This document shows positions 1 to 34,849 of a DNA stretch of 34,849 nucleotides, piece by piece. Both the position numbers and the translations under genes were made by a program. The stretch covers positions 1-34,849 of IMG/VR virus record IMGVR_UViG_3300017773_000055, one strand, 5' to 3'. This DNA is from a virus. Below the pieces are notes generated by a model. That model saw nothing but the letters and a program-made list of their open reading frames with translations. It made no database searches and was not told where the DNA came from. Each line of letters starts with the position of its first letter. Position 1 is the first letter of the stretch.

Positions 1-8
1 CCAAGCTA

Positions 9-596
9 ATGAAACTTGATGTCGTAAGAACTCAATTTGGCGAGGACGCAACCAATGGAATGCTATTTATAAATGGTGTCTTTGAATGTTATACATTAGA
101 AGATGAAGTTAGAGATGTTAAAGTCCACTCTGAAACAGCGATCCCTTTAGGAGAATATGAAGTAAAACTTAGAACTGAGGGTGGATTTCATACAAAATAT
201 AAAGCTAGATATGGTGCAGGCTTTCATAAAGGAATGTTATGGCTTCAAGATGTTCCTAACTTTCAATGGATCTTAATTCATACAGGAAATACGGATCAAC
301 ACACAGCAGGTTGTTTACTACTAGGAGAAACACAACAGGACCTTGATAAAGGTAAGGACGGATTTGTTGGTGGATCGGGAGACGCTTATAAAAAGGCTTA
401 TCCTAAAATCGCTGAGGCCTTATTGAATGATGAAAAAGTAACTATTAAATATTCTAATATTAATTTAGATCAACAAGAACTCTCTAACAAATCTACTGAT
501 GATGTTATATTAACAGGCATGGTAGACGCTAAAATGGATAAAATGCTTAAGGAAATTAAGAATATAAAATCTATTATTAGTAAGAAAATCCTTTAA
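9..596 (+). CDS. DUF5675-family protein, probable cell-wall/lysis enzyme
   Basis: Predicted 195-residue protein. Residues 1-130 match what I know of phage DUF5675 proteins: an N-terminal beta-rich part, a TAIPLGEYEV segment near residue 43, and the signature HTGN...TAGCLLLG with His91 and Cys102. This His/Gly-Cys pattern resembles the catalytic motif of YkuD L,D-transpeptidases, so peptidoglycan action is plausible but not proven. Residues 140-195 form a charged, Lys/Ile-rich tail that may be an added helix. No signal peptide is visible. It lies directly before a zinc ribbon and a holin, which supports a lysis role. Its ribosome-binding site would lie off the left edge, so the start at position 9 is not independently confirmed. 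Confidence 0.8.
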   Translation: MKLDVVRTQFGEDATNGMLFINGVFECYTLEDEVRDVKVHSETAIPLGEYEVKLRTEGGFHTKYKARYGAGFHKGMLWLQDVPNFQWILIHTGNTDQHTAGCLLLGETQQDLDKGKDGFVGGSGDAYKKAYPKIAEALLNDEKVTIKYSNINLDQQELSNKSTDDVILTGMVDAKMDKMLKEIKNIKSIISKKIL

Positions 597-647
597 TAAA
601 AAACTATAATTAGATCATAAAACATATTTAATCGAGGAGATCCCCTC

Positions 648-782
648 ATGAACTTAACCTGCCCAAGTTGTAATCACGCTTTATTATTTATAGTTAAAAA
701 ATTAAATTACAAATGTATGAATAAAAAGTGCCGACATTTTAATCGTAACCAATTATCTGCTAAGGTAGATGAGGAAGAATAA
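648..782 (+). CDS. Small zinc-ribbon protein (44 aa)
   Basis: A 44-residue ORF with a good site (GAGGAG, 635-640) upstream of the ATG. Two cysteine pairs, CPSC at residues 5-8 and CMNKKC at 23-28, form a compact zinc ribbon like the small Com-type or transcription-factor-like ribbons in many phages. Its role cannot be told from sequence. It sits between the DUF5675 gene and the holin gene. Confidence 0.65.
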   Translation: MNLTCPSCNHALLFIVKKLNYKCMNKKCRHFNRNQLSAKVDEEE

Positions 783-795
783 TTTAGGAGAATTT

Positions 796-1008
796 ATGGC
801 AAACGCAAAAGCATATTGGAAGTTCATGCTGTCAAAAGCATTTAGAACAGGACTTCAATCAGCAATATCTTTATGGTTAGCAAATTCAAGTGGAATAATT
901 GACGCAGATGTATTTCAATTAGTTGGTGTTGCTTTTTTAACAAGTTTTATAACTGTACTTCAACACGCACTTGAACAATATAAACCAAAAGCCACATACG
1001 AAGATTAA
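796..1008 (+). CDS. Holin, r1t-like class
   Basis: A 70-residue protein that should form the membrane lesion in lysis. The pattern (basic start, AFRTGLQSAISLWLA, then a short IIDADVF turn, then VGVAFLTSFITVLQHALE) has the layout of the r1t-type holins common in phages of Gram-positive hosts: two membrane-associated helices around a short acidic turn, and a polar tail. The ATG at 796 was chosen because TTAGGAG (784-790) precedes it; an upstream in-frame ATG at 769 lies inside the previous gene and lacks a good site. Next to the DUF5675 gene, as expected for a lysis cassette. The family call is by eye. Confidence 0.6.
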   Translation: MANAKAYWKFMLSKAFRTGLQSAISLWLANSSGIIDADVFQLVGVAFLTSFITVLQHALEQYKPKATYED

Positions 1009-1009
1009 A

Positions 1010-1231
1010 ATGAATGTAAAATTAGACGCAAAAGCCATTGGTGGTGTTATTTCTGCACTAATAATTTCTTTAATTTCTTGGTTGTTTAGATCTGTGCAAA
1101 CATTAACTAATGAAGTAGCAGTATTGAAAGCAGAAGTTACAAATGCTAATGAAAGATTAGCTGAGGTTTTAACTGTAATAAGTGGAATATCGGGAGAGAT
1201 AACAGAAATTATATGGAAGATAGGTGGATAA
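1010..1231 (+). CDS. Small membrane protein with coiled coil
   Basis: A 73-residue protein starting one base after the holin stop. One membrane segment (about residues 8-27, AIGGVISALIISLISWLF) is followed by a heptad-like helix (about 30-65, VQTLTNEVAVLKAEV). This architecture occurs in second holins, antiholins and spanin-like accessories. I cannot choose between them. An in-frame TTG at 971 would extend it into the holin gene, but ATG 1010 fits the tight gene packing better. Confidence 0.6.
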   Translation: MNVKLDAKAIGGVISALIISLISWLFRSVQTLTNEVAVLKAEVTNANERLAEVLTVISGISGEITEIIWKIGG

Positions 1232-1272
1232 TGGGCGACTGCTGTGGAAACTGCAACTGTGGTGGTAAATAA
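1231..1272 (+). CDS. Cys-rich microprotein, 13 aa (MGDCCGNCNCGGK)
   Basis: A 13-codon ORF whose ATG shares one base with the preceding stop (TAATGG). An AGGTGG stretch just upstream could be its ribosome-binding site. Four of its 13 residues are cysteine, giving a CCxxCxC pattern that could bind metal. The next gene starts inside it with GTG, so it may also act as a translational coupling leader. A second microprotein with an Asp-Cys-Cys N-terminus lies at 3465. Expression is unproven. Confidence 0.4.
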   Translation: MGDCCGNCNCGGK

Positions 1273-3283
1273 ATTATCAAGAATATTAATAGTATGCCTA
1301 TTAATAATTCCTATACCTGTTTATGCAGAAGAAACAACTGTAACAGAAGGCTTTGATAACCAACAGACTAACGAAGATATTACTTTCGTTTATGGTAGTA
1401 ACGATACTGCTGTTGCTTCCGAAACTGATTGTTCTACTGCTCAAATACCCGGATCAATCAATATTGAGGATATGGATTGTCATGGATCAGAATATTTTGG
1501 ATCAGATCGTTACCAATTGGGACTACGCAGTTCAACGGACGCACTTACTATCGCGTTCCCTAATTCAGAGAATAAGCCAATTACAGAAGTTGGATTTCTT
1601 ACCTTAGCTGTTGATGACGCAAATACAGGAACTGTTTATTATGATAACTCTACTTCTGCTACTTTTAATATAGTTGCAAATGCAAGTGGTAACTCACAAG
1701 TAACTTTAACTGCACCTAGTGGAACTACTATCAATGAAATTGTGATCGCAGGTGCTTCAGATAATTTACAAGATTGGTGGTTATTTGATAACATTTATTA
1801 TAAATTTACTGCACCAACACCGACTACCACAACGACTTCTACAACAACCACAACCACGACTACAACCACAACCACGACTACAATTCCACCACCACCACCA
1901 ACTACAACCACTACCACTATCCCAATAGTGATTGTTGAAATAGACGGCGAAGAACTTGAATACACACAAATAGAAGTAGATGACGGAACTGTTGAAAGGG
2001 ATATGGAGAGATTTGATAATTTAGATGAGTATGGGTGTGAACTTACAGATGAGCAAATTGCTAGAGGAGATTGTGATGTAGAGATATTTGAAGAAGAAAT
2101 ATATGAAGAAGAAATAATCTATATAGAAGATTTAACAGAAGAAGAAATTGAAGTATTAGAAGAAATAATAGAACTTGAAGCTGAAATATTAGAAAAGGAA
2201 CTTGAATTAATTGAGGATCAAGAGGATTTCTTAGAGGAAATTGGATTAATTTTAACTGATGAGGAATTAGAGGAACTAACTGAAGAAGAGATTTTAGAAA
2301 TTGAAAAGGAATTTGAGGAATATATAGAAGTCGTTTTAGAGATAGAGGAATATATAAACGAATTAGAGGATTTTGAGGAAATAGAAATAATAATTGAGGA
2401 AGAAATTGATTTAATCGATATACTAATAGCTAATGATGTATTCCCACCTACAAAAGAGGACATTCAAAAAGACTTAGAGAGTATACAAGATGAAATTATT
2501 GAAGATGAAATTGAACAAGAAGTATTTACAGATGATACTTTACCTTTGGAAGATGAACAACAAGATAAGGAAATACTTATTACAGAAGTGGCTGAACAAC
2601 AGATCACAGAAGAACAAATTGCTGAAGAAGTTGGAGAATTAGAAGAAGTAATTGAGGAAATTATTGTTATTGATATTCCCGAAGCTACTGATGAAGAAAT
2701 AGAGGATTTTACTGAAGAGGAATTAATTGAGTATGAGGAAGCTAAAGAAGAAGCGATCGAAGAATATGTTGAGGAACTTGAAACAGAAGAAGTTATAGAG
2801 GTAATTGAGGAAGTTAACGACATTGGTGTTCAGAACTTAGATCAAGCAACACAAGAAGTTCAGGAAGTAGTTCAGGCTATTGTTGAGGAAGCCATTGAAG
2901 ATGTAGAGGAACTTACAGAAGAACAAGTAGAAGTTGTAGCAGAAGTATTACAAGTGGAAAAAGAAGATGTTCAGATTATTTCTGAAGCTGTTAAAGAAGA
3001 TGAGGTAGTTGCTCAAGCAGTAGAGGAATATGTTGAGAGAGCTGTGGAAAATACTGATGTAGAAAATTATACTTTAGCTGATGTTGTTACTGAAGTTCAA
3101 TTTGAAGAATTTTTAGAAAATCCAATAGAGGTTTTTACAGATATAAATTTAGAAGATATAAGCATTTCAAATATAGGAGATGATATGACCTCAGATCAGC
3201 GTGAAAAAGCTCAGGAAGTTGTAGTGCCTGTAATTTTGACTAGAATAGCTAGTATGGCAGCTTTCATGTTTAGGAGAGGTTAA
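1244..3283 (+). CDS. Secreted, extremely Glu/Ile-rich surface protein with Thr-Pro linker
   Basis: 679 residues. Residues 1-28 are a signal peptide: KLSR, a hydrophobic core, and VYA before EE as a likely cleavage site. About 30-188 look like a secreted beta-sandwich domain with four Cys-free strands and WWLFDNIYYKF at its end. About 190-230 is a Thr/Pro linker typical of exported actinobacterial proteins. About 235-640 is almost all acidic and aliphatic (motifs such as LTEEEIE, EEVIEEI), so probably helical and very negatively charged. The last 25 residues (VVVPVILTRIASMAAF then MFRRG) resemble a short anchor followed by a basic end. Start is GTG 1244 or GTG 1259/1262; no strong ribosome-binding site, so coupling to the microprotein is likely. 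I do not recognise a family. An exported protein on a phage is probably displayed on the infected cell. Confidence 0.75.
   Translation: METATVVVNKLSRILIVCLLIIPIPVYAEETTVTEGFDNQQTNEDITFVYGSNDTAVASETDCSTAQIPGSINIEDMDCHGSEYFGSDRYQLGLRSSTDALTIAFPNSENKPITEVGFLTLAVDDANTGTVYYDNSTSATFNIVANASGNSQVTLTAPSGTTINEIVIAGASDNLQDWWLFDNIYYKFTAPTPTTTTTSTTTTTTTTTTTTTTIPPPPPTTTTTTIPIVIVEIDGEELEYTQIEVDDGTVERDMERFDNLDEYGCELTDEQIARGDCDVEIFEEEIYEEEIIYIEDLTEEEIEVLEEIIELEAEILEKELELIEDQEDFLEEIGLILTDEELEELTEEEILEIEKEFEEYIEVVLEIEEYINELEDFEEIEIIIEEEIDLIDILIANDVFPPTKEDIQKDLESIQDEIIEDEIEQEVFTDDTLPLEDEQQDKEILITEVAEQQITEEQIAEEVGELEEVIEEIIVIDIPEATDEEIEDFTEEELIEYEEAKEEAIEEYVEELETEEVIEVIEEVNDIGVQNLDQATQEVQEVVQAIVEEAIEDVEELTEEQVEVVAEVLQVEKEDVQIISEAVKEDEVVAQAVEEYVERAVENTDVENYTLADVVTEVQFEEFLENPIEVFTDINLEDISISNIGDDMTSDQREKAQEVVVPVILTRIASMAAFMFRRG
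1821..1920 (+). repeat. Low-complexity ACN (Thr) codon tract
   Basis: Run of Thr codons with a short Pro block, encoding the linker of the secreted protein. It includes two perfect tandem copies of the 18-mer ACAACCACAACCACGACT at 1844-1861 and 1862-1879, so it can change length by slippage. Confidence 0.85.
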
Positions 3284-3465
3284 TGCTAAAAAAATTATGG
3301 AATTGGCTTATAAGAGCTATAAAAGAAACTTTAAACCTTAGTTGGACTTTGGTCGGTTTAGTTATTGCAACACTTACTCTTACAGGATCAGCTCAACAGG
3401 TTACAGGTCTTGCAACTGTGATCACTCTTGCTGTGTGGTTATTGACAATAGGATTTAGAGATTAA
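3283..3465 (+). CDS. Small two-helix membrane protein (60 aa), holin-like
   Basis: ATG overlaps the stop of the secreted-protein gene by one base. An amphipathic, Trp-rich start (MLKKLWNWLIRAIKE) is followed by two hydrophobic segments, about residues 20-33 and 40-56, and a short RD end. Size, charge and position in the lysis cassette fit a second holin or antiholin. No family assigned. Confidence 0.55.
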   Translation: MLKKLWNWLIRAIKETLNLSWTLVGLVIATLTLTGSAQQVTGLATVITLAVWLLTIGFRD

Positions 3466-3557
3466 TGGCTTCTGATTGTTGTTATACAAGAAATATTAAT
3501 GGAACATGGGTAACTATTTGTAATAATAAATATGGATATTATGGTCATGGCCGATAA
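3465..3557 (+). CDS. Cys-Cys microprotein (30 aa)
   Basis: 30 codons beginning MASDCC, with a third Cys at residue 19 and a Tyr/Gly-rich end (YGYYGHGR). The ATG overlaps the preceding stop (TAATGG) in the same way as the 13-residue peptide at 1231, and both start with a short Met-x-(x)-Asp-Cys-Cys. The next gene starts inside it at 3547. Function unknown; the repeated N-terminus and repeated junction favour a real gene over chance. Confidence 0.45.
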   Translation: MASDCCYTRNINGTWVTICNNKYGYYGHGR

Positions 3558-3732
3558 TGGATATACTCAAAAAGAAATGTTGGCTCTTTTATTAGAGGGA
3601 CAAAAAGACATGAATGTGAGGATAGATCAACTTCACGAAAAAGTTAATCAAAAGATTTCTCGATCAGAACTTTTAGCGTGGACAACTGTAATAGCTGTAC
3701 TTATTGCAGGACTTAGCCAATATATGCCTTAA
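3547..3732 (+). CDS. Small C-terminally anchored membrane protein (61 aa)
   Basis: A polar, helix-forming N-terminal part (about residues 8-42, with EGQKDMNVRIDQLHEKV) and one C-terminal membrane segment (AWTTVIAVLIAGLSQY). This order resembles XhlA-type lysis accessories, but sequence similarity is not clear. ATG 3547 (MADNGY) was chosen; ATG 3532 and 3541 are also in frame. Last gene before the terminator, so it ends the lysis operon. Confidence 0.6.
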   Translation: MADNGYTQKEMLALLLEGQKDMNVRIDQLHEKVNQKISRSELLAWTTVIAVLIAGLSQYMP

Positions 3733-3754
3733 GACATACATTTAAGGCCCTTTT
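3726..3754 (+). terminator. Intrinsic terminator after lysis operon
   Basis: GCCTTAA (3726-3732) pairs with TTAAGGC (3742-3748) around a nine-base loop and is followed by CCTTTT. The gene stop codon lies in the left arm. The loop region belongs to a 16-mer repeated at 13870. The U-tract is short, so termination may be partial. Confidence 0.55.
3731..3746 (+). repeat. 16-mer AAGACATACATTTAAG, copy 1
   Basis: Identical to 13870-13885. Both copies lie about 100-115 bases upstream of a copy of the operator-bearing promoter. Confidence 0.8.
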
Positions 3755-3835
3755 AAGCATGTGTTTAACTGTTTATGGGGTAATATTCAACTCTAATTTA
3801 TTAATAAGAAATATATAGGATTTTTTACTAATGAA

Positions 3836-3871
3836 TTGACATATTAATCTAAGATTAATAATATTATATAT
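3836..3871 (+). promoter_or_regulatory. Promoter copy 1 with operator in spacer
   Basis: TTGACA (3836-3841), a 17-base spacer, TAATAT (3859-3864), then seven bases to ATG 3872. The spacer holds the perfect inverted repeat TTAATCT-A-AGATTAA (3844-3858), placed where a repressor would block polymerase. Expected transcription start is at or next to the A of ATG, so the mRNA is probably leaderless. Copies at 8752 and 13985. Confidence 0.8.
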
Positions 3872-4285
3872 ATGAATAACACAAATACTGAACACGAAAA
3901 TAAAATGACACCTTACTTCATAAGAGTTAAGGGATCATATAAAAGATTTTCAGACACACCTGCTAAGAGGCTCAATGAAACTTATTTAATTAAATTAGGA
4001 TCTAATATGGATAATATAGACGCACAAAGTATTGTTTCAAATTATGTCGGTAGAGTAACAGGATTTACACAAATGGATATTTATGAAGTTGAAGTTACAG
4101 ATAAAGAATTTACAATGCCTAATAATTACTTTCATATAAATAATGAAAGTCAAGAACTTGCTTTAGGTCAAGCTACACCAAAAGAAATGCCCGAAAATCT
4201 TGTAATAGGTTTAAAAGAATATATTAAGAATATTAAGAAAATTATTGCAGATGATCATAAATTAAGGGAATTAAAGGGGGAATAA
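3872..4285 (+). CDS. Hypothetical protein (137 aa), leaderless
   Basis: I do not recognise this protein. It is soluble, with a mixed beta/alpha first part (PYFIRVKGSYKRF, IYEVEVTDKEF) and a basic helical end (LKEYIKNIKKIIADDHK). No Shine-Dalgarno precedes ATG 3872; instead a strong promoter places the transcript start at the ATG. Its first codons (MNNTN) resemble those of the genes at 8788 (MKNTN) and the start at 14020 (MKYTN), all behind the same promoter. An in-frame ATG at 3905 also lacks a site. Probably an early regulatory or host-takeover protein, by inference from its promoter. Confidence 0.7.
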   Translation: MNNTNTEHENKMTPYFIRVKGSYKRFSDTPAKRLNETYLIKLGSNMDNIDAQSIVSNYVGRVTGFTQMDIYEVEVTDKEFTMPNNYFHINNESQELALGQATPKEMPENLVIGLKEYIKNIKKIIADDHKLRELKGE

Positions 4286-4446
4286 TGGCTAAGGGTTTTT
4301 ATCATATACCAAGTGAAAAATCATTTAACTGCTATAACTGTGATGAAAAAGTTAAAACTCACTTAGTAATTTTTATTAAAGGTGTTAAAAAAGTTCTTTG
4401 TAGAGATTGTGCAGAGAAAGCTGTTGAAATAATAAAGGGGGTGTGA
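4285..4446 (+). CDS. Small zinc-finger-like protein (53 aa)
   Basis: ATG overlaps the previous stop by one base and is preceded by the AAAGGGGG site (4273-4280). Two CxxC pairs, CYNC at residues 16-19 and CRDC at 39-42, are separated by a beta-like segment (KTHLVIFIKGVKKV), the form of a treble-clef or rubredoxin-like zinc site. Function unknown. Confidence 0.65.
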   Translation: MAKGFYHIPSEKSFNCYNCDEKVKTHLVIFIKGVKKVLCRDCAEKAVEIIKGV

Positions 4447-4448
4447 AT

Positions 4449-4667
4449 ATGGAAGAAATTATTTCTTTAGGAATAACAAAATATGAGTTGATATTTTTAA
4501 TATCAGCTACTTTATTGTTTACTAATTTAATTTGGAATTTTCAAAAAAAATTAGAAAAACCTAGTATAAAGGATCAATTAAAAGATACTGATATACATTA
4601 TGTTAATGGGAAAAATTTACTTAAAAGTATTGACGAATACCAAGAAAATATGTTAAACAGTAAGTAA
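4449..4667 (+). CDS. Single-pass membrane protein (72 aa)
   Basis: One membrane helix (about residues 13-30, LIFLISATLLFTNLIW) then a basic/polar tail of about 40 residues, predicted to be cytoplasmic. AAAGGGGG (4434-4441) lies seven bases before ATG 4449; an in-frame GTG at 4443 overlaps the upstream stop but is too close to that site. Could act at the membrane in superinfection control; this is only a guess from topology. Confidence 0.6.
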   Translation: MEEIISLGITKYELIFLISATLLFTNLIWNFQKKLEKPSIKDQLKDTDIHYVNGKNLLKSIDEYQENMLNSK

Positions 4668-4676
4668 AATAAGGTT

Positions 4677-4744
4677 TTGGAACTTTTGTAAGTTCCAATA
4701 TTCCTAGCAATATGAACGAGTAATAAATTTACTCACAAGCTAGG
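4677..4744 (+). ncRNA. Structured leader or small RNA candidate, hairpins 1 and 2
   Basis: Hairpin 1: TTGGAACTT (4677-4685), loop TTGT, AAGTTCCAA (4690-4698), a perfect 9-bp stem. Hairpin 2: outer stem CCTAGC (4703-4708) with GCTAGG (4739-4744), inner stem GAGTAA (4718-4723) with TTACTC (4729-4734). The outer stem's right arm overlaps an AGGAGG ribosome-binding site (4742-4747), so folding could control it. A minigene and a terminator follow. Matches no RNA class I know. Confidence 0.5.
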
Positions 4745-4752
4745 AGGTTGTT

Positions 4753-4767
4753 ATGAGTAGATCATAA
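4753..4767 (+). CDS. Four-codon minigene (MSRS) behind a perfect Shine-Dalgarno
   Basis: AGGAGG (4742-4747), five bases, then ATG AGT AGA TCA TAA, immediately followed by a second in-frame TAA. The best canonical Shine-Dalgarno seen in the window drives only four codons. It could be a leader peptide for attenuation, a ribosome-occupying minigene, or a remnant. Confidence 0.35.
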   Translation: MSRS

Positions 4768-4781
4768 TAACTAAACGAAAG

Positions 4782-4825
4782 AAGCGTGGGAACGTATTTG
4801 TGTAAAGCCCTGCCCACGCTTTTTT
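4782..4825 (+). terminator. Strong intrinsic terminator
   Basis: AAGCGTGGG (4782-4790) pairs perfectly with CCCACGCTT (4813-4821); the loop is 22 bases and the U-run spans 4820-4825. It separates the 3872-4667 operon and structured leader from the phosphoesterase gene. Confidence 0.8.
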
Positions 4826-4867
4826 CTATTTAACACACATAATCTCAAATTAAACTAATATAATGTC

Positions 4868-6070
4868 ATGCCTAAGAAAAAGGTTAAAACCAAAAAGGAA
4901 GTTCCTCATAATGAGGATCTTGGGAATAACTATTATCCGAGTGGTTGGAAACCACAAAGAAGTTGGGATAATGGCTCAAACACAGGCGAAGTTACGCATA
5001 TCCAACCTAAAACTGATGATTTTAAATTTAACTCTTTATTGACTGAATGGGGTTTTGATCCCGAATTATATTTTATTGAAGAAGAAAGTATTAAATTCTC
5101 TACTTGGGATACACAATTAAAGGGTGGTCGAGTAGAACAGATGTATGCTTTTAAAGCCACTATACGAAGAAAAAAGCCTAATCATGATAAGTTTTTTAAT
5201 GATCTATTAAAGCAAGTTAAAAAGAAAAATCCAATCAAAATAGCTAAAACAAAAGGAGATAATGCTTATTTTTTCATGTGTTCAGATTGGCAATTTGGAA
5301 AAGCTGAATATAACACTGATTGGGGTGTAGATGAAACAGTACAGTATATAGAAAATGCGATCATAGAAGCAAAGCAAAATATAAAAGACTTAAATAAAAA
5401 TGGTGTTTTAATAGATGAAATATACATAATCGGACTTGGAGATTTGATCGAAAATTGTTATGGTTTTTTTGACCACCAAGCATTTAATGTTGAATTAACT
5501 AGAACAGAACAAGAACATATTGCACGATTAATGGTATTGAAAATATTAGACGGATTACTAGCTTTAGCACCTAAGATTGTTATCGGTGGTGTAGCAGGAA
5601 ACCACGCAGAATATAGAAGTGGTAAAGCACAAGTTGCTACAACACGCTTAGATAATTCAGACACTACAATATTTCAAATTGTTGGAGAGATAATACAGGA
5701 TAGAGATAGATATAAGCATGTAAAAGTAGTAATTCCTGATGATTTTTACTTAACTTTAGAGGTCAAAACAAAAAGACTTACTTTTTACCATGGCCACATG
5801 GCTGGAGGAGGTGGTAATGCTGAAAATAAACTAATTAATTGGTGGAAAAATCAAGCTATGGCTAGATTACCAAGTGGTACTGCTGATATTTTAGTAACAG
5901 GACATTACCACCACTTGAGAATATTAATGGAAAGAGGAAGAACTTGGATACAAAGCCCAAGTTTAGACACATCTTATGAGCTTGAAAGTCGTATGGGATT
6001 AACTACTTCTCATGGTATTTTGACCTTTACAGTATCAAATAAAGGTTGGGATAATTTAAAAATCCTTTAA
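4868..6070 (+). CDS. Calcineurin-like metallophosphoesterase
   Basis: 400 residues. The metal-binding motifs of the metallophosphoesterase superfamily appear in order: SDWQFGK (Asp140), GDLIEN (Asp192), GNHAE (Asn245-His246), HGH (308-310) and GHYHH (His346, His348). The first motif has Gln where many members have His (DxH), a variation common in phage proteins. Residues 1-120 are a basic, Lys-rich extension of unknown role. Such phage enzymes may be nucleases or phosphodiesterases; the substrate is unknown. TAATAT (4856-4861) lies six bases before ATG 4868 and no Shine-Dalgarno is present, so it may be leaderless, but no convincing -35 box is visible. It follows a terminator. Confidence 0.85.
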   Translation: MPKKKVKTKKEVPHNEDLGNNYYPSGWKPQRSWDNGSNTGEVTHIQPKTDDFKFNSLLTEWGFDPELYFIEEESIKFSTWDTQLKGGRVEQMYAFKATIRRKKPNHDKFFNDLLKQVKKKNPIKIAKTKGDNAYFFMCSDWQFGKAEYNTDWGVDETVQYIENAIIEAKQNIKDLNKNGVLIDEIYIIGLGDLIENCYGFFDHQAFNVELTRTEQEHIARLMVLKILDGLLALAPKIVIGGVAGNHAEYRSGKAQVATTRLDNSDTTIFQIVGEIIQDRDRYKHVKVVIPDDFYLTLEVKTKRLTFYHGHMAGGGGNAENKLINWWKNQAMARLPSGTADILVTGHYHHLRILMERGRTWIQSPSLDTSYELESRMGLTTSHGILTFTVSNKGWDNLKIL

Positions 6071-6073
6071 TAC

Positions 6074-6102
6074 TTGATTTAATTTAAATCATAAATTAAA
6101 AT
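6074..6102 (+). promoter_or_regulatory. Promoter with palindrome, before 6117
   Basis: TTGATT (6074-6079), 17-base spacer, TAAAAT (6097-6102). The perfect inverted repeat GATTTAA-T-TTAAATC (6076-6090) overlaps the -35 box, suggesting repressor control; its half-site is similar to, but not the same as, that of the 3836 promoter. Confidence 0.55.
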
Positions 6103-6116
6103 AGAACTAGGTAAAT

Positions 6117-6260
6117 ATGGCTAGAAAATTAGTTGGTATTGAAAATGACGGAATTAAGGCGAAAGTTATTTACAATGTGGACGGCAAATATAAAGCTGAA
6201 GACTTAAAAGTTGGAATAACTACCATTGATGAACTCGTTAAAGAGATAGTTAGCAGTTAA
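6117..6260 (+). CDS. Hypothetical small protein (47 aa)
   Basis: Short beta-beta-helix-like protein (MARKLVGIEN, then AKVIYNVDGKYKAEDL, then TTIDELVKEIVSS). No family recognised. Preceded by a promoter and a weak AGG-containing site. Eight bases separate it from the lysozyme-like gene, so they are probably cotranscribed. Confidence 0.55.
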   Translation: MARKLVGIENDGIKAKVIYNVDGKYKAEDLKVGITTIDELVKEIVSS

Positions 6261-6268
6261 GGGATCAT

Positions 6269-6679
6269 TTGATTACTTCTGTTTTGTTAACTTGTGCTTT
6301 GTTATCCCCAATTACACCAAGTAGTATTACCGAATTTAAAGAATGTCAAGACAGACAAGAAATAATTTACGATATGAGGAAATATATTAATTTATTTTCA
6401 TTATATTTTAAGCCCGAAGATGTAGAAAAGGCTCTTAGAATAACTTGGTGTGAGAGTAAAGGCAAGATTACTGCTGTTGGAAAGAATAAAGACGGAACTT
6501 ATGATAAAGGCTTGTGGCAGTTTAATGATCGCACTTGGGAATGGTTAACACCTAAATTAAATATTACAAGCGACAGGTTTAATGCCCATGTATCTACTGC
6601 TGTTGCTAGTTGGCTTGTTTATAATGACGGGTGGTTTCATTGGAACTCGTCAAAACATTGTTGGAATATTGACGATTAA
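6269..6679 (+). CDS. Secreted lysozyme-like / SLT-type transglycosylase
   Basis: 136 residues. Residues 1-18 form a short hydrophobic export signal, though it lacks a basic N-terminus. The lysozyme-like fold is shown by TWCESKG with catalytic Glu62, GLWQFNDRTW (81-90), and the closing FNAHVSTAVASWLVYNDGWFHW helix pattern found in soluble lytic transglycosylases and Rpf-like proteins. It should cleave peptidoglycan glycan strands. Start is TTG 6269, with AAGGGA (6259-6264) correctly spaced. It is far from the holin cassette, which already holds a DUF5675 gene, so it could act in the cell wall from outside, in entry, or as the main endolysin with its own export. Confidence 0.75.
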   Translation: MITSVLLTCALLSPITPSSITEFKECQDRQEIIYDMRKYINLFSLYFKPEDVEKALRITWCESKGKITAVGKNKDGTYDKGLWQFNDRTWEWLTPKLNITSDRFNAHVSTAVASWLVYNDGWFHWNSSKHCWNIDD

Positions 6680-6698
6680 AATAATAAAAGATTAAACT
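6669..6698 (+). promoter_or_regulatory. Possible promoter before the ParB-like gene
   Basis: TTGACG (6669-6674), 18-base spacer, TAAACT (6693-6698), then six bases to ATG 6705, the leaderless geometry seen elsewhere here. The gene has no Shine-Dalgarno. The -10 box is a weak match. Confidence 0.35.
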
Positions 6699-6704
6699 TA
6701 CATT

Positions 6705-7352
6705 ATGGATATTGAAACAATTAAATTATCGGATCTAAAAGAACACCCAAGAAATTATAAAACACACCCCGAGGATCAATTACAACACATTATTAGTTCA
6801 ATAGAAGAACATGGTTTTTATAGAAATATTGTTATTGCTAAAGACAATACGATATTAGCAGGACACGGGGTATTTCAAGCGTGTCAATTAATGAATAAAG
6901 AAGAAGTGCCTGTGATTAGATTAAATATAGATCATGACAGCACACAAGCATTAAAGGTTTTAACTTCCGATAATGAAATTCAAAACCTAGCAAAAGTAGA
7001 TGATAGAGAGTTGAGCGAAATATTAAAGGATATTTTAGATGAGGATTTAGATTTAACAGGTACAGGATTTGACCAAGAGCAATTATCAGCTTTGATCTAC
7101 ACAACAAGGCCCTCAACTGAAGTTGCTGATATTGATGAAGCAAAAGAATGGGTTGGAATGGTAGATTTTGAGCCAACAGGTAAGGATATTAAAGTAATAA
7201 TTCAATTTGATAACGAAGAAGATAAACAAGAAATGCTTAACAGAATTGGTGCAACACATATCAATAAACAAATCGGGAATATATCTACTATTTGGTATCC
7301 CGAAAGAAAGCAAGAGGATCTAAAGAGTATAAGTTTTATTGCTGATGAGTAA
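6705..7352 (+). CDS. ParB-like N-terminal domain protein
   Basis: 215 residues. Residues 4-90 match the ParB/sulfiredoxin fold: IKLSDLKEHPRNYKTHPE, HIISSIEEHGFYRNIVIA, then the ILAGHGVFQA box (51-60) and EVPVIRL. Residues 165-215 form a second alpha/beta part (KVIIQFDNEEDKQEMLNRIG). Phage versions often accompany DNA methylases or base-modifying enzymes and may bind DNA or hydrolyse NTP. The next gene, overlapping by eight bases, is a TET/JBP-associated-type glycosyltransferase, which supports a joint role in DNA modification. It is not likely to be a partition protein: there is no ParA and no HTH domain. Confidence 0.8.
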   Translation: MDIETIKLSDLKEHPRNYKTHPEDQLQHIISSIEEHGFYRNIVIAKDNTILAGHGVFQACQLMNKEEVPVIRLNIDHDSTQALKVLTSDNEIQNLAKVDDRELSEILKDILDEDLDLTGTGFDQEQLSALIYTTRPSTEVADIDEAKEWVGMVDFEPTGKDIKVIIQFDNEEDKQEMLNRIGATHINKQIGNISTIWYPERKQEDLKSISFIADE

Positions 7353-8223
7353 GTATCCTGTTTTTATAATTTCAAAAGGTAGACATGATGTTTGTAAGAC
7401 AGCTATTCATTTTTTACAGCATGATGTAGATTTTAAACTTGTTATTGAGCCACAGGAATTTGAATTATATAAAGAACATTTTGACGAAAATATATTAATA
7501 CAAACGCCATTTAAAAACTTAGGTCTTGGATCAATACCTGTAAGAAACTTTGTTTGGGAATATTCAAAAAAATTAGGACACAAAAGACATTGGGTGTTTG
7601 ATGACAATATAAGAAATACAAGGTACTTTTGGAATGGAAGAAGAACTCAAATAGATCCAAATTTAGCAATATCAGAGATAGAGAAATTTGTTGATCGATA
7701 CGAGAATATAGCCATAGCAGGAATGAATTACAGTTTCTTTGTAAATAAAAGTACTACAAAAAAACCTTTTTCTTTAAACAACAGAGTATTTAGTAATTTA
7801 TTAATTGATAATGACTTAGATGTAAGGTGGAGAGGTCGATACAACGAAGATACAGATTTATGCTTACAGGTATTATCAAAGGGATTGTGTACAGTTTTAT
7901 TTAATACTTTTCTTATTGATAAACAACAAACAATGAGTATGAAAGGTGGTAACGCTGATGAACTTTATAAAGGTGATGGACGGCTAGATATGGCTAGAGA
8001 TTTAGAACGAGTGTGGCCTTATGTTGTTAGAACAACTAGAAAATTTAATAGACCACAACACGAGATAATAAGGAAAAGTCAGCAATTTGACCAACAGTTG
8101 ATCCGAAGAAAAGATATTGATTGGGATAATATAGAGAAAGAAAAGACGGAATTAAAAATAAAGCAACACGATGAAATTAAAAATGAATACTTAAAGAGAG
8201 CAGTTGATAAGTATAATGAGTGA
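7345..8223 (+). CDS. TET/JBP-associated-type glycosyltransferase (TAGT-like)
   Basis: 292 residues. GT-A-like fold: PVFIISKGRHD at the start, LVIEPQEFELY (33-42), GLGSIPVRNFVWEYSKKLG, then VFDDNIR with the Asp86-Asp87 metal motif, and NEDTDLCLQVL (Glu168-Asp169) as the acceptor-side acidic pair. This order is that of the TAGT family described in phages that sugar-modify hydroxylated bases. Residues 225-292 are a charged helical tail. The ParB-like gene lies just upstream, a known association. No TET/JBP dioxygenase, thymidylate-synthase-like enzyme or DNA methylase was recognised in the window, so the acceptor is unclear. ATG 7345 chosen; TTG 7339 is possible. Confidence 0.65.
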   Translation: MSKYPVFIISKGRHDVCKTAIHFLQHDVDFKLVIEPQEFELYKEHFDENILIQTPFKNLGLGSIPVRNFVWEYSKKLGHKRHWVFDDNIRNTRYFWNGRRTQIDPNLAISEIEKFVDRYENIAIAGMNYSFFVNKSTTKKPFSLNNRVFSNLLIDNDLDVRWRGRYNEDTDLCLQVLSKGLCTVLFNTFLIDKQQTMSMKGGNADELYKGDGRLDMARDLERVWPYVVRTTRKFNRPQHEIIRKSQQFDQQLIRRKDIDWDNIEKEKTELKIKQHDEIKNEYLKRAVDKYNE

Positions 8224-8719
8224 AAAAGAAGTAGAGTTTTGGAGAGATGATGAGACTTATTCTGATTATAAAAGAAGAAAAAATGCAGGTATGCAAGGTA
8301 TGGGACAAAAAACTGTGAAGAATAGAGATGATTGGACACCTGCTCAAAAAAGAGGTTTGAATAATAAGAACAAAGGTAGAAGAAAACAGAACGAAGCTAG
8401 GAAAAAACTAGGAATACCCGATACTCGCTTTAGATCACAAATGGGACATGAAGAAAATTGGCGTGGTCAAGTTAAAGTTGAAGTTAAAGCAGGTAAACAA
8501 GTACAAACATTATGGAAAAGGTTTTTAGAAGCCAAATTACAATCTGAAAAAAATAATGTCATTGGGGATATAAGGCCATTTGTTTTTGTTGCTATGCCCG
8601 ACGGAACGACCAATGGTTTGGTGTGTTTTGAATTGGATAAATTGCAAGATATTGTCTATTCTTTTGTTGAAACTTGGGAAAATGATCCAAACTCTAACCT
8701 AATAATCCATAAAGATTGA
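8216..8719 (+). CDS. Probable PD-(D/E)XK nuclease-like protein
   Basis: 167 residues. A basic first half (KNKGRRKQNEARKKLG, about 48-63) precedes a core with VEVKAGKQV (the E-x-K pair), a helix with FLEAKLQSE, and a strand PFVFVAMPD. This arrangement resembles Holliday-resolvase-like or VRR-NUC-type enzymes. Probable role is DNA processing in recombination or replication. ATG 8216 overlaps the stop of the glycosyltransferase; an in-frame TTG at 8204 is less likely. Assignment rests on motif order only. Confidence 0.5.
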   Translation: MSEKEVEFWRDDETYSDYKRRKNAGMQGMGQKTVKNRDDWTPAQKRGLNNKNKGRRKQNEARKKLGIPDTRFRSQMGHEENWRGQVKVEVKAGKQVQTLWKRFLEAKLQSEKNNVIGDIRPFVFVAMPDGTTNGLVCFELDKLQDIVYSFVETWENDPNSNLIIHKD

Positions 8720-8751
8720 CCTTTTTCATATAAGAAAATATTAAACTAAAT

Positions 8752-8787
8752 TTGACAATTTAATCTAAGATTAATAATATAGTATAT
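8752..8787 (+). promoter_or_regulatory. Promoter copy 2 with operator in spacer
   Basis: TTGACA (8752-8757), 17-base spacer, TAATAT (8775-8780), seven bases to ATG 8788. Spacer contains TTAATCT-A-AGATTAA (8760-8774), identical to copy 1 at the same offset. Confidence 0.8.
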
Positions 8788-9177
8788 ATGAAAAACACAA
8801 ATATAACTAAAAAACAACCTGAACTAATAATTGATGATCTACTTATTAAATTATCTTTTACACATGTATCTGAAGAAAAAGTAACACATTTTATTAATGA
8901 TAACTTTGATTTTTCAGATCTTGAAGATTTAGAGGTTTATGTAAATGATCAATGGGGATATAAAACACTAACATATAAAGTTGATAGAGATTATCGTTTA
9001 AATCTATACACAATCACAGCTACCACACATTTCAGCACAAAATATTCTAGAGATCACAAAAAGGTTTTCATCTACAATCCCGATTTAAAACTAAGAACTG
9101 AAAAGGATACATCTACTCATCTTGATTGGAAAATTATTGCACATGAAAAATTTATGAAAGAAAAAGGATATTTATAA
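8788..9177 (+). CDS. Hypothetical protein (129 aa), leaderless
   Basis: No family recognised. N-terminus MKNTNI, then an acidic helical segment (THFINDNFDFSDLEDLEVYV) and a beta-rich middle (YKVDRDYRLNLYTITATTHF). No Shine-Dalgarno; a strong promoter ends seven bases before the ATG. Shares promoter and first codons with the genes at 3872 and 14020, so is probably controlled by the same repressor. Confidence 0.7.
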   Translation: MKNTNITKKQPELIIDDLLIKLSFTHVSEEKVTHFINDNFDFSDLEDLEVYVNDQWGYKTLTYKVDRDYRLNLYTITATTHFSTKYSRDHKKVFIYNPDLKLRTEKDTSTHLDWKIIAHEKFMKEKGYL

Positions 9178-9281
9178 TGGCTAAATATAACAAAGATCAA
9201 TTAAAAAGACTTAAGGAACTACAAACTGCTGATAAAAAAGCAGAGGAAATATTAAATAAAATATATAAGGGGGTGAAGTAA
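9177..9281 (+). CDS. Small basic helical protein (34 aa)
   Basis: ATG overlaps the previous stop by one base. Lys-rich helix (QLKRLKELQTADKKAEEILNK) of 34 residues. The last codons contain the ribosome-binding site of the next gene, so translation is probably coupled. Function unknown. Confidence 0.5.
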   Translation: MAKYNKDQLKRLKELQTADKKAEEILNKIYKGVK

Positions 9282-9283
9282 AA

Positions 9284-9769
9284 ATGGGAGAACGAGCAAA
9301 TATTGTTTTTGTTGATCGAAATACAAAAGACATAAGCCCGATAATCTATGTTCAAAATTTAGGTATGGCTAAAGATGTAACTAGATTACTTGGAAGAACT
9401 AAAACTCAAATGAGTGATAGAGCAGAAGTTGATTTGATCTGTGCAAGGTTTGTACAGCAAGTTACTAATGAAATAAGCTCATTTGGAGAAGATGTATTGA
9501 GTATAAGATTAACTAATGCTGATATACAAACAATGCCGAAAAGAGATAAGGCTTTTGGTGCTGAAAGAATATTTAATAATAGTATAAATGAAATTATTGA
9601 TCGATATTCTGATGAGGATCATGGTTTGTATATTGTTGATGTATCAACTCAACCAACTGAAAAGAATATAAATATAACTAAAAATTCAGCAGATTGGAAA
9701 ATTGAAAACATAACAACAAACAAAAAAGTAACTGATCTAAGTTTATATGGATCAACAGTAGAGTACTAA
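9284..9769 (+). CDS. Conserved phage hypothetical (MGxRAN-type, 161 aa)
   Basis: The start MGERANIVFVD resembles a widespread phage family that begins MGxRANVV and is of unknown function. Middle: DRAEVDLICARFVQQVTNEI (helix) and DHGLYIVDVS (strand). AGGGGGTGA is well placed before ATG 9284. Last gene before a strong terminator. Confidence 0.65.
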   Translation: MGERANIVFVDRNTKDISPIIYVQNLGMAKDVTRLLGRTKTQMSDRAEVDLICARFVQQVTNEISSFGEDVLSIRLTNADIQTMPKRDKAFGAERIFNNSINEIIDRYSDEDHGLYIVDVSTQPTEKNINITKNSADWKIENITTNKKVTDLSLYGSTVEY

Positions 9770-9783
9770 CACCCAACGGGGAA

Positions 9784-9825
9784 AATAAAGGGGGATTATT
9801 GCTTATTATTAAATCCCCCTTTATT
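9784..9825 (+). terminator. Terminator with 14-bp perfect stem
   Basis: Left arm 9784-9797 and right arm 9812-9825 are perfect complements (core AAAGGGGGATT with AATCCCCCTTT) around a 14-base loop. It may act on both strands. The left arm also contains the phage's common AAAGGGGG ribosome-binding sequence, so it could be a degraded gene start. Confidence 0.8.
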
Positions 9826-9883
9826 AATTGAATATATTAAATCTGATATTAAAATATAATATCTAGGAAAAAAAGGAAAAGAA

Positions 9884-10075
9884 ATGAAAATAGAGCCTGT
9901 AAGTTTAGCTGAAATAGGAGAGATGACAGGATTAACTAGACAAAAACTAGCGTCTTTAAAATTTCATAATAAACTACCCGAAGCAGAGGTTACTTTAAAG
10001 TGTGGACCTTTGTGGGATAGATCAACAATTAAAGTTTATTGTGAAGAAAATAATATAGGACCTAACTTTAGTTAA
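9884..10075 (+). CDS. AlpA/excisionase-like HTH DNA-binding protein (63 aa)
   Basis: Winged-helix-like pattern: SLAEIGEMTGLTRQKLASLK (8-27), a short HNKLPEA turn, then GPLWDRSTIKVYCEE (41-55). The G-x-x-W-x-R box is typical of MerR-like small DNA binders of the AlpA/Xis type in phages and plasmids of Actinobacteria. It may regulate early genes or bind the origin; with no integrase in view, an excision role is unlikely. It is the only obvious small HTH regulator here and so a candidate for the operator repeats. An AGG-rich purine stretch precedes the ATG. Confidence 0.65.
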   Translation: MKIEPVSLAEIGEMTGLTRQKLASLKFHNKLPEAEVTLKCGPLWDRSTIKVYCEENNIGPNFS

Positions 10076-10099
10076 TTTGTCATAGTAAATTATTATAAT
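10072..10099 (+). promoter_or_regulatory. Promoter family 2, copy 1 (TTGTCATAGT spacer)
   Basis: TTAATT (10072-10077) and TATAAT (10094-10099) flank a spacer carrying TTGTCATAGT. The same arrangement occurs at 11814-11842. A regular AGGAG site follows before ATG 10125, so this transcript has a leader. Confidence 0.5.
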
Positions 10100-10124
10100 T
10101 TTATTCTAGTACATAGGAGAATAA

Positions 10125-10709
10125 ATGAAAAAGCGAGAGCAACAACAAAAGCTATCAAGAGCATGGCCTAAAAAATATGTAAAACAATTAAAAATGTCTT
10201 ATGGAAATATTGATTATGTTGAGCACACTCAAGTTACTCAAAAATTAATAGCATTTGTAGATGAATTACAAATAAATGTAGATCCTAAAGGTTATATTTA
10301 TGATGAAGTTGAGGATCAGCATGGTATCAGAAGAAAATTTTTAACAGGTGTTACTGTTCAAGTTAGTGGAATAATAGACGGTAAATTTAGAACTGTTTCT
10401 GAAGTTGGTATGTGTGATAAACCATTTTTTGTCGAGGGTGGTAAGAAAGTTTCTAACAACGGGGAACGAGCAAAGGAATGTATATCAGACGGAATTAAAA
10501 GATGTGGAATGCGTATAGGTATAGGATTAGAGCTTTGGGATACTGAAGTTTGGTTAAATGATTATTTGCAAGACAAACCTGCTACGGCTAAATCGAAACC
10601 TAAGACCACTAATAATAATGATCAATTAAAACAGAATAAAGAAAAACTAGACAAGATCATTAAAGAAACTAAAAAGGATATTGATAAAGAAATAACTACT
10701 TCTAGTTGA
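10125..10709 (+). CDS. Rad52-like single-strand annealing protein
   Basis: 194 residues. DYVEHTQVTQKLIAFVDE (31-47) and GVTVQVSGIIDGKFRTVSEVG form the beta-rich core; GERAKECISDGIKRCGMRIGIGLELW (113-138) matches the Rad52/Sak signature, in which a small-residue helix and K-R precede an IGIG turn. Residues 145-194 are a disordered, Lys-rich tail. The protein should anneal complementary ssDNA in phage recombination and replication. It precedes a replication initiator-like gene. TAGGAG is placed well before the ATG. Confidence 0.75.
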   Translation: MKKREQQQKLSRAWPKKYVKQLKMSYGNIDYVEHTQVTQKLIAFVDELQINVDPKGYIYDEVEDQHGIRRKFLTGVTVQVSGIIDGKFRTVSEVGMCDKPFFVEGGKKVSNNGERAKECISDGIKRCGMRIGIGLELWDTEVWLNDYLQDKPATAKSKPKTTNNNDQLKQNKEKLDKIIKETKKDIDKEITTSS

Positions 10710-10739
10710 TATTATAATTTAATTTTAATTGGAGGAAGT

Positions 10740-11459
10740 ATGGAAATACAACAACAAATCTATTTCTCAATAATCCCCGAGTGGTTAACTGAGAGCAAAA
10801 TATCCGATAATGCCTTTAGAGTTTATTCAACTTTATGTAGATATGCTGATAAACATAGTGGCGAGTGTTATCCGAGTATTAAGTCTATTGGGCAAAGGTG
10901 TCATAAGAGCCCAAGCACAGTTAAAAGAGCCTTAAAAGAGTTAGAGGATCATGGGGCAATTAAAGTAGAGAGTAGATATATAGACAATTCTCAAACAAGC
11001 AACCTTTATACTGTCATATTTGATCTCGGTATGGGTGTCAAATCTGATATGGGGGTTGGTTCAAATGTGGACCACAAACTAAAGTCATCTAACCAAAGTC
11101 ATATAATACCTGTTGATAAATCTGATAGAAAAGGATTGTTTAAAGCCCTAGCTAATAGTCTTGGTTATGAGCCAAAAACGAAACAAGAAATTTCAGCTTT
11201 TAATAAGGTTATTAAGGATATATCAGAGGCAGGAGGAACAGCAGAGCAAATAGAACAGCGAGTAGAAGTATATAAAAACAAATGGAAAGGGATCACATTA
11301 ACACCATTCGCCTTAGCTAAACATTGGTCAAAACTTGGTCAAATGTATGATGAAAATAAACCTGCTGAGAAATATGATTGCGAGAAAAAAGGACACAAAT
11401 GGATCGATCTTGATGTAATTTTCTATTGTCAAATGTGTAAAAAAGAAAAAAATAAGTAA
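10740..11459 (+). CDS. Winged-helix replication initiator-like protein
   Basis: 239 residues. Residues 15-85 form a helix-turn-helix domain (NAFRVYSTLCRYAD, CYPSIKSIGQRCHKSPSTVKRALKELEDHGAI) of the HTH_36 kind found in phage O-like and plasmid initiators. Residues 130-205 are helical (LGYEPKTKQEISAFNKVIKDI, TPFALAKHWSKL), like the linker that recruits the helicase loader. The end holds a zinc-ribbon-like C-x5-H ... CQMC (about 217-234). TTGGAGGAAG precedes the ATG. The candidate origin lies about 2.3 kb downstream. Confidence 0.7.
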   Translation: MEIQQQIYFSIIPEWLTESKISDNAFRVYSTLCRYADKHSGECYPSIKSIGQRCHKSPSTVKRALKELEDHGAIKVESRYIDNSQTSNLYTVIFDLGMGVKSDMGVGSNVDHKLKSSNQSHIIPVDKSDRKGLFKALANSLGYEPKTKQEISAFNKVIKDISEAGGTAEQIEQRVEVYKNKWKGITLTPFALAKHWSKLGQMYDENKPAEKYDCEKKGHKWIDLDVIFYCQMCKKEKNK

Positions 11460-11462
11460 ACT

Positions 11463-11798
11463 ATGAGTATGAATGTAAACCCAAATAAAATAGAAGATAA
11501 TTTTAACTTCGGCTTTCAAACTGTTTTTTATTATTTAGAGCAAGCTGATGATCTATTTTATTTAATAGACGGATTTGAGCCATTAGAAGAAAATGGAGCC
11601 TATGAGGGTGGTTTATTAATGAGAGCATTAGGCTCTGTATTGGCTATTAATTTATCTAAAGAAACTAACGATTTTGTAATTTCTATTATTGACTCAGAGG
11701 GAAGTTTACAACTTGTAATGCTACCAACAGGCGAGGATCTGTTGATGTTTTTATTAGGATTACGAAGAGAATTAGTTGATAGTAAATATTTTTTATAA
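11463..11798 (+). CDS. Hypothetical acidic protein (111 aa)
   Basis: No family recognised. Aromatic, acidic N-terminal part (FQTVFYYLEQADDLFYLIDG) and a beta/alpha end with LPTGEDLLMFLLGLRREL. Start ATG 11463 lies four bases after the previous stop without a clear ribosome-binding site; ATG 11469 is an alternative. Confidence 0.6.
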   Translation: MSMNVNPNKIEDNFNFGFQTVFYYLEQADDLFYLIDGFEPLEENGAYEGGLLMRALGSVLAINLSKETNDFVISIIDSEGSLQLVMLPTGEDLLMFLLGLRRELVDSKYFL

Positions 11799-11813
11799 TA
11801 TGGCCGAGTTTTA

Positions 11814-11842
11814 TTAATTTTGTCATAGTCAATATTTATAAT
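11814..11842 (+). promoter_or_regulatory. Promoter family 2, copy 2 (TTGTCATAGT spacer)
   Basis: TTAATT (11814-11819), 17-base spacer with TTGTCATAGT, TATAAT (11837-11842). It nearly repeats the sequence at 10072 and is followed by AAAGGGGGAATA before ATG 11876. Confidence 0.5.
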
Positions 11843-11875
11843 TTAATTAACAAATAAAATTCCAAAGGGGGAATA

Positions 11876-12202
11876 ATGCCTAAACAATTTGATAAAGAAT
11901 GGTTATTAAATAAAAATAAAAAAAGTATCTTTAATTATGGATATAGTTATCCCGAAGCCGAAAAGGTAAATGAAGATATTATAAATATAGTAAAACAAGA
12001 AATACAACACCTTAAGGAAAGAAAAACTAGATTTGTTGTAATGTCTAAGAATATTTTTAATAAAAAGTCTGATGATGTATTTGAGCTAGTTTTAAATAAG
12101 GAAATAGATAGGTGGAATAACCTTTTAATTGTTTTAGAAACACAAGGAAACGAAATCAAAATGTCTGAAATGTTAGAAGATGAGGCTAGGTTTAACTGCT
12201 AA
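11876..12202 (+). CDS. Hypothetical helical protein (108 aa)
   Basis: Mostly helical and charged (EKVNEDIINIVKQEIQHLKER; ELVLNKEIDRWNNLLIVL). Preceded by AAAGGGGGAATA, the phage's recurrent middle-gene site, and by its own promoter. It leads a chain of overlapping genes. No family recognised. Confidence 0.6.
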   Translation: MPKQFDKEWLLNKNKKSIFNYGYSYPEAEKVNEDIINIVKQEIQHLKERKTRFVVMSKNIFNKKSDDVFELVLNKEIDRWNNLLIVLETQGNEIKMSEMLEDEARFNC

Positions 12203-12528
12203 TGGTAGATTTTAAAGATAAAGATTTATTAAAATCAATGTTCTCTAAAACATTTTTAAAAGAAAAATTTGTCGATCAAACAAGTGAAAATTCCTATATA
12301 GCCACAGAGAATATATTGTGTTGGGATATTGAAACAGCAGAAAGTTTTGATGATCAACACACAAGAGCCTTTGCAGTTTTTAACGAGGGTGTTCCTATGT
12401 ATTGTGTAGAAACTTATCCTTTAATAGACGGCAAATTGATCATGACTAAAGAGCCAAGCAATCGAGTTATGATCCCACAAGGAATATTAATACAAATGTT
12501 AGATAAAGGATTTGAGGTTGTTAAATGA
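12202..12528 (+). CDS. Hypothetical protein (108 aa)
   Basis: ATG overlaps the previous stop. Contains CWDIETAESFDDQHTRAFAVF (about 41-61), faintly reminiscent of a DnaQ-type exonuclease first motif (DIET), but the rest of that fold is missing, so I do not call an exonuclease. Otherwise unrecognised. Ends with a four-base overlap with the next gene. Confidence 0.6.
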   Translation: MVDFKDKDLLKSMFSKTFLKEKFVDQTSENSYIATENILCWDIETAESFDDQHTRAFAVFNEGVPMYCVETYPLIDGKLIMTKEPSNRVMIPQGILIQMLDKGFEVVK

Positions 12529-12791
12529 GTGATAATGATAATGTAATTTTTATTGAGAATGATAAGACAAAACACATGGGTTGGGCAAACTATGAAACTT
12601 GGAATGTAGCTTTATGGATACAGAACACAGAGGAAATTTATAAACTTGCTAAACAGTTTGATAATTATAAAGACTTTATAAATTTAGGAATTAAATACTT
12701 AAACCTTAGTAAAACAGGAGATGATGTTAGCTTTACTAATAAATTACTTAATATAGAGGAATTAGATAATATGATTAAGGAATTATCATAA
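12525..12791 (+). CDS. Conserved phage protein, NYETWNVALWI family (88 aa)
   Basis: MGWANYETWNVALWIQNTEEIYKLA (residues 18-42) is a signature I recognise from many phage proteins of unknown function (DUF7249-like). The end, with DDVSFTNKLLNIEELDNMI, also matches that family's layout. Its role is unknown; it occurs among early genes in diverse phages. Confidence 0.7.
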   Translation: MSDNDNVIFIENDKTKHMGWANYETWNVALWIQNTEEIYKLAKQFDNYKDFINLGIKYLNLSKTGDDVSFTNKLLNIEELDNMIKELS

Positions 12792-12955
12792 TGCCTTTTT
12801 TTAATGATAAGAGAAAACAATTACCTAAAAAATTAAGAATGCTTTTTGATAAGCAATATAAATTAGAGAGCGAATTGAATAAAATAAAATTAGAAATAGA
12901 AGAAATAAGAAAAGAATATGAAGATTTCTTTTTTCAAATGGATAATTTCACATGA
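12791..12955 (+). CDS. Small coiled-coil protein (54 aa)
   Basis: TAATG overlap with the previous gene and ATGA overlap with the next. After MPFFNDKRKQLPKKLR, residues 17-45 form a heptad-like helix (KLESELNKIKLEIEEIRKEY). Function unknown. Confidence 0.5.
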   Translation: MPFFNDKRKQLPKKLRMLFDKQYKLESELNKIKLEIEEIRKEYEDFFFQMDNFT

Positions 12956-13347
12956 AGAAAAAATCACATAGAGAAATAATTACAGAAATACTTTCTAGTG
13001 GCGAATGGGTTTGTGGTGTAGAAATATTTAAACAAACAGGTTGGTCTTTTAGAAATAGAATAAGCGAAATGAATGCTGAGTTTGAGGAACAAGGATCTGA
13101 AGTGAAATATTATCAAGGTAAAGATTGCAATATAGATCACACCTTTGAAAATAAACACAATGAAAATATATTTATGTGGAGAAAAAATCCTTTAAAAATG
13201 AGATCTGTAAATATATCAGAGATAAAAGCAGATCCAAATTTAAGTTTAGCACCAAAAGACCACAACTTAGATGAATGGAATAACCAATCCAAAGAGGAAA
13301 GACACAAAGCAATTAAAGAAATGATGTCGAAAGCAGGTTTAAAATGA
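12952..13347 (+). CDS. Putative winged-helix protein (131 aa)
   Basis: REIITEILSSGEWVCGVEIFKQTGWSFRNRISEM (7-40) has the pattern of a winged helix used in phage regulatory proteins (two helices, turn, recognition helix), followed by a beta wing (SEVKYY, ENIFMWRK). The remainder is basic and unrecognised. Could regulate the middle or late genes. Confidence 0.5.
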   Translation: MKKKSHREIITEILSSGEWVCGVEIFKQTGWSFRNRISEMNAEFEEQGSEVKYYQGKDCNIDHTFENKHNENIFMWRKNPLKMRSVNISEIKADPNLSLAPKDHNLDEWNNQSKEERHKAIKEMMSKAGLK

Positions 13348-13631
13348 GTGATGTAACACCCTATCAATACATAGATGAATTACAAAAACGCAAGGCTAAA
13401 AGAGTTGATCCCGAATTTAAGTTAATAGCAATTCCTTATGAGTTAAATATAGAGGTTGGATCTGAATACGATAAAGATAAAATAATACAGGTTGAAGAAA
13501 TATTTACTGAAATGCTTAAAAACTTTATTGAAGTTGTAAAAGAAGATTTTGACTTCCCTACTCACAAGTTAAAAGTAAAAACTATAATCAGAACAAAAGA
13601 TAATATCGTATCATTTAAATATTACGATTAA
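13344..13631 (+). CDS. Hypothetical protein (95 aa)
   Basis: ATGA overlap with the previous gene. Alpha/beta composition with EEIFTEMLKNFIEVVKEDF (helix) and HKLKVKTIIRTKDNIVSFKY (strands). No family recognised. Last gene of the replication operon. Confidence 0.6.
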   Translation: MSDVTPYQYIDELQKRKAKRVDPEFKLIAIPYELNIEVGSEYDKDKIIQVEEIFTEMLKNFIEVVKEDFDFPTHKLKVKTIIRTKDNIVSFKYYD

Positions 13632-13667
13632 TTTCAAATCACAAAAACCCCCTTTTGTGTACGAAGA

Positions 13668-13699
13668 AGTCTAGGACTAGCAATAGCTCTAGGCTTTTT
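13668..13699 (+). terminator. Intrinsic terminator after replication operon
   Basis: AGTCTAG (13668-13674) pairs with CTAGGCT (13689-13695), one G-U pair, around an inner AGC-AATA-GCT stem, followed by TTTTT. A weaker hairpin (CACAAAA with TTTTGTG, 13640-13659) lies just upstream. Confidence 0.65.
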
Positions 13700-13869
13700 C
13701 GTTTATTGATAGTATTATGTAATAGCCACTACTATTACTCATTGCTTATATACCATATATGGTATTACTCATAACTATTGCTAAAACTATTACTATTCGC
13801 TTATATACCACATGTTGTATAAGAGCAATAGTAATGACTATTACTATTACTCATTACTATTTAATGCTC
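13700..13869. other. Gene-free block with iterons and palindromes, candidate origin
   Basis: Part of the roughly 390-base gene-free stretch after the replication operon. It holds three copies of ATTACTCAT (13734, 13764, 13846), two of GCTTATATACCA (13744-13755, 13799-13810), a perfect 16-base palindrome ATACCATATATGGTAT (13750-13765), an 18-base near-palindrome (13804-13821), a 9-bp stem AATAGTAAT/ATTACTATT (13827-13848), and several ACTATTACT units. The density of repeats in AT-rich DNA next to replication genes fits an origin or a repressor-binding region. No CDS is visible. Confidence 0.45.
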
Positions 13870-13885
13870 AAGACATACATTTAAG
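13870..13885 (+). repeat. 16-mer AAGACATACATTTAAG, copy 2
   Basis: Identical to 3731-3746, but the flanks here do not form the terminator stem seen at copy 1. It lies 99 bases before promoter copy 3. Confidence 0.8.
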
Positions 13886-13984
13886 ACGAGGCTAATGATA
13901 GTAAAAAGCAGAGTTGATAGTTCATTAACAGACAACTTGAACAGTACATTAACTATTACATGATCATAAAAAATTACTAATGAA

Positions 13985-14013
13985 TTGACAAATAAATCTT
14001 AGATTAATAATAT
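13985..14013 (+). promoter_or_regulatory. Promoter copy 3 with operator in spacer
   Basis: TTGACA (13985-13990), 17-base spacer with AAATCT-T-AGATTAA (one mismatch to the other operators), TAATAT (14008-14013), six bases to ATG 14020. ACTAATGAATTGACA is shared with copy 1. Confidence 0.8.
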
Positions 14014-14058
14014 ACTAATATGAAATACACAAATATTAATAATCCTAAAGGGGGAATT

Positions 14059-14433
14059 ATGATAAAAGGAACAAAAGCTAGCTTAAAAGGAACAATGCTA
14101 GCAACTTTTGAAATAAGACTAAACGGAAAAAGCACAGGTTGGTTTGGAAACCACAAAGATTGTGTTGAAGTATTAAGCAAGCTAGATAACCAAAGGCTTA
14201 AATTAACTAATGAAATAGAAAAAAATACAGGTTTAGGTGAATTAGACCAAAACTATGAGCACAATGTTAATGCAAGACACTTAACATTTACTCATCAAAA
14301 TGATAAGGCAAGAGTTTCAAGATCAGGAACTTATAAAAATGCTTATATTAAAACAATAGCAAATACAAATACAGGAAAAACAGTTTTTGGTTTTGACGGT
14401 TTTGTAGATGTTTGGACAGTTAAAGAAGTATAG
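14059..14433 (+). CDS. Hypothetical basic protein (124 aa)
   Basis: No family recognised. Basic and beta-rich: MIKGTKASLKGTMLATFEIR, STGWFGNHKDCVEVLSKL, and a closing KTVFGFDGFVDVW. Two in-frame starts are possible. ATG 14020 sits six bases after the -10 of promoter copy 3 and would be leaderless, adding 13 residues (MKYTNINNPKGGI). ATG 14059 follows AAAGGGGGAATT, the common site of this phage, and was chosen. Both could be used. Confidence 0.65.
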   Translation: MIKGTKASLKGTMLATFEIRLNGKSTGWFGNHKDCVEVLSKLDNQRLKLTNEIEKNTGLGELDQNYEHNVNARHLTFTHQNDKARVSRSGTYKNAYIKTIANTNTGKTVFGFDGFVDVWTVKEV

Positions 14434-14444
14434 GGGGAAATTAA

Positions 14445-14537
14445 ATGAGTAAAAACCATAAACACCACATAAATTGCTTTAAACACAGTAATTGGAACTG
14501 TAAGAAAAAATGTAAAACAAAAAGGGGGAATAAATAA
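14445..14537 (+). CDS. Small basic Cys/His-rich protein (30 aa)
   Basis: 30 residues with NHKHHINC, KHSNWNCKKKC: three Cys and five His in a strongly basic peptide, plausibly zinc-binding and nucleic-acid-contacting. TAGGGGGAAAT precedes ATG 14445. Its last codons contain the AAAGGGGG site of the next gene. Confidence 0.45.
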   Translation: MSKNHKHHINCFKHSNWNCKKKCKTKRGNK

Positions 14538-14538
14538 T

Positions 14539-14754
14539 ATGGTAGTAGCAGGATCTAAGGCTGAAATCGATAAATTAGCTAAGTTGCTCAGACAAACTGA
14601 TATACAATTTAAAATCAGAAATCAAGACGGGACAACAAGCAAAGTTAAATTAGAGAAAACAGGTTGGAATTTAAAAAGAAAAACTTATTTTAAAACTAGA
14701 CAATCTTTACTAGATCAAGATTACGAACTTATATTTCATCTCGAAAGGAGATGA
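14539..14754 (+). CDS. Hypothetical protein (71 aa)
   Basis: Small alpha/beta protein: SKAEIDKLAKLLRQ (helix), DIQFKIRNQDGTTSKVKL (strands), basic end. Preceded by AAAGGGGGAATAAATA. No family recognised. Confidence 0.55.
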   Translation: MVVAGSKAEIDKLAKLLRQTDIQFKIRNQDGTTSKVKLEKTGWNLKRKTYFKTRQSLLDQDYELIFHLERR

Positions 14755-14759
14755 TAAAA

Positions 14760-15050
14760 GTGAAAACAGGTAAAAACGGTATTGATGTTTTAAGTATAAA
14801 TGCAACAAGAACACCTGTTGGTGTAAGTGTTTTTAGATCAACAGACAAGCAAAAAGCCTATGAAACCTTGATAAAAAAGACTGAATTATGCTCATTAGAG
14901 AATAAAGACCTTAGAAAATGGATCAACGAGTTTAAAAAGGCTTTTAAAATGGTTATTTTAACTATGAATTGTGATTGTGGAAGAATAGAGAGGAAACATC
15001 TGCTTTATTATTACGAATGGGCAATAGATGAAAGAATTAATAAGCCATAA
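14760..15050 (+). CDS. Hypothetical protein (96 aa)
   Basis: AAAGGAGATGAT (14744-14755) is a near-perfect Shine-Dalgarno whose spacing favours GTG 14760 over the in-frame ATG 14751. The middle has DLRKWINEFKKAFKMVILTM and MNCDCGRIERKHLLYYYEW, with a C-x-C that might hold metal. No family recognised. Confidence 0.55.
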   Translation: MKTGKNGIDVLSINATRTPVGVSVFRSTDKQKAYETLIKKTELCSLENKDLRKWINEFKKAFKMVILTMNCDCGRIERKHLLYYYEWAIDERINKP

Positions 15051-15053
15051 TCG

Positions 15054-15081
15054 TTGATTAAATTTATTTAGGTTATATTAT
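15054..15081 (+). promoter_or_regulatory. Late promoter before terminase genes
   Basis: TTGATT (15054-15059), 16-base spacer, TATTAT (15076-15081), six bases to ATG 15088. No Shine-Dalgarno, so again leaderless geometry. Confidence 0.5.
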
Positions 15082-15087
15082 GAAGTT

Positions 15088-15525
15088 ATGACTAATAATA
15101 AACCTTATAAGTTACTCGATGATCAATTAACAGAACGCTTACTAACAGCAATAAAATTAGGCTCTTATATAGAACATGCCTGTTATTATGCAGGAATTAA
15201 CTCTAGTACCTTTAGAATGTGGCGAAAAAAAGCAGAACAAGGAATTGAGCCTTATAAATCCTTTTGGATTGAAGTTACTAAAGCAGAGAGTGAAGCGATC
15301 ATTAGAAGATTAGGTAGGATTGAAAAAGCAGGACAAGAGGGAAATTGGACAGCAGACGCATGGGTGTTAGAGCGAAAATACCCCGATAAATTTGGTCGTA
15401 GAGAGAAAATACAACTATCGGGTGATCCTAATGCACCTATTGAAATAGAGTTAAATTGGTCAGACGGCTCAAAACTAGACAGAGAGAACGAAATTGTTAT
15501 ACAAAAAGAAGATGAAGAAGAATAA
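15088..15525 (+). CDS. terS: Terminase small subunit
   Basis: 145 residues. The DNA-binding N-terminus has LTERLLTAIKLGSYIEHACYYAGINSSTFRMWRKKAEQG, the helix-turn-helix of phage small terminases, followed by FWIEVTKAESEAIIRRLGRI and a W-x-LERKYPDKFGRREKI motif (about 112-127) typical of the family. Acidic C-terminus (DEEE), probably the contact to the large subunit. It recognises the packaging site and loads the large subunit. The large subunit lies 0.9 kb downstream, after an inserted glycosyltransferase gene. Confidence 0.85.
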   Translation: MTNNKPYKLLDDQLTERLLTAIKLGSYIEHACYYAGINSSTFRMWRKKAEQGIEPYKSFWIEVTKAESEAIIRRLGRIEKAGQEGNWTADAWVLERKYPDKFGRREKIQLSGDPNAPIEIELNWSDGSKLDRENEIVIQKEDEEE

Positions 15526-15552
15526 ATACTCGAAAATAGCGACTAAAAAAAG

Positions 15553-16476
15553 ATGATAATATTATTTTGGTCTAAATATGAAAACGAGCAAAATTATAAT
15601 GATTGGATCAATAAAGACATAGAAATAAGTGATTTTCATAAATTAACCTTATATTCTCAAAAAAAATACAATAATGAAGTATTTCTTTATACCTATCAAA
15701 ATATAACGAATTTACCTAAAGGAATTAATATAGAGGACGCAGATAAGGTTTATAGTAGAGCCTTAGCTTTTGAAGCCTTAAAAAGAGGCCATAATATTGC
15801 TCATATTTCAGATATTGTAAGAATTAGAATGGCTTCCTTATTAAAAGGGACTATAACAGATATGGATATGATCGCATTAAGGCCATTACCCGATATTGAT
15901 AACTTTTTCTCATCTATCCCTGCAAAGAAAACAGGTGCTATGGCTATAAAATGGAAAGAAAACCACCCACCATTTAAAATACACGATAATTCTTGGAACG
16001 GGAAAGCTTTAAGCAACTTCCCAAGCAAAGTAGGTAAAAATATGGAATATGATTTCATAAAACTTGCTCATAGAATTGAACAACAATTAGAGGGATTACC
16101 ACGAAAAGATACTAAGGGGTGGAATTATATTATGTGGACACTTAAAGAAATAGCACGAGATCATAAAGAAGCAAAAATATATGAGCCACTTTATTTTGGT
16201 CCAATCCCTGCTTGGTTGGGATCAAGTAAATGTTATTCATTAGAAGCACCTAGTAGATTAGACGGAAAAACTGAATTGTTTGGTTATAGAATGCCTTCTA
16301 TTGAGGAAATAATAAATAAAAGCTATTTTGTTGCACATTATTTTGAAAGTGCTTTTAAAAAAGCAGATGTTATTACTGATATTTGGGATAGAGTTAAAAT
16401 AGGCAGTTTGTTAAATGCAGAATTAGAGCATATATTGAGTGATAATTGGAGAAATGAGTTATGGAAACTGAATTAA
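15553..16476 (+). CDS. GT32-like glycosyltransferase (capsular/TcdA-type sugar-binding fold)
   Basis: 307 residues. The family pattern is clear: IILFWSKYE start; KLTLYSQKKYNNEVFLYTY (30-48); LPKGINIEDADKVYSR; AHISDIVRIRMASLLKGTITDMDMIALRPL (83-112), in which SD (86-87) and the DxD Asp103-x-Asp105 bind nucleotide sugar and metal. The C-terminal part has YFVAHYFESAFKK, near where family members bind the acceptor. It transfers a sugar from a nucleotide donor; the acceptor (host surface glycan, DNA or virion protein) is unknown. Its site between the two terminase genes and its 16-base overlap with the large subunit gene imply co-expression with packaging. No strong ribosome-binding site. Confidence 0.75.
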   Translation: MIILFWSKYENEQNYNDWINKDIEISDFHKLTLYSQKKYNNEVFLYTYQNITNLPKGINIEDADKVYSRALAFEALKRGHNIAHISDIVRIRMASLLKGTITDMDMIALRPLPDIDNFFSSIPAKKTGAMAIKWKENHPPFKIHDNSWNGKALSNFPSKVGKNMEYDFIKLAHRIEQQLEGLPRKDTKGWNYIMWTLKEIARDHKEAKIYEPLYFGPIPAWLGSSKCYSLEAPSRLDGKTELFGYRMPSIEEIINKSYFVAHYFESAFKKADVITDIWDRVKIGSLLNAELEHILSDNWRNELWKLN

Positions 16477-17729
16477 CCACAGAAATAAATACAAGAAAAT
16501 ATAAAGTAAAATTACCTCAACTGCATGAGGGACAGACACAAGTAGCTATGGATAATTCTAGGTTTAAAGTACTTTCAGCAGGTAGGCGTTGGGGTAAAAC
16601 TAGATTAGGTGTTTGGTTATGCTTAGAAAAAGCGTGGCAAGGAAAAAGATCTTGGTGGATCGCACCTACATACGCTATGGCTTTAGAGGGGTGGAAAGAC
16701 TTAAGAAATATTGGTGTAGAGTTTGGAACAATTATTAAGGAGAGTGAAAAAACTATTATTACGCCAACAGGTGGAATGGTATCTATCAGATCTGCTGATA
16801 ATCCAGACAGGTTAAGAGGTGCAGGACTTGACTTCGTTGTTTTAGATGAGTGTGCCTTTATGAAAGAAAACACATGGGCTGAAGTGATCAGACCAACTTT
16901 AACTGAAAGACAAGGTGGTGCTTTATTTATATCAACACCAAAAGGTTTTAATTGGTTTGAAAAAATATATCATGAAGCAGAAAGTAGAGATGATTGGAAC
17001 AGGTGGCAATTACCTACTAAGTCAAATCCATTTGTGCCTAATTCAGAATTAGAAATAGCTAGAAAAGAAATCGGATCATATTTATTTAGTCAAGAATATT
17101 TAGCAGAGTTTGTTGAATTAACAGGTGGTATGTTTCAGACAAATTGGTTTAATAGGTTTAGAATGAAGTCAGTTACAGAATTGAATGATGAGGGAAATTA
17201 TGAAACTAATAGATATTGTGTATTGGAAGATGAGAGATGTTTGGATAACTCAATCCGAAAATTTGCGACTGTGGACTTGGCAACTTCTACAAAAGAGCAA
17301 GCAGATTATACAGTCGTTACAGTTGCAGGAACTACCCCGAAAAATAATATCTTGGTGTATGAAGTTTTTAGGAAAAGACTAGAAGCACCTGATATAATTC
17401 CTGTTTTAAAGAATTTTCTTGAAGAATATAATTTAGATTATATAGGAATAGAGAGAGCAGGATACCAATTAGCCTTAATTCAAATTGCAAGGCGTGAGGG
17501 ATTACCTGTTAGAGAATTAAAAGCTGATCGAGATAAAGTAAGTAGAGCTATGCCTTTATCTGCTCGTATGGAACAAGGGCAAGTCCACTTTTTAGAAAAT
17601 GCTTTATGGTTTGATGAATTAGAAAGAGAACTTTTACAATTCCCAGAGGGAGAACATGATGATCAAGTGGATAGTTTGGCTTATGCAATTTTAGAAACAC
17701 AAAACAGCAAGAAATGGTTTGCATACTAA
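16461..17729 (+). CDS. terL: Terminase large subunit
   Basis: 422 residues. ATPase: Walker A SAGRRWGKT (39-47), Walker B LDFVVLDE (123-130, Asp129 Glu130), motif III ALFISTPKG (154-162). RNase H-like nuclease: ATVDLATS (Asp272), YIGIERAG (Glu331), HDDQVDSLAY (Asp404). This is a complete, typical packaging motor that cleaves and translocates phage DNA into the prohead. The ATG overlaps the end of the glycosyltransferase gene. The type of packaging end cannot be told by eye. Confidence 0.95.
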   Translation: METELTTEINTRKYKVKLPQLHEGQTQVAMDNSRFKVLSAGRRWGKTRLGVWLCLEKAWQGKRSWWIAPTYAMALEGWKDLRNIGVEFGTIIKESEKTIITPTGGMVSIRSADNPDRLRGAGLDFVVLDECAFMKENTWAEVIRPTLTERQGGALFISTPKGFNWFEKIYHEAESRDDWNRWQLPTKSNPFVPNSELEIARKEIGSYLFSQEYLAEFVELTGGMFQTNWFNRFRMKSVTELNDEGNYETNRYCVLEDERCLDNSIRKFATVDLATSTKEQADYTVVTVAGTTPKNNILVYEVFRKRLEAPDIIPVLKNFLEEYNLDYIGIERAGYQLALIQIARREGLPVRELKADRDKVSRAMPLSARMEQGQVHFLENALWFDELERELLQFPEGEHDDQVDSLAYAILETQNSKKWFAY

Positions 17730-17737
17730 ATCCTCTT

Positions 17738-17776
17738 AAATCTAAGATTTGACAAACTAAAGTATCGTGTTATAAT
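17738..17776 (+). promoter_or_regulatory. Promoter with upstream operator
   Basis: TTGACA (17749-17754), 16-base spacer, TATAAT (17771-17776): the best consensus promoter in the window. The perfect palindrome AAATCTAAGATTT (17738-17750) overlaps the -35 box, using the core of the 3836/8752/13985 operator at a different position. Confidence 0.75.
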
Positions 17777-17807
17777 GAATATAACAAATAAAAATTGGGG
17801 GTATAAA

Positions 17808-18191
17808 TTGAATAGATCAAATCAAATCCAAATAAAACAATCTGCCTTTGAAATAAGGGATCCAGTAGACAATTTAGAAAAATATATTATTCAGTTTCAA
17901 TATCATGGGTTGGAAACAGATCATATTACTTGGAAGTTTATAGACGAAACTAGAAATAATACAGAAAAAGAAATTAAAAGGGTTGGTAAAGGAACAATCG
18001 TTATTTATAAAATAAAAACACTTGAAGAATACTTAGTATTATTTACAGAGTTTGACCACAATTACGAATGGGCTGAAGAATATAGAATGGACATGAAAAG
18101 TTTTGAATATCAAATTTGCTCAAAATCTTTATATGAATACATGAAAGAAAAACATCACGAATTTGGATTGCTAAAAGAAGTAATTAATTAA
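17808..18191 (+). CDS. Hypothetical protein (127 aa) between terminase and portal
   Basis: No family recognised. Strand-rich start (NLEKYIIQFQYHG, ITWKFIDETRN, TIVIYKIKTLEEYLVLF) and an acidic, aromatic middle. TTG 17808 follows GGGGG by six bases. An ATG at 17775 is in frame but overlaps the -10 box, so a transcript from this promoter would not contain it. It has its own operator-bearing promoter inside the late block, so may be expressed early. Confidence 0.6.
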   Translation: MNRSNQIQIKQSAFEIRDPVDNLEKYIIQFQYHGLETDHITWKFIDETRNNTEKEIKRVGKGTIVIYKIKTLEEYLVLFTEFDHNYEWAEEYRMDMKSFEYQICSKSLYEYMKEKHHEFGLLKEVIN

Positions 18192-18264
18192 ACCTGCATA
18201 ATACCATAAATTAAAAATATCTACTATCATTGATTAGTATTAGGTTAATGATTTATTGAGAGGC

Positions 18265-19884
18265 ATGGAATTGGCTGATAGAAGAAATTTTTGGGATTTA
18301 ATTGGGGTAAACAGACCAAAAGTAAATGACAACAGAAATGTAAAAAGAAGTACAGGATATAATTTTTTTAGAGATGATCCTTCTGAAAGTGTGTATGGTA
18401 ATCAATTCATACAAGGATATAATACGAGTGCAGGTAATTGGAATTTAGAGGGATTAGGTAATGGCGAAAGTAATTCAGCAGTTACATCATGCTTACAGGT
18501 CTTAGGTTTATCTTTCTCAGAAGCAACTTTACAAGTCTGTTATTACAATGAAGAGGGATTAAAAGAGGAATTACTCGGCCACCCATTAACACTATTAATG
18601 AGAAGACCAAATCCATATATGAGTGGTGATGTCGTACAACAATATTTAATAAATGCTCTTCATGTTTCTGGAAACGCTTATCTGTTAAAGCAAAGAAATG
18701 AAGCAGGGCAATTAATAGCACTTTATCCTTTAATGCCCGAAATGGTAGAGCCAAAAGGATCTAAAGAGGAATTAATAACTCATTATGTATATAAAACAGC
18801 AGAAGAAGAAATATTATTAGATCATAACGATATTGCACACTTTAAATTAGGTTTAGATCCAACAAACCACAAAAAAGGATATAGCCCATTAAAGAGTGTA
18901 TTAAGAGAAATATATTCAGATGAGAGTGCAGGACAAATGGCCACAGCTTTATTATCCAACATGGGTGTTCCTAGTGTTATGATCACACCGAAAGATGAGT
19001 TTGGACCTACACCCGAAGAAGCAGAACAGATAAGTAAATCATACCAACAAAAAGTAGCAGGTAAAAATAAAGGAAAACCTTTAGTAATGAGTGGTGCTAT
19101 GAATGTGGAAAAATTAGCTTTCAGCCCAAAGGATTTAGATATAGGATTATTAAGACAAATTCCTGAAGAAAGAATATCAGCAGTGCTAGGTGTTCCTGCA
19201 ATTTTGGCGGGACTTGGTGCAGGATTAAAACATGCAACTTACTCAAACGCTAAAGAATTAAGAGAATTTTTTACAGAAAATAAATTAATTCCTTTATGGA
19301 GAATGATTGGAGAGGAAGTAACACAACAAATTCTTTTAAAGGAATATGAGGAAGATAGTAAAAACGAAGCCAAATATGATTTTTCAGAAGTAAGAGCCTT
19401 ACAAGCAGATCAAAATGAATTATTTAATAGATTAAATACAGGTGTACAAGGTGGTTGGATAACAGTAGCAGAGGCTAGAGAAAAAGCAGGACTTCCAACA
19501 GATGAAAACCAAGATGTGTATTTACTTAATGCTTCAATAATTCCTGTTCCTGCAAATTTAGAAATTCCTAAAGTAGATCAAGAGCCTAAACCTGCAACAA
19601 CGACACCACAAGCTGTTGTTACAGAAGATGATGACGATACGGAATATTCAAGCAAAGTAATTAAAAAAATAGAGGATCAATTTTGTGTAATTGCTGAGGA
19701 TAGTGGAAAAAATATGGGCTGTTATGCTACAAGAGAATTAGCAGAACGAAGATTAAGACAAATAGAAAAATTTAGTGATGATCCTAAGAAAAATAGGAGA
19801 ACGGAAGATACATATTCTTTTACCGAAGACGGACAACGAGTTCATAATACTTGGTTAGAGAAAACAGATGAAGAAGAAGAATAA
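18265..19884 (+). CDS. Portal protein, HK97-like
   Basis: About 539 residues. Portal core: TSCLQVLGLSFSEATLQV, HPLTLLMRRPNPYMSG, GNAYLLKQRNEAGQLIALYPL, IAHFKLGLDP, KGYSPLKSVLREIY, and RQIPEERISAVLGVPAILAGL: the order seen in HK97-type portals, which form the DNA channel ring. About residues 470-505 hold a separate small domain (KKIEDQFCVIAEDSGKNMGC then ATRELAERRLRQIE) also found at the ends of other phage head proteins. Possible starts are ATG 18265, TTG 18256 and TTG 18271; GAGAGG (18258-18263) fits TTG 18271 best, while a weak TTGATT promoter six bases upstream fits ATG 18265. Confidence 0.9.
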   Translation: MELADRRNFWDLIGVNRPKVNDNRNVKRSTGYNFFRDDPSESVYGNQFIQGYNTSAGNWNLEGLGNGESNSAVTSCLQVLGLSFSEATLQVCYYNEEGLKEELLGHPLTLLMRRPNPYMSGDVVQQYLINALHVSGNAYLLKQRNEAGQLIALYPLMPEMVEPKGSKEELITHYVYKTAEEEILLDHNDIAHFKLGLDPTNHKKGYSPLKSVLREIYSDESAGQMATALLSNMGVPSVMITPKDEFGPTPEEAEQISKSYQQKVAGKNKGKPLVMSGAMNVEKLAFSPKDLDIGLLRQIPEERISAVLGVPAILAGLGAGLKHATYSNAKELREFFTENKLIPLWRMIGEEVTQQILLKEYEEDSKNEAKYDFSEVRALQADQNELFNRLNTGVQGGWITVAEAREKAGLPTDENQDVYLLNASIIPVPANLEIPKVDQEPKPATTTPQAVVTEDDDDTEYSSKVIKKIEDQFCVIAEDSGKNMGCYATRELAERRLRQIEKFSDDPKKNRRTEDTYSFTEDGQRVHNTWLEKTDEEEE

Positions 19885-20884
19885 TAATTTCTCTAGTGCT
19901 AGAGATTTGATCGATAGAAGAAACCAATTAAGAGAAATTGAATGGGACAAAAGAGTAAATCGATTTGAAAAAGCAGAAGTAAAAGATAGTATTTGGGAAG
20001 CATATAATAAACTATTAGGAAATTGGGATTTTGTCTTTGCTTCAGTATATTATGATCTATTAAAAGGACAAGTAAGAGCTATTAATAAAACTCTAGCTGT
20101 CAATCCACCTACAATTTCGGGAATTATTCCTTTATTAAATTCAGTTATTAATTCAAATAATAAAACATGGTATGAGGAACTAGCACCCTTTTATGAAAGC
20201 ATGGCTTTAGATTTCGCTTATTTACAAGTTGAATTGTTACTGCCTGATGAATTAAAAGAAAATTTTGTATATTCAGAAACAGAACAAGAGGATATATTAA
20301 GAGCAAGAAGAAGATTACCTAGACAAACAATATTAACAGACGGCTTCCACCCAAGAAGAAAACGAGGACAAGCAATACCACTTAATAGGAATAAATATAA
20401 TAGAGATGTAAAGAATTTTGTATCAAATAGATTAGACACTTACTTACCCGACATGAGTAACACTATGAAAAAAAACTTAAACCTTGCTTTAAGGAAATCA
20501 ATAGATCAAGCTACTGATCTAGGATTAGTAGGTAAAGAATTTGAGGACTTTGTAAGTAGAGGAATATCAAAGAGCTTAGGTAAAAAAAACTTAGGTAGAG
20601 CTATGAATATTGCTAGAACAGAAGCAACTGCATTGAGTAATTATTCTTTAAAAACAAGTGCTAAACAAACAGGTTTAATTTTAGAAAAGGAATGGATCAC
20701 TCGTAGAGACGGGGTAGTAAGAGAAGCGCATATTTATATGGATCTAAAAAGAGTTCCACAAGATACTGATTTCAGCGTTCAAGGTTATTCTATGAATTAT
20801 CCCGGAGATAGTAGTAAAGGAGCTCCTGCTGGGCTAGTATGTAATTGTAGGTGTACTATGATTTTTCACGAAGTTAAGATATAA
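19868..20884 (+). CDS. Minor head protein, Mu F / SPP1 gp7-like
   Basis: 338 residues. The C-terminal part carries the family signature: ARTEATALSNYSLKTSA (about 249-265), EKEWITRRDGVVREAHIYMDL and PAGLVCNCRCTM (about 321-332). These proteins join the portal and help head assembly or DNA ejection. ATG 19868 overlaps the portal gene by 17 bases, so the two are coupled. Confidence 0.88.
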   Translation: MKKKNNNFSSARDLIDRRNQLREIEWDKRVNRFEKAEVKDSIWEAYNKLLGNWDFVFASVYYDLLKGQVRAINKTLAVNPPTISGIIPLLNSVINSNNKTWYEELAPFYESMALDFAYLQVELLLPDELKENFVYSETEQEDILRARRRLPRQTILTDGFHPRRKRGQAIPLNRNKYNRDVKNFVSNRLDTYLPDMSNTMKKNLNLALRKSIDQATDLGLVGKEFEDFVSRGISKSLGKKNLGRAMNIARTEATALSNYSLKTSAKQTGLILEKEWITRRDGVVREAHIYMDLKRVPQDTDFSVQGYSMNYPGDSSKGAPAGLVCNCRCTMIFHEVKI

Positions 20885-20896
20885 TAGGAGATAATT

Positions 20897-21685
20897 ATGA
20901 GTAAAAATTTACAACATAAAGAAGTGAAATTAACTACCACTAATGAGGTAGAGGGAAAAGTAGAAGCAGTATTTTCGGTGTTCAACGAAATAGACAGCGA
21001 CAATGATGTCGTACTTCCAAATTCTATAAAATCGGGATATGGAGATAGAGGTGTGGCTATGGTTTGGGCTCACGATTGGAAAGATGTGATCGGTAGAGGC
21101 GAAATAGTTTCTGATGAAAACAAAGCAACATTCAAAGGTCAATTCATAATGGACACAGAACGAGGTAGAGACGCTTTTAATACAGTTAAAGCTATGGGAG
21201 ATCTACAACAATGGTCTTTCGGATATGAAGTGTTGGATAGCGAAAATGGTACTTTTACTAAAGACGGAACAGATATAGATGTTAGATACTTAAAAGATGT
21301 TCAAGTATGGGAAGTTAGCCCCGTGTTAGTTGGTGCAAATCAAAACACAGAAACTGTATCTGTTAAAGAACAAAATATTGAAGATGAAAATACAGGAACA
21401 AGATTTAACGAAGATGTAGATGAGTTGCTTACCAAGTTATCTGCTGTGTTAAAAAGAGCAAAGGCACTTACTGCCTTACGCTTATCAAAAGAAAAAACAT
21501 TGTCGGAGGGATCTACGGCTGTTTTATCTGAATTGCAGGACAGTATCCAAGAAGTGTATCAAGATATAGATACATTACTTGATGTTGCAGGTGCTGATGA
21601 TGAAGAAAAAGCAGAAATAGATGACACGACTTTGTTATTAGAAACGGAACAAGTGTTGTTAGAAACATTTGATCCTGAATTGTAG
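20897..21685 (+). CDS. Prohead protease, HK97 S78-like
   Basis: 262 residues. EGKVEAVFSVFNEIDSDNDVV, then MVWAHDWKDVIGRGE with the catalytic His (about 57), QWSFGYEVL with the catalytic Ser (about 106), and LKDVQVWEVSPVLVGANQNT, the standard prohead protease layout. It should cut the N-terminal scaffold part of the capsid protein. About residues 165-262 are an acidic, helical tail that may serve as internal scaffold. TAGGAG precedes the ATG. Confidence 0.9.
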   Translation: MSKNLQHKEVKLTTTNEVEGKVEAVFSVFNEIDSDNDVVLPNSIKSGYGDRGVAMVWAHDWKDVIGRGEIVSDENKATFKGQFIMDTERGRDAFNTVKAMGDLQQWSFGYEVLDSENGTFTKDGTDIDVRYLKDVQVWEVSPVLVGANQNTETVSVKEQNIEDENTGTRFNEDVDELLTKLSAVLKRAKALTALRLSKEKTLSEGSTAVLSELQDSIQEVYQDIDTLLDVAGADDEEKAEIDDTTLLLETEQVLLETFDPEL

Positions 21686-21695
21686 GAGAATAATA

Positions 21696-22949
21696 ATGAG
21701 TAAATTAGTAGAACTCAAAAAGGAACTACAAGAGCTAAGAGAAAACACTCTCAACGAATTTAAGGATATAGATAGTACTGGTTTTGACGCTGATACTTCT
21801 GAGAATTGGATTAAAAGAAACGAGAGAATGTCTGAACTTACTGAAAAGATTAAAGAAGCGCAGAAGATAGAAAATGAAAAGAAAGAACTCGAAAGTGCTG
21901 TTGAAGCAGGGAAAGTAGTAGAGCCAAAAGCAATACATACTGAAAAAGCTGCTTATGAAGCACCTAAAAGTATTGGACAATCATTTCTTGAGTCTGACGC
22001 TTATAAATCATATGTAGAAACAGGCATAAAGAATGTTAAATCTGAACTCAAGTGGGACCCAAGAGTAGAAACTAAAACTACTGTTACTGAAACTACTTGG
22101 CCTCCTGGCGTTGTCAGAGCACCAAGAATTGAGGAAAGCGCACAATTAGATCCTTATGTAATTCCTAATTTAATAGATACTATTGTTACTGACCAATATC
22201 AGTACAAGTATCTTGAGGAAACTACATATACTAATAATGCAGCTCCAACAGCAGAAGGAAGCGCTCTCGGAGAAAATGCTTTAGCATTCACAGAGAGAAC
22301 AGAAGAAATCAGAAAAATTGGTGCATTTATTCCAATGACTGAGGAACTTCTAGCTGATGTTTCTGCGGCTCAAGGTTACATTGACAGCAGATTAAGGTTT
22401 ATGGTTAGACAAACAATTTCTGACCAAATCATTGGAGGATCAGGCTCAGGCGTGAACCTCACAGGTATTCTTAACAAGACTGGTATCAATTCCTTTAACT
22501 ATTCCTCATTTAGTGGAAGTTTAAAGAGAATTGGTCAGCTATTTGAAGCGATTACTGAAATTCAGAAAGACGCTTTTATGCAACCAGACGCAATCGTAAT
22601 GCACCCATCTGATTGGTATCAAGTTGTTACAGAAGTAAATGCAGTTACAACAAGTGGATCATTAAATCCATTATTTGTAGGCGCAGGTAACTTCAACTCA
22701 GCTGTGGCACCAACAATTTGGGGACTTCCTGTTGTAGCTTCAACAGAAATCTCAGCAGGGGATTGCTTAGTTGGAACATTTGGTGGTGGACAAGCTATTC
22801 ATATAGTCGCAAGACAAGGTATGGAAGTTGCTATGTCTGATAGCCATGATGAGAACTTTGTAAAAGATATTATTGTAATGAAAGCAACTGTACGAATGGG
22901 ACTTCCTATTTATAGAGCAACAGCTTTCGCTAAAATATCAAACTTCTAA
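21696..22949 (+). CDS. Major capsid protein, HK97 fold
   Basis: 417 residues. Residues 1-90 are a coiled-coil delta domain (VELKKELQELRENTL, RNERMSELTEKIKEAQKIE) expected to be removed by the protease. The rest fits the HK97 shell protein: IPMTEELLADVSAAQGYID, SDQIIGGSGSGVNLTGILN, PDAIVMHPSDWYQVV and WGLPVVASTEI. Start ATG 21696 has GTAGGAG at the right distance; an in-frame start at 21669 lies inside the protease gene and was rejected. Confidence 0.93.
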   Translation: MSKLVELKKELQELRENTLNEFKDIDSTGFDADTSENWIKRNERMSELTEKIKEAQKIENEKKELESAVEAGKVVEPKAIHTEKAAYEAPKSIGQSFLESDAYKSYVETGIKNVKSELKWDPRVETKTTVTETTWPPGVVRAPRIEESAQLDPYVIPNLIDTIVTDQYQYKYLEETTYTNNAAPTAEGSALGENALAFTERTEEIRKIGAFIPMTEELLADVSAAQGYIDSRLRFMVRQTISDQIIGGSGSGVNLTGILNKTGINSFNYSSFSGSLKRIGQLFEAITEIQKDAFMQPDAIVMHPSDWYQVVTEVNAVTTSGSLNPLFVGAGNFNSAVAPTIWGLPVVASTEISAGDCLVGTFGGGQAIHIVARQGMEVAMSDSHDENFVKDIIVMKATVRMGLPIYRATAFAKISNF

Positions 22950-22962
22950 GGATAACTTAGAA
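22944..22962 (+). promoter_or_regulatory. Hairpin over the capsid stop codon
   Basis: TTCTAAG (22944-22950) and CTTAGAA (22956-22962) form a perfect 7-bp stem, loop GATAA, with the capsid stop codon in the left arm. No U-run, so it may be a processing or stability element rather than a terminator. Confidence 0.45.
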
Positions 22963-23028
22963 ATAATTATGACTTTAGTAACTCGTTCAAGCTTTAATGG
23001 TAAGGACGAGTTACAGTCAGGAGAAAAA

Positions 23029-23220
23029 ATGATTTTAAAAAAATATGTATGGATAGATGACGCAGGTAAAATCGCTGAAACTACTGATAACAACCTACCT
23101 AAAGCGTGGAGAAAAGGAAAACTACTTGGTGTAAAAGGCCATGAAGTATCTGATGTTCAAGCTAAGGAATGGGGTATTGGTAAAAAAGCTAAAGCACCTG
23201 CTGAAAATAAAGGGAAGTAA
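23029..23220 (+). CDS. Small head-region protein (63 aa)
   Basis: ILKKYVWIDDAGKIAETTDNNLPKAWRKGKLLGVKGHEVS with a Lys-rich end. No family recognised. Its place right after the capsid gene fits a decoration or neck accessory. CAGGAG (23018-23023) is well spaced for ATG 23029; ATG 22969 in the same frame would add 20 residues with a poorer site. Confidence 0.55.
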   Translation: MILKKYVWIDDAGKIAETTDNNLPKAWRKGKLLGVKGHEVSDVQAKEWGIGKKAKAPAENKGK

Positions 23221-23226
23221 TTCCTT

Positions 23227-23847
23227 ATGGCCATTACCAATGGCTACTGCACACTCGCAGAGTTAAAAACCTATCTCGGTTTAAGTGGTAGTGGCCAAGA
23301 TGACAACTTAGAAAATGCAGTAGATAGTGCAAGTAGAGAAATAGACGGAATATGTGATCGATTTTTTTATCAAACTAGCTCAGACGCAAAATACTTCACA
23401 CCCGACAATGCTTTATTTATAGATGTACCCGATATATCTAGCCCAAGTGGTTTAGCAGTTTTAATAGATACTTCAGATGATGGAACGCATGATACAACAC
23501 TTACAATAAACACAGATTTTTATACAAAACCTTTAGACGCAGGAAATGAAGTTGACGGCATTCAATACCAACCAATAACTCAAATTACAATATTAGACAC
23601 AAGATCTTCTGAAAGGTTTGATCCAACAATAGTTAAACAAATAAAAATAACAGCACAATGGGGCTTCTCAGCAGTTCCTCATGCAATTAAACAAGCCACT
23701 CTATTACAAGCTACAAGACTATTTAAAAGAAAAGATAGCCCATTCTCTACTTATGGAAATCCAGAAACAGGTACAGGAGAATTATTTAATAAGTTTGATC
23801 CCGACGCTATGAAACTTATTAAAAAATATATTAAAAGAACTTTGTAA
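23227..23847 (+). CDS. Head-tail connector protein (HK97 gp6-like)
   Basis: 206 residues. Start GYCTLAELKTYLGL, then DDNLENAVDSASREIDGICDRFFY, the helix pair of gp6/gp15-type connectors, followed by a beta part (TLTINTDFYT, ITQITILDTR) and a helical end with AIKQATLLQATRLFKRKDSP. Binds below the portal to form the neck. Confidence 0.82.
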   Translation: MAITNGYCTLAELKTYLGLSGSGQDDNLENAVDSASREIDGICDRFFYQTSSDAKYFTPDNALFIDVPDISSPSGLAVLIDTSDDGTHDTTLTINTDFYTKPLDAGNEVDGIQYQPITQITILDTRSSERFDPTIVKQIKITAQWGFSAVPHAIKQATLLQATRLFKRKDSPFSTYGNPETGTGELFNKFDPDAMKLIKKYIKRTL

Positions 23848-24410
23848 TGGCTAAACAGCAATTCAAAGTTGAAGTACAGGGTGCTATACAATTAAAAAAA
23901 AGACTAGATGAGAAAAAACTATTATATAAACCACTAAGAAATTATTTCAATGTTGTTGGGAAAATAGTTAAGAAACAAGCAAAAACACAGACACCCGAAT
24001 TTACAGGAAGACTTAAATCCCAAATAAAATATAAAAGAGTAAGGGATAAAGGAAGATTGCCTGGTGGAATAAAAGTGTTTGTTACAACACCTTATGCTTC
24101 TTATGTTCATGGATCAATGGATAAAAATTATAAATATAGAGGACTTAAGTATCCACAAGATAAAGATAAATTCAGTAGAACAAAACCTCATTGGCCACCT
24201 GCTTCTGCACTTCAGAAATGGGCTGACGCTAAAGGAATACCTGTATTTTTAGTACAAAGATCAATAGCAGAAAAAGGTACTGCGATCATTCCATTTATAA
24301 AAATGGGGTATGAACAGACAGAAGTACAACGAAAAATTGCTTTACAACAAGCTAGTAAATCTGTTGAATTAATGTGGAAAAAATCAAGACCTGCAAAGTT
24401 GCGTAGATAG
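23847..24410 (+). CDS. Neck/tail completion protein (HK97 gp10-like)
   Basis: 187 residues. KKRLDEKKLLYKPLRNYFN, VKKQAKTQTPEFTGRLKSQIKYKRV, then TTPYASYVHGSM, the core of the HK97 gp10 family (G-x-L ... I, Y-A-x-x-V-x-x-G). ATG overlaps the connector stop by one base. Very basic, as usual for this family. Confidence 0.82.
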   Translation: MAKQQFKVEVQGAIQLKKRLDEKKLLYKPLRNYFNVVGKIVKKQAKTQTPEFTGRLKSQIKYKRVRDKGRLPGGIKVFVTTPYASYVHGSMDKNYKYRGLKYPQDKDKFSRTKPHWPPASALQKWADAKGIPVFLVQRSIAEKGTAIIPFIKMGYEQTEVQRKIALQQASKSVELMWKKSRPAKLRR

Positions 24411-24428
24411 AAATGCTAGTATAAATTC

Positions 24429-24836
24429 ATGGCTACATTAACAAGTATAAGAAATGGTATTGGAACTAATCTAGGAAATATAAGTTCGTTAAGTGTTTAC
24501 AATTATGTTCCCGATAGTATAGAGCCACCAACTGCAATAGTGGGTGTTGTACAGACCTTAGAATATGATACCTCAATGGCTAGAGGTGCTGATACATACA
24601 CCATACCTGTTTTACTTTATGTCAGTAGAGTAGACGCACAAGACAGTCAAGAAACTTTAGACGCATATTTAGCTAGTAGTGGTGCTTCAAGTGTTAAGGC
24701 TCAAATTGAAAGCGATCAAACATTAGATAGTTCGGCACAATCTTGTCGAGTTGTTGAAGCAAATAATTATGGTGTGTATACTGTGAATAACATAGACTAT
24801 TTAGGCGTAGAATTTGAGGTTGAGGTAATAGCATGA
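24429..24836 (+). CDS. Tail terminator-like protein
   Basis: 135 residues. SIRNGIGTNLGNISSLSVYNYVPDSIEPPTAIVGVV, YTIPVLLYVSRVDAQDSQETLDAYL and a closing YLGVEFEVEVIA strand match the small alpha/beta tail-terminator family that caps the tail tube. Located correctly between gp10-like and tube genes. A possible extended -10 (TGCTAGTAT, 24414-24422) lies just upstream. Confidence 0.7.
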   Translation: MATLTSIRNGIGTNLGNISSLSVYNYVPDSIEPPTAIVGVVQTLEYDTSMARGADTYTIPVLLYVSRVDAQDSQETLDAYLASSGASSVKAQIESDQTLDSSAQSCRVVEANNYGVYTVNNIDYLGVEFEVEVIA

Positions 24837-25084
24837 AGTTAAAAGTAAATATTGGTTTTGATGTTAAAGATGAACATTTAGAAGCAGGATCTATTATTGA
24901 AGATAATGTAATACCAAAGAAAAGTCTTAAATGGTTAAAAGAGCAAAACATTGTAGAAAAATATGATGAAAAAAAAGAAAAGGAATTGATCCGAGCTAGA
25001 GATGAAAAAGGTCATTTTATTGCTGATGATCCTAATACAGAAAAAAATGAAGCTTGGTACGAAAAGAAAGATGAAGAAGAATAA
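24833..25084 (+). CDS. Small acidic/basic hypothetical (83 aa)
   Basis: ATGA overlap with the terminator gene. KVNIGFDVKDEHLEAGSIIEDN then VIPKKSLKWLKEQNIVEKY, a pattern seen in small proteins near the head-tail joint of siphophages; function unknown. Glu/Lys-rich end. Confidence 0.6.
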   Translation: MKLKVNIGFDVKDEHLEAGSIIEDNVIPKKSLKWLKEQNIVEKYDEKKEKELIRARDEKGHFIADDPNTEKNEAWYEKKDEEE

Positions 25085-25800
25085 TGGCTTTTAAACATGG
25101 TAAAGATACTAAAGTATATTTAAACTCAGCTAATTTTAGTACTTATTTTAGTAATGCAGACGCAACAAGAACAGCAGACACGGCTGAGAGTACAACATTT
25201 GGAAATTCAAATAAAACTTATGTAGCAGGAGATAAAGACGGGACTGTTTCTTTAGGAGGTTTTTTTGACGCAACAGCAGACGCAACTATTCAGCCACTAC
25301 TTGGTGGTGCAGACTTAGATTTTGTTATGGGTATTGACGGCTTAGATACAGGCGATAGTTCGACTTTTGGTATTGGTAATTTTACTAATTATGGTGTATC
25401 AAGTCCTGTGGGAGATATAGTTGCTACTTCAGTTGATATGCAAAGCGATGACGGAATGTGGAACGGAACTGTATTAACAGCTTCAGCATTTACCACAACA
25501 GCAGCTCAAGGATCAGCACAAGATAATACTTCTTCAACTGCAAATGGGTGTGGTGCATTTTTAATAGTAACTTCAGTTAGTGGAACTAGCCCAACAGGAG
25601 ATGTAAAAATTCAGCATAGTGCAGACAATGTAACTTATGTTGATCTAATAACATTCACACAAGCCACTGCGGCTACAAGTGAAATAAAAAATATTTCTAG
25701 TGGAACAACTATTAATCGTTATATAAGGGTGTATAATACAATCGGAGGTAGTTCAACACCGACAATAAACGCTATTGTAGGTTTTGGACGAAATAATTAA
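25084..25800 (+). CDS. Tail tube protein paralogue 1, with C-terminal extension
   Basis: 238 residues. Residues 1-120 share the tube domain with the next gene (MAFxHGK; TAD-AE-TxxG-SNK; DATADA; TNY-xSSPVGD). Residues 125-238 are an added beta-rich, Ser/Thr-rich domain (GAFLIVTSVSGTSPTGDVKI; NRYIRVYNTIGGSS), likely an Ig-like surface fold. It could be the main tube subunit with a decoration or a minor ring. ATG overlaps the previous stop. Confidence 0.8.
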   Translation: MAFKHGKDTKVYLNSANFSTYFSNADATRTADTAESTTFGNSNKTYVAGDKDGTVSLGGFFDATADATIQPLLGGADLDFVMGIDGLDTGDSSTFGIGNFTNYGVSSPVGDIVATSVDMQSDDGMWNGTVLTASAFTTTAAQGSAQDNTSSTANGCGAFLIVTSVSGTSPTGDVKIQHSADNVTYVDLITFTQATAATSEIKNISSGTTINRYIRVYNTIGGSSTPTINAIVGFGRNN

Positions 25801-25811
25801 GGAGAGACTAT

Positions 25812-26222
25812 ATGGCATTTGTACATGGTAAAAATTCAGTATTTAAACTTGATAATTCAGGTGGATCACTTACTGATATATCAACATATGTAAATAATGT
25901 AGACTTCCCTGAAACTGCTGATGTGGCTGAAACAAGTACTCTTGGATCAAGCAATAAATCATTCGTGGTAGGTCTTAAAGACGCTACTATCGGATTAGCT
26001 GGTCTATGGGACGCAACTGCTGACGCTATCTTTGGTGCAGTAGTAGGACAAACAGCAACTCTATCGTTTGAATATTCCCCCGAGGGAACAGCAAGTGGTA
26101 AGGTAAAATACACAGGCGAGGCAATATTGACAAATTATGCAATATCAAGTCCTGTTGGAGATGTTGTTGGGTACTCTGCTGACCTACAAGTTTCAGGTGC
26201 AGTTACTCGCGGTACACATTAA
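25812..26222 (+). CDS. Tail tube protein paralogue 2 (136 aa)
   Basis: Single tube domain: MAFVHGKNSVFKLDNSG, TADVAETSTLGSSNKSFVVG, GLWDATADAIFG, ILTNYAISSPVGDVVGYSADL. It resembles the first 120 residues of the gene upstream but lacks the added domain. GGAGAG precedes the ATG. Probably the bulk tube protein; which copy dominates cannot be seen from sequence. Confidence 0.8.
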   Translation: MAFVHGKNSVFKLDNSGGSLTDISTYVNNVDFPETADVAETSTLGSSNKSFVVGLKDATIGLAGLWDATADAIFGAVVGQTATLSFEYSPEGTASGKVKYTGEAILTNYAISSPVGDVVGYSADLQVSGAVTRGTH

Positions 26223-26230
26223 ATTTAATT

Positions 26231-26261
26231 CCTACTAAACTTAAATTAAGTTAACTAGGAG
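26231..26261 (+). promoter_or_regulatory. Hairpin that may hide the chaperone ribosome-binding site
   Basis: AACTTAA-A-TTAAGTT (26238-26252) is a perfect inverted repeat, extended by CCTA (26231-26234) with TAGG (26256-26259). The TAGG is part of the TAGGAG site for TTG 26268, so folding could lower translation of the chaperone after the abundant tube protein. Confidence 0.45.
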
Positions 26262-26267
26262 ATTGAA

Positions 26268-26600
26268 TTGAAAAAATTAAAATTAGAGGATATAAAAGGA
26301 CTTCCTAATGTTCCTACTAAAATCTATGAGATAGAAGAATGGGGATTTTCTGTTGAGCTTCAAGGGATAAGCAAAGCTAAACAAATTGAATTAGGTAGAA
26401 TTGTTGACGCTAATAACACAGACGCATTTGACTATCAAAAAGAATTATTAAAGGCTTGTATTATTGATCCCGAATTATCTGATGAAGATATAGATGAACT
26501 GTATAAGAAAGATAGTAAAATAATTGATAATATTTTCTTAGAAATAAATACTCTTAATGGTGTTGGAGGTTCTGCTAACGCAGATCAATTTCAAGACTAA
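26268..26600 (+). CDS. Tail assembly chaperone, first part (G-like)
   Basis: 110 residues. IYEIEEWGFSVELQGISKAKQIELGRIVD, QKELLKACIIDPELSDEDIDELYK and a short end with FLEINTLNGVGG fit the short tail chaperone upstream of tape measure genes. TTG start with AGGAG (26257-26261). The next frame (26557-26784) continues the conserved domain without its own ribosome-binding site, so a ribosomal frameshift near the end is expected. Confidence 0.8.
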   Translation: MKKLKLEDIKGLPNVPTKIYEIEEWGFSVELQGISKAKQIELGRIVDANNTDAFDYQKELLKACIIDPELSDEDIDELYKKDSKIIDNIFLEINTLNGVGGSANADQFQD

Positions 26601-26784
26601 TCACGATCTAGGTTTTCAATATAGACTAGCAAGAGACTTAGGCATGACTGTTGCAGAATTAACGACTACAATGAGTTCATTGGAATATAATAATTGGATA
26701 GCTTATTATATTTGGGAGAAAAATATGACTGATGAAAATGTAGCAATGGCTCAAGCAGAAGCTAAAAAGAATAGGAATAAATAA
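26557..26784 (+). CDS. Tail assembly chaperone, frameshifted part (T-like)
   Basis: The useful part starts near 26600: HDLGFQYRLARDLGMTVAELTTTMSSLEYNNWIAYYIWE, the typical second domain of G-T chaperones. It lies in the +1 frame (or -2) relative to the first gene. A candidate slip is CAA TTT C (around 26587-26593), which would give the junction DQFKTNHDLG. ATG 26557 has no site, so it is probably not a separate protein. Confidence 0.7.
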   Translation: MVLEVLLTQINFKTNHDLGFQYRLARDLGMTVAELTTTMSSLEYNNWIAYYIWEKNMTDENVAMAQAEAKKNRNK

Positions 26785-29192
26785 TGGCTAGTTCTGATGT
26801 AGTTTTAAATATAGTTACTCGTGGAGCCCAACTTGCTAAACAACAATTAAATACTCTAGGTAATGCTTCAAAAGGATCAGCAGGAAAACTAGCTCAATTA
26901 GGTAAATTCGCAAAAATTGCAGGTGTTGCTATCGGTGTTGCTTTAGCTAAAGGATTATCTGTTGCTGTTGGCGAGTATATTAAATTTAATGACAAAATGG
27001 TGCAATCACTTGCAATTATGCAGACAAGTGTTTCAGAACAAAAAGCAATGGCTCAAACAGCAAGAGATGTTGCTTCAGTAACAGCAGTTTCAGCCGAACA
27101 ATCAGCAGAAGCATATTTCTTCTTAGCTTCAGCAGGTTTAAATGCTCAACAATCAATAGCAGCTTTACCACAAGTAGCAAAATTCGCACAAGCAGGTATG
27201 TTTGATATGGCTACTGCAACAGATTTAGCAACAGACGCACAATCAGCATTAGGTTTGACTGTATCAGACGCAGGAGAAAACTTAGCTAATTTAACAAGAG
27301 TTACTGATGTTTTAGTAAAAGCAAATACATTAGCCAACGCTTCTGTTCAACAATTCTCTGAAGCACTAACTACAAAATCGGGTGCAGCTTTGAAAGTAGT
27401 AAATAAAGACATAGAAGAGGGTGTTGCTGTATTAGCGGCTTTCGCTGATAGAGGTGTAAAAGGTGCAGAGGCAGGAGATAAATTAAACCAAGTTCTGAGA
27501 GACATACCAAGAGCAACAGCTAAAAATAAGAGTGAATTTGCGGCTCTTGGCTTAGAAATGTTTGACGCAGAAGGGAATATGAGAAATGTAGCAGACATTA
27601 TTGAAGAATTAGACTCAGTTCTTGGACCTATGTCTGACGAAATGAAAGCTGCTACTTTAGATCAATTAGGACTTAATCGTGGTGTTGCTGACGCTGTAAA
27701 AATATTAAGTGGTGCAGGTGATCAAATAAGAAATTATGAAAAAGCTTTAAGAGATAGTGCAGGTGTTACAGAAGAAGTTGCTGATAATCAATTAGAGAGT
27801 TTAAAAGCACAATTAGGACTAGCGAAAGATAAATTTATTGATCTCGGTTTAGCGATTATTGAAGAATACGAGCCTGCTATGTTAGACGCAATAAAATCAA
27901 CCAATGCCTTTTTAGATGTATTAAGTGGTAGAGCACCTGATGATATTAAAGACTTACTAAGAGGTTTTGACGGACTGTTTAAGGTTTTAAGTTACTTAAA
28001 TCCTGCTTTTAAACGAGGAACAAGTTTTGTAAGTGCTTATGAAGAGGCCCAAGCAAATATAAAAAGAGCAAATTTTGGAAAGTCTTATGTTGATATTGAT
28101 CAAGCATTACACGACTTTAATATAACACAAACAGATGCAAGGAGAAATGCTGAAAGATTAGAAGTTGAATGGGCTCTATCTAAGACAACAGTTGATGGTT
28201 TAACTGAGTCTATTGAAGAATTAGATGAAGCTGAAGAAGCTTTAAATAAAGAACGCAAAGAAAAAGCATTACCTACTTTAAGCAGAGTTATAAATGCTAT
28301 GCAGGCTATTAAAGATATTAACGAAAGTATTGCAGACTTAGAAACAGCAAGAAATAAAATATTAACTAAAAAAATTGAAGCAGAAACAAAAGTAACAAAG
28401 GCAGAAGAAAAAGTACTTGAAGCAGAAACAGCTTTAAATAAACAAAAAGAAATTTCTAAAAAAGTAACTTTAGAAGAAGAAATTGCAATATTAAGACAAG
28501 AAGAAGCTGTAAGGAAATTAACAGAACAAGAAGATAGAAATACACTTCAAGAGAAAGAACTTGAATTAGCTAAAAGAAAATTAGAAGAAATAAGATTAGC
28601 GAGTACATCTGCAACACGAGAGGAAATAAGAGCCCAACAAGATTTAGAGAGAGCACAAGATGATGTGTTAAAGGCAGAAGAAGCCTTAAAACAAGCAACT
28701 TTGGAACTTGCAGAGGCTCAAAGAGAATTAAATGAAGCTACTGCCGATACACCTCAAAACCTTATGGAAATGGCTTTAGCTAAAAAAGAATTAGATGACG
28801 CACTTGCAGAACAAAAGGATTTAAAATCTTTCACTACTGCAATTCAGCAAATGGTAGAACTTGGGTTAGGTAGTTTTGATGACTTAGTAAAGGGATATTA
28901 TGCTACGCTTAACGCTATTAGAGGTGGAACAAGTGGAACACCACCAATAACACCGAGTAGTGTTGCAACAAGTGAAACTTTTAGTGAGGACGGATCTATT
29001 GATCCCTCTAAGGTTTCAAGTCCTGTTGGTCGTGGAATAGGAACAATGGACTCTAGTGGTGTGATCACAAATACTAATAATTCTATCGTTGTAAATGTTG
29101 GTGGTGCTTTATCTAGCAGTAATGAAATTTCAGACGCTGTTGCTAATGCAATGATACAAGCTCAAAAGCGTGGTATTAAGGTCTTAATTTAA
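26784..29192 (+). CDS. Tape measure protein (TP901-like core)
   Basis: 802 residues. Residues 1-75 include KLAQLGKFAKIAGVAIGVALAKGLSVAVG, a hydrophobic segment; about 75-300 match the TP901-type core (KMVQSLAIMQTSVSEQKAMA, SAEQSAEAYFFLASAGLNAQQS, FAQAGMFDMATATDLATDA); about 500-690 are long coiled coils (EAETKVTKAEEKVLEAETAL). Sets tail length and may help DNA entry. The ATG overlaps the chaperone stop. No lysozyme or peptidase domain was seen. Confidence 0.92.
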   Translation: MASSDVVLNIVTRGAQLAKQQLNTLGNASKGSAGKLAQLGKFAKIAGVAIGVALAKGLSVAVGEYIKFNDKMVQSLAIMQTSVSEQKAMAQTARDVASVTAVSAEQSAEAYFFLASAGLNAQQSIAALPQVAKFAQAGMFDMATATDLATDAQSALGLTVSDAGENLANLTRVTDVLVKANTLANASVQQFSEALTTKSGAALKVVNKDIEEGVAVLAAFADRGVKGAEAGDKLNQVLRDIPRATAKNKSEFAALGLEMFDAEGNMRNVADIIEELDSVLGPMSDEMKAATLDQLGLNRGVADAVKILSGAGDQIRNYEKALRDSAGVTEEVADNQLESLKAQLGLAKDKFIDLGLAIIEEYEPAMLDAIKSTNAFLDVLSGRAPDDIKDLLRGFDGLFKVLSYLNPAFKRGTSFVSAYEEAQANIKRANFGKSYVDIDQALHDFNITQTDARRNAERLEVEWALSKTTVDGLTESIEELDEAEEALNKERKEKALPTLSRVINAMQAIKDINESIADLETARNKILTKKIEAETKVTKAEEKVLEAETALNKQKEISKKVTLEEEIAILRQEEAVRKLTEQEDRNTLQEKELELAKRKLEEIRLASTSATREEIRAQQDLERAQDDVLKAEEALKQATLELAEAQRELNEATADTPQNLMEMALAKKELDDALAEQKDLKSFTTAIQQMVELGLGSFDDLVKGYYATLNAIRGGTSGTPPITPSSVATSETFSEDGSIDPSKVSSPVGRGIGTMDSSGVITNTNNSIVVNVGGALSSSNEISDAVANAMIQAQKRGIKVLI

Positions 29193-30454
29193 TGTCAGTT
29201 GCGTTTGATAGTGATGTAACTCTTACTGTTGAAATAGGATTTGATAGTGAGCCATTTGATAGTTCAATTACCTTTACAGATGTATCTGCTTATGTAAGAG
29301 GAATAAATATAAGGCGTGGTAGATCAAATGAAATGGGGCAATTCGTAGCAGGATCTTGTGAACTTTTATTAAGTAACGCTGATAATAGATTTAATCCAAC
29401 TCAAACTACATTTTATTATGATAGTGCAAATGCTAGAACTAAAATACAACCATTAAAACCTGTAAGAGTTCGTGCAGTTCATGACAGCAGTACTTATGAT
29501 CTATATTATGGCTTTTTAGATCAAATACCTGTAAGTTATCCTGCTTTGGGGGCAGATAGTGTTGTAACATTTAGATCGATAGACGCTTTTAAAATATTTC
29601 AAAGTCAAACAATTCAATCAGTTGGTTGGAAAATAGGACAAGCAGGATTTTCAGAGATTGGAAGTTCTACAAGACTTGGTTATGATGACGCAACAGAATT
29701 GACATCAGTAAGACTAACTCGTTTATTAAATTCTATTGGCTTCCCTAGTTCTTTAAGAACAATCAACACAGGAACAATGAACATACAACAACAAGCTCTA
29801 ACTACAAATCTATTGGCGGCTATGAGAGAATGTGAAGTAGCAGAAAATGCTCAATTTTTTATGGGACCAGACGGAAAAGCTACTTTTAGAAATAGAGATT
29901 ATAAGCTAAGTAATACTAAAGCGATCAATGTTCAAGCGACTTTTGATAATTCGGGTAGCAATTTACCATATACTGATGTTGTTACTTCTTTTGATACAAA
30001 CGAAGTATTAAATGTTTATGAGTGGACAAGAACAGGAGGAAGTGCTCAATATGTAGCAGACGCTGATAGTGTTAATAGATATACAGCTAAAACTTCAACA
30101 CAAACAACTAAAAACACTTCAGACGGAAATGTGAAGTCTATTATAGATCAAAAATTAAGTGAAACTGCACTTCCTATTGAGAGAATTGATACATTAACTA
30201 TAAATCCTAGAGAAGATACTTCTTTATGGGCAAAGGTATTAGGACTTGGATTTGGGGATAGAGTAAAAGTAAATGTAACTAATCCAAATGGATCAACTTT
30301 TACTGATGAGGTATGGATAGAAAGTATTAATCATGACATTAGAAGTGGTAGCCAAACTTGGAACTATTCACTTACTTTAAGTCCTGCGGGATCATCAGGT
30401 TGGGTAATGGGACAAGCAAAAATTGGCGAGGGTACTCGTTTCGCTTATACTTAG
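29192..30454 (+). CDS. Distal tail / tail-tip protein
   Basis: 420 residues. VSAYVRGINIRRGRSNEMGQFVAGSCELLLSNADNRFNP (39-77) is a signature common to actinophage minor tail proteins at the tail tip. Later strands (WTRTGGSAQYVADADS; VWIESINHDIRSGSQTWNYSLTLSPA) resemble the hub-like folds of that family. It follows the tape measure, as expected. Confidence 0.75.
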   Translation: MSVAFDSDVTLTVEIGFDSEPFDSSITFTDVSAYVRGINIRRGRSNEMGQFVAGSCELLLSNADNRFNPTQTTFYYDSANARTKIQPLKPVRVRAVHDSSTYDLYYGFLDQIPVSYPALGADSVVTFRSIDAFKIFQSQTIQSVGWKIGQAGFSEIGSSTRLGYDDATELTSVRLTRLLNSIGFPSSLRTINTGTMNIQQQALTTNLLAAMRECEVAENAQFFMGPDGKATFRNRDYKLSNTKAINVQATFDNSGSNLPYTDVVTSFDTNEVLNVYEWTRTGGSAQYVADADSVNRYTAKTSTQTTKNTSDGNVKSIIDQKLSETALPIERIDTLTINPREDTSLWAKVLGLGFGDRVKVNVTNPNGSTFTDEVWIESINHDIRSGSQTWNYSLTLSPAGSSGWVMGQAKIGEGTRFAYT

Positions 30455-30495
30455 TGCTAAGATGAAAGAAACAGTTTAATTAATGGAGAATAAAT

Positions 30496-30966
30496 ATGCC
30501 TAGTGGTTATAAAGTATGGACAACAGGAGACTTAGTTTCTGCTTCTGATTTTAATAATTATGTACAAGAGCAAGTAATAATGACTTTCGCTAATTCAACT
30601 GCTAGAGATAGTGCAGTAAGTAGCCCAGAAGAAGGCATGTTCTGTTATTTAGCAGATACAAATGTACTTCAATTTTATAATGGATCATCTTGGGCTTCTT
30701 ATATAGGCGACGGCGATATAACAGGTGTAACTATAACAACAAGTGCTACTTCGGGTTTATCGGGTGGTGCAACAGCAACTTCGGGAGCATTTTCTTCTAC
30801 TTTATTAGTAGCACCTACATTAGCGACTTCAGCAACAGTGGCTAGTGGAGATGTTATTTTAATGGCTGATGTAGATGATAGTAATAATTTAAAGAAAACA
30901 ACAGCAGGGGACATCGCAGGATTAGCAGGTGGTGTTTCATTAGGTTTAGTAATAGCGCTAAGTTAG
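30496..30966 (+). CDS. Small virion structural protein (156 aa)
   Basis: MPSGYKVWTTGDLVSASDFNNYVQEQVIMTFANSTARDSAV then EEGMFCYLADTNVLQFYNGSSW: a pattern I recognise from many actinophage and marine phage tail-region proteins, of unproven function. The C-terminal half is Ala/Gly/Thr-rich. TGGAGAATAAAT precedes the ATG. Confidence 0.7.
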   Translation: MPSGYKVWTTGDLVSASDFNNYVQEQVIMTFANSTARDSAVSSPEEGMFCYLADTNVLQFYNGSSWASYIGDGDITGVTITTSATSGLSGGATATSGAFSSTLLVAPTLATSATVASGDVILMADVDDSNNLKKTTAGDIAGLAGGVSLGLVIALS

Positions 30967-30979
30967 GAAAGGAAATAAT

Positions 30980-31306
30980 ATGGCCGATACATTACATTCA
31001 GTACAAGGTGTTTTAGGAACAGGTAGCACAGCTATTTTAGACGCAGTAGCTTCTAGCACAACTGAAACAGTTATAGGTTTAACTTTATCTAATATAAGTG
31101 GATCTAGTGCAGATGTTACAGTTGATCTTAGTATTACCAAATCGGGTGGATCATTAAGAAAAATTTTAAATGATGTTTCACTTCCATTTGGAACTACGAT
31201 CACAATGTCAACTAAACTTGTATTAGAAACAGGCGACACTATGCAAGGACTTGCAAGTGCAGCTTCAAGTGTGGATTTTAATTTAGCTTATTTGAAACAA
31301 ACCTAA
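30980..31306 (+). CDS. Small beta-rich tail-region protein (108 aa)
   Basis: Beta-sandwich-like: LHSVQGVLGTGSTAILDAV, ETVIGLTLSNISGSSADVTVDLSI, FGTTITMSTKLVLETGDTM. A fold like this is common in small structural proteins of marine phages. Preceded by GGAAAGG. Exact role unknown. Confidence 0.65.
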   Translation: MADTLHSVQGVLGTGSTAILDAVASSTTETVIGLTLSNISGSSADVTVDLSITKSGGSLRKILNDVSLPFGTTITMSTKLVLETGDTMQGLASAASSVDFNLAYLKQT

Positions 31307-31317
31307 AGGGGTAATTT

Positions 31318-31935
31318 ATGTCCTATATAGGTACACAACCAAATAATGTAAAAAAGAATATTGGTTTATATAATCCAAATGATATTACTGCTTTAACCAA
31401 AGATGGTAATTGGGGTGGCTCTTTAGAGTTAATAGCAGAAGCAAACCATTCTGGAGATGTTAGTAATATTGACTTTACTTCTATTAAGGAAACAGAATAT
31501 GATGTTCACTTTTTGCAAATAAGAAGATTTGGCTTTGAAGTTGGTATTGGTCGGATAGGCATTCAACTAAGAGAGGCAGGAACTTGGGAAACAGCAGGGG
31601 TATATGATTATGCTATTGAATATCTTGAAGCACCTGCAGCACAAGGAGAACAAAGACAACAAAACTATGAATATATGCAAATAGAATTTCAAAACTCAAA
31701 TGCAGGAGAATTTAATGCAAATGTTTATTTATATGGTTTAGGTATTGGCTCTAAATATAAAACTATGAGTTATAACGAAATTATGATTGCTTCAGGAACA
31801 GCATTTACATCTTATAGATTTGGTGGTGGCTCTCTACCACAAGCAAGTGTTGTTGACGGAATAAGAATTATGAGAAGTGGTAGCAATGATTTTACTTCTT
31901 TTAATATAAAACTTTATGGAATTAAACAGCTATGA
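31318..31935 (+). CDS. Fibre-like protein A (module 1)
   Basis: 205 residues. N-terminal tag GLYNPNDITALTKDGNWGGSLELI, then the shared fold with DFTSIKETEYDVHFLQI. It corresponds to the gene at 33016 (tag GIFTPNDIYDLT, then GQLELI). Part of a three-gene module that is present twice. Probably a receptor-binding or fibre decoration protein at the tail tip; this is inferred from position. Confidence 0.65.
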   Translation: MSYIGTQPNNVKKNIGLYNPNDITALTKDGNWGGSLELIAEANHSGDVSNIDFTSIKETEYDVHFLQIRRFGFEVGIGRIGIQLREAGTWETAGVYDYAIEYLEAPAAQGEQRQQNYEYMQIEFQNSNAGEFNANVYLYGLGIGSKYKTMSYNEIMIASGTAFTSYRFGGGSLPQASVVDGIRIMRSGSNDFTSFNIKLYGIKQL

Positions 31936-32471
31936 GTAATTTAAGATTGATTGATGAAACTAAGGTTACTTCTAGTGTTAGCTCTATTAATATAACAGAT
32001 GTATTTTCTTCAGACTTTGATATTTATAGAATTACTTGCACAGATTTATCACTTACAGGAACAACTTATGTTGATGTGAATATGAGATTAATTAATTCAG
32101 CAGGAAGTGTTATTTCTTCTTCAAGCTACACCTATGGCTATAGACTAATGCTATCGTGGTTAGCTTATGTAGATACTACCTCAGCAAGTAATAGTGTTAT
32201 TTATAGAGCTTTTAGTGAAACAACAGACCAATCGCCTGAAGTTGCAGGGTCATCATTTTGGGTGTTTAATCCATTTAATTCAAGTCAATATACACAACTA
32301 CTTATACAAAATTCTCAAGCGTATGGTGGAAGTTACCATACAAATATGCACGGTGGGGCAGTTTTAAAAGTAAATACAAGTATTACAGGTTTTCAAGCAA
32401 TAGAAAGTGATAGCTCACGACCTTTAGCTAGTGGAACATTTAGGACTTATGGATTGGCAGTTGATAAATAA
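31932..32471 (+). CDS. Fibre-like protein B (module 1)
   Basis: 179 residues. NLRLIDETKVTSSVSSINITDVFSSDFDIYRI carries the family pattern (SSVSS-x-x-ITDVF-x-x-x-Y/F-D-x-Y). Closest relative in the window is the gene at 33642 (SSVSSLDITDVFTAKYDHYQV). ATGA overlap with gene A. Confidence 0.65.
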   Translation: MSNLRLIDETKVTSSVSSINITDVFSSDFDIYRITCTDLSLTGTTYVDVNMRLINSAGSVISSSSYTYGYRLMLSWLAYVDTTSASNSVIYRAFSETTDQSPEVAGSSFWVFNPFNSSQYTQLLIQNSQAYGGSYHTNMHGGAVLKVNTSITGFQAIESDSSRPLASGTFRTYGLAVDK

Positions 32472-33013
32472 TGGCAGGAAGTTTAGTCCAAGTTGACCAT
32501 TTTGAAATATCAAGTGCAGTATCTACTGTAACTCTAGGTGGTGGCTCTAGTGGTAGCTCATCTTATAATTTTGCAATAAATACAGATGATATTTATTTAG
32601 TTACTTATAGAAATGTTTATATGAGTAATGACGGTGCAGTTCCAAATATAAGATTAACAGTTAGTGGAACTGCTGATAGTAATGCTAATTATGATAGTGC
32701 GAGAATGAATATTTATATGCACACTTCTCATTATGACATTGCTAATCAAAATATAACTTATTTTTCATCGTTAAGCAGAGGAACTACTGTTAATGAAAGT
32801 TCACAAGGTCAGATATATTTATACGACTTTAATAGTTCAAGCCAATACTCATATATACTTTTGGAAGAAGTTGTAGCTACTGAAACACCTGAATATGTAT
32901 CTGTTTATGGTGGTGGTATTTTAACCACTAGCCAAACAACAGACGGAATACAATGGGTAGCAAATAGTGGAAATATTGCTAATGGTGAATTTACGCTGTA
33001 CAGGTGTGTGTAA
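32471..33013 (+). CDS. Fibre-like protein C (module 1)
   Basis: 180 residues. MAGSLVQVDHFEISSAVSTVTLGGGSSGSSSYNFAIN matches the gene at 34160 almost line by line (MAGALILVDQF, TIGGGSSGSSSYNFAI, GTAD-x-x-ANYD). ATG overlaps gene B's stop by one base. Confidence 0.7.
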   Translation: MAGSLVQVDHFEISSAVSTVTLGGGSSGSSSYNFAINTDDIYLVTYRNVYMSNDGAVPNIRLTVSGTADSNANYDSARMNIYMHTSHYDIANQNITYFSSLSRGTTVNESSQGQIYLYDFNSSSQYSYILLEEVVATETPEYVSVYGGGILTTSQTTDGIQWVANSGNIANGEFTLYRCV

Positions 33014-33015
33014 TT

Positions 33016-33639
33016 ATGAGTGAATATGGATATATACCTGAAAGCCCTGCTCAAAGTTGGGGATCTAATAAAGGAATATTTACACCTAATGATATTTATG
33101 ATCTAACACGATCAGATAAATATACACAGTATGGACAATTAGAATTAATACAAACTCAGTCAGTTTCAAGTGCTGTATGTGATTTCACTTCTTTAGGGGA
33201 TTATGACATTCACTTTTTTACTTTTCAAGATGTAGAAGTAACAACACAAACAGAATTTGGATATAGATTATCAGATGACGGTGGAACAAGTTTTGAAACA
33301 GGTTATCAGTTTGCTAATCAAAGAGGTTTTGCAGACGGAAGTTTTGCAGAAAGAAAAAGTGAGGCACAAGATAGTGTAAGACTAGCAGGGGACTTAACAA
33401 CTGATAGTTCGTCTAGGTGTACAGGTTATCTTTATTTATATAATGCACTAGACAGCACTAAATATACTTTCGGCACAATGCATTGCAGTTTTACTTATAA
33501 TCCAACAGCAGGATTTGAATATGGCTCATCAGTTTATGCAACTAACTCATCAATTAATGGAATAAGATTTGGCGAGGGAACTACTGTTTCAGCAGTAACC
33601 TCAGCGACCATTTCAGCTTATGGAATAAAGGCGTATTAA
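33016..33639 (+). CDS. Fibre-like protein A' (module 2)
   Basis: 207 residues. N-terminal GIFTPNDIYDLTRSDKYTQYGQLELI corresponds to gene A's tag, followed by VSSAVCDFTSLGDYDIHFFTF. ATG 33016 lies just after gene C's stop; an upstream in-frame GTG at 33004 was rejected. The rest of the protein differs strongly from A, as expected for receptor-binding parts. Confidence 0.65.
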   Translation: MSEYGYIPESPAQSWGSNKGIFTPNDIYDLTRSDKYTQYGQLELIQTQSVSSAVCDFTSLGDYDIHFFTFQDVEVTTQTEFGYRLSDDGGTSFETGYQFANQRGFADGSFAERKSEAQDSVRLAGDLTTDSSSRCTGYLYLYNALDSTKYTFGTMHCSFTYNPTAGFEYGSSVYATNSSINGIRFGEGTTVSAVTSATISAYGIKAY

Positions 33640-33641
33640 TA

Positions 33642-34160
33642 ATGGCTACTAATTTAGAATTTATAAATCAAACAACAGCAAGTTCAGTATCTTCATTAGA
33701 TATTACTGATGTCTTTACTGCTAAATATGACCATTATCAAGTACATGTTTCATTAGATACAGACGGTGCAGGATATTTTGAGATAAGATTACTTCAAGCA
33801 GATGACAGTTTAGCCAATGATAGTAAATATGATATATGCAGTTGGGATTTGAAAAGTGATAATTCTTTTGCTAAATATTCTTTTGTAAACCAAGACGGTG
33901 GTGTAGGTTGGCGAGGAATAGGTGGATATGTTGATGACGGCGACGGATATGGAATTACTTTAAATATATTCAATCCATTCGCTAATGATAAATATACATT
34001 CGGACTAGCACAAAGTGGCTCAATAAGTGCCTCTAAATTATTTGGAACTAAAGCTATGGGCGTTTATAACAGCGTACAAAGTCTAGGTGGATATAGAGTT
34101 ATTTGTTCAGGAAGTCCAACACTAAATTATGTAGTAGCTACAACTTATGGGGTATTGTAA
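33642..34160 (+). CDS. Fibre-like protein B' (module 2)
   Basis: 172 residues. NLEFINQTTASSVSSLDITDVFTAKYDHYQVHV corresponds to gene B. The end, GGYRVICSGSP then TYGVL, matches the family's closing strands. Starts two bases after A' stop. Confidence 0.65.
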   Translation: MATNLEFINQTTASSVSSLDITDVFTAKYDHYQVHVSLDTDGAGYFEIRLLQADDSLANDSKYDICSWDLKSDNSFAKYSFVNQDGGVGWRGIGGYVDDGDGYGITLNIFNPFANDKYTFGLAQSGSISASKLFGTKAMGVYNSVQSLGGYRVICSGSPTLNYVVATTYGVL

Positions 34161-34717
34161 TGGCTGGTGCTTTAATTTTAGTAGATCAATTTACAATAAG
34201 TTCGCCTGTATCAGCAGTTACTATTGGTGGTGGATCTAGTGGAAGTTCATCTTATAACTTCGCAATAGATAGCACTTATGATGTTTACCAACTTGTATAT
34301 AACAATGTAACCACTTCAACAGATGGAAGAAATGTTGCAGTAAGAGTAACCAAGAGTGGAACTGCTGACGCTACTGCTAATTATGATTATGCTTATAATG
34401 TTTTAACTTCAGCAGGGGTTAGTAATGCTAATTTTCAAAATGAAGATGAGTGGACTTATATGTTTGTAGATAATGTTGGTACAGGTACAAGTGAAATAGC
34501 TCAGGGAATTTCTTATCTGTTTAACTTTTCTGACGCTAGTGGTTATTCTTTTGTTACTGCTGAAATGGTAGAAGTAAACTTAACACCTACTACTAAAGCT
34601 AATGTAGGAAGTGGTGTACATACAGTAAAGACTGTTAGTGACGGATTATATTTCTTTGATGACGCAGGGGGAAACATAGCTAGTGGAGAATTTAAACTTT
34701 ACGGACTACGAAAATAA
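34160..34717 (+). CDS. Fibre-like protein C' (module 2)
   Basis: 185 residues. Paralogue of gene C by the shared IGGGSSGSSSYNFAI and GTADATANYD segments and the final GNIASGEFKLYGL (gene C: GNIANGEFTLYRC). ATG 34160 overlaps gene B' stop; a longer ORF from 34103 lies in B' and was rejected. Confidence 0.7.
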   Translation: MAGALILVDQFTISSPVSAVTIGGGSSGSSSYNFAIDSTYDVYQLVYNNVTTSTDGRNVAVRVTKSGTADATANYDYAYNVLTSAGVSNANFQNEDEWTYMFVDNVGTGTSEIAQGISYLFNFSDASGYSFVTAEMVEVNLTPTTKANVGSGVHTVKTVSDGLYFFDDAGGNIASGEFKLYGLRK

Positions 34718-34745
34718 ATGCTAAGATAAGGAAAGGAGAAATATT

Positions 34746-34849
34746 ATGGCTATAAAAACTATTGCACAATTTAGAACTGAAGCAACTTCTGAAATAGAAA
34801 GTGAAAAACCTTTGTATGCCCAAGTCAATAATGAAAGACGAGAGTTTAC
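34746..34849 (+). CDS. Partial gene at right edge
   Basis: GGAAAGGAG precedes ATG 34746. 34 codons (MAIKTIAQFRTEATSEIESE start) run off the window. If the ends of the window were joined, the frame would stop at 17-19, giving a 40-residue protein that overlaps the DUF5675 start. Unrecognised. Confidence 0.55.
   Translation, partial: MAIKTIAQFRTEATSEIESEKPLYAQVNNERREF

Follow-up and report, generated by a model that had tools for sequence, protein, structure and literature searches.

The window analysed here, the complete 34,849-base virus record IMGVR_UViG_3300017773_000055, probably carries a set of palindromic operators on sigma-70 promoters, worked by a 63-aa winged-helix-turn-helix (winged-HTH) protein that also regulates its own gene. 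Three of these promoters belong to a repeated cassette that seems to head gene slots, of which the first two would be read from leaderless mRNAs. In the mechanism we propose, the cassettes would be sigma-70-type promoters with the palindromic operator TTWAATC-N3-GATTWAA, forming part of a phage-wide operator set; the winged-HTH protein (9884-10075) would act on these operators and, as it accumulates, would most likely repress both the cassettes and its own gene. This would provide a regulatory handle on an uncultured phage group, with one operator and one small regulator marking the slots for accessory-gene exchange.

Promoter cassettes and the operator set

The first-pass annotation had described a three-copy promoter with an exact 17-base spacer, and this description was borne out: TTGACAN17TAATAT has exactly three matches in the window, all on the plus strand (3836-3864, 8752-8780 and 13985-14013), as compared with a mean of 0.02 in shuffled sequences, which never gave three. 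With hexamers near TTGACA/TATAAT and a spacing inside the 16-18 bp usual for such promoters, all three are of sigma-70 type. The inverted repeat TTAATCT-x-AGATTAA reported in their spacers is perfect in copies 1 and 2, with a single mismatch in copy 3 (spacers TATTAATCTAAGATTAA, ATTTAATCTAAGATTAA and AATAAATCTTAGATTAA, respectively; the TAATCTAAGATTA core of copy 1 lies at 3845-3857). The ATGs at 3872, 8788 and 14020 begin 7, 7 and 6 bases past the -10, and the similarity noted beyond them (MNNTN, MKNTN and MKYTN) is correct. Among the direct repeats of the window, the 52-nt cassette unit forms the top family, with copy 2 at 90% identity; copy 3 reaches 65% ungapped identity because its unit is one base shorter. 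We ruled out an RNA hairpin or attenuator, since transcription is expected to start downstream of the palindrome.

The annotation had missed that the palindrome is also present at further, more diverged promoters of the window. In its generalised form (TTWAATC-N3-GATTWAA; looser form TTWAATCNNNGATTWAA), it occurs at eight non-coding sites, namely 3843, 6066, 6084, 8759, 9837, 13992, 15046 and 17736. The tandem pair (6066-6100, plus strand) lies ahead of a small ORF at 6117, and operator-like sites also precede starts homologous to this ORF in the related phages L054, L102, L116-L118 and L124. The site at 9837-9853 (plus strand; TTAAATCTGATATTAAA, then TATAAT) precedes the winged-HTH gene. Further downstream, TTAAATCTAAGATTTGA (17736-17776, plus strand) overlaps the -35 of a TTGACA-N16-TATAAT promoter before a small ORF and the portal gene; L099, L102 and L123 have a similar arrangement. 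The least certain member of the set is the site before ORF 15088 (15046-15062, plus strand), because 3.6 chance matches are expected window-wide at two mismatches. A weaker operator-like site, TAATCTCAAATTA (4840-4852, plus strand), stands before the MRE11-like exonuclease gene (4868), as it does in L033 and L054. Judging from these positions, the predicted operator regulon is larger than the three cassette promoters.

The annotation had also made its reading depend on conservation of the inverted repeat in related genomes, and the palindrome is indeed conserved there. At one mismatch, the strict operator TAATCTNAGATTA is found 48 times among 20 related records, as compared with 7 matches of the reversed pattern; both figures were counted from a table, each palindrome being taken once for its two strands. 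The compared viral records are fragments and are related to one another. The sites lie ahead of start codons, either in the spacer (window, L033, L121 and L054, in the last ahead of its HTH gene), over the -35 (TTTAATCTAAGATTGACA..TAATAT in L116-L120) or next to the start. Across eleven records that carry the HTH gene or close kin, 41 of the 41 strict sites fall outside coding cores, with 20% expected, a comparison whose p-value is overstated since these records are related to one another. In L054, L116 and L121, an unbiased palindrome search put the operator at the top by its near-exact copies, and in phages without the operator the same search brought out no substitute. We dropped the notion that the L035 group is operator-less, as it appears by the strict pattern, since its own repeated promoter holds the looser core AATC-N3-GATT (TTTAAATC-ACA-GGTTTAAA). 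One palindromic motif is therefore found at several promoters, beyond chance and outside coding sequence, as in a multi-operator regulon.

To chance likeness, or to ordinary AT-rich promoters, we attach practically no weight. The window is 67% AT (GC 32.7%) and promoter-like matches are common in it (73 found, 88 expected), but the shuffles, the reversed-pattern controls, the coding-core counts and the co-occurrence counts given below refute this explanation.

A second repeat, TTTGTCATAGT..AT..TTATAATTT, lies ahead of two early genes (10055-10105 and 11798-11848, 76% identical). Taken as a pattern, its TTTGTCATAGT part (10075 and 11818) does not exceed the chance level.

The winged-HTH protein as candidate regulator

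The candidate regulator is encoded on the plus strand at 9884-10075. Its structure model is confident (pLDDT 90.6) and comprises helices at residues 8-15, 19-27 and 46-55 and strands at 36-38 and 41-45, that is, an HTH, a two-strand wing and a helix, as in winged HTHs of the MerR/excisionase type. The nearest structures are BldC, excisionases and the DNA-binding parts of MerR proteins, with a middling best Z of 6.8. Its homologues match PHROG families of excisionases and transcriptional regulators (E down to 1.5e-7), and Pfam gave no HTH family for the 63-aa protein at the cut-off. It differs from MerR proper in that the chain stops at residue 63, after the wing helix, with neither a C-terminal dimerisation helix nor an effector domain. 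A C-terminal helix is the usual dimerisation route of MerR-type proteins, and relatives with a single domain, BldC among them, bind DNA in a different manner; a palindromic site would therefore need another mode of dimer formation.

A homologue search with this protein returned 26 viral loci, including the window's own near-copies. Ahead of the HTH gene, the window, the L030 group, L054, L103 and L109-L114 carry an operator-like site, and some HTH promoters, those of L096 and L099-L102, have a weak site only. In the 17 records that have the close HTH family there are 40 one-mismatch sites, with 1.35 expected, and in the nine without a close homologue (HTH absent, or distant only, the distant ones including G001, G009 and G010) there are none, with 0.7 expected at one mismatch and 9.2 at two mismatches; this co-occurrence also tracks phage kinship, the records not being independent.

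The proposal of the annotation that one regulator controls several operons through a shared operator is supported by this comparison, as the palindrome is conserved, co-occurs with the HTH gene and sits in the HTH promoter. From co-occurrence and position, we infer that the HTH protein binds the operator, and it is likely to autoregulate through the 9837 site. Repression is a further step, suggested by operators that cover the spacer or the -35 of normally spaced promoters, and the regulatory sign, repressor or activator, is uncertain.

MerR-fold proteins sitting in a promoter spacer can activate, and the MerR-like fold of the HTH protein, together with a cassette operator placed exactly between -35 and -10, might accordingly point to an activator or a two-way switch. 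We consider this quite unlikely: the MerR rule is a spacer of 19-20 bp, whereas the spacers here measure 16-18 bp between near-consensus hexamers, with no distortion needed, and at further promoters the operator lies over the -35.

It is also unlikely, in our view, that a host regulator binds the palindrome, with the phage borrowing a host operator for gene timing and the HTH protein doing other work such as excision or packaging. Such a division of labour would fit a fold common to excisionases and terminase small subunits and a 63-aa protein without an obvious dimerisation part. However, related phages without a close HTH gene have no operator, and the operator precedes the HTH gene itself. 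A pure excisionase role is unlikely because no integrase or resolvase was found; profiles PF00589, PF01381 and PF00239 gave no match to an integrase, a resolvase or an HTH_3 repressor as a competing regulator in these possibly incomplete records, and we saw no sign of lysogeny in the window phage. Autoregulated control by the phage's own winged-HTH protein is the reading that we retain.

Exchangeable gene slots and leaderless starts

Genome comparisons suggest that these promoters head exchangeable gene slots, which is new here. Each of the three window cassettes appears to head an accessory-gene slot, with swaps seen at slots 2 and 3. The window and L033 are 97.5% identical over 4342-8813, just beyond the cassette, after which homology is lost and comes back at 9250; the 129-aa ORF behind copy 2 (8788-9177, plus strand) is swapped for an unrelated ORF in L033. 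At slot 3, the window matches L009 up to 14062, at 14462-14533 and from 14757 onward, and the ORF behind copy 3 (14020-14433, plus strand, 137 aa from the cassette ATG) is exchanged for one that is unrelated save for the 14-residue cassette-encoded start. In these comparisons, the upstream and promoter parts are 95-99% identical, with the promoter itself at 95-98%, and the downstream parts 61-65%, the baseline for unrelated sequence being 61%. The ORF behind copy 1 (3872-4285, plus strand, 137 aa) has a homologue in L035, elsewhere in the genome and behind a different promoter.

The slot-1 cargo is swapped between L035 and L036, where another repeated promoter heads it, with downstream identity at 71% because a shared stretch reappears inside the 300 bases. 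L118 and L119, of a sister group, show the same pattern of a kept promoter and a changed downstream part. On seven contigs of that group, a single operator-promoter, with 78-99% identity from contig to contig, is followed by five protein families unrelated to one another, and several small CxxC proteins are among the cargo. A gene swap between L009 and the window, an insertion at 24404-24429, has no operator; slots are therefore not exclusive to cassettes. Pfam, PHROG and PADLOC gave no convincing family for the window cargo.

The repeat unit could serve mainly as a recombination arm, whose identical promoter DNA would allow accessory-gene exchange by homologous recombination, with an incidental palindrome, and the ends of homology within or just past the cassette (8813 and 14062) would fit such an arm. 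We find this very improbable, as the palindrome is retained at diverged promoters that lack long repeats and the 41 strict sites all keep outside coding cores.

In several phages, a conserved Cys/His micro-ORF (29-31 aa, HHINCFK..NWNC.KKC) borders a variable slot downstream, the slot being number 3 in the window and number 1 in others (window 14445-14537; L009 2716, L035 9600, L036 1811, L037 1756, L054 2818). Exchangeable genes often encode very small CxxC (zinc-ribbon-like) proteins, as in L054, L125, L127, L128, L135 and L137 and at 4285-4446 in the window.

The annotation had regarded all three cassette mRNAs as leaderless. In sigma-70 initiation, a -10 that ends 6-7 nt before an ATG should place the start on the A or no more than about two bases from it. 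No Shine-Dalgarno (SD) sequence stands ahead of any of the three cassette ATGs. In the slot-2 ORF the cassette ATG is the sole ATG/GTG/TTG start in the first 100 codons, and in the slot-1 ORF codon 12 is a further in-frame ATG. The mRNAs of slots 1 and 2 would probably have the A of the ATG as their first base, and their leaderless translation is likely, given the lack of an SD and the single start of the copy-2 ORF in 100 codons. For slot 3 it is uncertain: the annotation had overlooked a second in-frame ATG at codon 14 (14059), preceded by a GGGGG SD. Read from a leaderless start, the slot-3 protein would gain a short N-terminal extension encoded by the cassette, in frame with the SD-led start. 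The same in-frame pairing of a leaderless with an SD-led ATG, seen in window copy 3, L009, L033 and L054, would favour leaderless starts, an argument weak alone given its few independent cases. One cargo has a homologue that starts behind an SD in L030 and L121 and lies directly behind the promoter in L125.

We tentatively suggest that the cassette may be a portable expression module combining promoter and operator with a leaderless start and a short N-terminal tag, into which phages of this group swap accessory genes in frame, each newcomer being expressed at once and brought under winged-HTH control. If this were true, a scan for the operator would list the host-takeover or anti-defence genes of the phage group. 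The cargo-swap pattern also provides a testable case for the leaderless start as a portable translation signal.

Known systems and other genes of the window

This kind of system is already known; a limited literature search did not find a spacer operator, a small winged HTH, a leaderless start and exchangeable slots described together. In archaeal viruses, a shared early regulatory sequence precedes many small, variable, mostly unknown genes and the gene of the winged-HTH protein Aca8, which is thought to shut its gene set down; some of these viruses have inverted repeats there (PMC11065993). We regard it as the nearest known system in working, as in both cases a conserved promoter-plus-regulator sequence stands before variable small genes and a small winged-HTH gene. 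The window has the Aca-type layout, with the HTH gene under the same operator as the variable small genes. Unlike the Aca8 system and the Aca-controlled anti-CRISPR operons, it has bacterial sigma-70 promoters, an operator in the -35/-10 spacer, another winged HTH, operators that precede the portal operon too and predicted leaderless starts. Operator-guided mining, as in the archaeal viruses, could reveal host-takeover or anti-defence candidates without database relatives.

Nearest in layout, by our comparison, are the SAS/ESAS elements of cluster K mycobacteriophages, repeats with inverted repeats at the starts of a subset of genes, genome-wide (PMC3203893). The SAS repeat measures 13 bp and goes with translation starts, each inverted repeat has 17 bp, the consensus varies between subgroups, and an operator or promoter role has been proposed (PMC3203893). 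The window shares this placement of repeats and inverted repeats at the starts of a gene subset, with a consensus that likewise differs between subgroups, but its palindrome is short and lies within the promoter, outside the transcript. The stoperators of cluster A are asymmetric sites of a monomeric lysogeny repressor that also halt elongation (PMC9283540). They resemble our operators in that a single phage regulator (here a candidate) has many genomic sites, whereas ours are palindromic promoter sites in a phage with no sign of lysogeny. Finally, CvkR of the type V-K CAST, a cyanobacterial transposon, is a MerR-type repressor of 150 aa with its own dimerisation domain and a 15-nt palindromic site, and leaderless mRNAs occur in the same system (PMC9938897). 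It is thus a precedent for a MerR-type repressor together with leaderless mRNAs, sharing with the window the MerR fold, a palindromic site and leaderless mRNAs (predicted here); however, the window protein has 63 aa without the dimerisation part, and the sites are unrelated.

The window genes include those for a terminase, a portal, a tape measure, an MRE11-like exonuclease, a Rad52-like protein and replication initiation. A DNA-level search found no close cultivated relatives of the window phage, the cargo 1 and HTH proteins had no match among phage records, and the best bacterial or archaeal genome matches of the terminase are just 36% identical (Anaerolineae). The product of 7339-8223 resembles beta-glucosyl-HMC-alpha-glucosyltransferases (PHROG 842, E 1.3e-38), hinting at modified DNA. 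Within adjacent late genes, the stretches 32519-32700 and 34208-34392 are about 80% identical and probably represent duplicated tail-protein domains.
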